Positions 1 through 64,000 of a stretch of 64,000 nucleotides of DNA are shown here, piece after piece; position 1 is the first letter of the stretch; the number at the start of each line of letters is the position of its first letter. A program made the translations under genes and the position numbers. The stretch is from NCBI GenBank assembly GCA_021154885.1, contig JAJKHS010000107.1, forward strand, positions 19,429 to 83,428, given 5' to 3'. The notes beneath the pieces are model-generated. The model saw only the letters and a program-made list of their open reading frames with translations, had not been told where the DNA came from and did not search any database. The stretch comes from Thermoanaerobaculum sp. (lineage in GTDB: Bacteria; Acidobacteriota; Thermoanaerobaculia; Multivoradales; UBA5704).

Positions 1-146
1 GAGTTCCGCAGCAGAGCTCGCGGATTCGCTACCGAGATCGGGAGCCTTGCAGCAGAGTCCGAGAGTTTCCAGCCCGAGCTGGACGCGGGCCCCAAAAGGC
101 TGCGGAGACCGCCCTCCGAGCTCGGGCGTCGGACACCGTAGACTTG

Positions 147-506
147 TTAGTACCGTCCGCCGCCGTAGCCGCCGCGGTCTCCGCCGCCACCCCCACGACC
201 GCCGCCACCACCACGGCCGCCGCCGTAGCCACCCCCACGACCGCCGCCGCCACCCTCTTCCTTGGGCCGCGCCTCGTTGACCGTGAGGTTCCGGCCCTCC
301 ACTTCCTTGCCGTTGAGCGCGGAAATGGCCGCTCGCGCCTCCTGGTCGGTGCTCATCTCCACGAAGCCGAAGCCCTTGGAGCGACCCGTGTCGCGGTCCA
401 TGATCACCTGAGCGGTGTCCACGGTGCCGTGAGCCGCGAACAGCTCTTGCAGGTCACTGTCCTTGACGCCGTAGGCCAGGTTGCCGACGTATATCTTTCT
501 GCCCAT
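147..506 (-). CDS. Glycine-rich RRM RNA-binding protein
   Basis: A 119-residue protein with one RNA recognition motif at about residues 1-80 and a Gly/Arg-rich tail. RNP2 (IYVGNL, near residue 5) and RNP1 (KGFGFVEM, near residue 44) are both intact, so single-stranded RNA binding is expected. The tail is built from RGGGYGGG-type repeats, like the RGG tails of cyanobacterial and plant cold-responsive RRM proteins. Small bacterial RRM proteins of this kind are usually chaperone-like or stress-induced; a specific target cannot be inferred. It is monocistronic, with a 178-base gap to the next leftward gene. Confidence 0.93.
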   Translation of the reverse strand: MGRKIYVGNLAYGVKDSDLQELFAAHGTVDTAQVIMDRDTGRSKGFGFVEMSTDQEARAAISALNGKEVEGRNLTVNEARPKEEGGGGGRGGGYGGGRGGGGGRGGGGGDRGGYGGGRY

Positions 507-684
507 TGCCCAAACTCCTTACTTGTCCGTCGTCGGCCTGTCTGGTCGCGACGCCGCGAATGCGTGACTCCTGGAGTCCTGACGCCGGACCGGACCGGCG
601 TCCAAAGTCTCCAGTTGACGATCTTAGCATCCCCGGTTCCCAGGTCTAGACTCCGGAGCGCAAGTGGGCTTCTTCCGGCAGGAT

Positions 685-1194
685 TCATCGGGCCGGCCCG
701 CAGCTTCCGGGCACGGAATAGACGACGCGGTCGGGGGGCTGCTTGAGCCCGGCGGCGATGAACATGCCGGCGAGAGGGCAGACCATTTCGGTGAACAGCA
801 AGGACGCAAGTCCCCCAAGCGGGTTCCTGGTCTGGTACCCGTTGGCGACCCCGTAAGCGATCGGAGCGCAGACCAGCAGGCCCCAGGCGTACCCTTTCCC
901 CGCCCGAAACCGGACCTGACGGATCACTTGGCAAACCTCCGCCGTGGGTACCGTCCGGACGCGGCCGTGGTTCACCAGCCAGGAGGTGGATTCGGCCGTC
1001 ATCACCACCCCTTCGACGTCCTCGACGACCTCGCCGCTGGCGAGCCGGATCTTCACCGGTTGGTCCTCGATCGCACGGTTGACCGCGGCGAGGGGTGCCG
1101 GGTCCAGGGAGGTCGCCGGGAGTGGCGGCCCTCCGCTCGCGCAGGCCTGGGCGAGGATCACCGGAGGCAGCAGCAACGCGACCAGTCTTCGCAT
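685..1194 (-). CDS. Hypothetical lipoprotein
   Basis: A 169-residue protein of unknown function. It starts with a short basic-hydrophobic signal and a lipobox-like ACAS (Cys near residue 18). The middle contains a valine-rich segment and a later hydrophobic stretch with several Gly and Ala residues (about residues 100-150) that could associate with a membrane. AAGGAG six bases before the ATG supports this start. It overlaps the end of the upstream small lipoprotein gene by 37 bases, so the two are probably co-transcribed. I recognise no family. Confidence 0.65.
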   Translation of the reverse strand: MRRLVALLLPPVILAQACASGGPPLPATSLDPAPLAAVNRAIEDQPVKIRLASGEVVEDVEGVVMTAESTSWLVNHGRVRTVPTAEVCQVIRQVRFRAGKGYAWGLLVCAPIAYGVANGYQTRNPLGGLASLLFTEMVCPLAGMFIAAGLKQPPDRVVYSVPGSCGPAR

Positions 1195-1469
1195 GTTTTT
1201 CTCCTTGAGAAATGAGGATCGGCCGAGGCGATCGAGTAGGCAAGCCGGCGGTCAAAATTGCGCGACTGCTCCGGTTCACTCAGGCTCCAGCCGGGCAGGA
1301 CGTTCATCACGGCCGGGAGCCACCCGACGCCGAGGCTGCCGAATCCTTTGACCACCGACGCCTGGGCCGCGGTGAGGGACCTTGGCGGGAGACTCGAACC
1401 GCAACCCGCGACGACGCTCCCTCCCAGGCAGACGGCGAGGACCAGGACGACCGAAGCTCGTGATCGCAT
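1158..1469 (-). CDS. Small hypothetical lipoprotein
   Basis: A 103-residue protein beginning MRSRASV. This start is preferred over an in-frame ATG eight codons upstream because GAGGAGG lies five bases before it. The N-terminus is a lipoprotein signal with lipobox VAGC near residue 22. The rest has no recognised domain. The last residues are Cys/Arg-rich and overlap the start of the next leftward gene, which may mean the natural stop has been lost or that the genes are translationally coupled. Confidence 0.5.
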   Translation of the reverse strand: MRSRASVVLVLAVCLGGSVVAGCGSSLPPRSLTAAQASVVKGFGSLGVGWLPAVMNVLPGWSLSEPEQSRNFDRRLAYSIASADPHFSRRKTCEDWSRCCCLR

Positions 1470-1789
1470 AGCACCTCCTCCTCGAAACCGCACTTTCCCG
1501 CAGCGGTGTTGCCGAAAGGCAAGAGCGACGGCCGTGCCAGCCGGGGAGGCGCGATAGAAAACCTTGAGAAGAAAGGGCTTAGACGAAAGAGGTCAGCGAG
1601 CGTGGCCGTCTTTCGTGGAAGTCGCTGGACATCCGATGTATAGGAGCGCGCACCGGATGTCGCGCGGTGCGGAGATTAAGCCCAGATAGGCTGTTCTGCG
1701 GAGCTTGGTGCCGACAATCTCGTGTGTTTTGTCGTGCACTCCGTTGGTACGACATGCGCGGCGGATCGGAGCGTGGCAATGATGCGCTC
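1470..1789. other. No recognisable gene
   Basis: About 320 bases between the small lipoprotein gene and the 3' end of the MutS-like gene. Short open frames exist on both strands but none has a supported start, domain or codon pattern. The left part probably holds the promoter of the lipoprotein pair. Confidence 0.4.
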
Positions 1790-3634
1790 TCAGATCTCCT
1801 CCGGCCCCAGTCCCACCAGCTCCATCAGCTTCAAGGCGTTGACGGTGGTGGCGACTCCGGGGTGCATCTTGTAGTCGAAGGTCATGGGCGGATCCTCTCC
1901 CGGGTGGAGGGTCTCCCGGAAGTGGACGGGCACGCAGACGGCCGCGATCTCCGGCACCTCGGCGAGTTGGAGGTCGTGGGTGGAGACGGCGCCGAGCGCA
2001 CCCTGCTTCAGCAGGTGGAGCACCACCCGGCGCACCGCCACCTGCCGCTCGTAGCTGTTGGTCCCCCGCAACACCTCGTCCAGCAGGTAGAGGAGGACGC
2101 GGCCTTCCGCATGGGCGCGGTCCGCCTCTTTCACGATCCACCGGATGCGCTGCAGCTCGGCCATGAAGAAGGAGACCCCCTCTGCCAGCGAATCCTCCAC
2201 CAGGATGCTGGTGCCAAGCGTGACCGGCGGCATCCGCAGCGACTCGGCGCAGACCGGCCCGCCAGCCTGCGCCAGCACGGCGTTGACGCCGATGGCGCGC
2301 AGCAGCGTGCTCTTGCCGGACATGTTGGAACCCGTCACCAGCAGGAAGCCTCCGGCCGGGCCGAGGGTGACGTCATTCGCGACTCGCTGCCCATCCCGGA
2401 TCAGGGGGTGGCCCAGCCCGCGGCCTTCACAAAAGTCCTCCGTCGCGGCCACGACAGGGAAGGACCAGCCGGGATTCTCGAAGCGGAGACTGGCGAGCGC
2501 CGCCAAGGCCTCGAAGCGGCCCAGAGCGGCCAGCCAACCCCGGACCCGCGGGCCGGCCTCCCGCTGCCAGCGCTCCAGCAGCGCCAGCACGTGGAGATCC
2601 CAGCAGAGGAGCGACTGGAGAATGAGGTACAGGTAGGACGAGTGGCGGACGTGCGAAAGCTCCACTCGGGCGTGGAGGAGCAGCATCCAACGATGGGCAG
2701 CCTGCCCCTCGACGTTGAGGTCGCCGGCGATCCGCTGCAGCTCGTCCGCCGAGTAGGGACGACCGGCGATCCGCTCCAGGGCATCGGCGTAGAGCTGGAA
2801 GTCCCCCTCCGGAGCCTCGATCCGGTTGAAGCTGCCGTGGGTCCGTTCCCGGAAGCTGTAACCCAGGGAGATGTTGACCATCGCCAGGAAGAGGAAGATC
2901 TTGATCGGCAGGATCGTCCCCATCCACAGGAGGAGGGCCACGGGTGTGGCCACGGCGAGCAGCCGGGCGAGCCAGATCAGCCGCGGCCGATCCAGCAGCC
3001 ACGGCTTGTCCTCCGCCCATTTCAGGAACGTCTCCAGGTCCGGCGGTGACTTCTCCATGGGGCGCACGCCCACCTCGAGCTGCTGCCGCAGGTCGATCTC
3101 CGGCGCCAGCTCGGCGACCGCCGCCTGCCGGTTGGCGATCTCCTGCGAGGAGGCCGGGCGTAGCAGCCAGCTCGCCAGGTCCGCCTTGCCCGGCGGGGTG
3201 TGAGCCGTCCCCAGGAGTTGGGCGATGGAGGCGCGGCCGAAAAGATTGAGGTCCCGGGCCACGGCGCGGTCGCGCTCTCCCGGCTCGGGGAGCGTGGGGA
3301 GAGGCAGGCCGTCCCAGTCCCGCTCCAGGCGAAGCAGCCCCTCCTCGTTGATCCGCCGCAGCTCGCCGTAGCGCCGCTGCCGCTGGACGATCCGCTCGTG
3401 TCGAGGCAGCACGCCCAGGAACGCCACCAGCCAGAACCCCGCCCCGGCCCACCATTCCCATCCCGGCCGGCCGCCGCGGACGAGGATCACGATCAGGCAG
3501 ACGACGAAGGCGAGGAACAGGGCGCCGCGGAGGAGGGAGAAGCGGAGGGAGATGCCAGCGAGGCGGTGCTCCTCGGCGGCGAAAGCGTCGCGGCGCTGTT
3601 GGTAGGTCGAATCCGGTCCCCGAAGCTCTGCCAT
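1790..3634 (-). CDS. Membrane-anchored MutS-like ATPase
   Basis: A 614-residue protein of the MutS superfamily without the mismatch-recognition domain. Two hydrophobic segments near the N-terminus (about residues 30-75) and another pair near 230-265 predict membrane attachment. The C-terminal third is the MutS ATPase: Walker A TGSNMSGKST near residue 433, a Walker B-like LLDEVLRGTN and the STHD switch. These bacterial membrane MutS-like proteins are widespread but their role is not settled, and canonical mismatch repair is unlikely. Start chosen at MAELRG: there is no Shine-Dalgarno but TATACT lies eight bases upstream, consistent with a leaderless message. An in-frame ATG 19 codons earlier is the alternative. 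Confidence 0.88.
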   Translation of the reverse strand: MAELRGPDSTYQQRRDAFAAEEHRLAGISLRFSLLRGALFLAFVVCLIVILVRGGRPGWEWWAGAGFWLVAFLGVLPRHERIVQRQRRYGELRRINEEGLLRLERDWDGLPLPTLPEPGERDRAVARDLNLFGRASIAQLLGTAHTPPGKADLASWLLRPASSQEIANRQAAVAELAPEIDLRQQLEVGVRPMEKSPPDLETFLKWAEDKPWLLDRPRLIWLARLLAVATPVALLLWMGTILPIKIFLFLAMVNISLGYSFRERTHGSFNRIEAPEGDFQLYADALERIAGRPYSADELQRIAGDLNVEGQAAHRWMLLLHARVELSHVRHSSYLYLILQSLLCWDLHVLALLERWQREAGPRVRGWLAALGRFEALAALASLRFENPGWSFPVVAATEDFCEGRGLGHPLIRDGQRVANDVTLGPAGGFLLVTGSNMSGKSTLLRAIGVNAVLAQAGGPVCAESLRMPPVTLGTSILVEDSLAEGVSFFMAELQRIRWIVKEADRAHAEGRVLLYLLDEVLRGTNSYERQVAVRRVVLHLLKQGALGAVSTHDLQLAEVPEIAAVCVPVHFRETLHPGEDPPMTFDYKMHPGVATTVNALKLMELVGLGPEEI

Positions 3635-3735
3635 AGCGACGGAGTATAGACGAAACCACAATCTACGAGGATTGCTCATACCCAGCAGCAACGGCGTTAT
3701 ATCTGTAGACGACGGCCTATATCTCTAGCTATGGT

Positions 3736-5250
3736 TCAAGGAGAGGAGGGATTCGGCTCCACCCGCACGACGCGGACAAAACGTTTCAAGCCCTTCTCGG
3801 ATTCCGCGCAGGAGACCAGGCTCTCGTTCGCGAGAGACCTGGACGATGCAACGGCAATCAGTTCGTAGGTCTGGCCGGGGTTTCCCGAGAAGTGGGCATG
3901 GACGCTCCACCGGCCCCTGTGGTCCGGGATCAGAGGCCCGTTTGTCTGCAGCCAACACCTTCTCGAAGGGTCTCGAACGAGCAGGTAGTAATGGAGATTG
4001 GGATTGGTCGCGGTCCCTGTGACCGTCGTTTCGGTTCCCACGATCGCACCGTCCTGGAGATCAAAGCTGAAGATCGTGGTCTGCTCCGGAGGTCCGAAGA
4101 GTACAAATAGTGACAGCCCGGCTACGAGGATGAGAGAGCCGGCGGCGATTCGTGACCAGGCGACTCCTGGCCGCTGGGCAGTGCGCAGGAATAACACGGG
4201 GACTTTCCACTCGACGGAGGGGAGCCTTCGTATCGCCAGCCGCCCCTCGGTGACCGCCTTCTCAAGGGGGTAACCCTTGGCCAAGCATTCGTAGAAACTC
4301 CCGCTGAAGGCGATGGCCGCTTGGTCCGAGACCCTGGATTGCATTGCCAGGACAGCGGGGAATCCTCGCAGGATGAGGGCTTCCGCTACCCCTGCGTAAG
4401 GGTTTTTTGCTCCCGGCATGCTCACGCCGGTATCGCAGGCATTGAGCACGATGACCTGGAGAGTCTTGAATCGCGCCACCAAGTCTGCGAGGACGAAGGC
4501 GCCCACCGGGTGCCCCAATCCGTCCGTGCTTTCGAAGAGGAGATATCCTTGCTTTGCTGCAGCCGACCAATTCCCGTGTCCCGCAAAATGGAGAACGTGG
4601 AACCCTCCTTCTGCCTCCGAGGTTAACAACGCGCGCCGGAGCGCCGCTATGGTCGGCTCTTTCAAAAAGGTTACCGCAACTCCGGAGACCCCTTTACAGG
4701 CATCCTCAATCTTGCGGCGCTCGAGGTCGACGTCGAGAGGAGTCGCGTCCCTGGGATTCGAGATTACGGAAAGGATGCGAATAAAAGACGGAAACTTCAG
4801 CGTCCGTCTGTGAGCAGGCGCATCGAGCTCACGCACAATGCAGTGATTATCGCTTAGACTCAAGAATAGATGCCTCATCGGATCGAACAGAGTTTCCCAT
4901 TCCAGGCTGGCGATTGGAGCGAGCTTCGGATCCTCGGGATCGATGCGGAGTTTGATGGAGAGCAGATTGGCGGGGCATCCAGACAACATGCCTCGGCTCT
5001 CCGCAAAGAGTTCACCAACGCGCTCCTTTAGCAGTTCGCTGTACAGGTTGGCTCCTGTCACTTCCGGGTCGGGATGAAGCCTCCTCGTAGGGATAGCGAA
5101 GGTCCCACTACCTTCCCCTGCTGGCGAACTCAGTACTTGGATTCTGTAGACACCACGCCTCGGAGGGCAGAACTGGATGACGAAGTCCGCCTGCTTTGTT
5201 ATCTGCCGCCGCCGAAGCCGGCTCCCGAAGATCTGATGATTTACTGGCAC
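3736..5250 (-). CDS. CHAT-domain protein with transmembrane anchor
   Basis: About 504 residues if translation begins at GTG 5250, which has GGGAG upstream; the frame is open further to 5463 but that part overlaps the divergent gene and looks non-coding. The CHAT caspase-like protease domain shows the catalytic His in FAGHGNW and the Cys in LNACDTG. A single hydrophobic helix follows, then a C-terminal domain of about 110 residues ending near VRVVRVE. That domain resembles the secreted protein encoded divergently next door (conserved YLLVRD, CWLQ-type and YELIAVAS patches). CHAT proteins often act as proteases in bacterial conflict or signalling modules; here the substrate is unknown and could be the neighbour. 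Confidence 0.85.
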   Translation of the reverse strand: MPVNHQIFGSRLRRRQITKQADFVIQFCPPRRGVYRIQVLSSPAGEGSGTFAIPTRRLHPDPEVTGANLYSELLKERVGELFAESRGMLSGCPANLLSIKLRIDPEDPKLAPIASLEWETLFDPMRHLFLSLSDNHCIVRELDAPAHRRTLKFPSFIRILSVISNPRDATPLDVDLERRKIEDACKGVSGVAVTFLKEPTIAALRRALLTSEAEGGFHVLHFAGHGNWSAAAKQGYLLFESTDGLGHPVGAFVLADLVARFKTLQVIVLNACDTGVSMPGAKNPYAGVAEALILRGFPAVLAMQSRVSDQAAIAFSGSFYECLAKGYPLEKAVTEGRLAIRRLPSVEWKVPVLFLRTAQRPGVAWSRIAAGSLILVAGLSLFVLFGPPEQTTIFSFDLQDGAIVGTETTVTGTATNPNLHYYLLVRDPSRRCWLQTNGPLIPDHRGRWSVHAHFSGNPGQTYELIAVASSRSLANESLVSCAESEKGLKRFVRVVRVEPNPSSP

Positions 5251-5391
5251 GGTAGCTCCCTCTACACCCGGATGTCTTCTCAGACACCCTGGGAATTTTT
5301 TTGTTGAGCGCCTCTCAACAAAATGGCGAGCAAGGGGTCTACTCAGAGAAGTAGGAGTAGGGTGGGAAACCCAAGAATGGAGGAAAGAGCC

Positions 5392-5814
5392 ATGCAATCG
5401 AGTCTCAGACGAGTGCTTACTACTGTGATGCTTCTGTTGATGATGCTGGCTGCGCGGGGGCATGCGGCGGCGTTGCGGGTCGAGATCACGTCACCCGCGG
5501 AAAGCGCAGTCGTGGATGTCGAGGCAATGGTGAAGGGGAAGGTGTCAGATGCCAAGACACGGGTTTACGTACTGGTCCGACCATTGAAGACAAGGTATTG
5601 GTGGGTGCAGCGCCTGCCCGCGCCCCCATCTCCCGACGGGACTTGGCAGACACTCTGCAACTTTGGCACTCCGTCCGAAGGCGTTGGTGAGCCCTATGAG
5701 ATTATAGCGATCGCATCAAAGACGCGCCTGAACCTCATCGAGGGAAAAACGCTAGAGGACGTGCCGGATTCAGGCACGACCTCGGCGGTGGTCACTGTCA
5801 AGCGGAGCAAGTAG
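5392..5814 (+). CDS. Secreted protein sharing the CHAT neighbour's C-terminal domain
   Basis: A 140-residue protein with a clear signal peptide (MQSSLRRV then a Leu/Met-rich core ending ARGHAA). The ATG is preceded by GGAGGAAAG. The mature part aligns by eye with the extra-membrane C-terminus of the divergent CHAT protein: a V-x-G-beta start, YVLVRP, a Trp-rich strand, a GTW turn and YEIIAIAS. This is probably an all-beta, Ig-like fold. The head-to-head pairing suggests the two proteins interact or share a ligand outside the cytoplasm. No enzymatic motif is seen. Confidence 0.75.
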   Translation: MQSSLRRVLTTVMLLLMMLAARGHAAALRVEITSPAESAVVDVEAMVKGKVSDAKTRVYVLVRPLKTRYWWVQRLPAPPSPDGTWQTLCNFGTPSEGVGEPYEIIAIASKTRLNLIEGKTLEDVPDSGTTSAVVTVKRSK

Positions 5815-5880
5815 ATAGAGACGAGAAGTTCTGGGGCCCGGCTATGGTGTGTCGGGCCCGCTCATCGACAGTCTAAGAAG

Positions 5881-6060
5881 ATCCGAGAGTTGGCGCGCGA
5901 GCGCCGCTCAATCGCCAAGCAGGTGATTCGCCTCCTCACCCAAGCCCTGGAAAGGGAGAAGACCTTCTCGATCTTGGAGCTGCGCGGGCTTGGCAAGGAG
6001 CTGGGAGGGGATCGATCCAGCGGCCTACATCAGGGAAGAGCGGGACTCGTGGGACCGTAG
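5881..6060 (+). pseudogene. Antitoxin-like gene remnant, frameshifted
   Basis: The plus strand reads IRELARERRSIAKQ and continues to ELRGLGKEL. It then needs a one-base shift near 6000 to reach a typical ending, GIDPAAYIREERDSWDR, before the reverse-strand glmS stop region. The GLGKELW-GID-YIREERDSW ending is familiar from small antitoxin-like proteins encoded beside PIN or RelE toxins. No start codon or toxin is present, so this is a degraded fragment. Confidence 0.4.
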
Positions 6061-6066
6061 AACCCC

Positions 6067-7893
6067 CTACTCCACCGTCACACTCTTCGCCAGGTTCCGC
6101 GGCTGATCCACGTCCGCCCCGCGGCGCACGCCGATGAAGTAGGCGAGGAGCTGCAAGGGCACCACGTTGACGATGGGTTGGAGGTGCGGCGAGAGGGAGG
6201 GGACTTCGATGACCTCGTCGGCGATCCCCCCGAGCTCTTCCGGGTCGTGGTCGGTGAGGGCGATGACGACGCCGTCGCGGGCCTTGACCTCCTGCATGTT
6301 CCCCTTGACCTTCTCCGCCACGTGGTCTCCCGTGGCGATGGCCACCACCGGCAGGTTCTCGTCGATGAGGGCGATGGGGCCGTGCTTCATCTCGCCCGCC
6401 GGGTAGCCCTCGGCATGGATGTAGGAGATTTCCTTGAGCTTCAGCGCCCCTTCGAGGGCGATGGGGTAGTTGATGCCGCGCCCCAGGTACAGGAAGTTCT
6501 GCGACTTGTGGTACCGCCGGGCCAACTCGTCCATGTGCTGCTCCTGCCGCCGGACGACGTCGTCGACGGCCTGGGGAAGGCGCGACAGGTCGTCCAGGTA
6601 GTGCCGCTCCAAGTGGCCCTGGCGGACTTGGCGCAGGTAGAGGGCCAGCAGGTAGAGGGCCACGAGCTGGGTGGTGAACGCCTTGGTGGAGGCGACGCCG
6701 ATCTCCGGGCCGGCGTTGGTGTAGATCACCCCTTCGCTGATGCGCGTGGCCTGGCTCCCCAGCACGTTGCAGACGGCGAAGAGGCGCGCGCCGCGCTCCC
6801 GGGCGGCCTCCATGGCCGAGACGGTGTCCGCCGTCTCCCCGGACTGGGAGATGCCCACGGCCAGCACCCGGTCGGAGACGATGGGGTCCCGGTACCGGTA
6901 CTCGGAGCCGTAGTCCACTTCGACCGGCACGCGGGCGATGTCCTCGATGAGGAACTTGCCCACCAGCGCCGAGTGCCACGAGGTGCCGCAGGCCAGGAGG
7001 TGGAGGCGCTCGACCCGGGCCAGCTCCTCCTTCGTCACTTTGACCGTGTCGAAGAGGATCTCCGCGCGCTCGAAGTCCACGCGCCCGGCGAAGGTGTCCT
7101 GCACCGCCTGCGGCTGCTCGTGGATCTCCTTGAGCATGAAGTGCTTGTAGCCCCCCTTCTCTGCCTGGATGGGGTCCCAGTTGAGGTGCTGGACGGCCCG
7201 CTCGACGCGCTGGCCTTTGCGGTCCCAGGCCTCGACGCCCGCCGGCGTCAGCCGCGCGATGTCGCCGTTCTCCAGGAAAATGACGTCCTTGGTGTAGGCG
7301 AGGAGGGCCGCCGGATCGGAGGCCAGGAACTGCTCTTCCTGCGCGAGGCCGATGACCAGGGGCGGACCCTGCCGGGCGGCCACGATCTCCTGGCCATCGG
7401 TCTCCGTGCTCACCACGGCGAAGGCGTACATCCCTTCGAGCTCGGCGACGGCCCGGGCCACCGCGGCCTTGAGGTCGCCGTCGAGGTAGGAGGAGACGAG
7501 GTTCGCCACCACCTCGGTGTCGGTGTCCGAGCTGAAGGTCCAGCCCTCGGCGATCAGGCGCTTCTTGAGCGGCAGGAAGTTCTCGATGATGCCGTTGTGG
7601 ATGAGCGCCAGGCGCCGGCGCGAGTCCACCACGGGATGAGCGTTGCGTTCGCTGGGCGCGCCATGGGTGGCCCAGCGGGTGTGGCCGAGGCCGTAGTGGC
7701 CGGTGAGGGGGTGCTTCTCCAGCTTCTCCTTGAGCCGGTCGAGCTTCCCTTCGGCCTTGACGGTCTGGAACTCGCCGTCCTGCACCGCCACCACGCCCGC
7801 CGAGTCGTAGCCCCGGTACTCCATGCGGCGCAGCCCGTCCATCAGCAGGGGCACCACTTCGCGCTGCCCCACGTAGCCCACAATTCCACACAT
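6067..7893 (-). CDS. glmS: Glutamine--fructose-6-phosphate aminotransferase (isomerizing)
   Basis: A full-length 608-residue GlmS, which makes glucosamine-6-phosphate from fructose-6-phosphate and glutamine, the first step to UDP-GlcNAc. The N-terminal class II amidotransferase domain starts MCGIVGYVG, with the nucleophilic Cys exposed after Met removal. Two SIS sugar-isomerase domains follow (for example CGTSWHS and ISQSGETADT). The C-terminus NLAKSVTVE is typical. It lies 34 bases downstream of glmU in the same direction, so both UDP-GlcNAc enzymes are probably co-expressed. No glmS ribozyme is evident in the short gap. Confidence 0.98.
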   Translation of the reverse strand: MCGIVGYVGQREVVPLLMDGLRRMEYRGYDSAGVVAVQDGEFQTVKAEGKLDRLKEKLEKHPLTGHYGLGHTRWATHGAPSERNAHPVVDSRRRLALIHNGIIENFLPLKKRLIAEGWTFSSDTDTEVVANLVSSYLDGDLKAAVARAVAELEGMYAFAVVSTETDGQEIVAARQGPPLVIGLAQEEQFLASDPAALLAYTKDVIFLENGDIARLTPAGVEAWDRKGQRVERAVQHLNWDPIQAEKGGYKHFMLKEIHEQPQAVQDTFAGRVDFERAEILFDTVKVTKEELARVERLHLLACGTSWHSALVGKFLIEDIARVPVEVDYGSEYRYRDPIVSDRVLAVGISQSGETADTVSAMEAARERGARLFAVCNVLGSQATRISEGVIYTNAGPEIGVASTKAFTTQLVALYLLALYLRQVRQGHLERHYLDDLSRLPQAVDDVVRRQEQHMDELARRYHKSQNFLYLGRGINYPIALEGALKLKEISYIHAEGYPAGEMKHGPIALIDENLPVVAIATGDHVAEKVKGNMQEVKARDGVVIALTDHDPEELGGIADEVIEVPSLSPHLQPIVNVVPLQLLAYFIGVRRGADVDQPRNLAKSVTVE

Positions 7894-7927
7894 GGCTCAG
7901 CCTTCCTCTTGCGGATCCTTTTGGGGA

Positions 7928-9325
7928 TCAGATTTTCCGGCGGTGCAGACCGCCGGCCCGGCCTTCCAGATTCTTCTGCCGCACCCGGGCCACCGCCAGC
8001 GCGCCGTCGGGGACGTTCTTCGTGATGACCGAGCCTGCGGCGGTGGAGGCGCCCGCTCCGACCTTGACCGGCGCCACCAGCATCGTGTCGCTGCCGATGA
8101 AAGCTCCGGCGCCGATCTCCGTGGAGCTCTTGCGCACGCCGTCGTAGTTGCAGGTCACGACGCCGGCGCCGACGTTCGCGCCCGCGCCCACCGTCGCGTC
8201 CCCCACATAGGACAGGTGGTTGACCTTGGCCCCGGCGCCGATCTCCGAGCCCTTCACCTCGACGAAGTTGCCCACGCGGGCTCCACCAAGCAAGCGCGAT
8301 GCCGGACGCAGCCGGGCGAAGGGTCCCACCCGGCAGCCGTCCCCCACCTCGGCGCCGTCCAGAACGCTGTAGGGCTCGATGATCGCGCCGTCGGCGACCG
8401 TCGAATCGCGCAGCCACGCGCCCTGATGGACGACGCACTCGCGGCCGATCGAACTGTGGCCCAGAAGGGACACTCCCGGGTGGATCACCGTGTCTTCTCC
8501 GACACGTACCCCGGGCTCGATCACCGTCCGCGCCGGCTCGAGGACGGTCACCCCCGCCTTCATCAGCGCCTGGAGGTGGCGGTCCAGGAGGAGGCGGTGG
8601 ACCTTCGCCAGCTCCACCCGGTCGTTGACCCCCAGGGCCTCGTCCGGGTCGGGCAGGTCGACGAGCCGCACCGGGTGGCCGTCCTGCGCGGCTATGGTCA
8701 CCGCGTCGGTCAGGTAGAGCTCCCCCTGGGCGTTGCTCGCCTTGAGGTTGCGGAGATAGGTGAAGACGTCCGGCGCCGGGAGGGCATAGAGTCCCGCGTT
8801 GATCCGCCGCACGGCCAACTCCTCCAGCGCGGCGTCCCGCGCTTCGACGATCTCCCGGAAGGCGCCGGAGCCGTCGACCAGCACCCGCCCCAGCGATCCC
8901 GGGTCTGCCATCTCCGCCACCGCCATGGCACCCCAGCCCTCCTCGGCGCCGCGGGCCAGCCGGTCGAGCGTCGCCGGATTCACCAGCGGCACGTCGCCGG
9001 AGAGGACGAGCACCGTCGCATTCTCCGCGACGTCGGAGATCTCCCCCTCGGCCTGGGCCAGGGCGTGCCCGGTGCCCCGCTGCTCGGCCTGGAGCACCCA
9101 ACGCAGATCCGCACCGCCGATGGCCTCCCGCACCCGCTCGGCACCATGGCCCACCACCACGAGGATGCGCTCGCAGCCCGCCGCCCTGGCCGCGTCGATC
9201 ACCCATGCGAGCAGCGGCCGGCCGGCGGCCTCGTGCAGGACCTTGGGGAGCGACGACTTCATGCGGGTCCCCTTGCCGGCCGCGAGGATCACGGCGACGC
9301 GGGGTCGGGGGGCGGGGTTGGGCAT
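7928..9325 (-). CDS. glmU: Bifunctional GlcNAc-1-P uridyltransferase / glucosamine-1-P acetyltransferase
   Basis: A 465-residue GlmU. The N-terminal nucleotidyltransferase domain contains LAAGKGTRMKS. The C-terminal half is a left-handed beta-helix of hexapeptide repeats ending in an acetyltransferase site with NYDG and GSDTML. It converts GlcN-1-P to UDP-GlcNAc for peptidoglycan and LPS. AAGGAG precedes the ATG. It sits between the yvcK homologue and glmS in one leftward block. Confidence 0.98.
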   Translation of the reverse strand: MPNPAPRPRVAVILAAGKGTRMKSSLPKVLHEAAGRPLLAWVIDAARAAGCERILVVVGHGAERVREAIGGADLRWVLQAEQRGTGHALAQAEGEISDVAENATVLVLSGDVPLVNPATLDRLARGAEEGWGAMAVAEMADPGSLGRVLVDGSGAFREIVEARDAALEELAVRRINAGLYALPAPDVFTYLRNLKASNAQGELYLTDAVTIAAQDGHPVRLVDLPDPDEALGVNDRVELAKVHRLLLDRHLQALMKAGVTVLEPARTVIEPGVRVGEDTVIHPGVSLLGHSSIGRECVVHQGAWLRDSTVADGAIIEPYSVLDGAEVGDGCRVGPFARLRPASRLLGGARVGNFVEVKGSEIGAGAKVNHLSYVGDATVGAGANVGAGVVTCNYDGVRKSSTEIGAGAFIGSDTMLVAPVKVGAGASTAAGSVITKNVPDGALAVARVRQKNLEGRAGGLHRRKI

Positions 9326-9336
9326 GGGCTCTCCTT

Positions 9337-10356
9337 CTACACCTTCCCCCTCTCCCGGGGAGCGAGGGCGGGAGAGGGGGCCAGGGGGTGAGGGTCCAAC
9401 CCTAGCACCGCCCCCGCCAGCTTCGCCGGGTCGTGGCGGACCAGGTCGCCGTCGGCGGCCAGGAGGTCGGCTTCCAGGATCTCGACGCCCATCTCCTCCA
9501 GGGCGGCGCGATCGACCGCCACGGGCTCGGACCCCGTCCCGGCGTAGTGGCGGATCAGCGACTCGGGGATGGGGGTCGAGTTGACGAGGACGGCGTCGAT
9601 GAGCCCCGCGCCGGCGTGGCGCACCAGGGCGCGCAGGTGGTCGGCGCCCATCATGCCGTCCGTCTCGCCGGGCTGGGTCATGAGGTTGAGCAGCAGCACG
9701 ACCGGCGCCCTGGCCTGGGCCACCGCCTGGCGGATACCGGGGATCAGCAGGTTGGGGAGGATCGAGGTGTAGAGCGAGCCGGGGCCCAGGAGGATCAGGT
9801 CCGCCCGCTCCAGGGCCGCCACCGCCGGCGGGAAGGCCGGGGGCGCCGCCGGATCGATCTCGACCGCCGCCAGCTCCTCGCCCGACATTCCCACGGCCGA
9901 CTCCCCTTCATAGACACGCCCCGAGACGCCGCGCCCCCGCAGCCGCACGTCCGTCAGGGTGGCGGGAAAGATCTTCCCGCGCACCGAGAGGATCGACTCG
10001 GCGGTGAGGATGGCCTGGTGGAAGTCGCCCGTAATGCCAGTCAGCGCCGTCAGGAACAGGTTGCCGAAGGAGTGGCCGAGCAGACCGCCGCCGTTGGGGA
10101 AGCGGTACTGGAAGAGCCGGGTCAGCAGGTCCTCGTCGTCGGCCAGCGCGGCGATGCAGTTGCGGATGTCGCCCGGCGGCAGGACGCCGAATTCCTTGCG
10201 CAGCCGGCCGGAGGAGCCGCCGTCGTCGGTGACGGTGACGACCCCCGCGAGCTGGCGCAGGCGGTCCGTGCCCACGTGGTGCTTGAGACCGCGCAGCAGC
10301 GCCGACAGGCCGGTGCCGCCGCCGATCGCCACCAGGGCCCTGTCCGGCGCGGACAC
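9337..10356 (-). CDS. yvcK: YvcK/GlmR-family (CofD-like) protein
   Basis: About 339 residues from a GTG at 10356, four bases after the TPR gene stop; an ATG at 10434 overlapping that gene is possible but its 26 extra residues are low-complexity. The family signature is clear: IGGGTGLS at the N-terminus, TDDGGSSGRLR and LLGHSFGN. In Firmicutes YvcK/GlmR binds UDP-GlcNAc and stimulates GlmS, so its location directly upstream of glmU and glmS fits a regulator of cell-wall precursor flux. The last 15 or so residues (after GLDPH) are encoded by an arm of a GC-rich repeat family also seen at 15.5 and 16.8 kb. Confidence 0.93.
   Translation of the reverse strand: MSAPDRALVAIGGGTGLSALLRGLKHHVGTDRLRQLAGVVTVTDDGGSSGRLRKEFGVLPPGDIRNCIAALADDEDLLTRLFQYRFPNGGGLLGHSFGNLFLTALTGITGDFHQAILTAESILSVRGKIFPATLTDVRLRGRGVSGRVYEGESAVGMSGEELAAVEIDPAAPPAFPPAVAALERADLILLGPGSLYTSILPNLLIPGIRQAVAQARAPVVLLLNLMTQPGETDGMMGADHLRALVRHAGAGLIDAVLVNSTPIPESLIRHYAGTGSEPVAVDRAALEEMGVEILEADLLAADGDLVRHDPAKLAGAVLGLDPHPLAPSPALAPRERGKV
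9343..9394. repeat. Partial copy of GC-rich palindromic repeat
   Basis: A hairpin-forming segment (CCCTCTCCCGGGG paired with GGGAGAGGGGG, followed by CCAGGGGGTGAGG) matching one arm of the 197-199 bp elements near 15.5 and 16.8 kb. It overlaps the last codons and stop of the yvcK homologue and may serve as its terminator. Confidence 0.6.
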
Positions 10357-10360
10357 CGGC

Positions 10361-10903
10361 TCAGGAGAGGCCGAAGAGGTGGCGCTGGTCGCGGTTCTTG
10401 CGAAGCTCGGCGAAGTCGGCGTCGTGAAAGGCATGGATGCGATTCTTGGGGTTCAGCTCGACCGCCTTGGTCAGGGCCTGGACCGCCTCGTCCAGCCGGT
10501 TCTCCACGGCGTGGATCGAGGCCACGAGATAGGCGAAGCGCTCGTCCTGCTGGTCGCGGCCGCCCTTGCGGGCGATGTCGAGCGCCGCCTTGAGGTCGCC
10601 GCGGTTCCTCTCGAAGACGGCTTGGAGGAACGGATCGGTCTCGGGGCTCTGGGCCTTGTCCTTCGCCGGTCCGCCCTTCTGGCGGGCGGCGCTCAGGAAT
10701 TGCCGCGCCCGGTCGCGCAGGTCGGGCCGGTCGGCGGTCTCGACGGCCTGTTCCAGGTGGTCCACGGCCTTCTGCCAGTCCTTCGCCTGCAGGGCGGTGA
10801 GCCCTTGGGCGAAGTGGTCGAGGGCGGGATCGGCCTGGGCGGCCGCGCCAGGCGTCGTCTTCTTCGGGGTGGAGGTCGGGGAAGTGGGCTTGGCCTTGGC
10901 CAT
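10361..10903 (-). CDS. TPR-like repeat protein
   Basis: A 180-residue soluble protein. A Lys/Pro/Thr-rich N-terminal tail of about 25 residues precedes helical repeats with TPR-like spacing (for example DHFAQGLTALQAKDWQKA and LDEAVQALTKAVELNP). It probably acts as a protein-protein adaptor. It lies between the MglA-type GTPase and the yvcK homologue in the leftward block, so it could link the GTPase module to cell-wall or envelope processes. That link is inferred from position only. Confidence 0.8.
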   Translation of the reverse strand: MAKAKPTSPTSTPKKTTPGAAAQADPALDHFAQGLTALQAKDWQKAVDHLEQAVETADRPDLRDRARQFLSAARQKGGPAKDKAQSPETDPFLQAVFERNRGDLKAALDIARKGGRDQQDERFAYLVASIHAVENRLDEAVQALTKAVELNPKNRIHAFHDADFAELRKNRDQRHLFGLS

Positions 10904-10940
10904 GGCTGTGTCTCTCGGGCTGCCTGCGGGTGGCTCCGGG

Positions 10941-11525
10941 TTATCGTTTCTTCAGCTCGATCAGGATCTGCTTGGCGACGGACTTCAGGGTGTCGAACAC
11001 GCCCACCCCGGTCGTCGCCACGGCCTCGAACGTCGGCTCGCGCTTGTAGTTCAGGGTGCGGTACATCTCCTCGACCGGGATGACGTTCGGGATGTCCCGC
11101 TTGTTGAACTGCAGGGCATACGGGATCGTCGCCAAGTCGAAGCCGTGCTCTTTCAGGTTCTGTTCCAGGTTGCGGATGGATTCGATGTTGGCCTCCATCC
11201 GCTCCTGCTGGCTGTCGGCGACGAAGATCACCCCGTCCACCCCTTTGAGGATGAGCTTGCGGCTGGCGTCATAGAACACCTGGCCGGGCACGGTGTAGAG
11301 GTGGAACCGGGTGGTGAAGCCACGGATGCTCCCGAGGTCCAGCGGCAGGAAGTCGAAGAACAGCGTCCGGTCCGCCTCCGTGGCCAGGGAGATCATCTTC
11401 CCCTTCGACTCGGGGGCGGTCTTGTTGTAGATGTACTGCAAATTCGTCGTCTTCCCGCACAAGCCGGGACCATAGTAGACGATTTTACAGTTGATCTCCT
11501 TGCTGGCGTAATTGATGAAAGTCAT
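10941..11525 (-). CDS. mglA: MglA-type small Ras-like GTPase
   Basis: A 194-residue bacterial Ras-like GTPase. Walker A is [10 protein letters not shown] near residue 19; the G3 region is TVPGQ, the MglA-type variant; G4 is NKRD. MglA with its roadblock partner MglB controls cell polarity and motility in Myxococcus and Thermus. Here the roadblock protein is encoded immediately upstream, 93 bases away, supporting an MglA/MglB-like polarity switch. Confidence 0.95.
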
Positions 11526-11618
11526 CTTCGGTGCCTCGCTCCGTCCCGAGCCGTCCGCCGGGGCTGGAGAACACGCCTCCCGGTCCGCGGCGCCTCCCTT
11601 TGGGCTCGGCGCCTCCGG

Positions 11619-12110
11619 TCATTCGCCGAAAAGCGCGTCGATGTCGTCGTCGGTGATCTCGGAAAAGGGACTCGCGTGGGCCGCTCCCTGGGATCCCCTC
11701 TCGCCCTTCTGCGCCATCACCTCGAAGATCTTCTCCAAGTCCACGTTGGCCCGCTTCACCCGCAGGCGGACGAGGCCGAGGGACGACCGGTCGTCGAAGA
11801 TGACGACCAGGATGGCGCGCTTGGCGACGATGGAGATGTGGATGTGGTCCTGCTGGCCCTCATGGAACAGCACCGAGAACTCCCGCTCGCCGATCAGCTT
11901 GGCCAGGCCGTCCGTCGCGGCCACGTTGCCCGCCGTCAGCGAGGCGAGCGAGGTCGTGTCGAACTGCTCGACCTCACCCGCCGAGGCGATCTGCTGGCCG
12001 TTCTTGTCGATCAGGAAGACAGCCTTGGCATTCGCCTCCTGGCGCAGACGGCGCAGGGCCTCCTCAAGGTGCTTGAACTCCTCCTCGTAGAGCACGAAGT
12101 CTGCGCACAT
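11619..12110 (-). CDS. Roadblock/LC7 domain protein (MglB-like)
   Basis: A 163-residue roadblock/LC7 protein, the fold of MglB GTPase-activating proteins. Visible features are the N-terminal helix FKHLEEALRRLRQEA, the strand AVFLIDKNGQQIA and the central EFSVLFHEG strand. The C-terminal extension ends in an acidic DDDIDALFGE. It is upstream of and co-oriented with the mglA-like gene, and presumably acts as its GAP or scaffold. GGAAAGGG lies before the ATG. Confidence 0.92.
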   Translation of the reverse strand: MCADFVLYEEEFKHLEEALRRLRQEANAKAVFLIDKNGQQIASAGEVEQFDTTSLASLTAGNVAATDGLAKLIGEREFSVLFHEGQQDHIHISIVAKRAILVVIFDDRSSLGLVRLRVKRANVDLEKIFEVMAQKGERGSQGAAHASPFSEITDDDIDALFGE

Positions 12111-12215
12111 GGCTACCCTTTCCGGACCGCGCGAAGATACAACATCGCGGGCTGGGCCGTCAAAGCTCTGATTTCACGTCAGTTGTTTCTGCCAGTTGGC
12201 GGCCGGAAGGGCGGC

Positions 12216-12692
12216 TCAATGGAACAGCCGCCAGCCCGAGATGACGTCGTTCTGCGCCAGCAGCAGCTCGCTGCCCTGCACTTGGTGATGCAAGGGAACG
12301 GGCGTGCACCCTTCGCCCCCGGACTTGATCTCCGAGATCTTGAAGGCCTTGTCGCACTTGTTGCACACCACCCACTCCCCCTCGTGCCGGAAGCCCCGCT
12401 TGGCCTTCGCGCAGGTCTCGTCGGCATCGAAGGCGACCTGCACTTCGCCCTTCCCGTCCTTGGCAACGAAGAAGCGGACCTCCTGGTTGCTGGAGTTCAG
12501 GAACTGGTAGAAGCGGACGTCGTTGGGCTTCAGCCCCGCCAGGTCCACGTGCACTTGGCCGTCCTGGCCCGGCGACACCTTCTGGAAGCCCGTCGGATTG
12601 AGACGGCCTTCGAGGACGGTCTCCGCCGCCCAGACCGTCCCGAGGAAAAGGACGACGATCAGGATCCCGTGAACCGGTTTGAAGCGACGCAT
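12216..12692 (-). CDS. DUF2318-type exported protein
   Basis: A 158-residue protein with an N-terminal signal/anchor (VHGILIVVLFLGTVWA). The later part has the paired Cys motif CNKCDKAF and GCTPVPL characteristic of DUF2318, a family annotated as Fe-S or metal-binding and often linked to periplasmic iron-uptake or ferredoxin-like membrane proteins. No transporter gene is adjacent, so its partner is unknown. Start chosen at MRRFKPV; the open frame upstream lies in a repeat-bearing gap. Confidence 0.75.
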   Translation of the reverse strand: MRRFKPVHGILIVVLFLGTVWAAETVLEGRLNPTGFQKVSPGQDGQVHVDLAGLKPNDVRFYQFLNSSNQEVRFFVAKDGKGEVQVAFDADETCAKAKRGFRHEGEWVVCNKCDKAFKISEIKSGGEGCTPVPLHHQVQGSELLLAQNDVISGWRLFH

Positions 12693-12760
12693 GGTCCGGC
12701 TATTGTGGACCAAGCTCCCGGGAACGGCAAGGCCCCCGGGACCCGGCTTGGCCCAAGAGA

Positions 12761-12842
12761 GGGACTCCAAGGACTTCAGGGACACCAGGGACAGGGAGAG
12801 AAATCGCCGGGGCTTTCCCGTCCCTGTTGTCCTTGGAGTCCC
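12761..12842. repeat. Inverted repeat between DUF2318 and DUF5989 genes
   Basis: GGGACTCCAAGGAC at 12761-12774 is the perfect reverse complement of 12829-12842, separated by 54 bases that themselves contain repeated AGGGAC/GTCCCT words. It could act as a weak bidirectional hairpin. It lies just downstream of the DUF5989 gene stop as read leftward. Confidence 0.5.
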
Positions 12843-12859
12843 TGCTGTCCCTTCAGGTC

Positions 12860-13024
12860 TTAGAACAGCGTGTAGATGAACGGCGCCGTCGCCTGGCTGG
12901 TGACCACGAGCAGGATCACGAGGCCCAGGATGAGCACCAGGGGGACGATCCAGTACACCTTGTTCTGCTTGGCGAACTGGACGATCTCCCCCAGGATGGA
13001 GCCTAAGTAGCGGAGTCTGCGCAT
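12860..13024 (-). CDS. DUF5989-type small membrane protein
   Basis: A 54-residue protein starting MRRLRYLG, preceded by AGGAAGGAAAG. It has one long transmembrane helix and ends in APFIYTLF, the hallmark ending of the DUF5989 family. These small proteins are typically encoded directly after NodU-type carbamoyltransferase and SxtJ-type genes, exactly as here, and probably help anchor that enzyme at the membrane. Confidence 0.8.
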   Translation of the reverse strand: MRRLRYLGSILGEIVQFAKQNKVYWIVPLVLILGLVILLVVTSQATAPFIYTLF

Positions 13025-13044
13025 GGGTTCTTTCCTTCCTGACC

Positions 13045-14886
13045 CTAGTCTAACTGGAACTCCTGCCGCCAGTCCCCCTTCTCCTCCAGCTTCGGCTGCG
13101 CCTTCTTGTCGAGGAGGAACGGACCCAGCACCAGGTAGTCCATCTCCGTGCGCATGAAGCAGCGGTAGGCGTCCTCCGGCGTGCACACGATGGGCTCCCC
13201 GCGCACGTTGAAGCTGGTGTTGACGATCACCCCGTAGCCGGTGAGCTTCTCGAACTCGGTCAGAATGGCGTGATAGCGCGGGCTCTCCTCGCCCACCGTC
13301 TGGATGCGCGCCGAGTAGTCGACGTGGGTGATGGCCGGCACGTCCGAGCGCGGGCGGTTCACCCACTCCAGGAGCGGCAGGTCGTTCTCATCCCCCCGCT
13401 TCGGAATGCGCCGCTTCGCCACCACGTCCGCCACCAGCAGCATGTAGGGCGAGGGGCAATCGAGCTCGAAGTAGTCGGACACCCGCTCCTCCAGCACCGA
13501 GGGGGCGAACGGCCGGAAGCTCTCCCGGTACTTGATCTTCAGGTTCATCACCGACTGCATCTTCGGCGACCGGGCGTCGCCGACGATCGACCGGCCGCCC
13601 AGCGCCCGCGGCCCGAACTCCATCCGGCCCTGGCACAGGCCGATGACGTTCTCGCCCGCGATCAGCTCCGCGATCCGCCGCGCCCAGTCCCCCTCCGGCA
13701 GCTCCTCGTAGGGGAGCTTCTGAGAGTCGAGGTACTCCTGGATCTGCTCGCGGGGGAACTCGGGACCCAGCAGCGACCCCCGCATGGCGTCCCGCCGCCG
13801 CCCTTTCGAGATTGCCACCGTTCGCGGGTTGCCCATCGCGTTGTGCCACACCGCGAGCGGCGCGCCCAGAGCGCCGCCGGCGTCGCCAGCCGCAGGCTGG
13901 ATCCAGATATCGTCGAAGATCCCCTCCCGCAGCAGCACGCCGTTGGCCACGCAGTTGAGGGCCACGCCGCCGGCCATGCAGAGGTTGCGCTTGCCCGTGA
14001 GCTCGCGGGCGTGGCGGGCGAGCTTGAGGACGATCTCCTCGGTGACCTCCTGGATCGACTTCGCGAGATCCATCTCCCGCTTCGAGATGGGCGACTCGGG
14101 CTTCCTCGCCGGACCGCCGAAGAGCTGAGCGAACTTGGCCGACGTCATCTCCAGGCCGTCCAGATAGCCGAAGTAGTCCATGTTCATGCGGAACGAGCCG
14201 TCCTCGCGGACGTCGATCAGCTCGCGCTTGATGGCTTCCGTGTACTTCCCCTCGCCGTAGGGGGCGAGGCCCATGAGCTTGTACTCGCCCGAGTTCACCC
14301 GGAAGCCGGTGAAATAGGTGAAGGCCGAGTAGAGGAGGCCGAGCGAGTGGGGGAAGGTGATCTCCTGGATCAGCCGCAGGCTGTGCCCCTCGCCCACGCC
14401 GATGGTGGTGGTGGCCCACTCGCCCACGCCGTCGAGCGTCAGCACCGCCGCCTCGTCGAACGGCGACGGGTAGAAGGCCGACGCCGCGTGCGACTCGTGA
14501 TGTTGGGTGAAGAAGATCTCCCTGGGATCGCCCACCCCGCACCGCTCCAGGGCCTCCTGGATGTGGGGCGGGATCCACAGCTTCTCGCGCAACCAGAGGG
14601 GGAGGGCCATGACGGCCGACCGCAACCCCTTGGGCACCACCGCGAGGTAGGTCTCCAGGATGCGGTGGAATTTGAGCAGCGGCTTGTCGTAGAAGACGAC
14701 CCCGTCCAGCTCCCCCTGGCCCACGCCCCCCTCCGCCAGACAGTAGCGGACCGCGTTGTAGGGGAACCCCTCGTCGTGCTTCTTGCGTGTGAACCGTTCC
14801 TCCTGGGCGGCGGCCACGATGCGCCCCGCGTCCACCAAGCAGGCGGCCGAGTCGTGGTAGTAGCAGGAGATGCCGAGGAGCTTCAC
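13045..14886 (-). CDS. NodU/CmcH-family carbamoyltransferase
   Basis: A full-length 613-residue carbamoyltransferase. The N-terminal Kae1-like ATPase-fold domain starts MKLLGISCYYHDSAAC and includes QHHESHAASAFYPSPF. The C-terminal domain includes MEFGPRALGGRSI and NTSFNVRGEPIV. Such enzymes transfer carbamoyl from carbamoyl phosphate to sugar or natural-product hydroxyls. The flanking SxtJ-like and DUF5989 membrane proteins, only a few bases away on each side, suggest action on an envelope glycan or lipid-linked substrate. No glycosyltransferases are adjacent. Confidence 0.95.
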   Translation of the reverse strand: MKLLGISCYYHDSAACLVDAGRIVAAAQEERFTRKKHDEGFPYNAVRYCLAEGGVGQGELDGVVFYDKPLLKFHRILETYLAVVPKGLRSAVMALPLWLREKLWIPPHIQEALERCGVGDPREIFFTQHHESHAASAFYPSPFDEAAVLTLDGVGEWATTTIGVGEGHSLRLIQEITFPHSLGLLYSAFTYFTGFRVNSGEYKLMGLAPYGEGKYTEAIKRELIDVREDGSFRMNMDYFGYLDGLEMTSAKFAQLFGGPARKPESPISKREMDLAKSIQEVTEEIVLKLARHARELTGKRNLCMAGGVALNCVANGVLLREGIFDDIWIQPAAGDAGGALGAPLAVWHNAMGNPRTVAISKGRRRDAMRGSLLGPEFPREQIQEYLDSQKLPYEELPEGDWARRIAELIAGENVIGLCQGRMEFGPRALGGRSIVGDARSPKMQSVMNLKIKYRESFRPFAPSVLEERVSDYFELDCPSPYMLLVADVVAKRRIPKRGDENDLPLLEWVNRPRSDVPAITHVDYSARIQTVGEESPRYHAILTEFEKLTGYGVIVNTSFNVRGEPIVCTPEDAYRCFMRTEMDYLVLGPFLLDKKAQPKLEEKGDWRQEFQLD

Positions 14887-14888
14887 GG

Positions 14889-15389
14889 TCAGAACTGCCG
14901 GCGGTAGGACTCGAGAGGAGTCTCCCGGCCCTCGGTCGAAATCCAGTAGGACGGCAGCCGCCGGTCGGCGCCCTTGGTGATGGCCAGCTTCTTCCCCGCC
15001 CGCAGCACGAGGCCGATGGGGAGGAAGACGACATAGAAGAGGAGGGTCATCAGCACCCAGGTCACGGCCGTGGCCAGCCCCCGGGCAAACACCTCCAGGA
15101 CGTGGTTGATCCTCTTGAACACCGTGAGGGGGGCCGCCAGGGCGAGCAGGGCGAGGAGGACCGCGATCCCCGCCACCACCTCGGCCGACCGCACCTTGTG
15201 CCCGACGAAGTAGAGGAGCGCCGCAAAGGCCAGGCCGACCGCGCCGCCCACCACGCCGCGAATGCGAAGCGACCGCGCCTCGCGGGCCCGCGCGTCCCCC
15301 AAGTCAACGGCCTGATCGCGCCAGCTCCAGGCCACGGCGGCGGCGTCCGGGCGGGTTTGGGTCGAGGGGTCCATCGCGAGGTCAGACAT
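14889..15389 (-). CDS. SxtJ-like membrane protein
   Basis: A 166-residue protein with about four hydrophobic segments (roughly residues 43-60, 70-90, 100-118 and a more C-terminal one) and a soluble ending containing SYWISTEGRETPLESYRRQF. That ending is characteristic of SxtJ-family proteins that accompany carbamoyltransferases. It is two bases upstream of the carbamoyltransferase ATG, so the three genes form one operon. Confidence 0.8.
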   Translation of the reverse strand: MSDLAMDPSTQTRPDAAAVAWSWRDQAVDLGDARAREARSLRIRGVVGGAVGLAFAALLYFVGHKVRSAEVVAGIAVLLALLALAAPLTVFKRINHVLEVFARGLATAVTWVLMTLLFYVVFLPIGLVLRAGKKLAITKGADRRLPSYWISTEGRETPLESYRRQF

Positions 15390-15505
15390 TCCTTAGATAT
15401 ACCGGGAGCGCGAGCGGGGGTCCTTGAAGCGGGAGAGGATAGACGGGAATGGCCAAAGCCGCAAGGGGCCTACTGGTACAAACGTCCTTGCCGGTCCATG
15501 CGGTT

Positions 15506-15704
15506 TGCCCTCTGAAGCCTCACCCCCGGCCCCTCTCCCGGAGGGAGAGGGGGGACTTGGCTGAAGGCTTGGAGCTTTGCGGGCTGCTCCACACGTACCA
15601 ACGCCGGCTGTGGAATGAAAAACGCATCCTATTGGCAATCCCCCTTCGCATGAGACCCCCCTCTCCCTCCGGGAGAGGGGCCGGGGGTGAGGCTTCGAAG
15701 GGCA
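15506..15704. repeat. 199-bp palindromic repeat element, copy 1
   Basis: It begins TGCCCTCTGAAGCCTCACC and ends with the reverse complement (GGTGAGGCTTCGAAGGGCA). The arms are about 45 bases long, each arm also self-pairing through CCCCTCTCCCGGAGGG. About 100 bases of centre contain TTGGCTGAAGG and TATTGGCAATCCCC, also present in copy 2. It lies between the divergent SxtJ-like and peptidase genes. Confidence 0.85.
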
Positions 15705-15756
15705 GGTCCTATCGCCGGGCAAGGGATCTATGCGCACGAGCCACTACAATCTCCCC

Positions 15757-16788
15757 ATGCCCTCTCCGCCTCCCGCCCCGCCCCCCCTTCCCCAGCCCTC
15801 CCGCGTCCTCGACCTCCCCGGCTTCAAGATCGGCCACGGCTCGGACCGGCAGGCGTTGACCGGCACCACCGTCATCCTCTGCCCCGAGGGGATGACCGCC
15901 GCCGCCGAGGTGCGCGGCTCGGCGACCGGCACCCGCCAGTTCGACTCCCTGGTCTCGGTGCAGCACCTGGGGAGCAAGGCCCACGCCGTGGTCCTCTCGG
16001 GAGGCAGCGGCTTCGGCCTCTCGGCCGCCGATCCCATCGTGGACTGGCTGGCGCGCCAGGGCTTCGGGTTCCAGACCGGCGTCGCCCCCGTGCCCCTGGT
16101 GCCGACCGCGATCCTCTTCGACCTCTTCCGCAGCGATCCCCTGACCCGGCCCACCCGCGCCCTCTCCGAAGAGGCGCTGGCGAACGCCGCCGCGGGACCG
16201 GTCGCCGTGGGGAGCGTCGGCGCGGGGGTGGGGGCCACGGTGGGCAAGGCCCTGGGGCCGGAGTGCGGCATGAAGGGGGGATTCGGCTTCGCCAGTCTTA
16301 CCGTACCGGATGGCCCCACGGTCGCCGCCGCCGTGGCCGTGAATGCCTTCGGCGACGTCCGCCGGCTCGATGGCACCCTCCTCGCCGGCTGCCGCACGGC
16401 GCCGGACTCGCTGGCGCTGGCCCACGCCGAGCGGGTGATCGCCAACCTGCCGCCCGAGGCGACCAGCCCCTGGGAGGGGAACACCACCCTCGCCGTGGTG
16501 ATGACCGATGCCATCCTCTCCAAGCCCACGGGCCTCAAGGTCTGCGCCATGGCCTTCGGCGGCTTCTACCGCACCCTCTCGCCCGCCCTCTCCCTCTTCG
16601 ACGGCGACCTCGTGATCGTCCTCTCCTCCAACCAGCGCCGCGCCCACGTCAACCAGATCGGCATCCTCGCCGAGCGGGCCGTGGCCGAGGCGATCCTCAC
16701 CGGCGTGGCCGAGGCGGACGGCTTCGGCGTGCTGCCGGCGGCGCGGGATCTGGGGAAAGGCCGTGATTCAGGGGGTAGAGGTCTTTGA
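15757..16788 (+). CDS. P1 family (DmpA/S58-type) aminopeptidase
   Basis: About 343 residues of the N-terminal-nucleophile P1/DmpA family, whose precursors self-cleave. The glycine-rich VVLSGGSGFGLSAADP, the GAGVGATVGKALG loop, and the cleavage/nucleophile region EGNTTLAVVMTDA are all visible; here the nucleophile would be Thr in NTT. Family members hydrolyse D-amino-acid or beta-peptides. Start chosen at 15757: no Shine-Dalgarno, but TACAAT lies six bases upstream (leaderless-type); an ATG nine codons earlier is possible. Both ends of the gene are flanked by copies of the 197-199 bp repeat, and the last codons run toward the second copy. Confidence 0.9.
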   Translation: MPSPPPAPPPLPQPSRVLDLPGFKIGHGSDRQALTGTTVILCPEGMTAAAEVRGSATGTRQFDSLVSVQHLGSKAHAVVLSGGSGFGLSAADPIVDWLARQGFGFQTGVAPVPLVPTAILFDLFRSDPLTRPTRALSEEALANAAAGPVAVGSVGAGVGATVGKALGPECGMKGGFGFASLTVPDGPTVAAAVAVNAFGDVRRLDGTLLAGCRTAPDSLALAHAERVIANLPPEATSPWEGNTTLAVVMTDAILSKPTGLKVCAMAFGGFYRTLSPALSLFDGDLVIVLSSNQRRAHVNQIGILAERAVAEAILTGVAEADGFGVLPAARDLGKGRDSGGRGL

Positions 16789-16795
16789 GACGGCC

Positions 16796-16992
16796 TGCCC
16801 TTCGGAGCCTCACCCCCGGCCCCTCTCCTGGAAGGAGAGGGGGGACTTGGCTGAAAGGATGGAGCTTGTAGAGAGCGCTTGGCGTTTCAACACCGGACGT
16901 GGAGCGTACAGCGTGCCCTATTGGCAATCCCCTTCGCAGGAGACCCCCCTCTCCCCCCGGGAGAGGGGCCGGGGGTGAGGCTTCGAAGGGCA
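16796..16992. repeat. 197-bp palindromic repeat element, copy 2
   Basis: Same termini and layout as the element at 15506-15704 (TGCCCTTCGGAGCCTCACC at the left, its complement at the right). The arms are near-identical and the core blocks (TTGGCTGAA, TATTGGCAATCCCC) are shared, with a more divergent middle. It lies between the peptidase and the diguanylate cyclase genes. Confidence 0.85.
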
Positions 16993-17061
16993 CCCCCCAT
17001 CCTCTATATATAGGCGTCTGGAGTGGTACCATCCCCTCAGACTGACCACCACCGCCATTCC

Positions 17062-18792
17062 ATGAAGCGCTCCCGCTCGCTCCGCGACCTCTGGGCCTCT
17101 CTGCTGCCCATCGTGGGCGGCGCCGTGGCGCTCGCGGTGGCGTTCGAGGTCCCTCGTCTGGTGGCGGGGCCTCCCGTTCCGGCATGGCTGCTGGTGACCC
17201 TGCTCCTGGCCGGGGCGGCTCTGGCGTGCCACCGGCCGGCGGTGGGAATCACTACCCTGGGGCTGGGGGTGATGGTCCTGCCGGTCGCCTTCCGTCTGGG
17301 CGGCGCCGCCCGCGGCGCCGCCCTCGCCGCGGGGGCGCTGATCGTCAGCGACCTCTGCCTGCGCCTGATCCGCAGCCTCGCCGCCCTCCAGCCGCCCGAA
17401 CGCCGGGCCCTCCTCCCGCGGGTGCTCGAAGACGCCGGCCGCACCGCCTTCGCGGCCCTCGCCGCAGGCGCGGTCTGGACGTGGCTCCTCGGCCGGTGGT
17501 CCCCCGTGGCCGTGCTGGCAACCGCGGCGGCGGTCTGGTTCCTGATGGAGATCGGGCTCGACGCGGCCGACCACAAGATCCGCCGGCCCGAGGCGCCCTT
17601 GCGCTGGCGGCAGATGCTCACGCCCCTCTCCCTGGACCTCGGCGGCTGGATCGCCGGCGCCGGCCTCCTCCGGGTGGGCGACGCCGCGGGGTGGACCCTC
17701 ACCGCCTTCCTCGCCCTCTGCTTCGTGGCCCTGGCCGTCGAGACCATCCGCCACGGGCTGCTGCGGGAGAAGGCGCAGTTCCGTGCCCGCGACCTCGAGC
17801 GCCTGCGCCGCGCCGCCCAGCGCATCAGCACTCCGGCGGGGGAGATGGCGTCCATCGCCGAGCGCATCCGCGTCGAGTGCGAGAAGGTCATCCACTTCTT
17901 CTGGTTCCACTTCGAGGCCCTGGCTCCGGGGAGCGAGTTCAAGAGCTGGTGGTGGGGGCCCGAGTCCGAGATCCTGGAGGACGGCGTCCCCGAGCCGGAC
18001 CTCTACCCGCCCAAGCTCCCCGGTTTTCACAAGCGCACCTCCTGGCAGATCGTGGAGCGCCAGCTCCGCTCCCGTCCGGACGGCACCATCCTCGGCCGCA
18101 TCCGCCTCTGGTGCGACCCGCGCCGCATCGACGAGCGCAAGATCGAGCTGCTCGACCGTCTGCTGCCGCAGATGACCCTCTCCGTCCAGCGCTGCCTCCT
18201 GGACCGCGAGGCGCGGGAGGACCCGCTGACCGGCGTGGCGATGCGGCGGGTGCTGGAGAAGCGGTTGCACGAGGTCCACACCCGCGCCTGCGAGACCGGC
18301 GAGTCCATGGCCGTGATCCTCTGCGACCTCGACCACTTCAAGCGCATCAACGACACCTGGGGCCATCCGGCGGGGGACGCCGCCCTGGTGGCCGTGGCCG
18401 GAGTGCTCAAGCAGCTCCGCCGCGGCGAGGACCTCTGCTGCCGGTACGGCGGCGAGGAGTTCGTCCTGCTGATGGAGGGGACCCATGGCGAGGACGCCCT
18501 GGCGGTGGCCGAGCGCCTGCGCTATTCGATCGAGGCCTTGGACTTCAAAGTGGACGAGCAGAGAGTGCCGCTCACCTTGAGCGCCGGCGTGGCCTCCTTC
18601 CCCGACCTCTACGTCAAGACCGCCGCCGAGCTCATCCTCTTCGCCGACGAAGCCCTCTACGAAGCCAAGCGCCGCGGCCGCAACCGCTGCCTCCTCGACA
18701 TCGGCCAGGGCCGCTACCTGGACGTCGAGGGGGAGGTCCTCACGACGGAAGAGGTCCACCCGGCGGCGGAGGTGCCGCGGATTTTTGCGTAA
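17062..18792 (+). CDS. Membrane diguanylate cyclase (GGDEF)
   Basis: About 576 residues: roughly six N-terminal hydrophobic segments (to about residue 235), a coiled linker plus a GAF-like region, then a GGDEF domain. The active site is YGGEEF near residue 461 and an inhibitory RxxD site (RGED) sits five residues before it, so synthesis of c-di-GMP with product inhibition is expected. No EAL domain is present. Start chosen at MKRSRSL. Neighbours give no clear hint of the output pathway. Confidence 0.93.
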   Translation: MKRSRSLRDLWASLLPIVGGAVALAVAFEVPRLVAGPPVPAWLLVTLLLAGAALACHRPAVGITTLGLGVMVLPVAFRLGGAARGAALAAGALIVSDLCLRLIRSLAALQPPERRALLPRVLEDAGRTAFAALAAGAVWTWLLGRWSPVAVLATAAAVWFLMEIGLDAADHKIRRPEAPLRWRQMLTPLSLDLGGWIAGAGLLRVGDAAGWTLTAFLALCFVALAVETIRHGLLREKAQFRARDLERLRRAAQRISTPAGEMASIAERIRVECEKVIHFFWFHFEALAPGSEFKSWWWGPESEILEDGVPEPDLYPPKLPGFHKRTSWQIVERQLRSRPDGTILGRIRLWCDPRRIDERKIELLDRLLPQMTLSVQRCLLDREAREDPLTGVAMRRVLEKRLHEVHTRACETGESMAVILCDLDHFKRINDTWGHPAGDAALVAVAGVLKQLRRGEDLCCRYGGEEFVLLMEGTHGEDALAVAERLRYSIEALDFKVDEQRVPLTLSAGVASFPDLYVKTAAELILFADEALYEAKRRGRNRCLLDIGQGRYLDVEGEVLTTEEVHPAAEVPRIFA

Positions 18793-18858
18793 GGGCTTCT
18801 TGGCCGGCAGTAAGAATATAACCGTAGCTGCTCAATCTTCGGGAAAGAAGGAAAACAA

Positions 18859-19653
18859 ATGTCGAGCACGGAAGATCGTTACGCAACTCCCCGGTTGCTT
18901 GCAGCCTACCTTGAGGCAGAGTGGTCGGATTTTCTCTGGCCTGATCCTGGTCGCGGGGAACCTCAACGGACAACAGGGAGGCCGGAGTTTTACAAGAAGA
19001 TCCCCAAGCTTCTCTTCGACAGCCTTGGGGGAGAGCAGCCGGGAAGATACTGCGACATCGGTGGGGCGACCGGAAGAACGACCTACGAAATGTTCCATGA
19101 GTTTCCGAGCTTGACGGAGCTGGTCTTGGCAGAGCCTTCTGCCCAGTTCTGTCTCTGGGCGAAGAGGCTCCTCTTGGGCCGCGTCCTTGAGGAGGGTTTA
19201 TACGACTGGGCCCCAAGGGTGGGCGATCTCCATCGGCCGGGGTTTCAGAGAGTCGAGTCCTTCCCTCCTGTTCTTCAAGAGAGCGGGCAGAAGAAAATCT
19301 ATGTCTACGAAGCTCGGGCTGGTGAAGTCCCTCGCCCTCCTGGGTACTTCGACATAATGACGTGTTTGAACGTCGTCGACCGAGTGCCCGACCCGGCGGA
19401 TTTTGCGAAAGCCGTCGGAGACCTGCTGCGGCCGGGAGGGACTTTGGTATTTGCAAGCCCCATGGAGTACGAGGAGGCGACGACGCCAAGAAAGGAGCTC
19501 TGGGTCCGCGATCTAAAGGACCTCTTTCCTCCGGATAAGTGGGAGGTTCTGAACGAGGTGGATAGGGATTACGAAGCTCGGCCCTACAAGCGGAAACGTA
19601 TAATCTATGCCACACAGGTTCTGATTCTCAGAAAGCAGGGGTCAGGGGATTGA
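18859..19653 (+). CDS. Class I SAM-dependent methyltransferase
   Basis: A 264-residue protein with the glycine-rich SAM-binding motif I CDIGGATGR near residue 64, an acidic strand end (LVLAEPS) and LRPGGTLVFASP before the last strands. Substrate unknown. Codon use is visibly less GC-biased than in neighbours, which suggests acquisition. It is followed three bases later by a GNAT acetyltransferase gene, so the pair probably forms one small modification operon. Confidence 0.82.
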   Translation: MSSTEDRYATPRLLAAYLEAEWSDFLWPDPGRGEPQRTTGRPEFYKKIPKLLFDSLGGEQPGRYCDIGGATGRTTYEMFHEFPSLTELVLAEPSAQFCLWAKRLLLGRVLEEGLYDWAPRVGDLHRPGFQRVESFPPVLQESGQKKIYVYEARAGEVPRPPGYFDIMTCLNVVDRVPDPADFAKAVGDLLRPGGTLVFASPMEYEEATTPRKELWVRDLKDLFPPDKWEVLNEVDRDYEARPYKRKRIIYATQVLILRKQGSGD

Positions 19654-19656
19654 CCT

Positions 19657-20115
19657 ATGGATTTTGCCATTCGGCCAGCAGAGGAGAGAGACCTGTCGAA
19701 ACTATTCGAGATCGAGAGCAGAGTCTTTGGCGAAGGGGGATACCCTTACTTCTTGTTCAGGCAGGCGCTCGATGCTCTGGGCGATCTGTTCTTTGTGGCT
19801 GAGTCTGAGATGACAGGAGTCCTGGGGTTCACGTTAGGATCTCTTCAAGCGGGACGTATCGACGGTTGGGTACTTGATCTTGCAGTTTTCCCTGAAGCAC
19901 AAGGCTCTGGAATCGGTCGGCGCCTCGCGAGGGTCTTGATCGACACCATGTTTGAGAAGGGAGCACGTACGCTGTACCTACACGTAAGGCCTTCAAATTT
20001 GAAGGCAATCAAGCTTTACGAAGGCTTTGGTTTCTTTATGGTGCGAAGTGCTCCGGATTATTTTGGTACCGGAGCTGACCGGCTTATCATGCGCCTTGAT
20101 CGAGCGAAGGCATGA
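19657..20115 (+). CDS. GNAT family N-acetyltransferase
   Basis: A 152-residue GCN5-type acetyltransferase. Motif A reads LAVFPEAQGSGIGRRL (acetyl-CoA pyrophosphate loop QGSGIG), and motif B is LYEGFGFFMVR, as in RimI-like enzymes. It is placed directly after the methyltransferase gene. The acceptor may be an amine on a small molecule or a protein N-terminus. Confidence 0.88.
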   Translation: MDFAIRPAEERDLSKLFEIESRVFGEGGYPYFLFRQALDALGDLFFVAESEMTGVLGFTLGSLQAGRIDGWVLDLAVFPEAQGSGIGRRLARVLIDTMFEKGARTLYLHVRPSNLKAIKLYEGFGFFMVRSAPDYFGTGADRLIMRLDRAKA

Positions 20116-20262
20116 CGGGGCGGCGACTCTTCTCTTTTGAGAGCTGGTGCCCAGATCTTCGGAGGCGCCGCGGACTTTTGTGCAGGAGATTTCAAATCCA
20201 TCCCTGATTCCGGAGCTGGGACCGCTGGAGCTCTGACCCTGCGCAAGACCAGGGGCTACGGC

Positions 20263-20470
20263 TTACGCATACTGCAAGCGTCGCCCTTTGGGTTCCGGAA
20301 CAGCTCTTCCGAACTCCTGCGCTGTATCGAGCCACAGCGAGATCGCATCGTGTGCGTTGCTCAGGGCCTCCTCTGGCGAATGACCGTGAGCCGCGCACCC
20401 AGGAAGCTCAGGAACCTCGACGATCCTGATCCTCCTCGCTCCAGTAGATGATCACCTCGTATCTATACAT
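20263..20470 (-). pseudogene. hicB-type antitoxin, frameshifted
   Basis: On the minus strand the start reads MYRYEVIIYWSEEDQ and then goes out of frame. A shift near 20420 restores IVEVPELPGCAAHG, SPEEALSNAHDAI and the end PEPKGRRLQYA before a TAA at 20263. This is the full HicB partial-RNase-H-like antitoxin with a small indel at the point where DQAFIVEVP would be expected. No hicA toxin was found on either side. Confidence 0.75.
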
Positions 20471-20628
20471 CGTCAGTTCCTCCAAGCACTGTAGCGAAGA
20501 ACGATTGAGCGAACCTGGCGGACTCTACCAGAGGGCGCTCGCTGCGCATGGAGGTGGGTCCGGCTCGACTCGCGGCACAGCCCTGCGAAGTTCGGGGTTC
20601 GGTCAACCCCCTTGGACCATTTCGCCGC

Positions 20629-20900
20629 GGAACGCTGGGCTGAGGCTGCGGAGTATCCGGCTTCCTTCACGGAACGCTCCTCCTCTCCGCCGGAGCGCTC
20701 GACCTCGGCCCGGGAATGCTCTTCCTGCCCTCTGGAGTGTTCTTCCAGAGCCGCGGAGCGTTCATCCTCGGTCCTGGAATGCTCCTCCTCGCTCCCGGCG
20801 CTCATCCTCCCCCGCGGAACGCTCCTCCTCGGTCCTGGAATGCTCATCCTCCCCTCCGGAACGCTCGACCTGCCCCTTGGAACGCGCCGCGGGCGCGGAA
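20629..20900. repeat. 21-bp tandem repeat (minisatellite), about 13 units
   Basis: GGA-starting units recur at 20629, 20650, 20671, 20692, 20713, 20734, 20755, 20776, 20797, 20816, 20837, 20858 and 20879: exact 21-base spacing except one 19-base unit. A typical unit is GGAACGCTCCTCCTCTCCGCC. On the minus strand the units encode Glu-rich heptads (for example EERSAGE, EEHSRTE); the 19-base unit breaks this frame, so any protein is now disrupted. Confidence 0.85.
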
Positions 20901-21026
20901 TACAGACAAGCCCATTCGCAGATAGATGCCTAAAGAGCTTGAGCCGGGAACGAGGTGGCCGACTTCGATGGTGCCGCCCATTCTGAAGTCAAGCCCTAGG
21001 AAGGCAGGTCTGATCGAATCCTCTGA

Positions 21027-21050
21027 GGGAGCCGCCCGGCTCCCTTTTTT
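21027..21050 (+). terminator. Rho-independent terminator-like hairpin
   Basis: GGGAGCCG, a CC loop, CGGCTCCC, then six T residues: an 8-bp perfect stem with a U-tract. It points rightward and lies 115 bases before the protease-like gene at 21166. No gene ends just upstream, so it may be a leader attenuator or end an unrecognised RNA. Confidence 0.75.
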
Positions 21051-21165
21051 CAGGCTGTGCGGGCATAGTCTGTCGTGGCGTTATCAACAAATGCGTAAAA
21101 CAATGTTGTGTGGATCGCCGCAGGGTAGTAGCCTCAAGCTCCTTCAAACCTCAGGGAGGTCCATC

Positions 21166-22920
21166 ATGGTCAGGCCCCTCACGCTCGCGCTCGTCCTTGG
21201 TCTTGCCGCCCAGGTCGCGATGGCGGTCCAGATCGATTCCGTTCTGCTTCCCAGTGCGCCGGTCAAGGCGGCTGAGCCCCGGTCGCTACGGTTGGCGGAG
21301 GCGGTTGCCGTGCCGCCCCTGGCTTCGCTGCGGGCCGCCAGTGTGGGGGCCGCCGATCAGTTGGATGCGATCGCCGCCTGGAACCGTTCGGGGTCGAGGC
21401 CCGCGAAGAACGGCTTCGCGCGGCCCCTGGCCCTGCCCAGGACCGTTCGGTTCACCTCGGACCTCCTGGCCCGGCAGCCGGGCCGGCTCGCCGGCGGCGC
21501 GCTGCTGGTGCCGCCCACCGGAGGTGTGGTCTGGGGCACGGAGGTGCGAGTCGAAGGCTCGTACCGCGTCCGGCTGCACCTTTCCAACGTGAACCTTCCC
21601 AAGGGCACGCGGCTCTGGGTCTATGGCGAGGGGACCGAAGAGGCTTCCGTGGCGGCCGAAGACGTGACCTTCCAGGATGGGTTGTGGACGCCGAGCGTCG
21701 GCGGTCCGGCTCTCCGCCTCGAGGTCCGATTGCCAGAGGAGGGGCTCGACGGCTCGCAGTTCACCATCGATCAGGTGCTCGAGACCTTCGAGCTCGACAG
21801 GGAGGGCGCGCCGCGGGCGGGATCGGCGCCGGAGAAGGTCGACTCGAGCTGCTTGCGCGACGCGGCCTGCTACAACAATTCGAACCTGAGCACCATGGAC
21901 CTCTTCAAAAAGGCCGTCGCCTATCTGGAGTACGTCAGCAATGGCCAGAGCTTCACGTGCTCGGGCGCGCTGATGAACGACACCGACGACGCGACGACGA
22001 TCCCCTACCTTCTGACCGCGTATTCGTGTTTTTCCACGCAGGCCGAGGCGTCGAGCCTGCAGGCTTTTTTCGACGTCATCGACGCGGGCTGTGGCGGCCC
22101 GGCGCCGAGCCTGGCAAGCGTGCCCAAGACGACGGGGTCCACGCTGCTGGCGACCAGCGCGACGACGGAGTTCACGCTCGTCCGGCTTTCGAGCCTGCCG
22201 GGGGGGCGTGGTCTCCTCGGTTCCACCTCGCAAGCGGTCACCAACGGGACGGTTCTGCACGGTCTTTCCTTTCCCTTGGATCTGGCGATGGGGTACTCGA
22301 AGTCGACGGTGTCGACGAGCGCTGCCACGTGCTCCTCTCTGCCGCGACCCACCTTCATCTACAGTGCCCTTTCGATCGGCGGCCAGTTCACCTCGAGCGC
22401 AGGGGGGCCGGTCGTCAGGGAGTCCGACGGCAGGGTGGTCGGCCTGAACTGGGGCGTTTGCGGACTGAACCCCACGGAGCATTGCGACCGGAGCAACAGC
22501 GAAATCGACAGCGCGCTGTCCGAAGCCTGGCCGGCACTGGCGCCGTTCCTGACTCCGGCGACGACCCCCTTCCTCTGTACGCCGACTACGACGGCGCTGT
22601 GCCTCAACAACGGCCGTTTCAAGGTCGAGGCGACGTTCAACACCGGCACGCAGAGCGGGCAGGCGCAGGTCGTGAAGCTCACGGACGAGACGGGCTATCT
22701 CTGGTTTTTCAGCGCCACCAACGTCGAGGCGGTCGTCAAGGTGCTCAACGCCTGCACCTTCAACCAGCGGTTCTGGGTGTTCGCGGGAGGTCTGACCAAC
22801 GTGCAGGTGACCCTGACGGTCACCGATTCGAAAAACGGGACGGTGAAGACCTACAACAATCCCCAGGGGGCGGCGTTCCAGCCGATCCTGGACACGTCGG
22901 CCTTCGCGACCTGTCCTTGA
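21166..22920 (+). CDS. Secreted trypsin-like pseudoprotease
   Basis: A 584-residue protein beginning MVRPLTLALV, with AGGGAGG upstream and a signal peptide ending VAMAVQ. Residues about 250-450 are a trypsin-like serine protease domain, clearly paralogous to the next gene, but all three catalytic positions differ: the His in TANHC is Ser here (TAYSC), the Asp is Glu (TEFTLVRL), and the Ser in GSSGSP is Ala (SSAGGP). A C-terminal domain of about 110 residues ([15 protein letters not shown] through ATCP) is nearly identical to that of the paralogue. It is probably a binding protein, decoy or regulator rather than an enzyme. Confidence 0.88.
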   Translation: MVRPLTLALVLGLAAQVAMAVQIDSVLLPSAPVKAAEPRSLRLAEAVAVPPLASLRAASVGAADQLDAIAAWNRSGSRPAKNGFARPLALPRTVRFTSDLLARQPGRLAGGALLVPPTGGVVWGTEVRVEGSYRVRLHLSNVNLPKGTRLWVYGEGTEEASVAAEDVTFQDGLWTPSVGGPALRLEVRLPEEGLDGSQFTIDQVLETFELDREGAPRAGSAPEKVDSSCLRDAACYNNSNLSTMDLFKKAVAYLEYVSNGQSFTCSGALMNDTDDATTIPYLLTAYSCFSTQAEASSLQAFFDVIDAGCGGPAPSLASVPKTTGSTLLATSATTEFTLVRLSSLPGGRGLLGSTSQAVTNGTVLHGLSFPLDLAMGYSKSTVSTSAATCSSLPRPTFIYSALSIGGQFTSSAGGPVVRESDGRVVGLNWGVCGLNPTEHCDRSNSEIDSALSEAWPALAPFLTPATTPFLCTPTTTALCLNNGRFKVEATFNTGTQSGQAQVVKLTDETGYLWFFSATNVEAVVKVLNACTFNQRFWVFAGGLTNVQVTLTVTDSKNGTVKTYNNPQGAAFQPILDTSAFATCP

Positions 22921-23026
22921 GGGCTGAGGGGCAGACCACCAGGCGGAGGGCGGACCCGGGCACGAGCCGCCTCGGGTAGAATGGGCGGCCGTAGAGCTCT
23001 CTAGCGACTTCAGGGAGGTCCCGCCA

Positions 23027-24790
23027 ATGGTCCGCCGTGTCTTGCTTGCCTGTGTTCTCGGTCTCGCTGCCCGGTTGGTGATCGCGGTCCAGATCGACTC
23101 ACTCCTCCTGCCCGATGAGCCGCTCCAGCGGGCCGGCCTCCCTGCGTTGCGGCTGGCCGAGGCGGTCGCCGTGGCGCCCCTCGCGTCGCTGCGCCCGGCC
23201 AATGTTGGGGCGGTCGATCAGTTGGACGGGATCGCGGCCTGGAACCGGTCCGGCGCAGTGCCGGAGAGGAATGGCTTCGCGCGGCCGCTCCCCCTTCCGA
23301 AGTCGGTCCGCTTCACGGCCGACCTCCTGAAGAGCCAGCCCGGCCGGCTGGCGGGGGGCGCTCTGCTGGTGCCGCCGTCAGGTGGATTGGTCTGGGGTGC
23401 GGAGGTGCGGGTCGAGGATTCCCATCGCCTTCGGTTGCATCTTTCGAAGGTGGATCTTCCCAAGGGTGCGCGGCTCTGGGTCTATGGAGAAGGAACGGAG
23501 GAGGTCTCGGTGGCGGCCGAGGACGTGACGTTCCAGGGCGAGCTCTGGACGCCCAGCGTCGCCGGGCCGGCGATCCGGCTGGAGGTCGGGCTGCCCGAGG
23601 AGGGAATCGACGGCTCCCGCTTCGTGATCGATCAGGTTCTGGAGAGCTTCGAGCTGAAAGCCGATGGGTCGCCACGGCTGGCTGGAGAGTCGAAGGAGGA
23701 CCTGAGCTGTCTTCAGGACGCCGCCTGCTTCGACAACTCGGCCCTCCCCATCATGGATCTCTACAAGCGCGCCGTGGCGCGCCTGGAATTCGTCAATGGC
23801 GGCCAGGGCTTCCTCTGCTCCGGTGGACTGTTGAACGATGCGGACACCTCCACGGTCATCCCCTATCTCCTCACGGCGAATCACTGCCTGAGCACCCAGG
23901 CCACGGCTTCGACCCTGGAGGCGTTTTTCGATTACATCGACGACGGGTGCCACGGCGCGGCGCCGTCCCTGGGCAGTGTGCCGCGGACGAACGGCGCCAC
24001 ACTGCTGGCCACGGGAGAGGGGAGCGATTTCACCCTGGTCCGCCTCTCCAGCCTGCCTGCCGGCCGCGGCCTCCTGGGCTCCACCTCGGAGACGATTGCG
24101 AATGGCACGGAGCTGAAACGGCTTTCTCATCCCCAAGGGATGCCGATGGCCTACTCGCTGACCACGGTGACGGGAAGCGGTCCGCATTGCGACTTGCGGC
24201 CGCGGCCGAATTACCTTTATAGCAGCCATACGTTCGGCGGCATCTTTGGTGGGAGCTCCGGGTCGCCGGTCGTGCGGGCGTCGGACGGCAAGGTGGTCGG
24301 CCAGCTCCTCGGCGAGTGCGGTACGGCGTCGAGCTCGGGATGCGATGCTGTGACCTCGGTGTTGGACGGCGCGCTGTCCCAGACCTGGCCGTCGATCTCG
24401 TCCTTTCTGACCTCGCCTCCGCCGCCGCCTCCTCCTCCCGTCGTGTGCACGCCGACCTCGACGGCGCTCTGTCTCAACGGCGACCGTTTCAAGGTCGAGG
24501 CGACGTTCAACACCGGCACCCAGCACGGGCGGGCGCGAGTCGTGAAGCTCACGGACGAGACGGGTTATCTCTGGTTCTTCAGCAACACCAACGTCGAGGT
24601 GGTGGTGAAGGTGCTCAATGCCTGCACCTTGAACCAGCGGTTCTGGGTTTTCGCGGCCGGCCTGACGAACGTGCAGGTGACTCTGACCGTCACCGATACG
24701 AGCAACGGGACGGTGAAGACTTATGACAACCCTCAGGGCGCGGCGTTCCAGCCGATCCTGGACTCGTCGGCCTTCGCGACCTGTCCCTGA
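23027..24790 (+). CDS. Secreted trypsin-like serine protease
   Basis: A 587-residue paralogue of the preceding protein with an intact catalytic set: His 286 in TANHC, Asp 334 in SDFTLVRLS and Ser 411 in GSSGSP. It has an N-terminal signal peptide, then a beta-rich prodomain (residues about 30-230) shared with the twin, the protease domain, a poly-Pro linker, and the C-terminal [15 protein letters not shown] domain likely used for surface attachment or sorting. AGGGAGG precedes the ATG. Tandem duplication with 106 bases between the genes. Confidence 0.92.
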
Positions 24791-24825
24791 GAGGCTGCTG
24801 CTACAATCGGTTCGAGGAGGCTGTG

Positions 24826-25638
24826 ATGACCTTGAGCCTGGCTGAAACCACTGCTCCCGCGGCCGAAGTCGAGCCGCTGACCATCGCGGGCCGGACGTTC
24901 CGCTCGCGCCTGTTCCTCGGGACGGGGAAGTACCCCGATTTCCAGACTATGGCCGCCGCCCTGGAGGCGTCGGGCACCGAGGTGGTGACCGTTGCCCTGC
25001 GGCGGGTGAACCTCGACGATCGGGGCCAGGGCTCGCTACTCGACTTCGTCGATCCGGATCGCTACCTGCTGCTGCCCAACACGGCCGGCTGCTACACCGC
25101 CGACGAGGCCATTCGCACGGCCCGGCTGGCCCGCGAGCTGGGGGGCTGGGACTGGGTGAAGCTGGAAGTGATCGGCGACAAGAAGACCCTCTTCCCCGAC
25201 AACGTCGAGCTGCTCAAGGCCACCGAGCGCCTGGTGGAGGAGGGCTTCATCGTCCTGCCGTACACCAGCGACGACCCGGTGACCTGCCGCAAGCTGGAGG
25301 AGCTGGGAGCGGCGGCGGTCATGCCCTTGGGCGCGCCGATCGGCTCCGGCATGGGCATCCGCAACCCGTCCAACCTGCGGATCATCCTGGAGCAGGCAAA
25401 GGTGCCGGTGATCGTGGACGCCGGCGTGGGCACGGCGAGCGACGCCGCCCTGGCCATGGAGCTGGGAGCCCACGGCGTGCTGATGAACACCGCCGTGGCC
25501 GAGGCGAAGGACCCCGTCCGCATGGCCCGGGCCATGAAGCTCGCCGTCGAAGCCGGCTGGCTCGCCGCCAACGCCGGCCGCATCCCGAAGAAGCTCTACG
25601 CCTCGGCCTCGTCGCCGACGACCGGGCTGCTCGAGTAG
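24826..25638 (+). CDS. thiG: Thiazole synthase
   Basis: About 270 residues of ThiG, which builds the thiamine thiazole phosphate from 1-deoxy-xylulose-5-phosphate, dehydroglycine and ThiS thiocarboxylate. The Schiff-base Lys is in WVKLEVIGD; the [10 protein letters not shown] and [12 protein letters not shown] phosphate loops are present. GAGGAGG is five bases before ATG 24826 (a GTG one codon earlier is less likely), and TACAAT at 24801-24806 is a probable -10. It stands alone: no thiS, thiH or thiO in the window. Confidence 0.96.
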
Positions 25639-25812
25639 TCCTGGGAGCGCCGGCATCCCTGCCGGCCACTTACTCCGTTTCTAAGCGGACAGGGCACAGT
25701 CCGAGGTGCTTCTGCTATAATCTTATTTAAGCCGGCATACCGCATTTGCTCACTACGCCTTGTCGGCATTTCCTCCAGAGGGGGGCCCGACAGGCTTTCA
25801 ACGGGAGCGAAT

Positions 25813-26262
25813 ATGAACATCGCAACGGCAAGAAAGTGGTTGGTCGTAGCGAGCCTTTCGATTACAGGCTTCATGCTCCTCTTTTGTGTCACGGCTCCGG
25901 CCCTGAGCTACCCGTTGGAGTTCGCCCAGTCTTTACGTCTGGTGGAAATCGTGGTCCCCGTGTTCTTCGGCTATCTTGGAACCGCCACCCACTTCGTCTT
26001 TAAAAAGACCAGAAAGGTGCCGCTGGCGCGCCCGCAAGCGAGGCCCTTGCTCGGGCTCCTGATAAAAGGCCCGCTACTTGTCTACAGCGTTACAACCCTG
26101 GCCGCGATTCTGGCTTTTGGCCTCACCAACCGGAGCGGTGCTCCCCCTGGCTCGGGAATGAGCGTCGACGAGCTCGCAATGAGCTTCTCCATCCTCCTCG
26201 GCTTGTTGACCGTCACCACCACAGTCCTGGTGTCATACCTCTTCGCCGCAGAAGAACGATGA
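25813..26262 (+). CDS. Hypothetical four-helix membrane protein
   Basis: A 149-residue protein with four hydrophobic helices (about residues 10-30, 42-60, 82-102 and 122-143) and a basic loop KKTRKVPLARP. GGGAG precedes the ATG. It overlaps the downstream lipoprotein gene by four bases (ATGA), so the two are co-translated. TATAAT at 25716-25721 could be the -10. Family not recognised; the AT-richer coding sequence suggests acquisition. Confidence 0.7.
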   Translation: MNIATARKWLVVASLSITGFMLLFCVTAPALSYPLEFAQSLRLVEIVVPVFFGYLGTATHFVFKKTRKVPLARPQARPLLGLLIKGPLLVYSVTTLAAILAFGLTNRSGAPPGSGMSVDELAMSFSILLGLLTVTTTVLVSYLFAAEER

Positions 26263-27365
26263 AAGGATCCTCCTGGATCTTGCTGCTGCTCGTTGCGGCC
26301 GCTGTTCCTGGCTGCTCGCGTCCGCGGCCGCGTGTCGAAATCTCCAGCGAAGGCTCGAGGTGGGATTTGGTTGCGGCGAAGAACGGCTTCGCCGCCAGGA
26401 CGGAGGAGCTCAGCAAGCTTCAGCGCGAGCTTCAGAAAGGGATAGGGGCATCAGTCCAACCCTTGCCTTGTACATTCCGGGCCAAGACCCGCTACCGCTG
26501 CTATCCCGAAGACTTCCAGGCCCATGGATTTCGCATCAAGAAGCTCTCGGTCGACTTCTTTCCTCCATTTCCTACCTTCTACACCTCAAATTTCACCGAA
26601 CCCAAGGACGATCCAGGCCTACGGATTTCGTGGGTGCCAGTGGACCGCACCCTCGAAGGGAGTGAGTTGTTGCGCAGGTTGAAAGACGCCGCCGAGAGTG
26701 AAAAGCCTTTCCAGTGCGCCGGCACTGATTGCCGGATTGTGGAGTGGACCTACATTAAAGGAAAAGAAAAAGAGGAGCACCTGTCGATCTGCAGTGCCGC
26801 CGTGATCCGCGAGGTCGCTGGTGCCCCGTATGCGTGCAGACCGGTTGTGCTATTCAGCAAGGACGCAGCCTGGATAGAGGCGGTGACAGGCCGTTGGGGG
26901 GGAGGGTTCGTTTTCGACACGCCATTAAAGACATTGAATGCGATTGGAGTTGCAGACTTCGGGATCAAAATTGCGAGTGAAGTCCTGCCCAGCCAGGAAT
27001 CGATCTTGAGAACCCTCGAACAGTCCATGGCTGCGCAGCCACTGCGTTACGTCGTCACCCGCAAGGAGGACTATGTTCTCGCGGTTGATCGGTACAAGCC
27101 CTCTCCCGTCATCGCGGGTTACCGTGAGATCGCCACGATTCGTATCGATGTGGCCACGTTCGACCGGCCGGATGGACCTCATGTCAAGCTCACGGTCACG
27201 ACCACGCTGCTGCTCAATCGGCAGAACACCGGGAACACGGCGGATTATCGCGGCGCCTCGGACGCGGAGTCGGACGTCTATGTCGAGAAGATTCGTTCTC
27301 TCCTCTGGAAGGCCATCGAGAAGTTTTGCATCGGCAATCGAGAGTGCCGCAACGTTGCCCCGTGA
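26259..27365 (+). CDS. Hypothetical lipoprotein
   Basis: A 368-residue protein with lipobox VPGC (Cys near residue 19). The exported part contains about ten Cys residues, some in close pairs (CRCYPEDF-like, CAGTDCR, CIGNRECR), consistent with disulphides outside the cytoplasm. A C-terminal segment (IATIRIDVATF, VKLTVTTTLLL) looks beta-rich. No family recognised. It is coupled to the membrane protein gene just upstream, so the pair may form an envelope complex. Confidence 0.7.
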   Translation: MKGSSWILLLLVAAAVPGCSRPRPRVEISSEGSRWDLVAAKNGFAARTEELSKLQRELQKGIGASVQPLPCTFRAKTRYRCYPEDFQAHGFRIKKLSVDFFPPFPTFYTSNFTEPKDDPGLRISWVPVDRTLEGSELLRRLKDAAESEKPFQCAGTDCRIVEWTYIKGKEKEEHLSICSAAVIREVAGAPYACRPVVLFSKDAAWIEAVTGRWGGGFVFDTPLKTLNAIGVADFGIKIASEVLPSQESILRTLEQSMAAQPLRYVVTRKEDYVLAVDRYKPSPVIAGYREIATIRIDVATFDRPDGPHVKLTVTTTLLLNRQNTGNTADYRGASDAESDVYVEKIRSLLWKAIEKFCIGNRECRNVAP

Positions 27366-27506
27366 ACGGCCGGCCTGGTCAAGTAGCCCCCCTCTGGGCC
27401 CCCTTGAAGCGTCGGCGTCCCGCCGGCCGAGCGTGCACTCTCGACCGCGGCGGCATCCCTCGACTTCGGAGGGATCGCCGCCTGTCGCTCGGTTGCTCGT
27501 GCGGCG

Positions 27507-27720
27507 GTGGGCGCCCGCCACGCTGGGGCTGTCCTGGGCCTCGGCGCGGCGGTCGCACTGAGCCGCACCCTGGCGAGGCTGCACGGAGTCGAGCCCACGG
27601 ATACGACGGTCTACGCCCTGGTCTCCTGCCTGCTGCTGGCGGTCGTCCTGCTAGCAGGCCACCTGCCGCCGCCCGCCAGGCCACCCGGATCGACCTGACG
27701 CGCTCCCTCCGCTGCGAGTA
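27507..27720 (+). pseudogene. ABC transporter permease (FtsX-like) C-terminal remnant
   Basis: The plus strand encodes GAVLGLGAAVALSRTL, HGVEPTDTTVYALV and LLLAVVLLAG. A shift then gives RQATRIDLTRSLRCE and a TAG. This matches the last transmembrane helices and the ATRIDP-ALR-E ending of MacB/ADOP-type permeases. The upstream 700 or more codons of such a permease are missing and one frameshift is present. Confidence 0.6.
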
Positions 27721-27777
27721 GGGGTTGCGCCGCGCGGCCGGCTGCTCTACAATCCCCCTCCGCACGTCGGTGCACGT

Positions 27778-27854
27778 GCAGCCATAGCTCAACTGGATAG
27801 AGCGACAGACTACGGATCTGTAGGTTGGGGGTTCGACTCCTCCTGGCTGCACCA
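27778..27854 (+). tRNA. tRNA-Arg (ACG)
   Basis: Full cloverleaf: acceptor GCAGCCA pairs with TGGCTGC, D-arm GCTC/GAGC, anticodon stem ACAGA/TCTGT with loop CTACGGA (anticodon ACG, read as ICG for CGN), TTCGACT T-loop, discriminator A and an encoded CCA. TACAAT at 27748-27753 is a likely -10. The 3' half is the integration target of the adjacent mobile element. Confidence 0.95.
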
Positions 27855-27863
27855 CTTAACCCC
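27806..27863. repeat. attL: 58-bp direct repeat in tRNA-Arg 3' end
   Basis: It runs from CAGACTACGG in the anticodon arm through the CCA end to TTAACCCC. It is identical over 58 bases to 34691-34748. The tRNA gene stays complete because the left copy retains the natural 5' half. Confidence 0.93.
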
Positions 27864-27921
27864 CTCAAAATCAACAACTTAGCGCAGCACCCTCCGGCAG
27901 GCTTCCGGCTGGTCTTTTTTC

Positions 27922-27949
27922 GTGGACCACTGGTGGACCACTGGTGCGC
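27922..27949. repeat. 28-bp near-terminal repeat of the island (left)
   Basis: GTGGACCACTGGTGGACCAC continuing TGGTGCGC; two head-to-tail GTGGACCACTG words. Identical to 34553-34580 near the right end. Candidate arm-type integrase or excisionase binding site. Confidence 0.75.
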
Positions 27950-28143
27950 TCGCTTTGGTCCACGGCCCGCGAGCCGGCCGGCCCGCCCCACCCTCGCACC
28001 ACCTCTCCCAGAAAAGACGACCGGCGCCGCGTGGGCGCCGGGTTCAACCTCCGTCTCCCGTCAGGGGAGCGGACCAACAAGCGGCCCGGCGGGGTGCTTC
28101 CCACACGTCCGCCGGACCTGACCCGAGCAAGGAGTATCAGTCC

Positions 28144-28590
28144 ATGCACGAGCTAGCGAAGAAGTCTACCGCAGCACCCACCCCGCCCCCGCCGTCCGGT
28201 CCCGCGGTCTCACCGCCCATCATCCGCCCGGAGGAATTCGAGGAGTATCCCGCCTTCCGCGAGGTGTTCCTTCTGCTCTTCTCCGATGCCAGGGCCAACA
28301 CCGCCATGCGCGAGTTTGGGCGGCTCCTGCACGAGCTGGTCCTGGAGTTCTGGGGCCACTGGCCGCCGCACCCGGAGGGGCTGTTCCCGGCCGAGCTGCG
28401 GGCGGCGGTCGCAGATCTTCGCCACGTCCAGGGATGCCTCCAGGAGTGGACCGGCCCGGCCAACCCCGTAGACACCGAGCACGAGCGCCGCCTTGCCGAA
28501 GTGGGGGCCGACGTGGCCCGGAGGTTGGGTGACTTGGCGTATGGCCTGGAGGTGGAGCTGAATTCGTGGCGCGAGGGCGGGGTGTCATGA
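28144..28590 (+). CDS. Island protein of unknown function
   Basis: A 148-residue protein starting MHELAKKS with AAGGAG upstream. A Pro-rich N-terminal linker (about residues 10-30) precedes a helical domain with LRHVQGCLQEW and VARRLGDLAYGLEVEL. No recognised family. First gene of a tightly packed rightward operon: its stop overlaps the next ATG (ATGA). Cargo-type gene of the tRNA-Arg element. Confidence 0.65.
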   Translation: MHELAKKSTAAPTPPPPSGPAVSPPIIRPEEFEEYPAFREVFLLLFSDARANTAMREFGRLLHELVLEFWGHWPPHPEGLFPAELRAAVADLRHVQGCLQEWTGPANPVDTEHERRLAEVGADVARRLGDLAYGLEVELNSWREGGVS

Positions 28591-28778
28591 GCCCGCAATG
28601 GAGCTGGCCCCCGGACGCGTCACACCGGCTCGAAATCCGGGCCACCCCCGAGCAGCTTGACGCGTGGACCGCAGCGGCGCGCCTCTCCGGCGTTGCTGTC
28701 GAGCTTTGGCTGACTCAGGCCGGAGATGCCCACGCTCGGAACCTGAAACGCGCCGTAAGACGGAAGGGGGTGCGATGA
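28587..28778 (+). CDS. Small ribbon-helix-helix-like protein
   Basis: A 63-residue protein: after HRLEIRATPEQLDAW come two predicted helices (AAARLSGVAVELWLTQAGDAHARNLKRA). The pattern strand, W-x-x-AAA, turn, W-L is like short RHH DNA-binding or antitoxin proteins. It aligns by eye with the N-terminus of the next gene product, so the two look like duplicates of one DNA-binding unit. ATGA overlaps on both sides imply coupled translation. Confidence 0.6.
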   Translation: MSPQWSWPPDASHRLEIRATPEQLDAWTAAARLSGVAVELWLTQAGDAHARNLKRAVRRKGVR

Positions 28779-29311
28779 GCTGGCCCTCACGCCACCCGAC
28801 GCCGCCCGCCACCACGACCTACACCGTCACGGCCCGGCGGGAGCAAGCGGAGCGATGGGAAGCCGCTGCCGGGGAAGTGTCGTTGCCGGTTTGCGTATGG
28901 CTCGGCGAGACGGCGGATGCCTACCTGCGGGAGCTGGTGCGGGCCGGCCGTGCGGCCCCCCTGTCGTGGTATCAGGGGAGCTTCCGGGTGCTCATAACAG
29001 ACACGACGGCCCGGCCCGAGGTGGCCCGCGAGACGGAAGTGCGCGGGCCGATAGGCGATCACTTCGGGATCTTCCGGGGCAACGGCCGGGGGGTGGGCGA
29101 GCCCGGCTGTTTCTGCTACTCCCTGGTCCATCGCCCAACGCGGCGAATCATCGCCACGCTCCCCCTCCGGAAATCCTGTATGGCGCTCGCGGCGGAGCTG
29201 GCCCCGCTCCGGGTTGACTGGCGGGAGACCGATCCGGAAAAGGTGCTCGGGGAAGCTCCGGACCGGGTGAAGGCGCAGGAGGTCATCCGACTCTTCGGAA
29301 AGCTCACCTAA
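28775..29311 (+). CDS. Island protein with RHH-like N-terminus
   Basis: A 178-residue protein starting MSWPSRHP. Residues about 15-60 (YTVTARREQAERWEAAA through WLGETADAYLRELVRAG) resemble the preceding small protein. The remaining 115 residues form an unrecognised domain with GSFRVLITD, GEPGCFCYSLVH and RIIATLPLRKSC. A decayed second copy of this gene lies outside the right att site at 34842-35240, so it is a characteristic gene of this element family. Confidence 0.65.
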   Translation: MSWPSRHPTPPATTTYTVTARREQAERWEAAAGEVSLPVCVWLGETADAYLRELVRAGRAAPLSWYQGSFRVLITDTTARPEVARETEVRGPIGDHFGIFRGNGRGVGEPGCFCYSLVHRPTRRIIATLPLRKSCMALAAELAPLRVDWRETDPEKVLGEAPDRVKAQEVIRLFGKLT

Positions 29312-29375
29312 AGGTAGCAAGTGTGGGGCCGGTTCCGAGAGGGGCCGGCCCATTTCGCGTCTGTGGTCTGTCGGG

Positions 29376-29972
29376 TCATCCGTACAGCGCCAGCGCAAGA
29401 CGGACGCCGAAGTTGCCGCCTTCCCAGCCTCCCACGATCAGGGCCGGACACGAGAAGGGGCCGGTCAGGCGCTCGCGGGCGATGCGATCTCGGAAGGCCT
29501 TCGCGTCATCCCGGGGGAGATGCCCAACCTCTCGGCCTTGGATCTCGACGCGAACAGCGTTGGCGTCGTAGGGGGAGTTCTCAGGGATGAGCTGGGCCAC
29601 CTCTTGCCGTTCGACGCTCTCGTCGGTCCGGCCGCCGCATATCGCCTCCAAGGCGCCCTGGTAGTGCGAGGTCCCGGTGACCTTGAAGCCGTAATCAGGG
29701 GCGGAAAGCCAGGAGGGGCCAGGGAGGCGCGGCGGTCTGGAAGCGTGACCTCCTATGGAGACCTTGAGTTCGGCTCGGAACTGAGGCGGAGGGGGTGGCG
29801 GTGGTGACGCGAGGTCCGTGCGGTAGGGACGGAAGGGATCGTCGCCTCCCAGGATGGCGGGCTTTGGCGCGGGCGGCTTGCGCTTACCTACGGCAACCCT
29901 GACAGCGAAGACGATGCCGATGATGACGAAGCACCCCAGGACGGTGAAGATGAAGATGGAACAGGAGTTCAT
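29376..29972 (-). CDS. Membrane-anchored HIRAN-domain protein
   Basis: A 198-residue protein. An N-terminal transmembrane helix (FIFTVLGCFVIIGIVFAVRV) is followed by a Pro-rich linker with a poly-Pro run near residue 60 and a C-terminal HIRAN domain (FKVTGTSHYQGAL, LIPENSPYDANAVRVEIQ, VGHLPRDDAKAFRDRI). HIRAN domains bind DNA 3' ends or sit in DNA-repair proteins such as HLTF; stand-alone, membrane-tethered forms are unusual. The start codon abuts the stop of the upstream lipoprotein gene, so both are one operon. Confidence 0.8.
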   Translation of the reverse strand: MNSCSIFIFTVLGCFVIIGIVFAVRVAVGKRKPPAPKPAILGGDDPFRPYRTDLASPPPPPPPQFRAELKVSIGGHASRPPRLPGPSWLSAPDYGFKVTGTSHYQGALEAICGGRTDESVERQEVAQLIPENSPYDANAVRVEIQGREVGHLPRDDAKAFRDRIARERLTGPFSCPALIVGGWEGGNFGVRLALALYG

Positions 29973-30542
29973 TTAGCCCTTCTTCCGCTTGGGCTCCGGG
30001 TGGGCGGCTCGCCACTCCCGGGCCTGTCTCACGAGGGCGCGGAGCTGGCAGACGAACCCCTCCGGCGCTTGGCGCTCGTTGTTGCAGATCCGGAACTCGA
30101 ACTTCTCGAAGTCGGCCGGGAAGTCGGCAAGACGGAGCGGGCTCGCCACCGTCTCCCGAAGGTGTCTGCTGTCGATCACGTCGCCGTCGTGACTGCTGGC
30201 GCCTGCCGCTACCTTCTTGCCATCGACCAGTACGGCTATCTCGTGGCACTTCGTATACGCCCAATCGACGGAGTAGAGGCTGACCTGGAAGAGCACGAGA
30301 TCGGGTAGGGTGGAACTCCAGGACGCGTTGGGCGTCGGTTCCATGTAGAGGACGGCCCCGGTGTCCGACGTAGGCATAAGGAGATGAGTTGAGCCTCCCG
30401 TGGCTCCCGTGAAGCGGTCGACCTTCAGCGAAACCAAGCCGGAATCGCAGGCCGAGAGCGCGGGTTGGGCCGCTGCGCATGCAGTCAGGACGGTGCCTGA
30501 GAACGCGAGAGCCCCCGCCAGCGCGAAGAGCGATTTACGCAT
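29973..30542 (-). CDS. Island lipoprotein/secreted protein
   Basis: A 189-residue protein with an N-terminal signal ending LTAC (lipobox-like) and an exported part with several Cys residues (ALSACDSG, YTKCHEI, FRICNNERQ, FVCQLRAL). AGGAG precedes the ATG. No recognised family. It is translationally adjacent to the membrane-anchored HIRAN protein and so may be its envelope partner. Confidence 0.65.
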   Translation of the reverse strand: MRKSLFALAGALAFSGTVLTACAAAQPALSACDSGLVSLKVDRFTGATGGSTHLLMPTSDTGAVLYMEPTPNASWSSTLPDLVLFQVSLYSVDWAYTKCHEIAVLVDGKKVAAGASSHDGDVIDSRHLRETVASPLRLADFPADFEKFEFRICNNERQAPEGFVCQLRALVRQAREWRAAHPEPKRKKG

Positions 30543-30916
30543 AGCTCTACTCTCCTGAATTGATACCTAAACTATCTCCCGGGCCTGGCTCCCATGTCCA
30601 CCCGCCGCCCTTACGCCCGCACTGCGGGCCGAAAGTCCTGCATGCCGGGGGAGAGGCCCCCCCCACCCGCGAAGTGGATGCACGCTTATTTGCCGAGCAC
30701 GGCGGTAAGCGGGACACCCGCCGGAAAGATCGGAGGTCCCCCTACCCCTTAGCAAGCCCGCAAGTATGTCGCGCACCCGTGGTGCCACAGTTCCGGCGAA
30801 TCCACAAGTACCCCGCGCTCGGCGCCCGTCATCGCCGCACCCTTTGCGGAGCGCCGCCCGTGCCGCCGCGAGGTCCTCAGCCCGGCCCGCCCCGCACGTC
30901 TTGCGCCCGCATCGGC
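30543..30916. other. Intergenic region of the island, no gene seen
   Basis: About 374 bases, very GC-rich. Open frames on the plus strand lack starts with ribosome-binding sites and overlap clear reverse genes. It probably contains the promoter for the leftward lipoprotein/HIRAN pair. Confidence 0.4.
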
Positions 30917-31204
30917 CTATTCTCCTTTCGCCTTAAACTCACCAGCGCCCGCCTGAGCCCCGATCTCCGGAGCCCTCTCCCGGTATACCGCCCCACCCTC
31001 TCCCCTTGCGGCCCCGGCGGCGCCGTCCATCCCGGCGACGCCTTCCCGCCCCGAGCCCGCGCCCATGCGCTCGCTCCCGCACTTCGGACACCGCGGGAGG
31101 GGATCGCCCGCCCGCACCATGGCCACGCCGTAGCAGGTGGGGGCCGCGCACACCTTGACCGCCAGCGCTCCGCCGCCGGGGGTGGGCAAGCGCTTCGCCG
31201 TCAT
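30917..31204 (-). CDS. Small zinc-ribbon-like protein
   Basis: A 95-residue protein starting MTAKRLPTPGG, whose ATG overlaps the preceding gene stop (ATGA). Four Cys residues in CAAPTCYG and CPKCGS form a likely zinc ribbon (residues about 20-48). The tail is Gly/Ala-rich. Probably a nucleic-acid-binding accessory of the mobile element. Confidence 0.55.
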   Translation of the reverse strand: MTAKRLPTPGGGALAVKVCAAPTCYGVAMVRAGDPLPRCPKCGSERMGAGSGREGVAGMDGAAGAARGEGGAVYRERAPEIGAQAGAGEFKAKGE

Positions 31205-31986
31205 GGCGCGGTCCGTCTCGGGCCTCTCATGCCGCCCTCCCTTCGGGTTCCTTCGGCATCGCCGCCGGCTGCCGGCCCGGAGCCGTTGCCGTCCAGGGCG
31301 GGAACGCCGTCCGCTGGCCCCGTGGTGGTGGCGCCCGCGCTCGGCACTTCGCCCCCGATGAACCGCCACGCCTTTGCCTGCCGGCGGACCCGGTCTTTGG
31401 GGCTGTATTCGCCAACAGGTGCAAGGAATTCCAATTTCTCCGCTCGTCTGAGGAGCTGACTTGCGGTTGTAGCACTCACCACGAGCACGTCCCCCGCGTC
31501 TCGGCACGATAGGAAGAACTCACCATCTTTTGCGAGTTGCCCAAGCCAATAGCAGACAGACAAGAGACGTTCTAAGGTCGCATCCGCGGCTTTGAATCGC
31601 CCATTGAAATCGAGGGGTTTCTCGTCTGCAAGCTTCGCCGCCTCATGAACAAAAGAGCCAGGCTTGAAAGGCGTTGAGATCTCATCCCATACCGTTAGGA
31701 AGTCGGTTCTGGGATCACACGGCTCCTCCCGCGAATCATAGTCAGGGAGCCCAAGCGCAACCCAAGGGGCCGGGTGGCCGGGGAACATGGCGTCCAGCTC
31801 GTCATCAATCAAACTTGTCGCTGACTCGGCGTCGAGACCGGAAAACTCGGGGCGACCTTTCAGACACCGCGCAAATAGCAGGGCAGGGCTGCGGAAGTCC
31901 CTGGGATCGGGGGAGCCTCTATGTTGGATGACCTCATCCGCACTCCGTTCGGCCGCCCTCTTGAAGAATCGCCGGAGGTCACTCAC
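31201..31986 (-). CDS. Island wHTH DNA-binding protein, putative replication accessory
   Basis: A 261-residue protein starting at GTG with GAGGG upstream. The central part (FFLSCRDAGDVLVVSATTAS through LLRRAEKLEFLAPVGEY and KAWRFI) has the layout of a winged helix like those in replication or partition accessory proteins of plasmids and integrative elements. The N-terminal 100 residues are of unknown type and the C-terminal 50 are low-complexity Gly/Ala/Pro. It lies downstream of the AlpA-like gene. Confidence 0.6.
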   Translation of the reverse strand: MSDLRRFFKRAAERSADEVIQHRGSPDPRDFRSPALLFARCLKGRPEFSGLDAESATSLIDDELDAMFPGHPAPWVALGLPDYDSREEPCDPRTDFLTVWDEISTPFKPGSFVHEAAKLADEKPLDFNGRFKAADATLERLLSVCYWLGQLAKDGEFFLSCRDAGDVLVVSATTASQLLRRAEKLEFLAPVGEYSPKDRVRRQAKAWRFIGGEVPSAGATTTGPADGVPALDGNGSGPAAGGDAEGTRREGGMRGPRRTAP

Positions 31987-32197
31987 CGCGGTGCCCTCGG
32001 TTTACACAAGAGACACAAGAACCCGCGTCCATCTCTCTGTAGAGCCCGGTCCTCACTCGCTTGCAGTAGCTCCTCTGGGGCTCCTGCTTATCCTGTGCCT
32101 CCTGTGGCTCCTGAGTCTCTTGCGCCTCCTGTGTACGCTCTTCGAGAGCCGCGGTGCGCGGGCCGCTGAGAAAAGCGGCTCGGGGAAGCCGTCTCAC
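31979..32197 (-). CDS. Possible small Gln/Glu-rich protein
   Basis: An open frame between the AlpA-like gene and the wHTH gene, possible GTG start at 32197 with AAGGGG upstream. It contains a CAGGAG-type nucleotide repeat giving TQEAQETQEPQEAQDKQ, then a CVSCVN ending. It overlaps the next start by eight bases. The gene order would otherwise leave a 220-base gap, but only the low-complexity repeat argues for or against coding. Confidence 0.3.
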   Translation of the reverse strand: MRRLPRAAFLSGPRTAALEERTQEAQETQEPQEAQDKQEPQRSYCKRVRTGLYREMDAGSCVSCVNRGHRGE

Positions 32198-32207
32198 CGC
32201 CACCCCT

Positions 32208-32417
32208 TCAACCCTTCGCGTTGGTAGCGCCGCCCCGTGGCGCCGCTGCGATGAAGGCCGCGAGATCCTCTTCCCGCCAGCCGCTCGTACCAGGGCCAAG
32301 GATTACGCGGGGTGCCAGCCGGCCGGCGGCCTCCCAGCGGTAGAGCGTTGCTCGTGAAATTCCGAGCAGTCGAGCGGCCTTAGCTGGCCGGATGATCGGG
32401 GAAACGGAACCGGACAT
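32208..32417 (-). CDS. AlpA-like / excisionase-type HTH regulator
   Basis: A 69-residue protein of the helix-turn-helix 17 (AlpA/excisionase) type: IIRPAKAARLLGISRATLYR is the recognition unit, followed by WEAAGRLAP and a wing ending WREEDLAAFI. Such proteins control integrase expression or promote excision in P4-like elements. It is the first gene of the leftward cluster and lies beside short repeats at 32487-32558 that may be its operator. Confidence 0.85.
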   Translation of the reverse strand: MSGSVSPIIRPAKAARLLGISRATLYRWEAAGRLAPRVILGPGTSGWREEDLAAFIAAAPRGGATNAKG

Positions 32418-32486
32418 TCTGGCGCCTCCTATCTTGCGCCGTGAAAGGGCACGGCACTGCCTAGTGTGGCGCGATGATTAGGGCTG

Positions 32487-32558
32487 AGTCACTGTCAATG
32501 AATCGGGGTCATTCACTGACACTGCCATTGAGCCCGGGTTTTTCACTGCCAGTCAATC
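32487..32558. repeat. Short repeats upstream of the AlpA-like gene
   Basis: Three related words, TCACTGTCAATGAATCGG, TTCACTGACACTGCCATTGAG and TTCACTGCCAGTCAATCGG, within about 70 bases. The first and third match at 15 of 18 positions. Candidate operator or iteron sites; the rightmost copy overlaps the end of the upstream gene. Confidence 0.45.
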
Positions 32559-33279
32559 GGTCTTTCCAATGGCGCCAAGCGCGCCGAATCGCTTGCTTAG
32601 TAGCGCCTGTCTGAACCGCTATATGATCTACTGCCTGTTCGATGTCTTGGCCATCTCTTGTCTGAATCAAGACCCATTCAGCGAGCAACAGGCCCTTATT
32701 ACCATGGTACTGATCTCTCCATTCCCAGGCTCGGGCAACAGTGCTCTCAGAGACTCCCTCTGATTTCGCCACATCGGCAACCGCATCCTGAAATGTCTTC
32801 CCGCTTTCCATTGCGGCCTTGACGGGAACATGGAGCAGAGCGGCCTCAAGGTGAAATACGTCCAGCGAGCGAAGTCGCTTCCCAGGCTTAGGCTTAAGGT
32901 TGAGTGCCTCGTTAGCATCGCCGATTAATTCAGCGGTTTTCTCTTCAACCTTTTTGGCGTGAGCCAGCAAATCGCGGAGCACAGCCATGGTGTCATTAAC
33001 CGGAGGGGGCTGGACGGCCCTTTGCTCCTTCGCGTCTTCGCGTAGAAAGCGCTGTAGAGGCTCTGACTTTGTAATCTTGCGGAATGCGTCCAGCAAGTAA
33101 AGCCGCAACGGTTCGGGGAACGGCGTGCCCTTTTGCAGGCAGTATATTGCTTGATTGAGCAATAAGATGGCGCCGCTTAAGTCCCCGCCGCGCGCTCTCT
33201 CAACGAAGCTATTAAATATGGAATTGTTGGGGTCGGTACCGTCTGCCGATATTATGGAACTTGACCGCCTAAGCATCAT
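32509..33279 (-). CDS. Island protein with HTH, coupled to the integrase
   Basis: A 256-residue protein less GC-rich than its surroundings. The N-terminal segment ARGGDLSGAILLLNQAIYC through EPLRLYLLDAFRKIT resembles a helical module common in proteins of integrative elements. Near the C-terminus VADVAKSEGVSESTVARAWEW looks like a helix-turn-helix. Its ATG overlaps the integrase stop, implying translational coupling. Possibly a directionality or replication factor. Confidence 0.65.
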   Translation of the reverse strand: MMLRRSSSIISADGTDPNNSIFNSFVERARGGDLSGAILLLNQAIYCLQKGTPFPEPLRLYLLDAFRKITKSEPLQRFLREDAKEQRAVQPPPVNDTMAVLRDLLAHAKKVEEKTAELIGDANEALNLKPKPGKRLRSLDVFHLEAALLHVPVKAAMESGKTFQDAVADVAKSEGVSESTVARAWEWRDQYHGNKGLLLAEWVLIQTRDGQDIEQAVDHIAVQTGATKQAIRRAWRHWKDRLTGSEKPGLNGSVSE

Positions 33280-34499
33280 CCGATCCTCACCACGTTGGAC
33301 CGCTCCTCACCCGCAAGAGCGCCGTCCACGAGATCGCCGAGCAGAATCACAGCCTGCCGCTTCTCCGCGTCGTATCCCGCGCGGTTGTAGGTGCGGGAGA
33401 TTCGGCCCGTGGCATGGTTCAGGAGCTGGTCAATGGTATCGGGCCGGACACCGGAGCGGCCTAGCCACGTCGCCGCCGTTCTCCGGAGATCGTGTGGTGT
33501 GAAGTGTTCCAAGCCGGACCACTCCCGCAGACGGGCCGCGCTGTGGGACAGCCACGTCAGCCGCTTGCCATCGGCGCGGGAAGCGAGCACCCATCCGGTA
33601 GACTCCGTAAGGGGGCGGAGCGCTTCGATGATCGCGAGGGCTTGCGGCGACAACGGCACGCGGTGCGCGCGGTTGGTTTTCGTCAGCTCGGCCGGAAGAT
33701 TCCACCACCACCCGCGGGAGTCGCGTTCAAGGTCGCACCAGCGCATAGAGAGCACCTCTCCGGGCCGTTGCGCCGTCAACACGATCAGGCGCCACGCGGC
33801 GGCGACGGCCGGCTGTAGGCGATCGAACAGGGACCATAGAGCCTGGATCTCATCCTCTGACAGCACCCTTTCGCGGGGCTTCTCAGCATGGAGCCGCTTG
33901 AAGCCGTGTACGGGATTCGTTTCGACGCGTTCTTTCTCCATTCCAAAGCTGAAGACCCTGGACACCAGGGCTCGGGTGCGGTTGGCGCAAACGCCTCCCC
34001 GTTCCCTTGCGATCCTTTCGAGCAGCTCCCGGACATCCGTCCGGCGGATCTCTGCGGCCGGCCGGGAACCCCACACGGGCAGCACTTCAACCCGTAGTTT
34101 CCGCTCGTCTTCCTTCCACGCGCGGAGCCGCTTGTTCCGCTTCGCGTGCTCTTCCAGGTAGAAGGCGGAGAGGGCTTCAAACGTCTCGCTTCTGGCTTTC
34201 CTGCGGGCGACACGTTCGGCCTTCCGCTCGGCCATCGGGTCGCGGTCGTGGATCTTGACGCCCGCGAGAAGCTCCCGGGCCTTGTCGCGTGCCTTTGCCA
34301 GGCTGAGGGCCGGGTACTCCCCGAAGGTGATTCGTCGCCGGCCAGCCCGCGGGCCGTAGCGCAGAAACCAGAATTTGCGACCGCTCGGCAGGACGCGGAG
34401 CCCGAGCCCCGGGACGGCACTGTCCACGAGCTCGAAACGGGTCCCTTTGCTCTCGGTGCGGATCTGAAGATCGGAGAGGGAAGCAGATGAACGCCTCAT
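33276..34499 (-). CDS. int: Tyrosine site-specific integrase (P4-type)
   Basis: A 407-residue integrase from ATG 34499 (GGAGG nine bases upstream; the frame runs on to 34682 but without support). The N-terminal DUF4102-type arm-binding region includes PGLGLRVLPSGRKFW and FGEYPALSLAKARDKA. The catalytic domain keeps Arg in TAQRPGEV, a Lys in ELTKTNRAHRVPL, HDLRRTAATWL, the His of LLNHATG and the nucleophile Tyr in TYNRAGY. It lies 190 bases from attR and would integrate the element into the tRNA-Arg 3' end. Confidence 0.95.
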   Translation of the reverse strand: MRRSSASLSDLQIRTESKGTRFELVDSAVPGLGLRVLPSGRKFWFLRYGPRAGRRRITFGEYPALSLAKARDKARELLAGVKIHDRDPMAERKAERVARRKARSETFEALSAFYLEEHAKRNKRLRAWKEDERKLRVEVLPVWGSRPAAEIRRTDVRELLERIARERGGVCANRTRALVSRVFSFGMEKERVETNPVHGFKRLHAEKPRERVLSEDEIQALWSLFDRLQPAVAAAWRLIVLTAQRPGEVLSMRWCDLERDSRGWWWNLPAELTKTNRAHRVPLSPQALAIIEALRPLTESTGWVLASRADGKRLTWLSHSAARLREWSGLEHFTPHDLRRTAATWLGRSGVRPDTIDQLLNHATGRISRTYNRAGYDAEKRQAVILLGDLVDGALAGEERSNVVRIG

Positions 34500-34552
34500 G
34501 GTCGGGTGCCTCCGGTTTGACGGGTGGGCCTCAAGGCCCGCGCTGGGGAGCC

Positions 34553-34580
34553 GTGGACCACTGGTGGACCACTGGTGCGC
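34553..34580. repeat. 28-bp near-terminal repeat of the island (right)
   Basis: Exact copy of 27922-27949, in the 5' region of the integrase gene. A weaker third version (GACCACTGGGGTGACCACTG) is at 34811-34840 outside attR. Confidence 0.75.
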
Positions 34581-34690
34581 GCGCTTGCATGGGTCGGCAT
34601 GATGCCGTATGATACAGGCAATGTCGGTCAAAGTCCATGCTTGCAGTGCTTTACCGGGACAAGGCGAGAAGCTATGAAACACACCTGCGG

Positions 34691-34748
34691 CAGACTACGG
34701 ATCTGTAGGTTGGGGGTTCGACTCCTCCTGGCTGCACCACTTAACCCC
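34691..34748. repeat. attR: 58-bp direct repeat
   Basis: Identical to 27806-27863 (3' part of tRNA-Arg plus TTAACCCC). It marks the right end of the integrated element. Confidence 0.93.
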
Positions 34749-34841
34749 TCTAAGATCAGATAGTTACGGGCAGGGCTCGAAAAGGGCTCCGGAATCCTCC
34801 TTGCTTCGGAGACCACTGGGGTGACCACTGGTGCACGCGCG

Positions 34842-35240
34842 TTGGCTTGTGGCTCGCCGAGACGGCGGTCACCTACCTGCGGGAGCTGGTGAGGGCGGAC
34901 CGAGCGGCCCCCCCTGACGTGGCTCCGGGACCGGTTCCGGGTGCTCATAACGGACACGACGGCCCGGCCCGAAGTTGCCAAGGAGGTTGAAGTTGCCGGG
35001 ATGGTTTCCGGCCCCTTCGGGAGCTTCCGGGGCGACGGCCGGGGCGTGGGCGAGCCCGGCTTTCCCGCTACTCCCTAGTCCACCGCCCCACGCGGCGGAT
35101 CGTCGCCACGCTTCCCTATCGGCACGCCTGCAAGGCGCTCGCGGCGGAGCTGGCCGCGCTTCGCATCGACTGGCGGGAGACCGATCCGGAAAGGTGCTCG
35201 GGGCGGCGCCCGACCGCGGGGCGACGCCCTACACGTAGAC
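34842..35240 (+). pseudogene. Decayed homologue of the 178-residue island protein
   Basis: DNA here resembles 28889-29300 closely (for example GGCTCGCCGAGACGGCGG, ACCTACCTGCGGGAGCTGGT, GACTGGCGGGAGACCGATCC) but several small indels break the reading frame, giving pieces such as LRELVRADRAAP and ELAALRIDWRETDPE. The 5' third is missing. It lies next to an arm-site-like repeat at 34811-34840, so it is probably what remains of an older related element integrated in tandem at the same tRNA. Confidence 0.7.
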
Positions 35241-35268
35241 CTTGAGCAATACCATTGAGGAGCCGGCC

Positions 35269-35586
35269 ATGCCTGAGTATTCCGCCAAGCAACCACCCAA
35301 GATGGAGCCTACCCACCCCGGGGCGATCCTGCGCCTGGACGTGCTCCCGGCGCTCAACCTCACCGTCTCCGAGGCGGCGCGGCAACTTGGCGTCTCCCGG
35401 CAGATGCTGCATTCGATCCTTGCCGAGCGCTCGGCCGTATCGCCGGAGATGGCGGTGCGCCTTGGGCGGTTCTGTGGGAATGGGGCCGGCTTCTGGCTTC
35501 GCATGCAGACGGCCCACGACCTGTGGCACGCCGAGCGAAAGCTGCGCGACGAAATCCGCAAGATCCCCGAGCACGCCGCCGCGTGA
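35269..35586 (+). CDS. higA: HigA-type antitoxin (XRE family), orphan
   Basis: About 105 residues starting MPEYSAKQ with GAGGAG upstream (an ATG nine codons earlier is less likely). The HigA/VapI signature is clear: THPGAILRLDVLPALNLTVS, AARQLGVSRQMLHSILAERS and MAVRLGRFCGNGAGFWLRMQ. HigA normally follows a HigB toxin gene, but the upstream DNA is a decayed island gene, so this is an orphan. Its stop overlaps the ATG of a truncated HEPN-like gene, an unusual pairing. Confidence 0.88.
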   Translation: MPEYSAKQPPKMEPTHPGAILRLDVLPALNLTVSEAARQLGVSRQMLHSILAERSAVSPEMAVRLGRFCGNGAGFWLRMQTAHDLWHAERKLRDEIRKIPEHAAA

Positions 35587-35771
35587 TGAGCGGTGCCGTA
35601 AGAAATGACAATCTGTCGCGAGCTGACAATCTTTTCCGGCGTAGAGATGAGTCAGAGGAGGTGGCTTCGGATATTCTGCGCGCGGCAGTCGTCTTTCTAC
35701 ATGCAACAGTGGAGGATTTACTACGGTCGATAGCAGTGTTCTGCTTCCCTACTGTGACGAAAAGACTCTAG
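35586..35771 (+). pseudogene. Truncated HEPN-like gene
   Basis: 61 residues: MSGAVRNDNLSRADNLF, then SEEVASDILRAAVVFLHATVEDLLRSIAV and an early stop. The ADNLF-RR and FLHATVEDLLR patches resemble the N-terminal helix pair of HEPN-type proteins, many of which are RNases. The catalytic R-x4-6-H segment expected later is absent, so this is probably a fragment. Its start overlaps the higA stop (TGATG), implying it was once co-translated with the antitoxin. Confidence 0.45.
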
Positions 35772-35849
35772 ACAAAAGGCGTGGTAGAGGGTTGAATCTC
35801 TACCCCCCAAAGACCGGTGTATCTGTTAGTGATAAGCCAACACGGCGGA

Positions 35850-36269
35850 TCACACCGACCAAGGGTCGACGAGCACCAAGCCGCATCCCTCGAAGTGGCG
35901 GGTGTTGTGGGTCGCGAGGGTCGCCTTGCGCACATTGACGATACCGGCAATCTGGACATCACGAATCTCGATGGTACGGCCAGCATGGCGTCGCTCCGCA
36001 GCGATGCGACCAGCCGCCTGCGCCGCAGCCTGGTCGAAGGGCAGAATTCGGCTTTCGAGATCCTCTTCGAGCGCCTTCGCGAAGGCCTCCTCCAGTTGAC
36101 GCCGGCGCCGGCCTGCCGTCAGGATCTCCAGGCCCAGACGGACCTCGAAGACGGTGATCGAAGTCGTCCATACGGATTCAGGTGGCAGGCCGTCGAGCCA
36201 CGCCACCACGACCGGATCGGGCTCGCGCCGCATCAGGGCCGAGACCACGTTGGTGTCGAGCACGATCAC
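35850..36269 (-). CDS. PIN-domain toxin (FitB/VapC type)
   Basis: A 139-residue PIN-domain RNase. Acidic residues expected at the metal site are visible: LDTNVVSAL at the N-terminus, VFEVRLGLEI, and RDVQIAGI followed by ATLATHNTRHFEGCGL. It overlaps its antitoxin gene by four bases (ATGA), the standard operon layout. It is likely an endonuclease neutralised by the upstream FitA-like protein. Confidence 0.93.
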   Translation of the reverse strand: MIVLDTNVVSALMRREPDPVVVAWLDGLPPESVWTTSITVFEVRLGLEILTAGRRRRQLEEAFAKALEEDLESRILPFDQAAAQAAGRIAAERRHAGRTIEIRDVQIAGIVNVRKATLATHNTRHFEGCGLVLVDPWSV

Positions 36270-36514
36270 GATTCGAGGTCGGCTGGACGGGCCTGCTCGC
36301 CGCGCAGTTCGGGAACGTCCTGTGTGAGACCCAAACCGGCGAAGCGGGAAGCGAACCGCGAGCCGAGCGGTGCCCGGGTACCGCCCTCGTCCCTGACCGC
36401 GTTGCGGAGGATCTCGCGGACTTCCTCTTCAGTGCTGTGGCCATGATGGCGCGCGCGGCGCTGAAGCTTAGCTTTCACGTCATCATCGAGGTGTCGGACC
36501 AGGAGTTGAGCCAT
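36266..36514 (-). CDS. FitA-type antitoxin
   Basis: An 82-residue ribbon-helix-helix antitoxin: MAQLLVRHLDDDVKAKL then RARHHGHSTEEEVREILRNAV is the typical FitA/VapB DNA-binding unit; the C-terminal half would wrap the toxin. There is no Shine-Dalgarno but TATCAT is six bases before the ATG, suggesting a leaderless, probably autoregulated transcript. Confidence 0.9.
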   Translation of the reverse strand: MAQLLVRHLDDDVKAKLQRRARHHGHSTEEEVREILRNAVRDEGGTRAPLGSRFASRFAGLGLTQDVPELRGEQARPADLES

Positions 36515-36552
36515 GGCGCCATGATAGCACGATATCGACAGAGTGCCAGGAG

Positions 36553-36828
36553 TCAGTCCGAGTCCGGGAGCGGCCGGCGTCGCTCAGCGCACGAGGGCCT
36601 GGATTCTCTTCTCCACGAAGCGCTTTTCGATCTCGACCAGCTCCACCTTTCGAGCGTCGAGAGATGGGAGGAGAGGTTCCCCTTGGTGAGGCTGGTGATC
36701 CGCAGCAGGAACAGGAAGTCGGCCCGCTCGCAGGCCGAGAGCGCTGTCAGGATCGCCAGCCGGGCGGGATCGTGAACCCGCCGGTCCAGGTTCGCGAGTT
36801 GCTCGAAGGGTGTCGTGCTCATGGCCAC
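36553..36828 (-). pseudogene. Winged-helix regulator, frameshifted
   Basis: The N-terminal 60 residues (MAMSTTPFEQLANLDRRV, ARLAILTALSACERADFLF, SLTKGNLSSHLSTLE) are a recognisable winged-helix transcriptional regulator. The expected continuation KVELVEIEKRFVEKRIQALVR is present in another frame, one base missing near 36648. A second missing base at the following TGA would continue LSDAGR. DNA just upstream (to 36934) encodes AAMILAGLLDHWQLARVLGR, apparently the end of a membrane partner protein. The module is decayed. Confidence 0.6.
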
Positions 36829-36952
36829 CGCGGGGCCTGCCCAGCACCCGCGCGAGCTGCCAGTGATCGAGCAGGCCGGCCAGGATCATCGCGGCGCCGC
36901 AGAGGGCGCCAGAGGCCTCAGGAGGAATGCGCAAAGAGCGCTAAGATGACGC

Positions 36953-37372
36953 TTGTCGATCTGTCTTGCTCCGGGAGGCATCTTGGCAGCAGTGGCGAAG
37001 AGGCTGTTTATCTCCTATGCCTGGGAGAGTGAAGAGTACTGTCTATGGGTACGGCGGCTCGCCGCTCGTTTCCGCGAGGATGGCGTCGACGCCCGTCTCG
37101 ACCACTGGCACCTGAAGGGAACCGACAACATCCCGGAGTTCATGAGCCGCGAGGTGCGCCTAGCGGATTGGGTCCTGGTGCTCTGTTCGCCTGCCTACCA
37201 GAGCAAGGTGCGCGCGGCCGAGGAAGGACAGCCCGTGAGCGGCGTGGGCTGGGAGACGCGGCTGCTGACCGGCCGCATGCTTGGCAGATCCCAGAACAAG
37301 ACTCTGGCTGCGCTCGCTCGCGGCTCCTGGGCCGAATCCTCGCCCGATTTCCTGGCTGGGCAGCTCTACTAG
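36953..37372 (+). CDS. SEFIR/TIR-domain protein, N-terminal part
   Basis: 139 residues ending at an in-frame TAG. It starts at a TTG; TTG 36983 or GTG 36992 behind GGGAGG are alternatives. The SEFIR/TIR fold is clear: RLFISYAWESEEYCLW, ARFREDGVDARLDHWHL, ADWVLVLCSPAYQSK and GVGWETRLLTGRML. In bacteria these domains occur in immune sensors and in effector enzymes. The same frame continues after the TAG with DLSNQSTFGRVYRELLQRITG, the usual end of a SEFIR domain, so the stop interrupts one gene. The convergent neighbours are two GTPases and two tiny helical proteins. Confidence 0.75.
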   Translation: MSICLAPGGILAAVAKRLFISYAWESEEYCLWVRRLAARFREDGVDARLDHWHLKGTDNIPEFMSREVRLADWVLVLCSPAYQSKVRAAEEGQPVSGVGWETRLLTGRMLGRSQNKTLAALARGSWAESSPDFLAGQLY

Positions 37373-38035
37373 GACCTTTCAAACCAGAGCACCTTCGGCC
37401 GGGTCTACCGGGAGCTGCTGCAGCGCATAACGGGGACACAAGAGACCGCTCCGCCTCTGGGCAAGCTGCCCGCCGACCTTCGGGAGATGACGACGGCCAA
37501 GGGACTTGACCTGAGCAAGCCGGCGAACGCCACGCATCCGCTGGACCGGGAGCGAATCTTTACCGCGATATCCGCCGCCATCGGTGGTACGTTCGTGGTC
37601 TCTGTGGCGGTGCCCTCCGCTCTGCTCCGCGCCGGACGCAAGCGGCCCGAGATCGCCTACCAGGCCTTGTGCAGCCTGTTCCTCGTCCCCTTGGTGGAGC
37701 TCCACAAGAAGCTCGAGATGCAGGAGGTGCATCTTCGGTTGGTGGGCGTCGGGAGCTGCACGCCCAAGTTGGCGGCGCTGGCCCGGGCCGCGCTGCGCGA
37801 AGGCTATCCCAAGAAGAGCGGGTCCACCGTCGAGGTCATCGAGGATGGCCAGCCTGAGCTGGCCATCCTCGGCAAGATGGCGCGTTACCTCGCCTGGGCC
37901 GTGGAGCGACTCTACTGGCGGCTCTCGGCGTGGTTTCCAGGTAGTGCCAGGCGTCCTCTTCGTCAGGCGAAGAGCGACTTGAGCCATTGCCAGAAGGACT
38001 GCAGCATGGGCCGGATCTTCTGGAAGATCGCGTAG
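37373..38035 (+). pseudogene. C-terminal part of the SEFIR gene, after an amber codon
   Basis: In frame with the SEFIR ORF, open for 220 codons. It first completes the SEFIR domain (DLSNQSTFGRVYRELL), then gives an unrecognised domain with HPLDRERIFTAISAAIGG, YQALCSLFLVPLVELH and LRLVGVGSCTPKLAALA, and a Trp/aromatic-rich segment YLAWAVERLYWRLSAW. An internal start (for example ATG 37487) might allow separate expression. Its last 73 bases overlap the convergent 64-residue protein gene. I could not assign the C-terminal domain. Confidence 0.55.
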
Positions 38036-38157
38036 GCCACGTTCCGCAGCCATTCGGCCAGGGCTTCGAGAGATGCCAGCACGATCCGCCGTACGCGGTC
38101 GTCCAACTCGTCCAGCATCTGGATGACGAGCTCTTTTTCCACTTCACTCAGTGCCAT
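37963..38157 (-). CDS. 64-residue helical protein, copy 2
   Basis: Starts MALSEVEKEL with AGGAG nine bases upstream. It is wholly alpha-helical by pattern: an acidic helix (VIQMLDELDDRVRRI), a central helix (LASLEALAEWL) and an amphipathic aromatic C-terminus ending FWQWLKSLFA. It aligns without gaps with the preceding 64-residue protein at 24 of 64 positions. It has no signal peptide. Last gene of the GTPase operon; its 3' end overlaps the SEFIR gene convergently. A membrane-active effector or a GTPase adaptor is possible. Confidence 0.65.
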   Translation of the reverse strand: MALSEVEKELVIQMLDELDDRVRRIVLASLEALAEWLRNVAYAIFQKIRPMLQSFWQWLKSLFA

Positions 38158-38167
38158 CTTCGTTCTC

Positions 38168-38362
38168 CTAGGCAAATGCCTCGCAGAGCCAGCCCCAGAA
38201 CCGGCTCAGTTGTTCTTTGACCTTGACGTAGACTGTATAGAGAGTGCTGCTCAGCCAACTGGTGAAGGCCTCGAAGGAAGAGAGGATGTTCTGCCGTTTC
38301 TGGCCATCCAGGCGATCCAGCAGGTCGATCACTTTTGCGCGTTCGGCATTGGTCATCGGCAT
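38168..38362 (-). CDS. 64-residue helical protein, copy 1
   Basis: Starts MPMTNAERAK with GGGAGG seven bases upstream. Same three-helix plan as its neighbour: KVIDLLDRLDGQKRQNIL, SSFEAFTSWL and an ending FWGWLCEAFA. The conserved Glu-Ala-x-x-x-Trp-Leu and Phe-Trp-x-Trp-Leu patches are shared. It lies 14 bases after the permuted GTPase gene and ten before copy 2, so all are one transcript. Confidence 0.65.
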   Translation of the reverse strand: MPMTNAERAKVIDLLDRLDGQKRQNILSSFEAFTSWLSSTLYTVYVKVKEQLSRFWGWLCEAFA

Positions 38363-38376
38363 GATGCACCCTCCCG

Positions 38377-39219
38377 TTACCGCTGCGGAACGGGCGCATC
38401 TTCGAGCCAGTCCCGCAGCTTGAGAATGATTTCCTGGTCATCCGCGAAGTCACGGGAGTCGGCCTGCACGACGAGAAGGACGAGGTCGCAGGAGGGGATC
38501 AGGTCCCGGTAAATCTTCTCGTACTCCTCGTCCTCCCGGAGGGTCCGGCCATAGCCGGGCAGGTCGACCACGGTGAGAGTGCCGCCGCTTTCGAGCTCGA
38601 ACTCCTTGGCCTGCGCCTGGGTGGTGCCGACCAGGGTATGGCTGGTCCGCCATTGCGCGTTGAAGAGGTTGTTGATCGTGGTCGTCTTGCCGACTCCCGC
38701 CTTACCGAGGATCGCCACCTTGGGAGGCTGGCGCATCTCCCGTTTCCACTCCGACGTCAGGTCGTCCATTTCTTCCGGGGAGAGGATCTTCTTGATCTCC
38801 TCAAAGAGCTTTTCCCGCATCTGCTGCCCGTTTCCCCTGCCGTTGCCCTCCCCCCGGCGCACTCGCTCCTCGCGGACGAACTCCTGGACCTCGGCATGGG
38901 CCAGCCCGAAGGGATCGGCCGGCTGGACCTGGTCCAACTTGAACCCCGCGTGAGCGTGCCCGATCACCTTGCTGAGCAGGGGCAGGAGCCGGTAGCGCCG
39001 CAGCGCGGAGTAGTATTCGATGTGCTCGGGAGAGATGTCTGCGAAATCCGACAGCTTGTGGACGATGTCCTGGGTGCGGCGCCGGATCTCCTTCTCCGCC
39101 GCTTTCGTGGGAGCGTTCAACCTTTCGTCCCATCCTCCAGGACACATCTTATCGACCTGGTTCAGGCCAACCACCATGCGGAGCCGCTTCTTGCGCTTCC
39201 CGCGGAAAAACGGGATCAT
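38377..39219 (-). CDS. GTPase with permuted motif order (G4-G5-G1-G3)
   Basis: A 280-residue P-loop GTPase. The first motif met is G4 (GLNQVDKM, Asn 20), then a G5-like YYSAL near 69-73, a charged linker (RRGEGNGRGNG), and only then G1 (GKAGVGKTTT, residues 172-181) and G3 (DLPGYG, Asp 219). The protein ends at WLEDAPVPQR, where the strand before G4 would normally start, so N- and C-termini fall at one natural cut. Either a true circular permutation or a fusion of two broken GTPases. Its ATG overlaps the stop of the ordinary GTPase gene (ATGA), implying coupling. Confidence 0.8.
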   Translation of the reverse strand: MIPFFRGKRKKRLRMVVGLNQVDKMCPGGWDERLNAPTKAAEKEIRRRTQDIVHKLSDFADISPEHIEYYSALRRYRLLPLLSKVIGHAHAGFKLDQVQPADPFGLAHAEVQEFVREERVRRGEGNGRGNGQQMREKLFEEIKKILSPEEMDDLTSEWKREMRQPPKVAILGKAGVGKTTTINNLFNAQWRTSHTLVGTTQAQAKEFELESGGTLTVVDLPGYGRTLREDEEYEKIYRDLIPSCDLVLLVVQADSRDFADDQEIILKLRDWLEDAPVPQR

Positions 39220-39875
39220 CGTTCAACCCCCTTTAGAATGGCAATTTTTAGTTTCTCAAGTCCCCAACCGTAGCGCGCCGTGTACGGCACGACGTGGGAC
39301 CTGTCGAAGGGCACCGCTTCCCCGAGGATTTCCTTGAATACGCCGTAGACGTCCGAAATCTTCTCGGGAAGGACGGCGAGCTGTGCTGCCGAGGGCCTGC
39401 GCAACGCCGTGTTGAAGGATTCGTCCCCCTCGTCGACTCCCAGGTCGTCCACCCGGTTCAGTGCCACGATCAATTGGAGACCCGGCCGAAGCAGGGGAAG
39501 GAGCTTCATCAGGTAGAGTTGATCGCGTTTGTAGGCCCGGGTGTCCGCCTGGGTCACCCAGACGAGCGAGTCCGCCTGCGGGACCCACTTCTCGTAGTAG
39601 GGCTGGTAGAGATCTTCGGCCCGGAGGCTTTCGGCGATGCCGGGCATGTCGACCACCCGGACGGGCTCGTCCGGAAGACCCGAATCTTCATCCGGATCGA
39701 GAAGGGTGACCTGCGGCTTGGAGGTGCAGGCCACCGCGGGATCGGTCGCCAGGGCGAGGCCGAAGAGAGCGTTGAGAGTGGAGCTCTTGCCGGCGCCTGT
39801 CTTGCCGAAGAAGACCACCGTGAGCATCTGCTCGGGTCGGATCTCTGCTCGGATCGATGCAACGGGTTCCGCCAA
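39216..39875 (-). CDS. P-loop GTPase (Era/HSR1-like)
   Basis: A 219-residue single-domain GTPase with motifs in normal order: G1 GKTGAGKSS (residues 24-32), G3 DMPG (Asp 76), G4 LNRVDD (Asn 140) and a G5-like YTARYGWG near the C-terminus. First gene of a four-gene leftward operon with the permuted GTPase and two 64-residue proteins. GTPases of this kind recur in bacterial conflict systems as switches that control effectors such as TIR/SEFIR or pore-forming proteins; here that role is inferred from context. Confidence 0.88.
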   Translation of the reverse strand: MAEPVASIRAEIRPEQMLTVVFFGKTGAGKSSTLNALFGLALATDPAVACTSKPQVTLLDPDEDSGLPDEPVRVVDMPGIAESLRAEDLYQPYYEKWVPQADSLVWVTQADTRAYKRDQLYLMKLLPLLRPGLQLIVALNRVDDLGVDEGDESFNTALRRPSAAQLAVLPEKISDVYGVFKEILGEAVPFDRSHVVPYTARYGWGLEKLKIAILKGVER

Positions 39876-40068
39876 AACCGGGCCTCCTCACAAGGGCTCG
39901 AGCTCCCGCGATCCACTCGCGAAGCTCGTCGATCTTCGAGGAGACACCCGGCGGATGGTTTTGTTTAGTGGACTCCTGCCGGCTGCAACACTTCTTAAAT
40001 GACACTCTCCGTGCGGCGCGGCCAGCAGAACGACGAAACTTTCCGGCCGCTCCGCGGTATAACTCGGG

Positions 40069-42372
40069 ATGCGCACCTCGACTCGCACCCTGATCGGCAT
40101 CGCCGGATTCGCTTTAACGCTGCTCGCGACCGCTCCGGTGAGGGGCGACGAGGTGCCACCTGTCGGCCCGCCGTTGGTGGTGCCGCGGGCGGCCGGCAGG
40201 ATCGTCGTCGACGGCAGGCTCGACGATGCCGCCTGGCAGCAGGCGGCCGTCCTCGACACCTTCTATGAGACCTACCCGGCCGACAACACCGAGCCGAAGG
40301 CGAAGACGGTGGTCTACCTGACCTACGACGAGCACGATTTCTACGTCGGCATCCACGCCTTCGACCCGGAGCCCGGGAAGATCCGCGCGCCCTTCGTCGA
40401 ACGCGACAAGATCATCGGTACCGACGACAACGTCGCCGTCTTCCTCGACACCCGCAACGACCGCCGCTCGGCGGTCGAGCTGCGCGTCAACCCCCGCGGC
40501 AACCAGACGGACGCGGTCTACAACGACAGCAGCGGCAACGAGGACCTGTCCCCCGACTTTTTCTACGACACCGCGGCGCAGCTCACCGCCGACGGCTGGA
40601 CCGCCGAGATGCGGATTCCCCTGTCCTCGCTGCGCTACCCCAAGCAGGCGGAGAATCACTGGGGCATCCTGGTCTGGCGCAACTACCCGCGCGATCAACG
40701 CTACGCCTTCCACAGCAGCCCCATCGCCCGTGGCAGCAACTGCTGGATCTGCCAGTCGCGCGAGCTCACCGGCCTGACCGGGCTGCCCGGCGGCGGCCAT
40801 TTCGTGGGGGCGCCCTACGTCACCGGTCAGCGCCTCGGCGTGCCCAGGAACGGGCTCGGCTCGACCCTTGAGGACCGGAGCCCCAAGGCCGACGCCGGCC
40901 TCGACGTCAAGTGGACGCCGAGCGCGAGCAACGCCCTTGACCTCACCATCAACCCCGACTTTTCGCAGGTGGAGTCCGACGTCGGCCAGATCGCGGTCAA
41001 CAACCAGTTCGCCATCTTCTTTCCTGAGAAGCGCCCCTTCTTTCTCGAGGGGCTTGACCTCTTCGATACCCCGATTCAGGCGGTCTACACCCGCACCATC
41101 ACCGACCCCAAGTGGGGTCTCCGTGATACCGGCAAGCTCGGCGACTCCTCCTACACTCTGCTGGTCACCCAGGACCAGGGCGGCGGCAGCGTCATCATCC
41201 CGGGTCCCACCGGCAACGGCTTCGCGCCGCAGGACTTCTCGTCCAAGGTCCTGGCCGGCAGTTTGCGACGGGACCTCGGCGCCTCCTATCTCGGCCTGCT
41301 CGTCACCGACCGCGAGAACGACGGCGGCGGCCATCAGGTCGCCGGCCATCAGATCGCCGGTCATAACCGCGTCGCCGGCCCCGACTTCCTCTGGCGGCAG
41401 AGCGAGGCCGATCAGGTGACGGGACAACTGCTGGTGAGCGACACCCAGACCCCCAACCGTCCCGACCTCTTTCCCACCTGGGACGGCCGCCAGCTCACCT
41501 CCCACGCCGGCCACCTGGAGTGGCTCCACACCGGTCGCGACTGGACCTGGCGGGCCACGGTGCAGGATTTCGGCGAGGACTTCCGCGCCGACGAGGGGTT
41601 CGTGCCGCAGGTCGGCTTCCGCGCCGGCCGCTACGCTCTTTTCCGCAACTACTATCCGCAGAGCGGCCTGTTCCGGCGCGTCCAGCCGTACGCCGTCGTG
41701 CGCTACATCGAGAGCCCCGACGGCGAGCTCATCCGGCGCCAGACCAATCCGGGCATCCAGATCCAGGGGCAGCACAACATGGCGACCGGCGTCGAGGTCG
41801 CGGTGCGCGAGCGGCTGCGGGTCGGCAATCAGGTCCTCGAGCGCAGCAACGTCAACGGCTACTTCCAGATCGATCCGGGCCGCCGCTTCTCCCGCGTCGG
41901 CGGCAACTTTACCCTGGGAGATTCGATCGACTTCGCCAACGGCCGGGTCGGCCAGGGGGGCGACCTCTCCCTCTTCGGCACGCTCAAACCCACCGACCAC
42001 TTGGCGCTCGACTTCAACGCCGACCGTCAGTGGCTCGACGTCAACGCCGGCGGCTCCGGCGGGCGATTGAAGGGGCGTCTCTTCACCGCCCAGATCGAGC
42101 GCCTGAAGGCCACCTACAACTTCAGCGCCCGCGCCTTCCTGCGGTTGATCGGCGAGTACCTCGACGTCAACAGCGACCCGCGTCTCTACACCTTCCCCGT
42201 GCCCGCCAGGAGCGGCTCGTTCGCGGGCTCGGCCCTCTTCGCCTACCAGCTCAACTGGCAGACGGTGCTCTTCGTGGGCTACGCCGACGACCGGCTCCAG
42301 AACCCCCTCGGCGTCCTGCAGCGAGCGGATCGGCTGGTGTTCGTGAAGGTCTCCTACGCGTTCCAGCGGTGA
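40069..42372 (+). CDS. DUF5916 outer-membrane-type protein with CBM9-like domain
   Basis: A 767-residue exported protein. A signal peptide (LIGIAGFALTLLATAPVRG) is followed by a carbohydrate-binding-9-like beta domain (RIVVDGRLDDAAWQQA, DNVAVFLDTRNDRRSA, residues about 40-230) and a long DUF5916 region with NPDFSQVESDVGQI and FFPEKRPFFLEGLDLF, ending as an apparent beta-barrel (final Phe-Gln-Arg). No Shine-Dalgarno; TATAAC is five bases before ATG. Fragments of a second copy of its C-terminal part lie downstream at 42.8-43.7 kb. Confidence 0.93.
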   Translation: MRTSTRTLIGIAGFALTLLATAPVRGDEVPPVGPPLVVPRAAGRIVVDGRLDDAAWQQAAVLDTFYETYPADNTEPKAKTVVYLTYDEHDFYVGIHAFDPEPGKIRAPFVERDKIIGTDDNVAVFLDTRNDRRSAVELRVNPRGNQTDAVYNDSSGNEDLSPDFFYDTAAQLTADGWTAEMRIPLSSLRYPKQAENHWGILVWRNYPRDQRYAFHSSPIARGSNCWICQSRELTGLTGLPGGGHFVGAPYVTGQRLGVPRNGLGSTLEDRSPKADAGLDVKWTPSASNALDLTINPDFSQVESDVGQIAVNNQFAIFFPEKRPFFLEGLDLFDTPIQAVYTRTITDPKWGLRDTGKLGDSSYTLLVTQDQGGGSVIIPGPTGNGFAPQDFSSKVLAGSLRRDLGASYLGLLVTDRENDGGGHQVAGHQIAGHNRVAGPDFLWRQSEADQVTGQLLVSDTQTPNRPDLFPTWDGRQLTSHAGHLEWLHTGRDWTWRATVQDFGEDFRADEGFVPQVGFRAGRYALFRNYYPQSGLFRRVQPYAVVRYIESPDGELIRRQTNPGIQIQGQHNMATGVEVAVRERLRVGNQVLERSNVNGYFQIDPGRRFSRVGGNFTLGDSIDFANGRVGQGGDLSLFGTLKPTDHLALDFNADRQWLDVNAGGSGGRLKGRLFTAQIERLKATYNFSARAFLRLIGEYLDVNSDPRLYTFPVPARSGSFAGSALFAYQLNWQTVLFVGYADDRLQNPLGVLQRADRLVFVKVSYAFQR

Positions 42373-42408
42373 CGGCGGCCGCACGCGGCATGCCGAGTGC
42401 GCCAGGAG

Positions 42409-42622
42409 TCAGCGGCTCTGGGGGACCTCTTGCCTGGCGAGATCGAGGAGGAGGCGGAGAGCCCGATTGACCAACTCCGAATCCTTAAAGGCCTGAGCCA
42501 CGTCGGGATCGAGCAGGATCACGTTCGTACCCTGCTGGTAGCGCTGGTAGTAACTTGCCGCGCACCGCTCCCGAAAAGTCGTATTCCGGTTCCAGATCGT
42601 CGTCTTCAGGTTCCTGACTCAT
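42409..42622 (-). pseudogene. Antitoxin gene, frameshifted
   Basis: Starts MSQEPEDDDLEPEYDFS, AVRGK. One extra T then breaks the frame; the expected continuation YYQRYQQGTNVILLDPDVAQ and SELVNRALRLLLDLARQ to a TGA at 42409 is intact in another frame. The EYDFS-x-x-RGKY start is typical of small antitoxins paired with BrnT or RelE-type toxins. It overlaps (ATGA) the BrnT-like fragment upstream. Confidence 0.6.
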
Positions 42623-42726
42623 AGCGCCGCAAACGCATCGCCGAACACGGTGCTCGCCTCGACGAACGAGACCCCGTGCTTCCGAAGGTTGCGGACCTCC
42701 TTCTCAGGGTCCTGTTCGAATCTCAC
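42619..42726 (-). pseudogene. BrnT-like toxin fragment
   Basis: About 35 residues: VRFEQDPEKEVRNLRKHGVS then FVEASTVFGDAFAAL and stop. This matches the first third of BrnT RNases (FEWDP-x-K-x-x-N-x-x-KHGVSF). The catalytic C-terminal two thirds are deleted, so no toxin remains. Confidence 0.7.
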
Positions 42727-42794
42727 CCTCGAAGTATACCGGCCAAATGAGCGAGCGGCGCCCTTCTCGCCTCTCGCGGATCGGTTTCAGCGTC

Positions 42795-43041
42795 GGCGCT
42801 CGACTTCAACACCGACCGCCAGTGGCTCGACGTCAACGTCGGCGGCCGCCGGCAGAGGATCGCGGGGGCGTCTCTTCACCGCCCAGATCGAGCGCCTACC
42901 GCTGCCGGGAATCTGGCGCGGATCGCCGGGCTTGTCGAGGAGAGCTTCGCCTCGGCCGCAGCCCGAGGGAGCCTGGGCTTATGGGCTGAAATGGCCCGCG
43001 GTCTGCGTGCAGAGATTTACAAGGTCCTAAATTCGGAGTAA
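42795..43041 (+). pseudogene. DUF5916 fragment plus an unassigned coding remnant
   Basis: 42795-42897 repeats DNA from about 42004-42110 of the DUF5916 gene (it encodes LDFNTDRQWLDVNVGG in one frame and ends GRLFTAQIERL in another). It then joins an unrelated open stretch, AAGNLARIAGLVEESFASAA to GLRAEIYKVLNSE with stop at 43039-43041, which looks like the end of a small antitoxin-like protein. No start codons or intact genes. Confidence 0.5.
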
Positions 43042-43099
43042 TCTCTTATCCGACGGTAGGGGCCGTGATTAGACGGCGGACTCAGGAAAGGAGACTCTG

Positions 43100-43438
43100 A
43101 TGAGCAAAGCCACTCTCGTACGGACCTTCTTGATCTGTTCTCTCGCAGTCGTCGCGGCGAGCGCCGCATGGGCTGGACAGGCGCCTGCGGTCGACTCCGC
43201 GCCGATCCCGGCGGTTTCGCAGCCGGTCCAGACGGCGACTACTCCCAGCCTCGACAATCTCCGGTGGCTCATCTTCCAGCCCCCGTCTACAAACCAGGCC
43301 TCCTGCAACTGGGACTGTACAGCGCTGTATGATCAGTGTGAGGCCGGTTGCGAGGGCTGTGCCCCCAGGGTATTCAGTTGCAATCCCGGGACCTGCTACT
43401 TCAGGTGCGTCTGCTGGTATCCGTACGCGTGCCCTTGA
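43100..43438 (+). CDS. Small secreted Cys-rich protein
   Basis: A 112-residue protein with AGGAAAGGAG before the ATG and a signal peptide (MSKATLVRTFLICSLAVV, ASAAWA). The mature C-terminal third contains ten Cys residues (CNWDCTALYDQCEAGCEGC, CNPGTCYFRCVCW) and would be disulphide-bonded outside the cell. Function unknown. It sits among gene fragments, suggesting it moved in with the rearrangement. Confidence 0.75.
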   Translation: MSKATLVRTFLICSLAVVAASAAWAGQAPAVDSAPIPAVSQPVQTATTPSLDNLRWLIFQPPSTNQASCNWDCTALYDQCEAGCEGCAPRVFSCNPGTCYFRCVCWYPYACP

Positions 43439-43487
43439 TCTACCTCCGGGCATCGCCCGCCGCGTCAAGTCGCTCGCGAAGTCGAGC

Positions 43488-43705
43488 CAGATCGATCCGG
43501 GCCGCCGTTTCTCCCGCGTCGGCGGCAACTTCACCTTAGAGGTTGTCTCGAAAGCGCTGATTTCCGCCTGACCGTCCCGGGCGCCATCGGAGCCGCTGAC
43601 GTCACCTCTTGAGACACCCTCTTAGGGATTCGATCGGCTTCGCCAACGGCCGGGTCGGCCAGGGGGGCGACCTCGCCCTCTTCGGCACTTTCAAGCCCAC
43701 CGGCC
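43488..43705 (+). pseudogene. DUF5916 C-terminal fragments split by a MITE
   Basis: 43488-43535 matches 41868-41915 of the DUF5916 gene (QIDPGRRFSRVGGNFT) and 43626-43705 matches about 41919-41996 (SIGFANGRVGQGGDLALFG). They are contiguous in the intact gene but separated here by an 82-base insert with a duplicated TTAG. The order relative to the fragment at 42795 is reversed, so the second copy has been scrambled. Confidence 0.75.
43536..43625. mobile_element. IS5-type MITE, about 82 bp, with TTAG target duplication
   Basis: TTAG at 43536-43539 and 43622-43625 flank an 82-base insert whose ends are GAGGTTGTCTC at the left and, in complement, GAGGGTGTCTCAAGAGG at the right. The 4-base YTAR target and GTGTCTC-type terminal inverted repeats fit the IS5 group. 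No coding capacity; it interrupts the DUF5916 duplicate. Confidence 0.7.
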
Positions 43706-43771
43706 ATGGAGATAGGATGCGCTGGTTCACGGCTCTCTCGGTTCGTCTCCTAAATCGCCGGAGGATTACGC

Positions 43772-46700
43772 ATGCGTCGATTCGCCCTCGCCGTTCTTCT
43801 GCCCGCCCTCGGGCTGGCGGCTCCCATGGCTCCCCTCACTGCCCAGCCCCGCGTTCCCGCCGAGCTCAAGCCCAGTCTCGAGCAGCCCATGGATGCCGAT
43901 GCCACGGCGCGGATCCGCAAGTACACGACGGCGCCGGAGTTCAACTCGCCGCTCACGGACTACCTGCCGGCGTCCACCACCGTGCCGAGCCCGAGCGCGG
44001 TCCTCGGCGACGTCGCCGGGGCGCCGGGCATCCTGCCGTATGTAGCGGACGTGAATCGCTACTTCCGGATGCTCGCGGCGGCAAGCCCCCGGGTGAAAGT
44101 GATCTCGATCGGGACGAGCGAGGAGGGGCGCGAGCGGATCGCGGTGGCGGTCAGCTCGGAGGCGAACCTGGAGCATCAGAAAGAGAACGACGCGCGGCTC
44201 GCCCAACTCGCGGACCCGCGGCTCCTGAAACTCGATGACGCGCGCGCCGAGGGCCTGATTACCGCGAGCGTGCCGGTCTATTACGTTACCGGCACGATCC
44301 ACTCTCCCGAGACCGGCGCGCCCACCGCGCTGATGGAGCTCGCCTACCGGCTGTCGGTCGACGAGAGCCCGTACGTCCGGGCGATTCGCGAGCACGTGAT
44401 CACGCTGATCACGCCGGTCGTCGAGGTCGACGGCCGCGACCGCATGGTGGACGTGTATCGCTGGCATCTCGCTCACCCCAAAGCCATCGCGCCCCGCCTG
44501 GTGTACTGGGGCCACTACGTCGCGCACGACAACAACCGCGACGCCATGGGGCTGACGCTCTCCCTGTCCCGCCAGGTGCTCGACACCTATCTCGGCTGGC
44601 ACGCCCAGGTGCTGCACGACCTGCACGAGTCGGTGCCGTTCCTCTACGACAACACGGTGGGCGACGGCCCCTACAACGCCTGGGTCGATCCCCTGCTCAC
44701 CAACGAATGGCAACTTTTCGGGTGGATGAACGTGGCTCAGATGACGAAGTTCGGTATGCCGGGGGTTTTCACCCACGGGGATTTCGACACCTGGAGCCCG
44801 GGCTATCTGATGTTCCTCGCGGCCATGCACAACGGCGTTTCGCGGCTCTACGAGACGTTCGGCAACGGCGGCGCCGATACCGAGACGCGCGAGATCGATC
44901 CGAGCCGGGCGTCCCGCACCTGGTACCGCCAGGACCCGCCGTACCGCACGGTCTCCTGGTCGCAGCGCAACAACAACAATTACGAGGAGACGGGTCTCCT
45001 GGTCTCGCTCGCGTTCGTGGCCGAGAACCGCGAGCTGCTGCTGCGGAACTTCTGGGAGAAGAGCAAGCGTTCGATTGTCAAGCCGGAGCGGGAGGGGCCG
45101 GCGGCGTACGTCCTGCCCGCCGCCGACCGGCGGCCGGGCGCTCAGGCCGAGCTGCTCCGGGTCCTGCAATTGCAGCACGTCGAGATCTCGCGCGCCGACA
45201 AAGCGTTCACGGTGACGGTGCCGAGCGAGGGCGGGAAAGGCGCGGAGTCGAAGGACGGCGGCAAGGACAAGGATAAAGACAAGATCAAGAACGACAAGGC
45301 GCCGGCGACGCGAACGTTCCCGGCCGGCAGCTACGTCGTGCGCATGGATCAGCCCTTCAGCCGCGCCGCCGACGCTCTGCTCGACCGCCAGTACTGGAGC
45401 CCGGACGATCCCCAGAAGCGGCCGTATGACGATACCGGCTGGTGCTTCCCCGCGCTGTTCGACACGGAGGCCGTTCGGGTCACCGATCGCCAGGTGCTGG
45501 CGGCGCCGATGAGCCGTGTCGAGGCGCCGGTCCAATCGCGCGGCGGCGTCACCGGCAGCGGCCCCGTGTTCGTCGTCGCCCAGCGTGGGGACGACGCGAT
45601 GCTCAGCCTTCGCTATGCGCTTGGGGACGCCAAGGTCGAAGCCGCGGCCGAGTCGTTCAAGGCCGCGGGGCGCGACTATCCGCGCGGCACCTGGCTGGTG
45701 CGCGGCATCGCGAAGGATGCCGTCGAGCGTGCCGCCGCGGAGACCGGCGTCGCGGTGGACGCGGTCGCCGCCCCGGCGAACGTCGCGACGCGGCCGGTCG
45801 CGAAGCCGCGCATCGCGCTGTTGCACTCCTGGCTCAACACCCAGACCGAGGGCTGGTGGCGCCAGCGTCTCGATCTGCTGAAAATCCCTTATAAATACAT
45901 CAGCACCCAGGATGTCGCGGCCGACTCAGGGCTCGCGACGCGTTTCGATGTCATCCTCTTTCCACCCGTGGGGTTCGGGGATCCGCAGCGCATCGTCAGC
46001 GGTTTGCCCATGTGGGGCGAGCCCATGCCCTGGAAGACGACGCCGGAGACGCCGAACCTCGGGAAGATCGACTCCACCGACGATCAGCGGCCCGGCCTGG
46101 GATATGCCGGGCTCGACCACCTGCGCCAGTTCGTGGAGCAGGGGGGACTGCTGGTCGCCGTCGACGATACGGCGCGACTGCTGATCGCAACCGGCCTGGC
46201 TCCCGGCGTGCGCGTCGCGAGCCCCAAGGGCCTCCGAGTGGTCGGCAGTGTGCTCGACGCGCGTTTCCCCGATCCCACGTCGCCGGTCGTCGCCGGCCTC
46301 GGCGATCGCCTGTCGGTCTACAGCGCCGACGGGATGAGCTTCGAGCTGAGCAATTCGGCAGCGGGAGGCTGGGCCCAGGAGGAAGAGGATCGTCCGACCG
46401 GCCGTGGCGGTCCCAAGGATGCGGATACGCCGCAGGGGCGGCCCCTGCAGCCGGCGCCGCCAGCGCGGGCGAAGGTCGAGCGCTGGGAGGCGCGGCCGCT
46501 GGAGACCGAGGAGCTGCGCAACAACCCCGCGGTGATCCCCGAGGCGCTCCGTCCGCGGACGCTGGTGCGTTTCGGCGACGCCGGTGACCTGCTGGTTTCC
46601 GGCCTGCTCGAGCACGGAGATCAGTTGGCCCGCCGCGCCGCGGTGGTCGAGGTGCCGGTTGGTAAGGGGCACCTGCTGCTCTTCGCGATCAACCCCATCT

Positions 46701-46804
46701 GGCGCGGCTCGACGATCGGCAGCCATCCCCTGGTGTGGAACGCGATTTTGCAGTACCAGTTGTTCGGGGCGGCGGCGCAGGCGCCAGCGCGAAGCGGAAT
46801 GTGA
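43772..46804 (+). CDS. M14 family zinc carboxypeptidase
   Basis: A 1010-residue exported peptidase. A signal peptide (LAVLLPALGLAAPM) is followed by the M14 catalytic domain: the zinc HxxE of TIHSPETGAP near residue 177 and a later His in HDLHESVPFLYDN. A Lys/Asp-rich stretch (DGGKDKDKDKIKNDKAP) divides it from a large C-terminal region, with a Rossmann-like middle (RIALLHSWLNTQTEGWW). GGAGG lies before the ATG. It probably trims peptides or cell-wall stems outside the cytoplasm. Confidence 0.93.
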   Translation: MRRFALAVLLPALGLAAPMAPLTAQPRVPAELKPSLEQPMDADATARIRKYTTAPEFNSPLTDYLPASTTVPSPSAVLGDVAGAPGILPYVADVNRYFRMLAAASPRVKVISIGTSEEGRERIAVAVSSEANLEHQKENDARLAQLADPRLLKLDDARAEGLITASVPVYYVTGTIHSPETGAPTALMELAYRLSVDESPYVRAIREHVITLITPVVEVDGRDRMVDVYRWHLAHPKAIAPRLVYWGHYVAHDNNRDAMGLTLSLSRQVLDTYLGWHAQVLHDLHESVPFLYDNTVGDGPYNAWVDPLLTNEWQLFGWMNVAQMTKFGMPGVFTHGDFDTWSPGYLMFLAAMHNGVSRLYETFGNGGADTETREIDPSRASRTWYRQDPPYRTVSWSQRNNNNYEETGLLVSLAFVAENRELLLRNFWEKSKRSIVKPEREGPAAYVLPAADRRPGAQAELLRVLQLQHVEISRADKAFTVTVPSEGGKGAESKDGGKDKDKDKIKNDKAPATRTFPAGSYVVRMDQPFSRAADALLDRQYWSPDDPQKRPYDDTGWCFPALFDTEAVRVTDRQVLAAPMSRVEAPVQSRGGVTGSGPVFVVAQRGDDAMLSLRYALGDAKVEAAAESFKAAGRDYPRGTWLVRGIAKDAVERAAAETGVAVDAVAAPANVATRPVAKPRIALLHSWLNTQTEGWWRQRLDLLKIPYKYISTQDVAADSGLATRFDVILFPPVGFGDPQRIVSGLPMWGEPMPWKTTPETPNLGKIDSTDDQRPGLGYAGLDHLRQFVEQGGLLVAVDDTARLLIATGLAPGVRVASPKGLRVVGSVLDARFPDPTSPVVAGLGDRLSVYSADGMSFELSNSAAGGWAQEEEDRPTGRGGPKDADTPQGRPLQPAPPARAKVERWEARPLETEELRNNPAVIPEALRPRTLVRFGDAGDLLVSGLLEHGDQLARRAAVVEVPVGKGHLLLFAINPIWRGSTIGSHPLVWNAILQYQLFGAAAQAPARSGM

Positions 46805-46852
46805 TTCGTCGACTCCGCGTCCTGTCAATTTTCGGTCTGGCCGGGAGGTGCT

Positions 46853-47341
46853 CTAAGTCAGATCCTCACCGCCCACGAAGCTTCCCCCATCCTCCGGGCA
46901 GCCTGCCACCCGGTGAGGCTCCTCGGGATCTGACGGCGGGGACGAGAGCTTGCGGAGGGTCTCCTCGTAGCGCTCCAGGACTCCCGGAGGCGGCGACGCC
47001 ACGCCGGGCACATGGCTGCGCGCCCATTCCATCAAGGCACGCAGCACCGGGAAGAGGTCCCGGCCCTTCGCCGTGAGTTGGTACTCGTAGCGCGCCGGGT
47101 GGAGCTGGTAGGGGGCCTTCGCCACCACGCCGCTCTCCTCCAGGCGGCGCAGCCGGTCGCTCAGGATGTTGGTCGGAATGCCCTCCGGCGAGGTGAGAAA
47201 GTCGCCGAAGCGGCGCTTGCCCGCGAAGAGCAGGTCGCGGATCACCAGCAGCGTCCACCGGTCCCCCAGCAGATCCAGAGCGTTGGCGATCGGACAGGCC
47301 GAGCGCGGAACCGGGCGGGAGGAGGGAGCGGACGGCGCCAT
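46853..47341 (-). CDS. HxlR family transcriptional regulator
   Basis: A 162-residue winged-helix HxlR regulator: CPIANALDLLGDRWTLLVIR, RRFGDFL-SPEGIPTNILSDRL and YQLTAKGRDLFPVL are the family marks; the Cys near residue 16 is often redox-sensing. Divergent from the DinB gene, with palindromic GCTTGCA sites between them, so it probably controls that promoter. No Shine-Dalgarno; GATACT is eight bases upstream of the ATG. Confidence 0.93.
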   Translation of the reverse strand: MAPSAPSSRPVPRSACPIANALDLLGDRWTLLVIRDLLFAGKRRFGDFLTSPEGIPTNILSDRLRRLEESGVVAKAPYQLHPARYEYQLTAKGRDLFPVLRALMEWARSHVPGVASPPPGVLERYEETLRKLSSPPSDPEEPHRVAGCPEDGGSFVGGEDLT

Positions 47342-47400
47342 GAGAGGAGAGTATCACCAACAGGCTTGCAAATTGAAAGTGACTGAGCTAAAGTCTACTC

Positions 47401-47417
47401 GCTTGCAGAATGCAAGC
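47401..47417. promoter_or_regulatory. Palindromic operator candidate for HxlR
   Basis: GCTTGCAGAATGCAAGC, a perfect 7-bp inverted repeat with a 3-base centre; a half site CTTGCA lies 36 bases to the left. It is in the 101-base gap between the HxlR and DinB starts. Confidence 0.6.
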
Positions 47418-47442
47418 CACTTTCTCACGAGGAGGAGAACCC

Positions 47443-47958
47443 ATGCCGAATCCCACGCAGGCCCTCGCCAACGAGCTGGAACGGGAAGCTGTCTCCACCC
47501 GCCGCCTCCTGGAGCGCGTCCCGGCCGACCGGTTGGACTGGCAGCCCCACCCGAAGGCCATGACCTTGGGCCAGCTCGCCCTCCATCTGGCCAACATTCC
47601 GGGCAACATCTCCCGGCTGGCCGGTCTCGACGGCTTCGACGCCTCCACGGCGAATTTCAATCCCCCCAGCCCGCCCGGCGCCGAGGCTCTCCTGCCGGCC
47701 CTGGAGAGCTCGCTGGCCGAGGCGCGGTCTTTCCTCGGCGGCCTCGACGAGGAGACATCGGTCGCTCCCTGGCGTCTGAGCGCCGGCGAGCGGGAGGTGT
47801 TCACCCTGCCGCGGGTGGAGGTCGTGCGCACTCTCATGCTCAACCACTGGTATCACCATCGCGGTCAGCTCTGCACCTACCTGCGCTTCCTCGACGTTCC
47901 AGTGCCGGCGGTCTACGGGCGGAGCGCCGACGAGAACCCCTTCGAGACGGCCGCCTGA
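47443..47958 (+). CDS. DinB-family protein
   Basis: 171 residues from MPNPTQAL (GAGGAGGAG upstream). A four-helix DinB/YfiT-like fold: MTLGQLALHLANIPG (first metal-His) and MLNHWYHHRGQL, with paired His residues for a divalent metal. Such proteins are often thiol-S-transferases. Divergently transcribed from an HxlR regulator that likely senses the same stress. Confidence 0.9.
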   Translation: MPNPTQALANELEREAVSTRRLLERVPADRLDWQPHPKAMTLGQLALHLANIPGNISRLAGLDGFDASTANFNPPSPPGAEALLPALESSLAEARSFLGGLDEETSVAPWRLSAGEREVFTLPRVEVVRTLMLNHWYHHRGQLCTYLRFLDVPVPAVYGRSADENPFETAA

Positions 47959-48092
47959 GCGGAATCGCCAGCGATCTGCAGGGGTCCGGAGCGGTCCGCC
48001 CTCCCTCGCGGCACTCTTACTCTACAGAGGCCGTCTCAGGGCGTGCCGGAGGTGGCCGAGTCACCATCAGTTCTTTCCGAGAGGAGCCTGCG

Positions 48093-48257
48093 ATGAAGAG
48101 AAAGAAGACGAGCGATACCGGTCTCAAGCTCAAGCTCCACCGCGAGACCCTGCTTGCCCTGGAACCGCCCGACCTCGCCCGCGTCGTCGCCGGCGTCACT
48201 TCGGCCTGTCGCTCGGGGAGGACCTGCTGCAACGCGACGTGCAACGGCACCTGCTGA
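48093..48257 (+). CDS. Orphan lanthipeptide-like RiPP precursor
   Basis: A 54-residue peptide with GAGGAG upstream. The leader reads LKLKLHRETLLALEPPDLAR then VVAG, matching the L-x-L-x-x-ETL and V-x-G pattern of class I lanthipeptide-type leaders. The core after VAG holds five Cys and several Ser/Thr (TSACRSGRTCCNATCNGTC). No LanB, LanC, protease or transporter gene is nearby, so modification enzymes would have to be encoded elsewhere. Confidence 0.7.
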   Translation: MKRKKTSDTGLKLKLHRETLLALEPPDLARVVAGVTSACRSGRTCCNATCNGTC

Positions 48258-48276
48258 CTCCGCCACGGCGAAGCCG

Positions 48277-48975
48277 TCAGCGGGTGCTGCTCAGCATGAC
48301 CGGAGCCTCGCGATAGAGCTCCGGGTAGACCCGCTTCAGGGCGTCGATCTTGGGGAGGTCGTTCCGCATGATGTAGGGGTGGTTGGGGTTGTGGATCAGG
48401 AAGTCCTGGTGGTAGTCCTCCGCCGGATAGAAGCCTTTCAGGGGCTCGATCCTGGTAACGATGGGGCCCTTGAAGACCTTCCCCTTGGTCAGTTGCTCCA
48501 CGTAGGCCTTGGCGATGCGCTCCTGGGCCGGGGAGCTGAAGAAGATCTCCGAACGGTAACTGGGGCCGGAGTCCGGACCCTGTCGGTTGAGCTCCGTGGG
48601 GTCGTGGGCGACGGAAAAGTAGAGTCGCAGGAGCTGCCCATAGGAGATCCGCTTGGGGTCGAAGGTGATCTCCACCGACTCGGCGTGACCCGTCCTCTCG
48701 GTGCCCACCATCTCGTAGTGGGCGGTCTCCTTGTTGCCTCCCGCATAGCCGGCGACGACCTTCGTCACTCCTTGAGCGTGCTCGAACATCCCCTGCATGC
48801 CCCAGAAGCAGCCGCCGGCGAGCACCGCGGTCTGAAGCCCGGTCGCTTGGGCGGCGGGCGTGTCGAGCGCCGGAGCAGGGATCGCGGTGCTGATCGCATC
48901 GGCCCCCACCTGGCAGGCCCATCCGCAAGCCGCGAGGGCCAGGGCCGCGGCGGTGGTCTTGAACTTGGTGTGCAT
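48277..48975 (-). CDS. msrA: Peptide methionine-S-sulfoxide reductase
   Basis: 232 residues from MHTKFKTT, with GGGAGA upstream and a signal peptide (ALALAACGWACQ), so an exported or lipoprotein form. The catalytic motif GCFWG is at residues 55-59; EGYAGG-type loop (VAGYAGG), GHAESVEITFDP and YHQDFL are present. It repairs methionine S-sulfoxide in envelope proteins. The recycling Cys residues at the C-terminus typical of some MsrA are not evident. Confidence 0.95.
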   Translation of the reverse strand: MHTKFKTTAAALALAACGWACQVGADAISTAIPAPALDTPAAQATGLQTAVLAGGCFWGMQGMFEHAQGVTKVVAGYAGGNKETAHYEMVGTERTGHAESVEITFDPKRISYGQLLRLYFSVAHDPTELNRQGPDSGPSYRSEIFFSSPAQERIAKAYVEQLTKGKVFKGPIVTRIEPLKGFYPAEDYHQDFLIHNPNHPYIMRNDLPKIDALKRVYPELYREAPVMLSSTR

Positions 48976-49166
48976 CGAAAGTCTCCCTCTGAAGAGCGCG
49001 GGCAGGCACGCGAGTGCGCCTTCCTGCAGTCTTATACGCTTACCACGAGAGCTGCGGATTCGGGCGAGGGTCGCGCGAAGCGCGCCGACTTCGCGCCCTG
49101 GACTCTCCTCTCCCCGGGTTCTACTATGGCGCCAGTCTCTTTGGTTCTCGCAACAGGAGGTGAGGC

Positions 49167-50144
49167 ATGAACGCAAAGCGGATCTGGTGGACAGTGACTT
49201 GCGGACTGCTGGCACTTGGGGGGCAGGCCGCAGCAGCGGGGGGGCTGGGTGACGGCCGAGGCATCGATCATGTCGCCTCGCTGGTACGTCTCGAAAACTT
49301 CGACGCCGCGGCGAACGTCTTGACCCATCAGCTCGGCTTCTCGGCCACACCCGCGTTGCTTTCCCCCTTGGGGGCCAAGAACCGCCTGATCTGGTTCGGC
49401 GATCGCAGCTACCTGGAGCTCTTGACGTTCACAGAGCGGAACGACTTCACTGCACCGTTCGTGGACTTTCTGGACCACCACGAAGGCGGCAAGTTCTACG
49501 GCACCGAGGTGGTCGACGCCGCTCAGGCCATCGCTTTCCTGACCGGGGCCGGCTACCCCAACGCCGGCCCGATCCCCGCGCCGCCCCTCACCATCGAATC
49601 AACCGGCCAGGTCGTCGGGCTCACCCCTCTCTGGAGGTCGATCATCCTCACCGCTCGGCTTGCCCCCGACAACTCGAACTTCTTCCTGGATTACGACGAG
49701 GCCCAGGTGAACCAGATGTTCGTCGATTTTCCGGCTCTGGCGCCCCGACCGCACCCCAATACGGCGCAGAAGATCGACACTCTCTGGCTGGTGGTGTCGG
49801 ATCTGGACGCCGCCATCGAGTTCTACGAGGGCCTCGGCCTGGAGGTGCGCTCCAAGCACAAGAAGATCCACTACCTGGGTGCTCGCGGCGCGGAGGTGCG
49901 GTACAAGAACAGCACCTTGGCTCTCTTGGAGCCGGATGGTCCCGGTCTGGTCGCGGACTTCGCGGCGGAGCGCGGGGAAGGGATCCTGGGGGTGAGCATC
50001 AAGGTCGGCAATCTCCACGCCGCCCGCTCCCTCGTCAACCGCAACACCGGCCTGAACCTGCGGACCTTCGAGTACAAAGACCGGGATCGCTTCTTGATTC
50101 CGGCCTCCCTGACGCACGGGTTTTTGATCGAGATGGTCGAGTAA
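49167..50144 (+). CDS. Secreted glyoxalase/bleomycin-resistance-fold (VOC) protein
   Basis: A 325-residue protein with a signal peptide ([17 protein letters not shown]) followed by two VOC-like halves: residues about 30-140 ([24 protein letters not shown]) and 205-325 ([20 protein letters not shown]). It probably binds a metal or small ligand in the periplasm; no dedicated catalytic residues can be assigned. GAGGTGAGGC precedes the ATG. Confidence 0.85.
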
Positions 50145-50221
50145 TCGCGTGCGGCGTTGATCGCGGCTAAGCCGCTATTTCCGCTGAAAATGCTGGCGGT
50201 GGCGGCATCCCAGAGAAAGAT

Positions 50222-50580
50222 TTCGGCCGCCTGGGACCGCGGGGTGGCGCGGTTGATCTCGTCGGCGAGGAGGACCTGGGTGAACACCGGCCCGGGATGG
50301 AACTGGAATTCGCCGGTCTTCAGGTTGAAGACGCTGGAGCCGGTGACGTCCCCCGGCAGCAGATCGGGCGTGCCCTGGAGACGGCGGAAGGTACCGCCCA
50401 GGGTCTTGGCCAGCGCGCCTTGGCGAGCAGGGTCTTGGTGGTGCCGGGCACGTCCTCCAGGAGGAGATGTCCGTCGGCGAACAGACAGGTGAGGACGAGC
50501 TGGAGGATCGGGCGCTAGCCGTAGATTGCCTTCTCAAGCTGCTGGATGATCTGCTCGGCCGCCTGCCGCACCTGTTGCAT
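50222..50580 (-). pseudogene. MoxR-type AAA ATPase remnant
   Basis: Starts [21 protein letters not shown], a TAG at 50515-50517, then [21 protein letters not shown], a two-base insertion, [20 protein letters not shown] and [15 protein letters not shown]. This is the MoxR N-terminus (Walker A region, LLPGD, Walker B ADEINRA), but a nonsense codon, a frameshift and loss of the C-terminal half inactivate it. Confidence 0.8.
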
Positions 50581-50713
50581 TCGCTCCTCCGTCGCGTGGA
50601 AGCTTCGTCATTCTATGATGGGCGCCCTGAGAGCGCTGGGCGTTTTCGCGCAATATCTGTTATGCTAGCTCCCATGCCGCGCCGAGCGATCGTACTCGGA
50701 CACTCTTCCTGCG

Positions 50714-50836
50714 CCAGCCGACTATGACGGCGACGGAAAGGCAGACATCGCCGTTCTAACAAGCGACGGCAGGTGGCTCATCGACTACGCGTATAACGGC
50801 TTCGGTTACTTTGACCAGACAGTCACTCTTCAGTAG
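50714..50836 (+). pseudogene. FG-GAP/VCBS repeat protein end fragment
   Basis: Reads PADYDGDGKADIAVLTSDGR, WLIDYAYNGFGYFDQTVTLQ and TAG. DYDGDGKADIAV is the calcium-binding FG-GAP unit. The rest of the protein is absent. Confidence 0.6.
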
Positions 50837-50987
50837 GAGGTGCGGGCGGTGATCCGGCATGGCCGCCGTGAGATCCGCGTCCACCGCGACGGCTGCCTTC
50901 GCGTTCAATCCGGTGGTCCAGACGGCCTCCCCGGCGGTCAATGCTCCGGCCTCCGCGCCAAGGTGACGCCTCGTCGATGAGGAGGGA

Positions 50988-51015
50988 GGGACGGACTCGC
51001 CCTGGGGTCCGTCCC
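50988..51015. terminator. Hairpin, possible terminator
   Basis: GGGACGGAC and its perfect complement GTCCGTCCC, 9-bp stem with a 10-base loop, 70 bases beyond the stop of the leftward gene at 51086. No U-tract, so its role is uncertain. Confidence 0.4.
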
Positions 51016-51085
51016 TGACAGAGGTTGCGGCCGGGCGGCAAGTCGGTAAGCCCATGGACTGCACGCGCCTCGGCTCACGAGACTG

Positions 51086-52189
51086 TCAACTCGGGAGGGA
51101 AGGACTGGTCCCGGCTGAGTTCATGAGGTCTGTTCCTCGCGGTGCAACCGCCTTCCCGCTTTCCTGAACTGCCTTCTCTGGACCCCTGAAATCGAAGGCG
51201 AAGCCTGAGTAAGGCAGCAACCAGGAGTTGTAACCAAATGTGTAGAGACCGGCCCTGTACTCTTCGTTCAACTCTTCGCGATCAAAGCCGAATACTTCTA
51301 CGTGATTATTGAAATCGGAAGGAAACCTTACAACGCCAGTTACATTCTTGGAAGGATGAGTCATCCTCCAGGTGATCATTCTACCGGCAGGTATGTTGTA
51401 CCTGACGCTTATCTTCACATACAAGCCATCGATTTCTTTGAACTCAGACAGATCGAGAGTATATCCATGACCATCCTTAGCGGGGACCAGCCGCTTCTGG
51501 GATGCGTCATTCCTGTCGAAGATTGTTTCTGCCAACGAGATGGAAGGATATCTGGTCTTGAATTCAGGAGATTGAAAGAAGTTTTGGGGTACCCTGATCT
51601 GCACCTTGAAGTCGTCCAGTTTGTCTATCTCGTCTTTGCTTGCCGACCACCGAACCTGGTCTTGTATGTAGTCGCCGACCTTTCTGCAGGTATAAGAAAC
51701 TATGTCATCGACAACGTAGGTCGACTCTTTGTCAGAGGGAACTATGGACAGAGTAGCATGGACGTTCTCTCTATATGGACTTCCGATGTGACTATTAATC
51801 TTAACGTGAAAGAACTCCAGCAAGCTTCCCGCGCGATCTATGTCGTCTAGGCCAAAAAAGGCTTTTAGAGTATCGGTTTGTAGATCTATTAACTGCGGCT
51901 TGCTCAGCGTTTTAAGGTAATTACGGTGTATGATCGTCTCTGCCACGCGCGCCTGAAAATATTTCTGCCAGTCAGGGAAGTCCACAATGATGCCGACGAT
52001 GCCGATAGTTATAAGAGCTATGCCCATATGTTCCATAAGCTTAAGCGCCAATGCGACGCTCGAATTCGCCTTGCCCGCATCTTCCTTGATGAGGGCCAGC
52101 AGCACGAGAATCATTCCGCTCAAAATCGAGCCCGTACCCCAAGTCCAAACTTTCTTAGCAGCAGTGTCTCTGTGGTCGGTCGAGCTCAT
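51086..52189 (-). CDS. AT-richer two-helix membrane protein of unknown function
   Basis: A 367-residue protein. After a short basic start, two transmembrane helices (GSILSGMILVLLALI and MGIALITIGIVGIIV) precede a long cytoplasmic part: helical (YLKTLSKPQLIDLQTDTLKAF) then beta-rich (VQIRVPQNFF, LYVKISVRYNIP). No family recognised. Its codon use is clearly less GC-rich than the rest of the window, and TATAAT is at 52263-52268 in the upstream region, so this is probably a recent acquisition and possibly a defence or effector gene. Confidence 0.75.
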   Translation of the reverse strand: MSSTDHRDTAAKKVWTWGTGSILSGMILVLLALIKEDAGKANSSVALALKLMEHMGIALITIGIVGIIVDFPDWQKYFQARVAETIIHRNYLKTLSKPQLIDLQTDTLKAFFGLDDIDRAGSLLEFFHVKINSHIGSPYRENVHATLSIVPSDKESTYVVDDIVSYTCRKVGDYIQDQVRWSASKDEIDKLDDFKVQIRVPQNFFQSPEFKTRYPSISLAETIFDRNDASQKRLVPAKDGHGYTLDLSEFKEIDGLYVKISVRYNIPAGRMITWRMTHPSKNVTGVVRFPSDFNNHVEVFGFDREELNEEYRAGLYTFGYNSWLLPYSGFAFDFRGPEKAVQESGKAVAPRGTDLMNSAGTSPSLPS

Positions 52190-52378
52190 ACTGCACCTCC
52201 TGTGCTGGGTTGGCTAATTGTCTATTCTCCTCTTCCTCGCTTTAGTGGCCGGCCTCTCTAACATTATAACGCGCTTATTGACAAAGCAGGTACAACTCTG
52301 CTCGGCGAGATCGCCGGGAACTTCCCGGGCCCACCGGGAGTCTGAGTCAGAGGACGTCATCTTCCCCGGAGGATCTCT

Positions 52379-52786
52379 ATGAAGCTCCGCGCCTCGCTCC
52401 TGCTCCTGCTCGCCCTCGCCGCCACCACCTTCGCCCTGGCCTCGGAGACTGCGCCGGCGAGTCCGGCGGACCTCGTCGGCTCCTGGTCGCTGGCTCCTGT
52501 CCAGAATGAGGAAGCGGCGTCCGGCCCGGGCTCCATCACCCTCGTGCTGACCTTCGATCAGGGCAAGCTGGCGGGTGTCGCGATCGTCCCCCTCCAGAAT
52601 GGCGAGAAGCGCTGGCCGCTCGTCAATCCCACCTTCGACGGCAAGACCTTCTCCTTCCAGGTCGACAACGGGGAGAGCCTCCTCGCGGGCGAGATGAAGC
52701 TCGTGAATGGGAAATTCGAGGGCCGCTGGTCTTCCGGTGGAGGCGAGGAGGCCGGTCGCCTCACCATGAGGCGGAAGGCCAGTTGA
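52379..52786 (+). CDS. Small secreted protein
   Basis: A 135-residue protein with CGGAGG before the ATG, a signal peptide (LLLLLALAATTFALA) and a beta-rich mature part (LVGSWSLAP, ITLVLTFDQGKLAGV, FSFQVDNGESLLAGEM) of lipocalin-like pattern. No active-site motif. Function unknown. Confidence 0.75.
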   Translation: MKLRASLLLLLALAATTFALASETAPASPADLVGSWSLAPVQNEEAASGPGSITLVLTFDQGKLAGVAIVPLQNGEKRWPLVNPTFDGKTFSFQVDNGESLLAGEMKLVNGKFEGRWSSGGGEEAGRLTMRRKAS

Positions 52787-52891
52787 TCCGAGTAGGGGAG
52801 CCGACGCCGCCCGACTCGCCGCTGCGGGCGCGCCCACCAGGAAGCGGTCGTGGCCTAGACCAGCTCGGCGGTGGCGGCGCGGATCTCCTCT

Positions 52892-53404
52892 TCATCCGCC
52901 CCCGCCCGGCTTCCTCGTGTACAGCGCTTCGTGGGAGGCCTTGCCTTTGCGGACGAGCTCCAGGGCGCCTTCGGCGAGCAGCCGCCGCAGGACGTCCGAA
53001 GCGGGTCGGGGACCGACAGGCTCCGGCAGACGGTCGTGGAAGCGGCGGTTGACCTCTGCGGCGACGGCCGTCGGGCCGAAGGGCTCTTCCAGGCCCGGGC
53101 TCTCGACCACCAGCCGCAGCAGCCGGCTCACCATCAGCCGGTTGAGGGGTGGCAGCGTCGTCTCGTCCAGCGCAGAGGGAACGGATTCCGGCGCTGGCGG
53201 CAGGGCGAGGTTCGCCGTCGACGCGATGGCCGTGCGGAAGGCCTCCACGTTCTGTAGCACCGTCTCCAACTCGGCGGCGTAAGCGGCCCGCTGCTCGCGG
53301 TGATGGACCTCCTGCTGCGCGTGGAAGGCCTGTCGTTCGCGCAGGAAGACCGCGCGCGCCTCCAGATTGGTCAAGACCTCGTCGATCGAAAGCTTCGAGC
53401 TCAT
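52892..53404 (-). CDS. Coiled-coil / winged-helix-like hypothetical protein
   Basis: A 170-residue soluble protein. N-terminal coiled coil (LEARAVFLRERQAFHAQQEV to LETVLQNVEAFRTAI), then a domain with AAEVNRRFHDRLP and VLRRLLAEGALELVRKG that looks winged-helix-like. No recognised family. Its 5' flank is the 20-bp tandem repeat array, an odd promoter region. Confidence 0.6.
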   Translation of the reverse strand: MSSKLSIDEVLTNLEARAVFLRERQAFHAQQEVHHREQRAAYAAELETVLQNVEAFRTAIASTANLALPPAPESVPSALDETTLPPLNRLMVSRLLRLVVESPGLEEPFGPTAVAAEVNRRFHDRLPEPVGPRPASDVLRRLLAEGALELVRKGKASHEALYTRKPGGGG

Positions 53405-53434
53405 TCCACGCCTCCGCTGTGTGGAACCGAGATG

Positions 53435-53720
53435 ATATCAGGCGAAATTGCGGTGTACGGCGCGAAGTTGCAGCGTAGCTTCGGAAATTGCGGTGTAGCC
53501 GGAGAAGTCGCAGTGTGTCCGGAGAGCTTGCGCCATGGGTGCCAAGACCGAGTTGCATTGCCCGAGATTGCGACAAGGCAGCCGGTCTTGCCGTGTATTC
53601 AGAGAGATCGCGGTGTAGTCGTGGAATTTGCGGTGTAGCCAGGGAGATTGCGCCGCATCTCCTGAAATTGCGGCAGATCCGGCAATTTTGCGGTGTCGCT
53701 GGAGAAGATGCGGTGTGTGT
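53435..53720. repeat. 20-bp tandem repeat array, about 14 units
   Basis: Units close to CGGTGTAGCCGGAGAAATTG recur with strict 20-base spacing: the TTG/TCG that closes each unit falls at 53450, 53470, 53490, 53510, 53530, 53550, 53570, 53590, 53610, 53630, 53650, 53670, 53690 and 53710. The period is not a multiple of three, so it is not a coding repeat, and units are contiguous with no unique spacers. Confidence 0.85.
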
Positions 53721-53805
53721 CACCCAGAGCGAGAGAGGCGCGGCCGGCCTCTCGTCGGACCGGCCGCGGGCGGGGCGGCTCTCCGCGTCTATTCGTGGTT
53801 CGGTC

Positions 53806-54303
53806 CTATTGAGGACAGGTCCTGAAAATGCAGTGGCAGTGATGAACGCACGTCGTGTCGTCGCACGTGAAGGTGTAGTCACAAGGATTGCAACTGAACG
53901 CGCAGGCGTCCTCGAAGCTGAAGCAATCACAGGCGGGAGGAGGGCAGGGCGTGGGGCACGTATAGGTGGTGCCATCGCAGGTGACATGCCCTGGCTCGGT
54001 CCCACAGGCGCCGTCCACGGCCGTGCAACTGGTGGTGCTGTTGTTCCCGTTGCAAGTGACGGTGCCGCCATTCCAGCAGTTCGCCGTGGCGCTGCAAAGG
54101 CCCTTCTGACCGATGGGTGGGCGCTTCGCTGCGAGCTCCGGGGCCGGAGTCTTCGCCGGTACGGCGAGGGAGGCGAGGAAGGCCTGATCCGCGGCACTCA
54201 GCGCCCGCGCGACCTGTGGCGGATTCGTCGCCGCCATCGCCGGAGACATGAGGAAGCCGAGAGCGGTCAGGGTCAGAGAGAGCCCAAGAACCATCCTCTT
54301 CAT
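53806..54303 (-). CDS. Secreted Cys-rich protein
   Basis: 165 residues from MKRMVLGLSL (AAAGGAG upstream). A signal peptide (LTLTALGFLMSPAMA) is followed by a propeptide-like region and a C-terminal half with about 18 Cys residues (CSATANCWNG, CPTPCPPPACDCFSF, CNPCDYTFTCDDTTC). The pattern suggests disulphide-rich knots or metal binding outside the cell. Family unknown; similar in style to the small secreted Cys proteins at 43100 and 61158. Confidence 0.75.
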   Translation of the reverse strand: MKRMVLGLSLTLTALGFLMSPAMAATNPPQVARALSAADQAFLASLAVPAKTPAPELAAKRPPIGQKGLCSATANCWNGGTVTCNGNNSTTSCTAVDGACGTEPGHVTCDGTTYTCPTPCPPPACDCFSFEDACAFSCNPCDYTFTCDDTTCVHHCHCIFRTCPQ

Positions 54304-54640
54304 AACGATCTCCTTTCTTGAAACGAAGCTCGTCCTTCGCGGAAGCCGCCGCGCGATCTTGAATGCAGGATTTGCGCCATAAAAGCAACGACGCAGAGGC
54401 GAGATCGCGCGTGCCGGAGAGCGCCGGGCCCAGCGCAAGATAGGAGAGGCGGGAGAGAGCCGGCGAACGCCCTACGGCATCCGCCCGTCCAAGCCGGAAC
54501 AGGTGTCAGGGAACTTCGCCAAGGGGGCCGGCGGGGGGAGTTGGGGAAGTCTCCCCCCGCGCTCCACCTTCTCCTCGCCTCAACGCATCGGTCCAGGTCC
54601 GTGCGCAGGGGAGACACATCCCTACAGCCGGCAGAGATGA
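54304..54640. other. Intergenic, no gene seen
   Basis: About 337 bases between two leftward secreted-protein genes. No open frame with a supported start; the right side likely holds the 3' end of the upstream transcript and the left side the promoter of the Cys-rich protein gene. Confidence 0.4.
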
Positions 54641-55447
54641 CTAGTGCCCGACAAGAGCTGGGCCTATACAGTGCATACAGTTGGGGTCGTGCGAGTGGCA
54701 CTCATCTACTGGTGGGCAGCTCTCTGATTTGTTTAGGGAGCCGTTCCAGCCCGCAGCGAAGTTCGAGGTTCCTGACAGGAAAGTGTCCGGTATGGAGTCG
54801 AAGTTGGTATCGACAAGCACGCCTCCCTTTTTCTCCATGCCTTTCAACCCCGGCCGGAAAGCCCAGGTGAATCGAGGGTTCACAGGGAAGCGGATTTCGT
54901 GGGGCGGGAGCTCAAGTTGTCGGCCGTTGCCGGAGACCGGCGTGAAAACGAACTTGGCACGGAGCGCGAGTGGAGCCAGGAAATGCCCACCGTTCTTGCC
55001 CTGTCGCACGATCTCCATGCGGGTAATTGGCTGTGCCCCATCGAGCATCACTCGGACATTGAAGCTCCCGCAGGCGGTCTTGATCGGAGTAACACTCTCG
55101 AGCTGCAGGACCCGGAACTGGACACGGGTCGTGGCGACCCCCTTTTTGTTGAACACCCCATCGTCCAAGCGTTCGACGATGGTGTCGGTGCTGCCCAGCT
55201 CTCCGCGTATGCCGGTGGCCACCGGCACACCTCTCCAGTGGACGACCTCCGTAAACGCCTGAGACGTACGACAGAAGAAGCCGGCAGGGATCGGCTGAGT
55301 GGAGAAATCCATGAAGCTTGAGAGGCTATTACTAGTATGAAACAGATCAATCCCCTTATAGACGACCCCGTCGCCGGCCGCGCCGATGACGGCGACAGGC
55401 AGGGCGATCAGGGCTGCGATAAGGCCCAACCAGAGCACTCTTCTCAT
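54641..55447 (-). CDS. Secreted protein of unknown function
   Basis: A 268-residue protein with GGAGGTG before the ATG and a signal peptide (LGLIAALIALPVAVIGA). The mature part is beta-rich (YKGIDLFHTS, FRVLQLESVTP, RAKFVFTPVSG) and ends with a Cys/His cluster CPPVDECHSHDPNCMHCIG that could bind a metal. A sigma-70-type promoter is seen 200 bases upstream. Confidence 0.75.
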   Translation of the reverse strand: MRRVLWLGLIAALIALPVAVIGAAGDGVVYKGIDLFHTSNSLSSFMDFSTQPIPAGFFCRTSQAFTEVVHWRGVPVATGIRGELGSTDTIVERLDDGVFNKKGVATTRVQFRVLQLESVTPIKTACGSFNVRVMLDGAQPITRMEIVRQGKNGGHFLAPLALRAKFVFTPVSGNGRQLELPPHEIRFPVNPRFTWAFRPGLKGMEKKGGVLVDTNFDSIPDTFLSGTSNFAAGWNGSLNKSESCPPVDECHSHDPNCMHCIGPALVGH

Positions 55448-55645
55448 GGTGACACCTCCGACAAGGATTAACAGGTTTTTTCTCTCTTACACGGGATTGG
55501 CAGTCGCCGGAGCCTGGAAACCGGGCGGAGCGCGCGCGGACGAGGAGACACTTGCGGAGTGCATGGGTTAGTCACCTGAATCACAGAGACGGCATGCCTC
55601 GTCCCCCTCCGAGCCACGGCGCCAACGAGGAATCTAACATTCAAA

Positions 55646-55674
55646 CTTGTACTCCTTCTAAATAGCGCTGTCAA
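55646..55674 (-). promoter_or_regulatory. Sigma-70-type promoter
   Basis: On the minus strand TTGACA (55669-55674), a 17-base spacer and TACAAG (55646-55651), in an AT-rich patch. Drives the leftward secreted-protein gene at 54641-55447, leaving a leader of about 190 bases. Confidence 0.5.
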
Positions 55675-55801
55675 CAGTCCTCTGCCGGGCTGGTCTCCTC
55701 CGCACGTCGGCTGGTGGGGCGTTCGCCCTCTATTGGGCGCTTGATGCGGGGGCGCGGGTGTGGACCTCAAGGCATGCTTGAGATCGATGCCTGAGACGGA
55801 T

Positions 55802-56764
55802 TCAGGGCATCCGCCCGTCCAGGATGGCGCAGAGCTTGGCGGCGTCGATATTGCCGCCGGAGATGACGCAGACCACCTTGCGCGCTTCCGGCACGCCGGC
55901 CAGGGCAGCGGCGACGGAGGCGGCTCCGGCTCCCTCGACGATGACGCGGTGGCGCTCGGCGAGGAGGCGGACGGCGGCGGCCACAGCTTCGAGGGAGACG
56001 ACGCGGGCACCGGCGAGCAGCGAGCTCGCGAGGGGCCACATCTCGGGGAGGAGGCTCTTGCCGCCGATGCCGTCGACGAAGCTCGGCCGGTAGTCCACGG
56101 TCTGGGGCGAGCCGGCGGCGAGGGAGGCGGAGAGCGGCGCGGCGGTCTCCACCTCGCAGCCGAAGACACGGGCTTCCGGACGCAGAGCGGCGAGCGCGGC
56201 GGCGATGCCGCAGGAGAGCCCGCCGCCGCCGAAGGGGACGAGGACGGTGTCCACGTCCGGGAGGTCTTCGAGGATCTCCAGGGCGACGGTGCCGTTGCCC
56301 GCCATCACCGCCCGGTCGGCCACCGGATGGATGAAGAGGCCGTCGAGCCCCGGGAAGGAGTGCTCCATGATCACCTGCCACCAGCGGTCGAAGGGCACCT
56401 TCACGATACGGCCACCCAGCCGCTCGATGGCCGCCAGTTTGGTGGCCGGCGCGTGGTCGGGCACGACGACCGCGGCCGGCACCCCGAGCTCGCGGGCGCT
56501 CCACGCCACCCCCTGGGCCATGTTGCCGGCGCTCGCCGTGTAGACGCCTTCCCGCAGGCCCGCGGGCCCGGCGAGCCGCATGGCGTTGGCGGCGCCGCGC
56601 AGCTTGAAGGAGCCGATGGGCTGCAGGTTCTCCAGCTTGATCCAGACCTCCCCCGGCGCTCCTTCGGCGTTCAGCCGCAGCAGGGGCGTGCGCACGGTGA
56701 CTCCGGCCAGGCGCTCGCGGGCGGCGCGGATCTCGTCGATCGAGGGAGCGGTCAGGGAGTGCAT
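55802..56764 (-). CDS. PLP-dependent threonine ammonia-lyase / serine racemase-like enzyme
   Basis: A 320-residue fold-type II PLP enzyme. The Schiff-base Lys is in SFKLRGAANA near residue 53; YTASAGNMAQG is the cofactor-binding Asn region; GGGGLSCGIAAALAAL binds phosphate. No C-terminal ACT domain, so it is the short catabolic-type or racemase-like form, not the feedback-regulated biosynthetic IlvA. Start at ATG 56764, which has no Shine-Dalgarno but TACGCT eight bases before. Divergent from the beta-propeller gene. Confidence 0.9.
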   Translation of the reverse strand: MHSLTAPSIDEIRAARERLAGVTVRTPLLRLNAEGAPGEVWIKLENLQPIGSFKLRGAANAMRLAGPAGLREGVYTASAGNMAQGVAWSARELGVPAAVVVPDHAPATKLAAIERLGGRIVKVPFDRWWQVIMEHSFPGLDGLFIHPVADRAVMAGNGTVALEILEDLPDVDTVLVPFGGGGLSCGIAAALAALRPEARVFGCEVETAAPLSASLAAGSPQTVDYRPSFVDGIGGKSLLPEMWPLASSLLAGARVVSLEAVAAAVRLLAERHRVIVEGAGAASVAAALAGVPEARKVVCVISGGNIDAAKLCAILDGRMP

Positions 56765-56830
56765 TTCGGCGGAGCGTATCGCAATCTTCGGCAGGGAGCG
56801 AGGCCCTGTCTTTTGATATGCTCTGGCGCC

Positions 56831-59224
56831 ATGAATCCAGAAGTCACCCGCAGAACGCTCGCTCCTCTCGTTTGGGTCCTGGCGTTCCTCGCCGCCGCTC
56901 TGGCGACTCCGGCGGCTCTGGAAGAGCGGGCGGAGCTTGCCGGCGGCGACGATCCCGGGGCGGCTCAGGCCTGGTTCCTCGCCCGCCGCCTGCCGGCGGT
57001 GAAGGCGTCCAGACCGCCGTCTCTCGCCGCGCAATACCTGGCGGCGCAGGCGCACGTGCGCCGCATGGCCCACCATGCGCTGGCCTGGAAATCTCTCGGT
57101 CCGGGGAACCTCGGCGGGCGGACGCGGGCCCTCGTCTTCGATCCGGTCAATCCCCGGACTCTCTATGCCGCGGGCGTCGACGGCGGGGCGTGGAAGACGC
57201 TCGACGGCGGCGCGAGCTGGCGCCCGCTCGACGATCTGATGCCGAGCCTGGCGGTGACCGCGCTCGCCATCGATCCCGGCGACCGGCGGGTGCTCTATGC
57301 CGGGACGGGGGAGGGCTTCTTCAACACCGACGCCGTGCGCGGCGCCGGCATCTTCAAGACGACCGACAGTGGCCGCCGCTGGCGCCAACTGGCGGCCACC
57401 GCGACGCCGGACTTCTTCGCCGTCAACCGCCTGCACGTCAGCGCCCGCAGCCGTACGGTCTACGCCGCGACGGGCACCGGGGTCTGGCGCTCGCGGGACG
57501 CCGGGGTCTCCTGGGAGCAGGTGCTCGATCCGCAGGTGCAGGGCGGCTGTCTGGACCTGGCGCTGCGCAACGACAGGGACGGGGCCGACGACGTGGTCTT
57601 CGCCGCCTGCGGCACGATGCAGCAGGCCACCGTGTACCAGACCCTGCAAGGCCAGAAGGATGGGCCGTGGGTGGCGGTGCTTCGGGAGCCGGGCATGGGG
57701 CGGACTTCGCTCGCCATCGCGCCGTCCGATCCCAACGTGGTCTATGCCCTGGCAACGAGCAACCTGGCCGGCCCCAACGGCCACTACTTCCAGGGGCTCC
57801 TCGCCGTCTTCCGCTCCACCACCGGCGGTGGCCCGGGCAGTTGGGTGGCGCAGGTCCGCAACACCGACCCGGTGCCGCTCAACACTGCCCTGCTGACCAG
57901 CACCCACTTCGCCTATCAGCACACGTGCGGCTCGCCCTTTCCCGACGCGTGGAGCGGGCGGGGGTGGTACGACAACGTCATCGCCGTCGACCCCAGGGAC
58001 CCGGACCGCGTCTGGGCGGGGGGCGTCGACCTCTTCCGCTCCGACGACGGGGGCCGCTCCTGGGGGCTGGCCAATTATTGGTGGCTTGGGGAGGAGGGGA
58101 AAACCGGCTTTGCCCATGCGGACCAGCACGCCCTCGTCTTCCATCCGCGCTATGACGGCACCCGCAACCAGACGCTGCTGGTGGCCGGCGACGGCGGCAT
58201 CTACCGCACGGACAACGCCCGCGCCGCCGTGGCCCGGGATGCCGCGGCCCCCTGCGATCCCGCGGGCTCGGCCGTGCGGTGGACGAGCCTCGATCACGGC
58301 TACGGCGTCACCCAGTTCTATCAGGGCGCCGTCTTCCCCGGCGGCCGGGCCTATCTGGGAGGCGCCCAGGACCTCGGCACGATCGTGGGCGGGGACGCCG
58401 CGGGGCCGGAGGGCTGGCGGCAGGTCCTGGATCGCGACGGCGGTACAGTGGCCATCGATCCCGCCAACTCCCGGATCGTGTATGCGGAGTCGGAACGCCT
58501 CTCGTTCGTCAAGTCGACCGATGGCGGCAAGACCTTCACGCCGGCCATTGCCGGCATCGACGGCGGTTCCTTCCCGTACATCTCGCCCTTCGCTCTCGAT
58601 CCCGGAGATCCCCAACGCCTCTGGCTCGGCGGCGACTCGCTGTGGACCAGCGACGACGGCGCCGCCCACTGGCATCGTGCCAGCTCAGCCCTCGGCGGCA
58701 ACGCCCTCGACCTCGTCAGCGCCGTCGCCATCTCGCCGCACGACGGCCAGCACGTCCTCGCCGGCACCAGCCAGGGCTTCATCGTCCGCAACGACGCCGC
58801 CCTTGCCGCGGTTCCCGGGACTCCCTGGCTGACGGCTCGCCCGCGCGACGGCTTCGTCTCCTCTCTCCTCTTCGATCCGCAGGACCCCGCCGTGGTCTAT
58901 GCCACCTATGCCACCTTCGGCGGCGGTCATGTCTGGAAGAGCCTCGACGGCGGGACCACCTGGCAGAGTGTTGATGGCATCGGTGGTGCCGACGTCCTGC
59001 CCGACCTTCCCGTGCATTCCCTCGTCGTCGACCCCCGCCACCCCCAGCGCCTCTACGTCGGCACGGACCTGGGCGTTTTCGTCTCCCTCGACGGCGGCGC
59101 CACCTGGGCGGTCGAGGACAGCGGTTTCGCCAACGTCGTCACCGAGTCGCTCGTCCTCTCTCCTCCCTTCCTCTTCGCCTTCACCCACGGCCGCGGTGCC
59201 TGGCGGGCCCGGTTGCCGGACTGA
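56831..59224 (+). CDS. Secreted BNR/VPS10-type beta-propeller protein
   Basis: 797 residues with a signal peptide (APLVWVLAFLAAALATPA) and repeated BNR/Asp-box units of S-x-D-x-G-x-x-W type (TLDGGASW, TTDSGRRW, SRDAGVSW, SDDGGRSWG, SLDGGTTW, SLDGGATW), as in sortilin-like and sialidase-like propellers. It probably has two or more propellers and a ligand-binding role; sialidase catalytic residues cannot be assigned. TATGCT is eight bases before the ATG and there is no Shine-Dalgarno. Confidence 0.93.
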   Translation: MNPEVTRRTLAPLVWVLAFLAAALATPAALEERAELAGGDDPGAAQAWFLARRLPAVKASRPPSLAAQYLAAQAHVRRMAHHALAWKSLGPGNLGGRTRALVFDPVNPRTLYAAGVDGGAWKTLDGGASWRPLDDLMPSLAVTALAIDPGDRRVLYAGTGEGFFNTDAVRGAGIFKTTDSGRRWRQLAATATPDFFAVNRLHVSARSRTVYAATGTGVWRSRDAGVSWEQVLDPQVQGGCLDLALRNDRDGADDVVFAACGTMQQATVYQTLQGQKDGPWVAVLREPGMGRTSLAIAPSDPNVVYALATSNLAGPNGHYFQGLLAVFRSTTGGGPGSWVAQVRNTDPVPLNTALLTSTHFAYQHTCGSPFPDAWSGRGWYDNVIAVDPRDPDRVWAGGVDLFRSDDGGRSWGLANYWWLGEEGKTGFAHADQHALVFHPRYDGTRNQTLLVAGDGGIYRTDNARAAVARDAAAPCDPAGSAVRWTSLDHGYGVTQFYQGAVFPGGRAYLGGAQDLGTIVGGDAAGPEGWRQVLDRDGGTVAIDPANSRIVYAESERLSFVKSTDGGKTFTPAIAGIDGGSFPYISPFALDPGDPQRLWLGGDSLWTSDDGAAHWHRASSALGGNALDLVSAVAISPHDGQHVLAGTSQGFIVRNDAALAAVPGTPWLTARPRDGFVSSLLFDPQDPAVVYATYATFGGGHVWKSLDGGTTWQSVDGIGGADVLPDLPVHSLVVDPRHPQRLYVGTDLGVFVSLDGGATWAVEDSGFANVVTESLVLSPPFLFAFTHGRGAWRARLPD

Positions 59225-59260
59225 CTGGGACGGGCCCCGCCGGTGATAACCTTCCGGCCA

Positions 59261-59860
59261 ATGGCCCGCTACGACTTCCTCCTCGAGACCTACGACACCG
59301 AGCGTCTGAAGACCCTCTCCGTCTGGTCGCAATTCCGGGACGAGGATCTGCGCTTCCGCCCGGAGCCCCGGGCGCGGACGCCGCACGAGCACATGGTCCA
59401 TCAGTGCATCAGCGAGGACACCTGGATGAAGAACATGCTGGGAATCGACCTCGGCGAGCCGCCGCTGCCTGCCGAGGAGACCCGCCTCGCCTTCCTCCGG
59501 AAGTACGCCGGCGCATCGGCCAAGCGTGTCGAGCGGCTGCGCGCGATGCCGGACGACTGGTTCGAGGGCCTCACCCGCTTCTTCGACGTCGAGCGCACCC
59601 GGGCCTGGGTGATGACGCGGCGGATCGCCCACTCGGCCCACCACCGGGGCCAGCTCACCGCCTACCTGCGCCTGCTGGGCCGGAGCCTGTATTCGACCTA
59701 CGGCCCCACCGCGGACACCGGCGGGCTGGCCCAGAATGGCGCGCCCACTCTCTACCGCTACCCGGATCTCGAGCACCTGCTGGAAGGCGAGGCCCGCGGC
59801 GGCGACTCCCCGCCGCTGCCCGGGCCGGGCGCCAAGAGCCCCACCGAGCGACGGGACTGA
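59261..59860 (+). CDS. DinB-family protein
   Basis: 199 residues from MARYDFLL; a GTG six codons upstream is an alternative. The helix set EHMVHQCISEDTWM and IAHSAHHRGQLTAYL supplies the three metal-binding His residues of DinB/YfiT proteins. TAACCT lies eight bases before the ATG with no Shine-Dalgarno. Followed immediately by an MFS transporter gene. Confidence 0.88.
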   Translation: MARYDFLLETYDTERLKTLSVWSQFRDEDLRFRPEPRARTPHEHMVHQCISEDTWMKNMLGIDLGEPPLPAEETRLAFLRKYAGASAKRVERLRAMPDDWFEGLTRFFDVERTRAWVMTRRIAHSAHHRGQLTAYLRLLGRSLYSTYGPTADTGGLAQNGAPTLYRYPDLEHLLEGEARGGDSPPLPGPGAKSPTERRD

Positions 59861-59867
59861 AAACCCG

Positions 59868-61100
<1,233 letters not shown>

Positions 61101-61107
61101 CGACGAC

Positions 61108-61136
61108 CTCCCCCTTTCCGAGGCGGAAAGGGGGAG
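61108..61136. terminator. Bidirectional hairpin terminator
   Basis: CTCCCCCTTTCCG, AGG loop and CGGAAAGGGGGAG: a perfect 13-bp stem between the convergent MFS gene and the small secreted peptide gene. Confidence 0.75.
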
Positions 61137-61157
61137 CCTGGAACGGGCTTCAGTGCG

Positions 61158-61370
61158 CTAGCACTCCCATCTGTGGGTCGTGCGATCACAGAAGCAGGCC
61201 CCGTTGCCGCCTTGCCTCCAGAGGCACGGGATGGTCTTGCCGGGCACGGAGCAGCCATTGCCGTCGAAGCCGTCGCAGAGGGGCAAGGCATAGGCGACCT
61301 TGGGAGCCGAGGACCAGCAGGCGAGGAACGTGAGGCCGAGCAGCAGAGCGAGACGGATCACTTTGTTCAT
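61158..61370 (-). CDS. Small secreted Cys-containing peptide
   Basis: A 70-residue protein with AAAGGAGA before the ATG and a signal peptide (LALLLGLTFLACWSS). The mature part, about 40 residues, contains six Cys (CDGFDGNGCSVPG, CLWRQGGNGACFCD, WEC). Function unknown; reminiscent of secreted disulphide-bonded peptides of other Acidobacteriota. Confidence 0.75.
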   Translation of the reverse strand: MNKVIRLALLLGLTFLACWSSAPKVAYALPLCDGFDGNGCSVPGKTIPCLWRQGGNGACFCDRTTHRWEC

Positions 61371-62299
61371 GAGGATCTCCTTTCACCCCTAGAGACGGTC
61401 GCCGCGCCTCGCGGTATTAGGGTCTTCCCCGTTGTTTCCCCGAAAAGAGTTGTTCCCGCGACGCCTCGGGCCTGTCTACGAGAGCCACCGGCCAGGACGC
61501 TCACGGCTTCGAGATCAAGCTCGAAGGCGCGGTGCAGAACGACCTTTACTACACGGAGAGCTCGGGCAGCAATATGGCGCGGCGACCGTGGTGCCGCGAC
61601 CTTCCTGCCGCAGTACACCTTGTCGATCGGCCCGCAGCAATTCGGGAACGGTGACCGGCACTCCGACGGGAAACAAGTAGCCCAGGTCCAGGTGGATCGG
61701 GAGCCTTGCGCCGCGCGCCGGCCGGGGCTCCCGCGACTGTATAGAACCGTTGGACGGCGAAGGGGGACATACCGATATGACGCCGACAAGCTCCTCGACC
61801 GCCAGGATGACCCTCGGACGCTCGGCGCGGTCTCTTCACCACTCCTCGCCCCAGGATTCCAAGCCCATTCTTCCACCTGTCGAGACCCCTGAGGGAGCCC
61901 CCGGCCTCGGCTTCTTGATCGCCTACGAGGAGCCCGAAGCGCCGGACGGCTGGGCCGCCGGGGTGGTCAAAGCCATCGACGACGGCTGGGACGGAAGGCA
62001 CTTCACGGTCGAGACCGGGACGGGGGAGCGCGGAGTCCACCGCGAGCTGGTGTTCTATTGGTGGCCCCTGGACTAGCGTCGCCTGTGGCTTTTCCGACTG
62101 CGAGGCCAAGGCTTGCTTCCTGAGCAAAATCGACGGGCTCGCAAGGAAAACCGTTCGTGTCATTTTCCCGCCCTCACGAATTTCGTAGCGCCCTCGCGGA
62201 GGCGCCAACTGAATTCGCGAGCGGCGGAGGAGAATTGGCGAGGGGAGGCCGCTGGCGGGGCGCCACCCGGAAGTAGCGCCCCGCATTCCTGTGGAGACC
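61371..62299. other. Degraded intergenic region, about 930 bp
   Basis: No intact gene with confidence. On the plus strand pieces of coding sequence such as QDAHGFEIKLEGAVQNDLYY (around 61500-61560) appear and break after 60-70 codons, and a better open stretch runs to 62076 (listed separately). The pattern is that of a decayed gene or genes. The last 200 bases hold the end of the hppA transcript. Confidence 0.4.
61777..62076 (+). CDS. Possible short hypothetical protein
   Basis: An open frame of about 100 residues from MTPTSSST; only the second half (GLGFLIAYEEPEAPDGWAAG, VVKAIDDGWDGRHFTVET, ELVFYWWPLD) looks protein-like. No Shine-Dalgarno and a low-complexity start, so it may be the tail of a decayed gene. 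Confidence 0.28.
   Translation: MTPTSSSTARMTLGRSARSLHHSSPQDSKPILPPVETPEGAPGLGFLIAYEEPEAPDGWAAGVVKAIDDGWDGRHFTVETGTGERGVHRELVFYWWPLD

Positions 62300-64000
<1,701 letters not shown>

Follow-up and report, generated by a model that had tools for sequence, protein, structure and literature searches.

Our analysis showed that the leftward operon at 37963-39875 of the window (the whole 64,000-nucleotide stretch of Thermoanaerobaculum DNA that was analysed) belongs, by comparison of related loci, to a previously undescribed GTPase-centred module, putatively of the conflict type. The most solid novelty of this module is the circular permutation of the G domain in one of its two GTPases. The reading that we favour, at a probability of about 0.4, is that the operon is a dynamin taken apart into separate genes, whose paired G domains would place helices on the membrane and so arrest or kill an infected cell.

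The operon in the window is intact. It consists of four ORFs on the minus strand: GTPase 1 (39216..39875; 219 aa, TTG start, ordinary motif order), GTPase 2 (38377..39219; 280 aa, circularly permuted G domain in the order G4-G5-linker-G1-G3), small protein A (38168..38362; 64 aa), and small protein B (37963..38157; 64 aa). Their junctions are, in order, a 4-base overlap, 14 bases, and 10 bases, exactly as a sequence-only reading of this DNA had given them, and a G-rich stretch resembling a ribosome-binding site precedes each start. Both GTPases contain all of the motifs searched for (G1, G3, G4, and G5). The small proteins, described before as twin 64-residue paralogues, are indeed paralogous, with 38% identity. 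The surroundings also agree with that reading, which had placed the operon among toxin-antitoxin debris and 2.2 kb from an integrated element. We found a PIN/FitA-type pair, an HTH_3 gene, and a piece of a regulator nearby; the element, bounded by a 58-bp exact direct repeat (27806-27863 and 34691-34748), ends at 34748, 2.2 kb short of and outside the finding.

Database search with GTPase 2 yielded 339 homologues. Among the best 120 of these, the first was the window's own protein and the other 119 showed 58-66% identity over 95-100% of the length. The listed homologues span several phyla, and their holders include cyanobacteria (Planktothrix, Microcystis, Trichodesmium, and others), Beggiatoa sp. 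PS, Candidatus Moduliflexus flocculans, and a Bacteroidia MAG. A scan of genome contigs gave 195 relatives; 80 loci were kept and 15 (L003-L017) were used, of which 13 are cyanobacterial (from 11 genomes), one is from Thiomargarita, and one is from a Chloroflexota MAG. The holders of the module here are mostly filamentous or colonial bacteria. In 13 of the 14 loci whose upstream flank is visible (L006, cut on that side, was left out), the gene immediately before GTPase 2 is GTPase 1, and in 13 of the 14 whose downstream flank is visible (L017, cut on that side, was left out), GTPase 2 is followed by one to three homologues of the 64-residue proteins. The exception in both counts is L016, which has a single ordinary GTPase and a 63-residue ORF with no match to the small-protein profile (E 0.93). 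The operons of L012 and L013 carry one extra domain beyond the GTPases and small proteins. With 13 of 14 loci on each side, GTPase 1, GTPase 2, and the small paralogues form a conserved unit, which is the co-occurrence across distant taxa that the sequence-only reading had proposed to look for. Because the same set recurs at 13 other loci, its occurrence in the window appears to be more than chance.

In GTPase 2 of the window, the motifs begin at residues 18 (G4, GLNQVD), 69 (G5, YYSA), 172 (G1, GKAGVGKT), and 219 (G3, DLPGYG). The permuted G4-G5-linker-G1-G3 form was found in nine loci besides the window (L003-L010 and L017, with L006 and L017 seen in part), and six loci have the ordinary motif order, five of them in the same operon type. 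GTPase 2 is of ordinary order in L011-L014, and in L015 the ordinary form is divided between two ORFs. BLAST alignments of the two forms are swapped: residues 135-275 of the window protein (135-277 against L014) correspond to ordinary residues 12-149 (12-151) at 40-44% (E <=5e-33), and residues 14-118 (14-124 against L013) to ordinary residues 156-260 (156-267) at 45-48% (E <=3e-27). L016 and a Gloeocapsa plasmid protein showed the same swap, at 30-38%. The motif order and the swapped segments bear out the permuted GTPase proposed earlier, and by these alignments the permutation is genuine. The BLAST break falls at canonical 149/156, ahead of G4 at 160. In the AlphaFold2 model of GTPase 2 (pLDDT 80.3, pTM 0.78; pLDDT over five models 60.3-80.3), G3 is followed by a predicted helix (227-243), strand (246-252), and helix (259-274), and therefore the chain would open before the G4 strand.

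This cut differs from the permutations described so far in the part of PMC2430557 (2008) that was available. There, the chain is interrupted between strand 3 and helix 2 in the YRG (YawG/YlqF) group and between strands 2 and 3 in cpRAS; an earlier survey is cited in which YRG was the sole permuted group, and a second G-domain permutation is added to a claim that only one was possible. Set against these descriptions, the cut before the G4 strand in the predicted model would be of a third kind, which bears on that old claim. No description of it was found among the literature matches listed for permuted GTPases with defence, operon, NB-ARC, and cyanobacteria. YRG proteins do resemble GTPase 2 in their circularly permuted G domain and motif order (PMC2430557, same part); the YRG order G4-G5-G1-G2-G3 is seen in the window protein for G4, G5, G1, and G3, the motifs searched for by pattern. 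YRG and cpRAS as described there differ from the module, in which the cut precedes the G4 strand and the same type of operon also occurs with an unpermuted sister. YRG membership is ruled out by the cut site (model and BLAST break) and by the curated models, all of which the window protein missed (YlqF 18.1/208.2 bits, YqeH 16/297.4, and RsgA_GTPase 16.5/30).

In a tree with the halves re-ordered, the eight permuted rows form one clade (100/99), and the GTPase 1 tree splits in the same way (100/100). Both outgroups are of ordinary order, which suggests that this order is ancestral; the rooting is weak because the outgroup branches are long (2.9 changes per column, with a tool warning of long branches meeting). 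Since the unpermuted sisters share the gene setting, the effect of permutation on pairing and hydrolysis could be measured between natural homologues. The genome of Planktothricoides sp. SR001 contains both permuted and unpermuted versions and would provide a natural before-and-after of a G-domain permutation.

An alignment of 29 small proteins (27 from the loci and 2 from the window) revealed one invariant Trp common to all. The small proteins are predicted as one helix (model pTM 0.40), with Trp-rich C-terminal helices, and net charge ranges from -6 to +6. In L011, GTPase 2 ends in a fused small-protein helix (71% over 21 columns). Protein B of the window and the third small gene of three Oscillatoriales-type loci, 54-57% identical, fall into one group (98/98, with a long-branch warning at that point). 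When scored for amphipathicity, the best 18-residue stretch beat 95% of shuffles in 12 of the 29 proteins. The sequence-only reading had called both window proteins amphipathic; this holds for B, whose value 20 of 500 shuffles reach, but not for A, which misses the 95% level (30/500). None of the seven small proteins of L007-L010 exceeded it. GTPase 1 of L007, L009, and L010 has an additional N-terminal stretch that contains a Trp.

A divergent HTH and/or NB-ARC (STAND) gene was present at all 12 of the 13 cyanobacterial loci that show their upstream side. The divergent gene has an N-terminal HTH in ten cyanobacterial loci, the same ten genes from which the HTH profile was built. That of L013 has an HTH with another C-terminus (E 2.8e-10), and that of L015 is an NB-ARC ORF without an HTH. 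NB-ARC passed in four of the five loci scored (L003, L007, L011, L013, and L015) and failed in L013. The HTH profile had no match in the window, L004, or L016. Toxin-antitoxin-like genes were seen among the neighbours at several related loci.

GTPase 2 was found in 1 of 59 relatives and in 1 of 396 genomes of the phylum, in both cases the own genome. It was found in 2 of 386 genomes sampled around the holder of L007 (that genome and another, apparently that of L006), a scan that may miss ordinary forms because its profile was of the permuted form. In two genomes of the same genus, blastn similarity to the window begins within the next gene, at 40151 and 40164, and to the left of these points no blastn match to the operon was found, over 6.7 kb and 0.7 kb. 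These scans indicate that the module is patchily distributed, and the operon is likely to have arrived horizontally.

Profiles of membrane- or filament-type G domains (AIG1, Dynamin_N, and LeoA) are among the best matches of the GTPases. GTPase 1 of the window matched Pfam MMR_HSR1 (5.2e-10), with Dynamin_N above cut-off, and fell below the gathering cut-off of AIG1 (25.4 of 27). GTPase 2 of the window (30.3) and of L011 (52.6 bits) passed this cut-off of 27 and are AIG1 members by it; FeoB_N likewise passes its own Pfam cut-off in the window scan. The GTPase 2 proteins of the window and L011 missed IIGP (IRG; cut-off 24), with 13.4 and 23.7. Compared with AIG1/GIMAP and the immunity-related GTPases, the proteins here are permuted and shorter, and ribosomal GTPases match them equally. 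The LeoA G domain matched GTPase 2 of L011 at 1.7e-15 (PADLOC), and the bacterial dynamins Eleos / LeoA-LeoBC (PADLOC; PMC4159319, in the part available) share with the module this G-domain match and GTPases in pairs. However, only about residues 29-177 of 559 match, and here there is no stalk and the helices stand in separate small genes. Eleos membership (about 560-600 residues with a helical stalk) is ruled out by the lengths of 219 and 280 residues and by a match confined to the G domain.

The G3 motifs of the window GTPases are VVDMPG and VVDLPG, and the Walker B glutamate is absent from this motif in every GTPase row compared. No GAP1 gene was found beside the GTPases in the window or in the related loci read, and no GAP1 name appeared in the Pfam scans, for which the copy used presumably holds the GAP1 models. 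The DO-GTPase/GAP1 "GTPase-centric" conflict systems, so far as the available part of PMC7159879 describes them, are similar in having TRAFAC GTPases, often two paralogues, helical partners, variable effectors, and an inferred conflict role. They differ in that here no GAP1 gene occurs, one partner is permuted, and the Walker B glutamate is lacking. The missing gene and the missing glutamate rule out membership. These systems are also described there as nearly absent from cyanobacteria, whereas most loci here are cyanobacterial; what we describe would thus be a GTPase-centred module with a STAND-type gene in a group where published systems of this kind are nearly absent. No named system with two GTPases and small paralogues was found in PADLOC or among the literature matches listed, and the earlier statement that no named system has this set stands for the GTPases and small proteins.

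In the taken-apart dynamin that we favour, the G domains of GTPase 1 and GTPase 2 would pair, and the pair, once triggered, would bring the small proteins, predicted to be amphipathic helices, to the cell membrane, and the infected cell would then probably be arrested or die. We infer the pairing because the adjacency of the two genes is fixed, both trees split alike, and septin-, AIG1-, IRG-, and dynamin-type GTPases are known to dimerise. The Trp-rich C-terminal helices and the natural fusion to GTPase 2 suggest that the small proteins act on membranes. In cyanobacteria the trigger would be the divergent HTH/NB-ARC protein; since this neighbour was not found in the window, another trigger may act there, or the module may be partly orphaned. 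The defence or anti-invader role is suggested by family resemblance and neighbourhood. The GTPases leave no room in their length for a dynamin stalk. The conserved gene set, the patchy distribution, and the AIG1, Dynamin_N, and LeoA matches speak for this reading. Against it weigh the FeoB_N match, the equal or better PDB scores of ribosome-type GTPases, the amphipathicity of no more than 12 of the 29 small proteins, the absence of an HTH match in the window, L004, and L016, and the pTM of 0.40 for the helix model. A further step, which we hold as tentative and somewhat less probable, would make the dismantled dynamin an immune machine, with a two-GTPase switch, whose second member would have arisen by a third kind of permutation, and detachable amphipathic mini-proteins; in cyanobacteria a NOD-like NB-ARC protein would arm it. 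The mini-proteins may then stand in for the stalk and membrane paddle.

The same operon anatomy would also serve a device for membrane or envelope maintenance (dynamin- or GIMAP-like remodelling, stress repair) that has no anti-invader role and spread as an accessory, and PADLOC identified no defence gene as part of the operon. We consider this unlikely, as the rarity, the patchiness, and the cyanobacterial NB-ARC neighbour suit a conflict module better than housekeeping. A pair of GTPases directed at the ribosome or translation, which would arrest growth on stress together with small proteins that bind the ribosome or RNA, appears less probable still. In its favour, HflX, EngA, and EngB top the structure and PDB sequence lists, scoring equal to or better than membrane-type GTPases in PDB searches, and some GTPase 2 homologues are named "50S ribosome-binding GTPase" in the database, although this echoes the general name of the Pfam family. 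However, none of the NCBIfam ribosomal equivalog models reached its cut-off (the best had 35.7 bits against 124.45 for YsxC), and RNA binders are often strongly basic, which the small proteins, Trp-rich and of the charges given above, are not.

The sequence-only reading had also included a convergent SEFIR/TIR gene as adaptor or effector. A SEFIR/TIR frame convergent with the operon is indeed present (36953..38035, plus strand; Pfam TIR_2 7.5e-14 and SEFIR 8.6e-9), and its SEFIR domain matches PADLOC bSEFIR at 8.8e-36. However, an in-frame TAG at 37370-37372 closes it, after which the same frame continues to 38035 with a block missing and a different 3' end. Each piece has a bSEFIR match, that of the second being weak (0.0043 over the first 50 residues of the model). 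Searching with the sequence downstream of the TAG gave 10 relatives; nine are full-length (400-458 aa), so intact copies exist, mostly from metagenomes. The window gene is short of a block of 93-124 residues that is present in all nine, and their C-terminal tail has no counterpart in it. The gene is therefore broken, by the TAG and by the further missing block, and the window holds no intact bSEFIR gene.

That the SEFIR protein, the two GTPases, and the small proteins act jointly, with the SEFIR gene lately decayed or misassembled, would suit the tight convergent layout. Save for the TAG, the frame of 360 codons is open, and the block is lost without a frameshift, which would make the decay recent or the stop a possible assembly error. 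The family occurs in 1 of 148 genomes of the class, the own genome, and this rarity makes a joint arrival with the operon possible. Against it, the missing block is kept in 9/9 full-length relatives, and the SEFIR family profile found no relative at the 15 GTPase-operon loci (best E 0.69). We consider a joint system very improbable. The SEFIR gene is probably a neighbour and bystander rather than a component of the module, which does not sustain the adaptor or effector role proposed for it, and a past link with the operon is unsupported by these comparisons. In two of the intact copies, P0126 and P0128, the shared C-terminal region is joined to a TIR-type N-terminus of another kind.

Comparison of the full-length relatives of the broken SEFIR gene showed that the C-terminal region of this family follows two kinds of N-terminus, either SEFIR-type or another TIR-type. 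By N-terminus, P0126 and P0128 are separated from P0122–P0125, P0127, P0129 and P0131. From the sequences, the alternative N-termini on a common C-terminal region look like a domain swap.

The GTPases and small proteins also vary among the related loci. Planktothricoides sp. SR001 carries both versions of the operon, permuted and unpermuted, in a single genome (loci L005 and L013). At L013 (8097–8681), a small protein homologous to the window 64-mers is fused to an additional domain of about 110 residues, for which no Pfam match was found; a sequence similar to this domain is present at L012 (8131–8589) as a separate gene within the operon. In L007, L009 and L010, GTPase 1 has about 25 additional N-terminal residues of hydrophobic and basic composition, and the small proteins of the same three loci are without the Trp-rich C-terminus. 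In Anabaena sp. UHCC 0204 (L015, 7275–8067), GTPase 2 is divided between two overlapping ORFs, which indicates either a broken gene or a sequencing error.

In the window, the segment 27806–34748, about 7 kb long, is an integrated element that lies beside the region of the SEFIR gene and the GTPase operon. It is bounded by a 58-bp exact direct repeat (27806–27863 and 34691–34748), which spans the 3′ part of a tRNA-Arg (acg), and contains a tyrosine-type integrase ORF (33276–34682). The interval 35242–36934 holds an HTH_3 gene, a PIN-domain toxin-like gene, a FitA-like antitoxin gene and a winged-helix regulator (HTH_34), whose reading seems to resume in a different frame. Pieces similar in sequence to the 3′ end of a DUF5916 gene are repeated 3′ of the same gene within 42795–43702 (42795–42897, 43487–43535 and 43633–43702).
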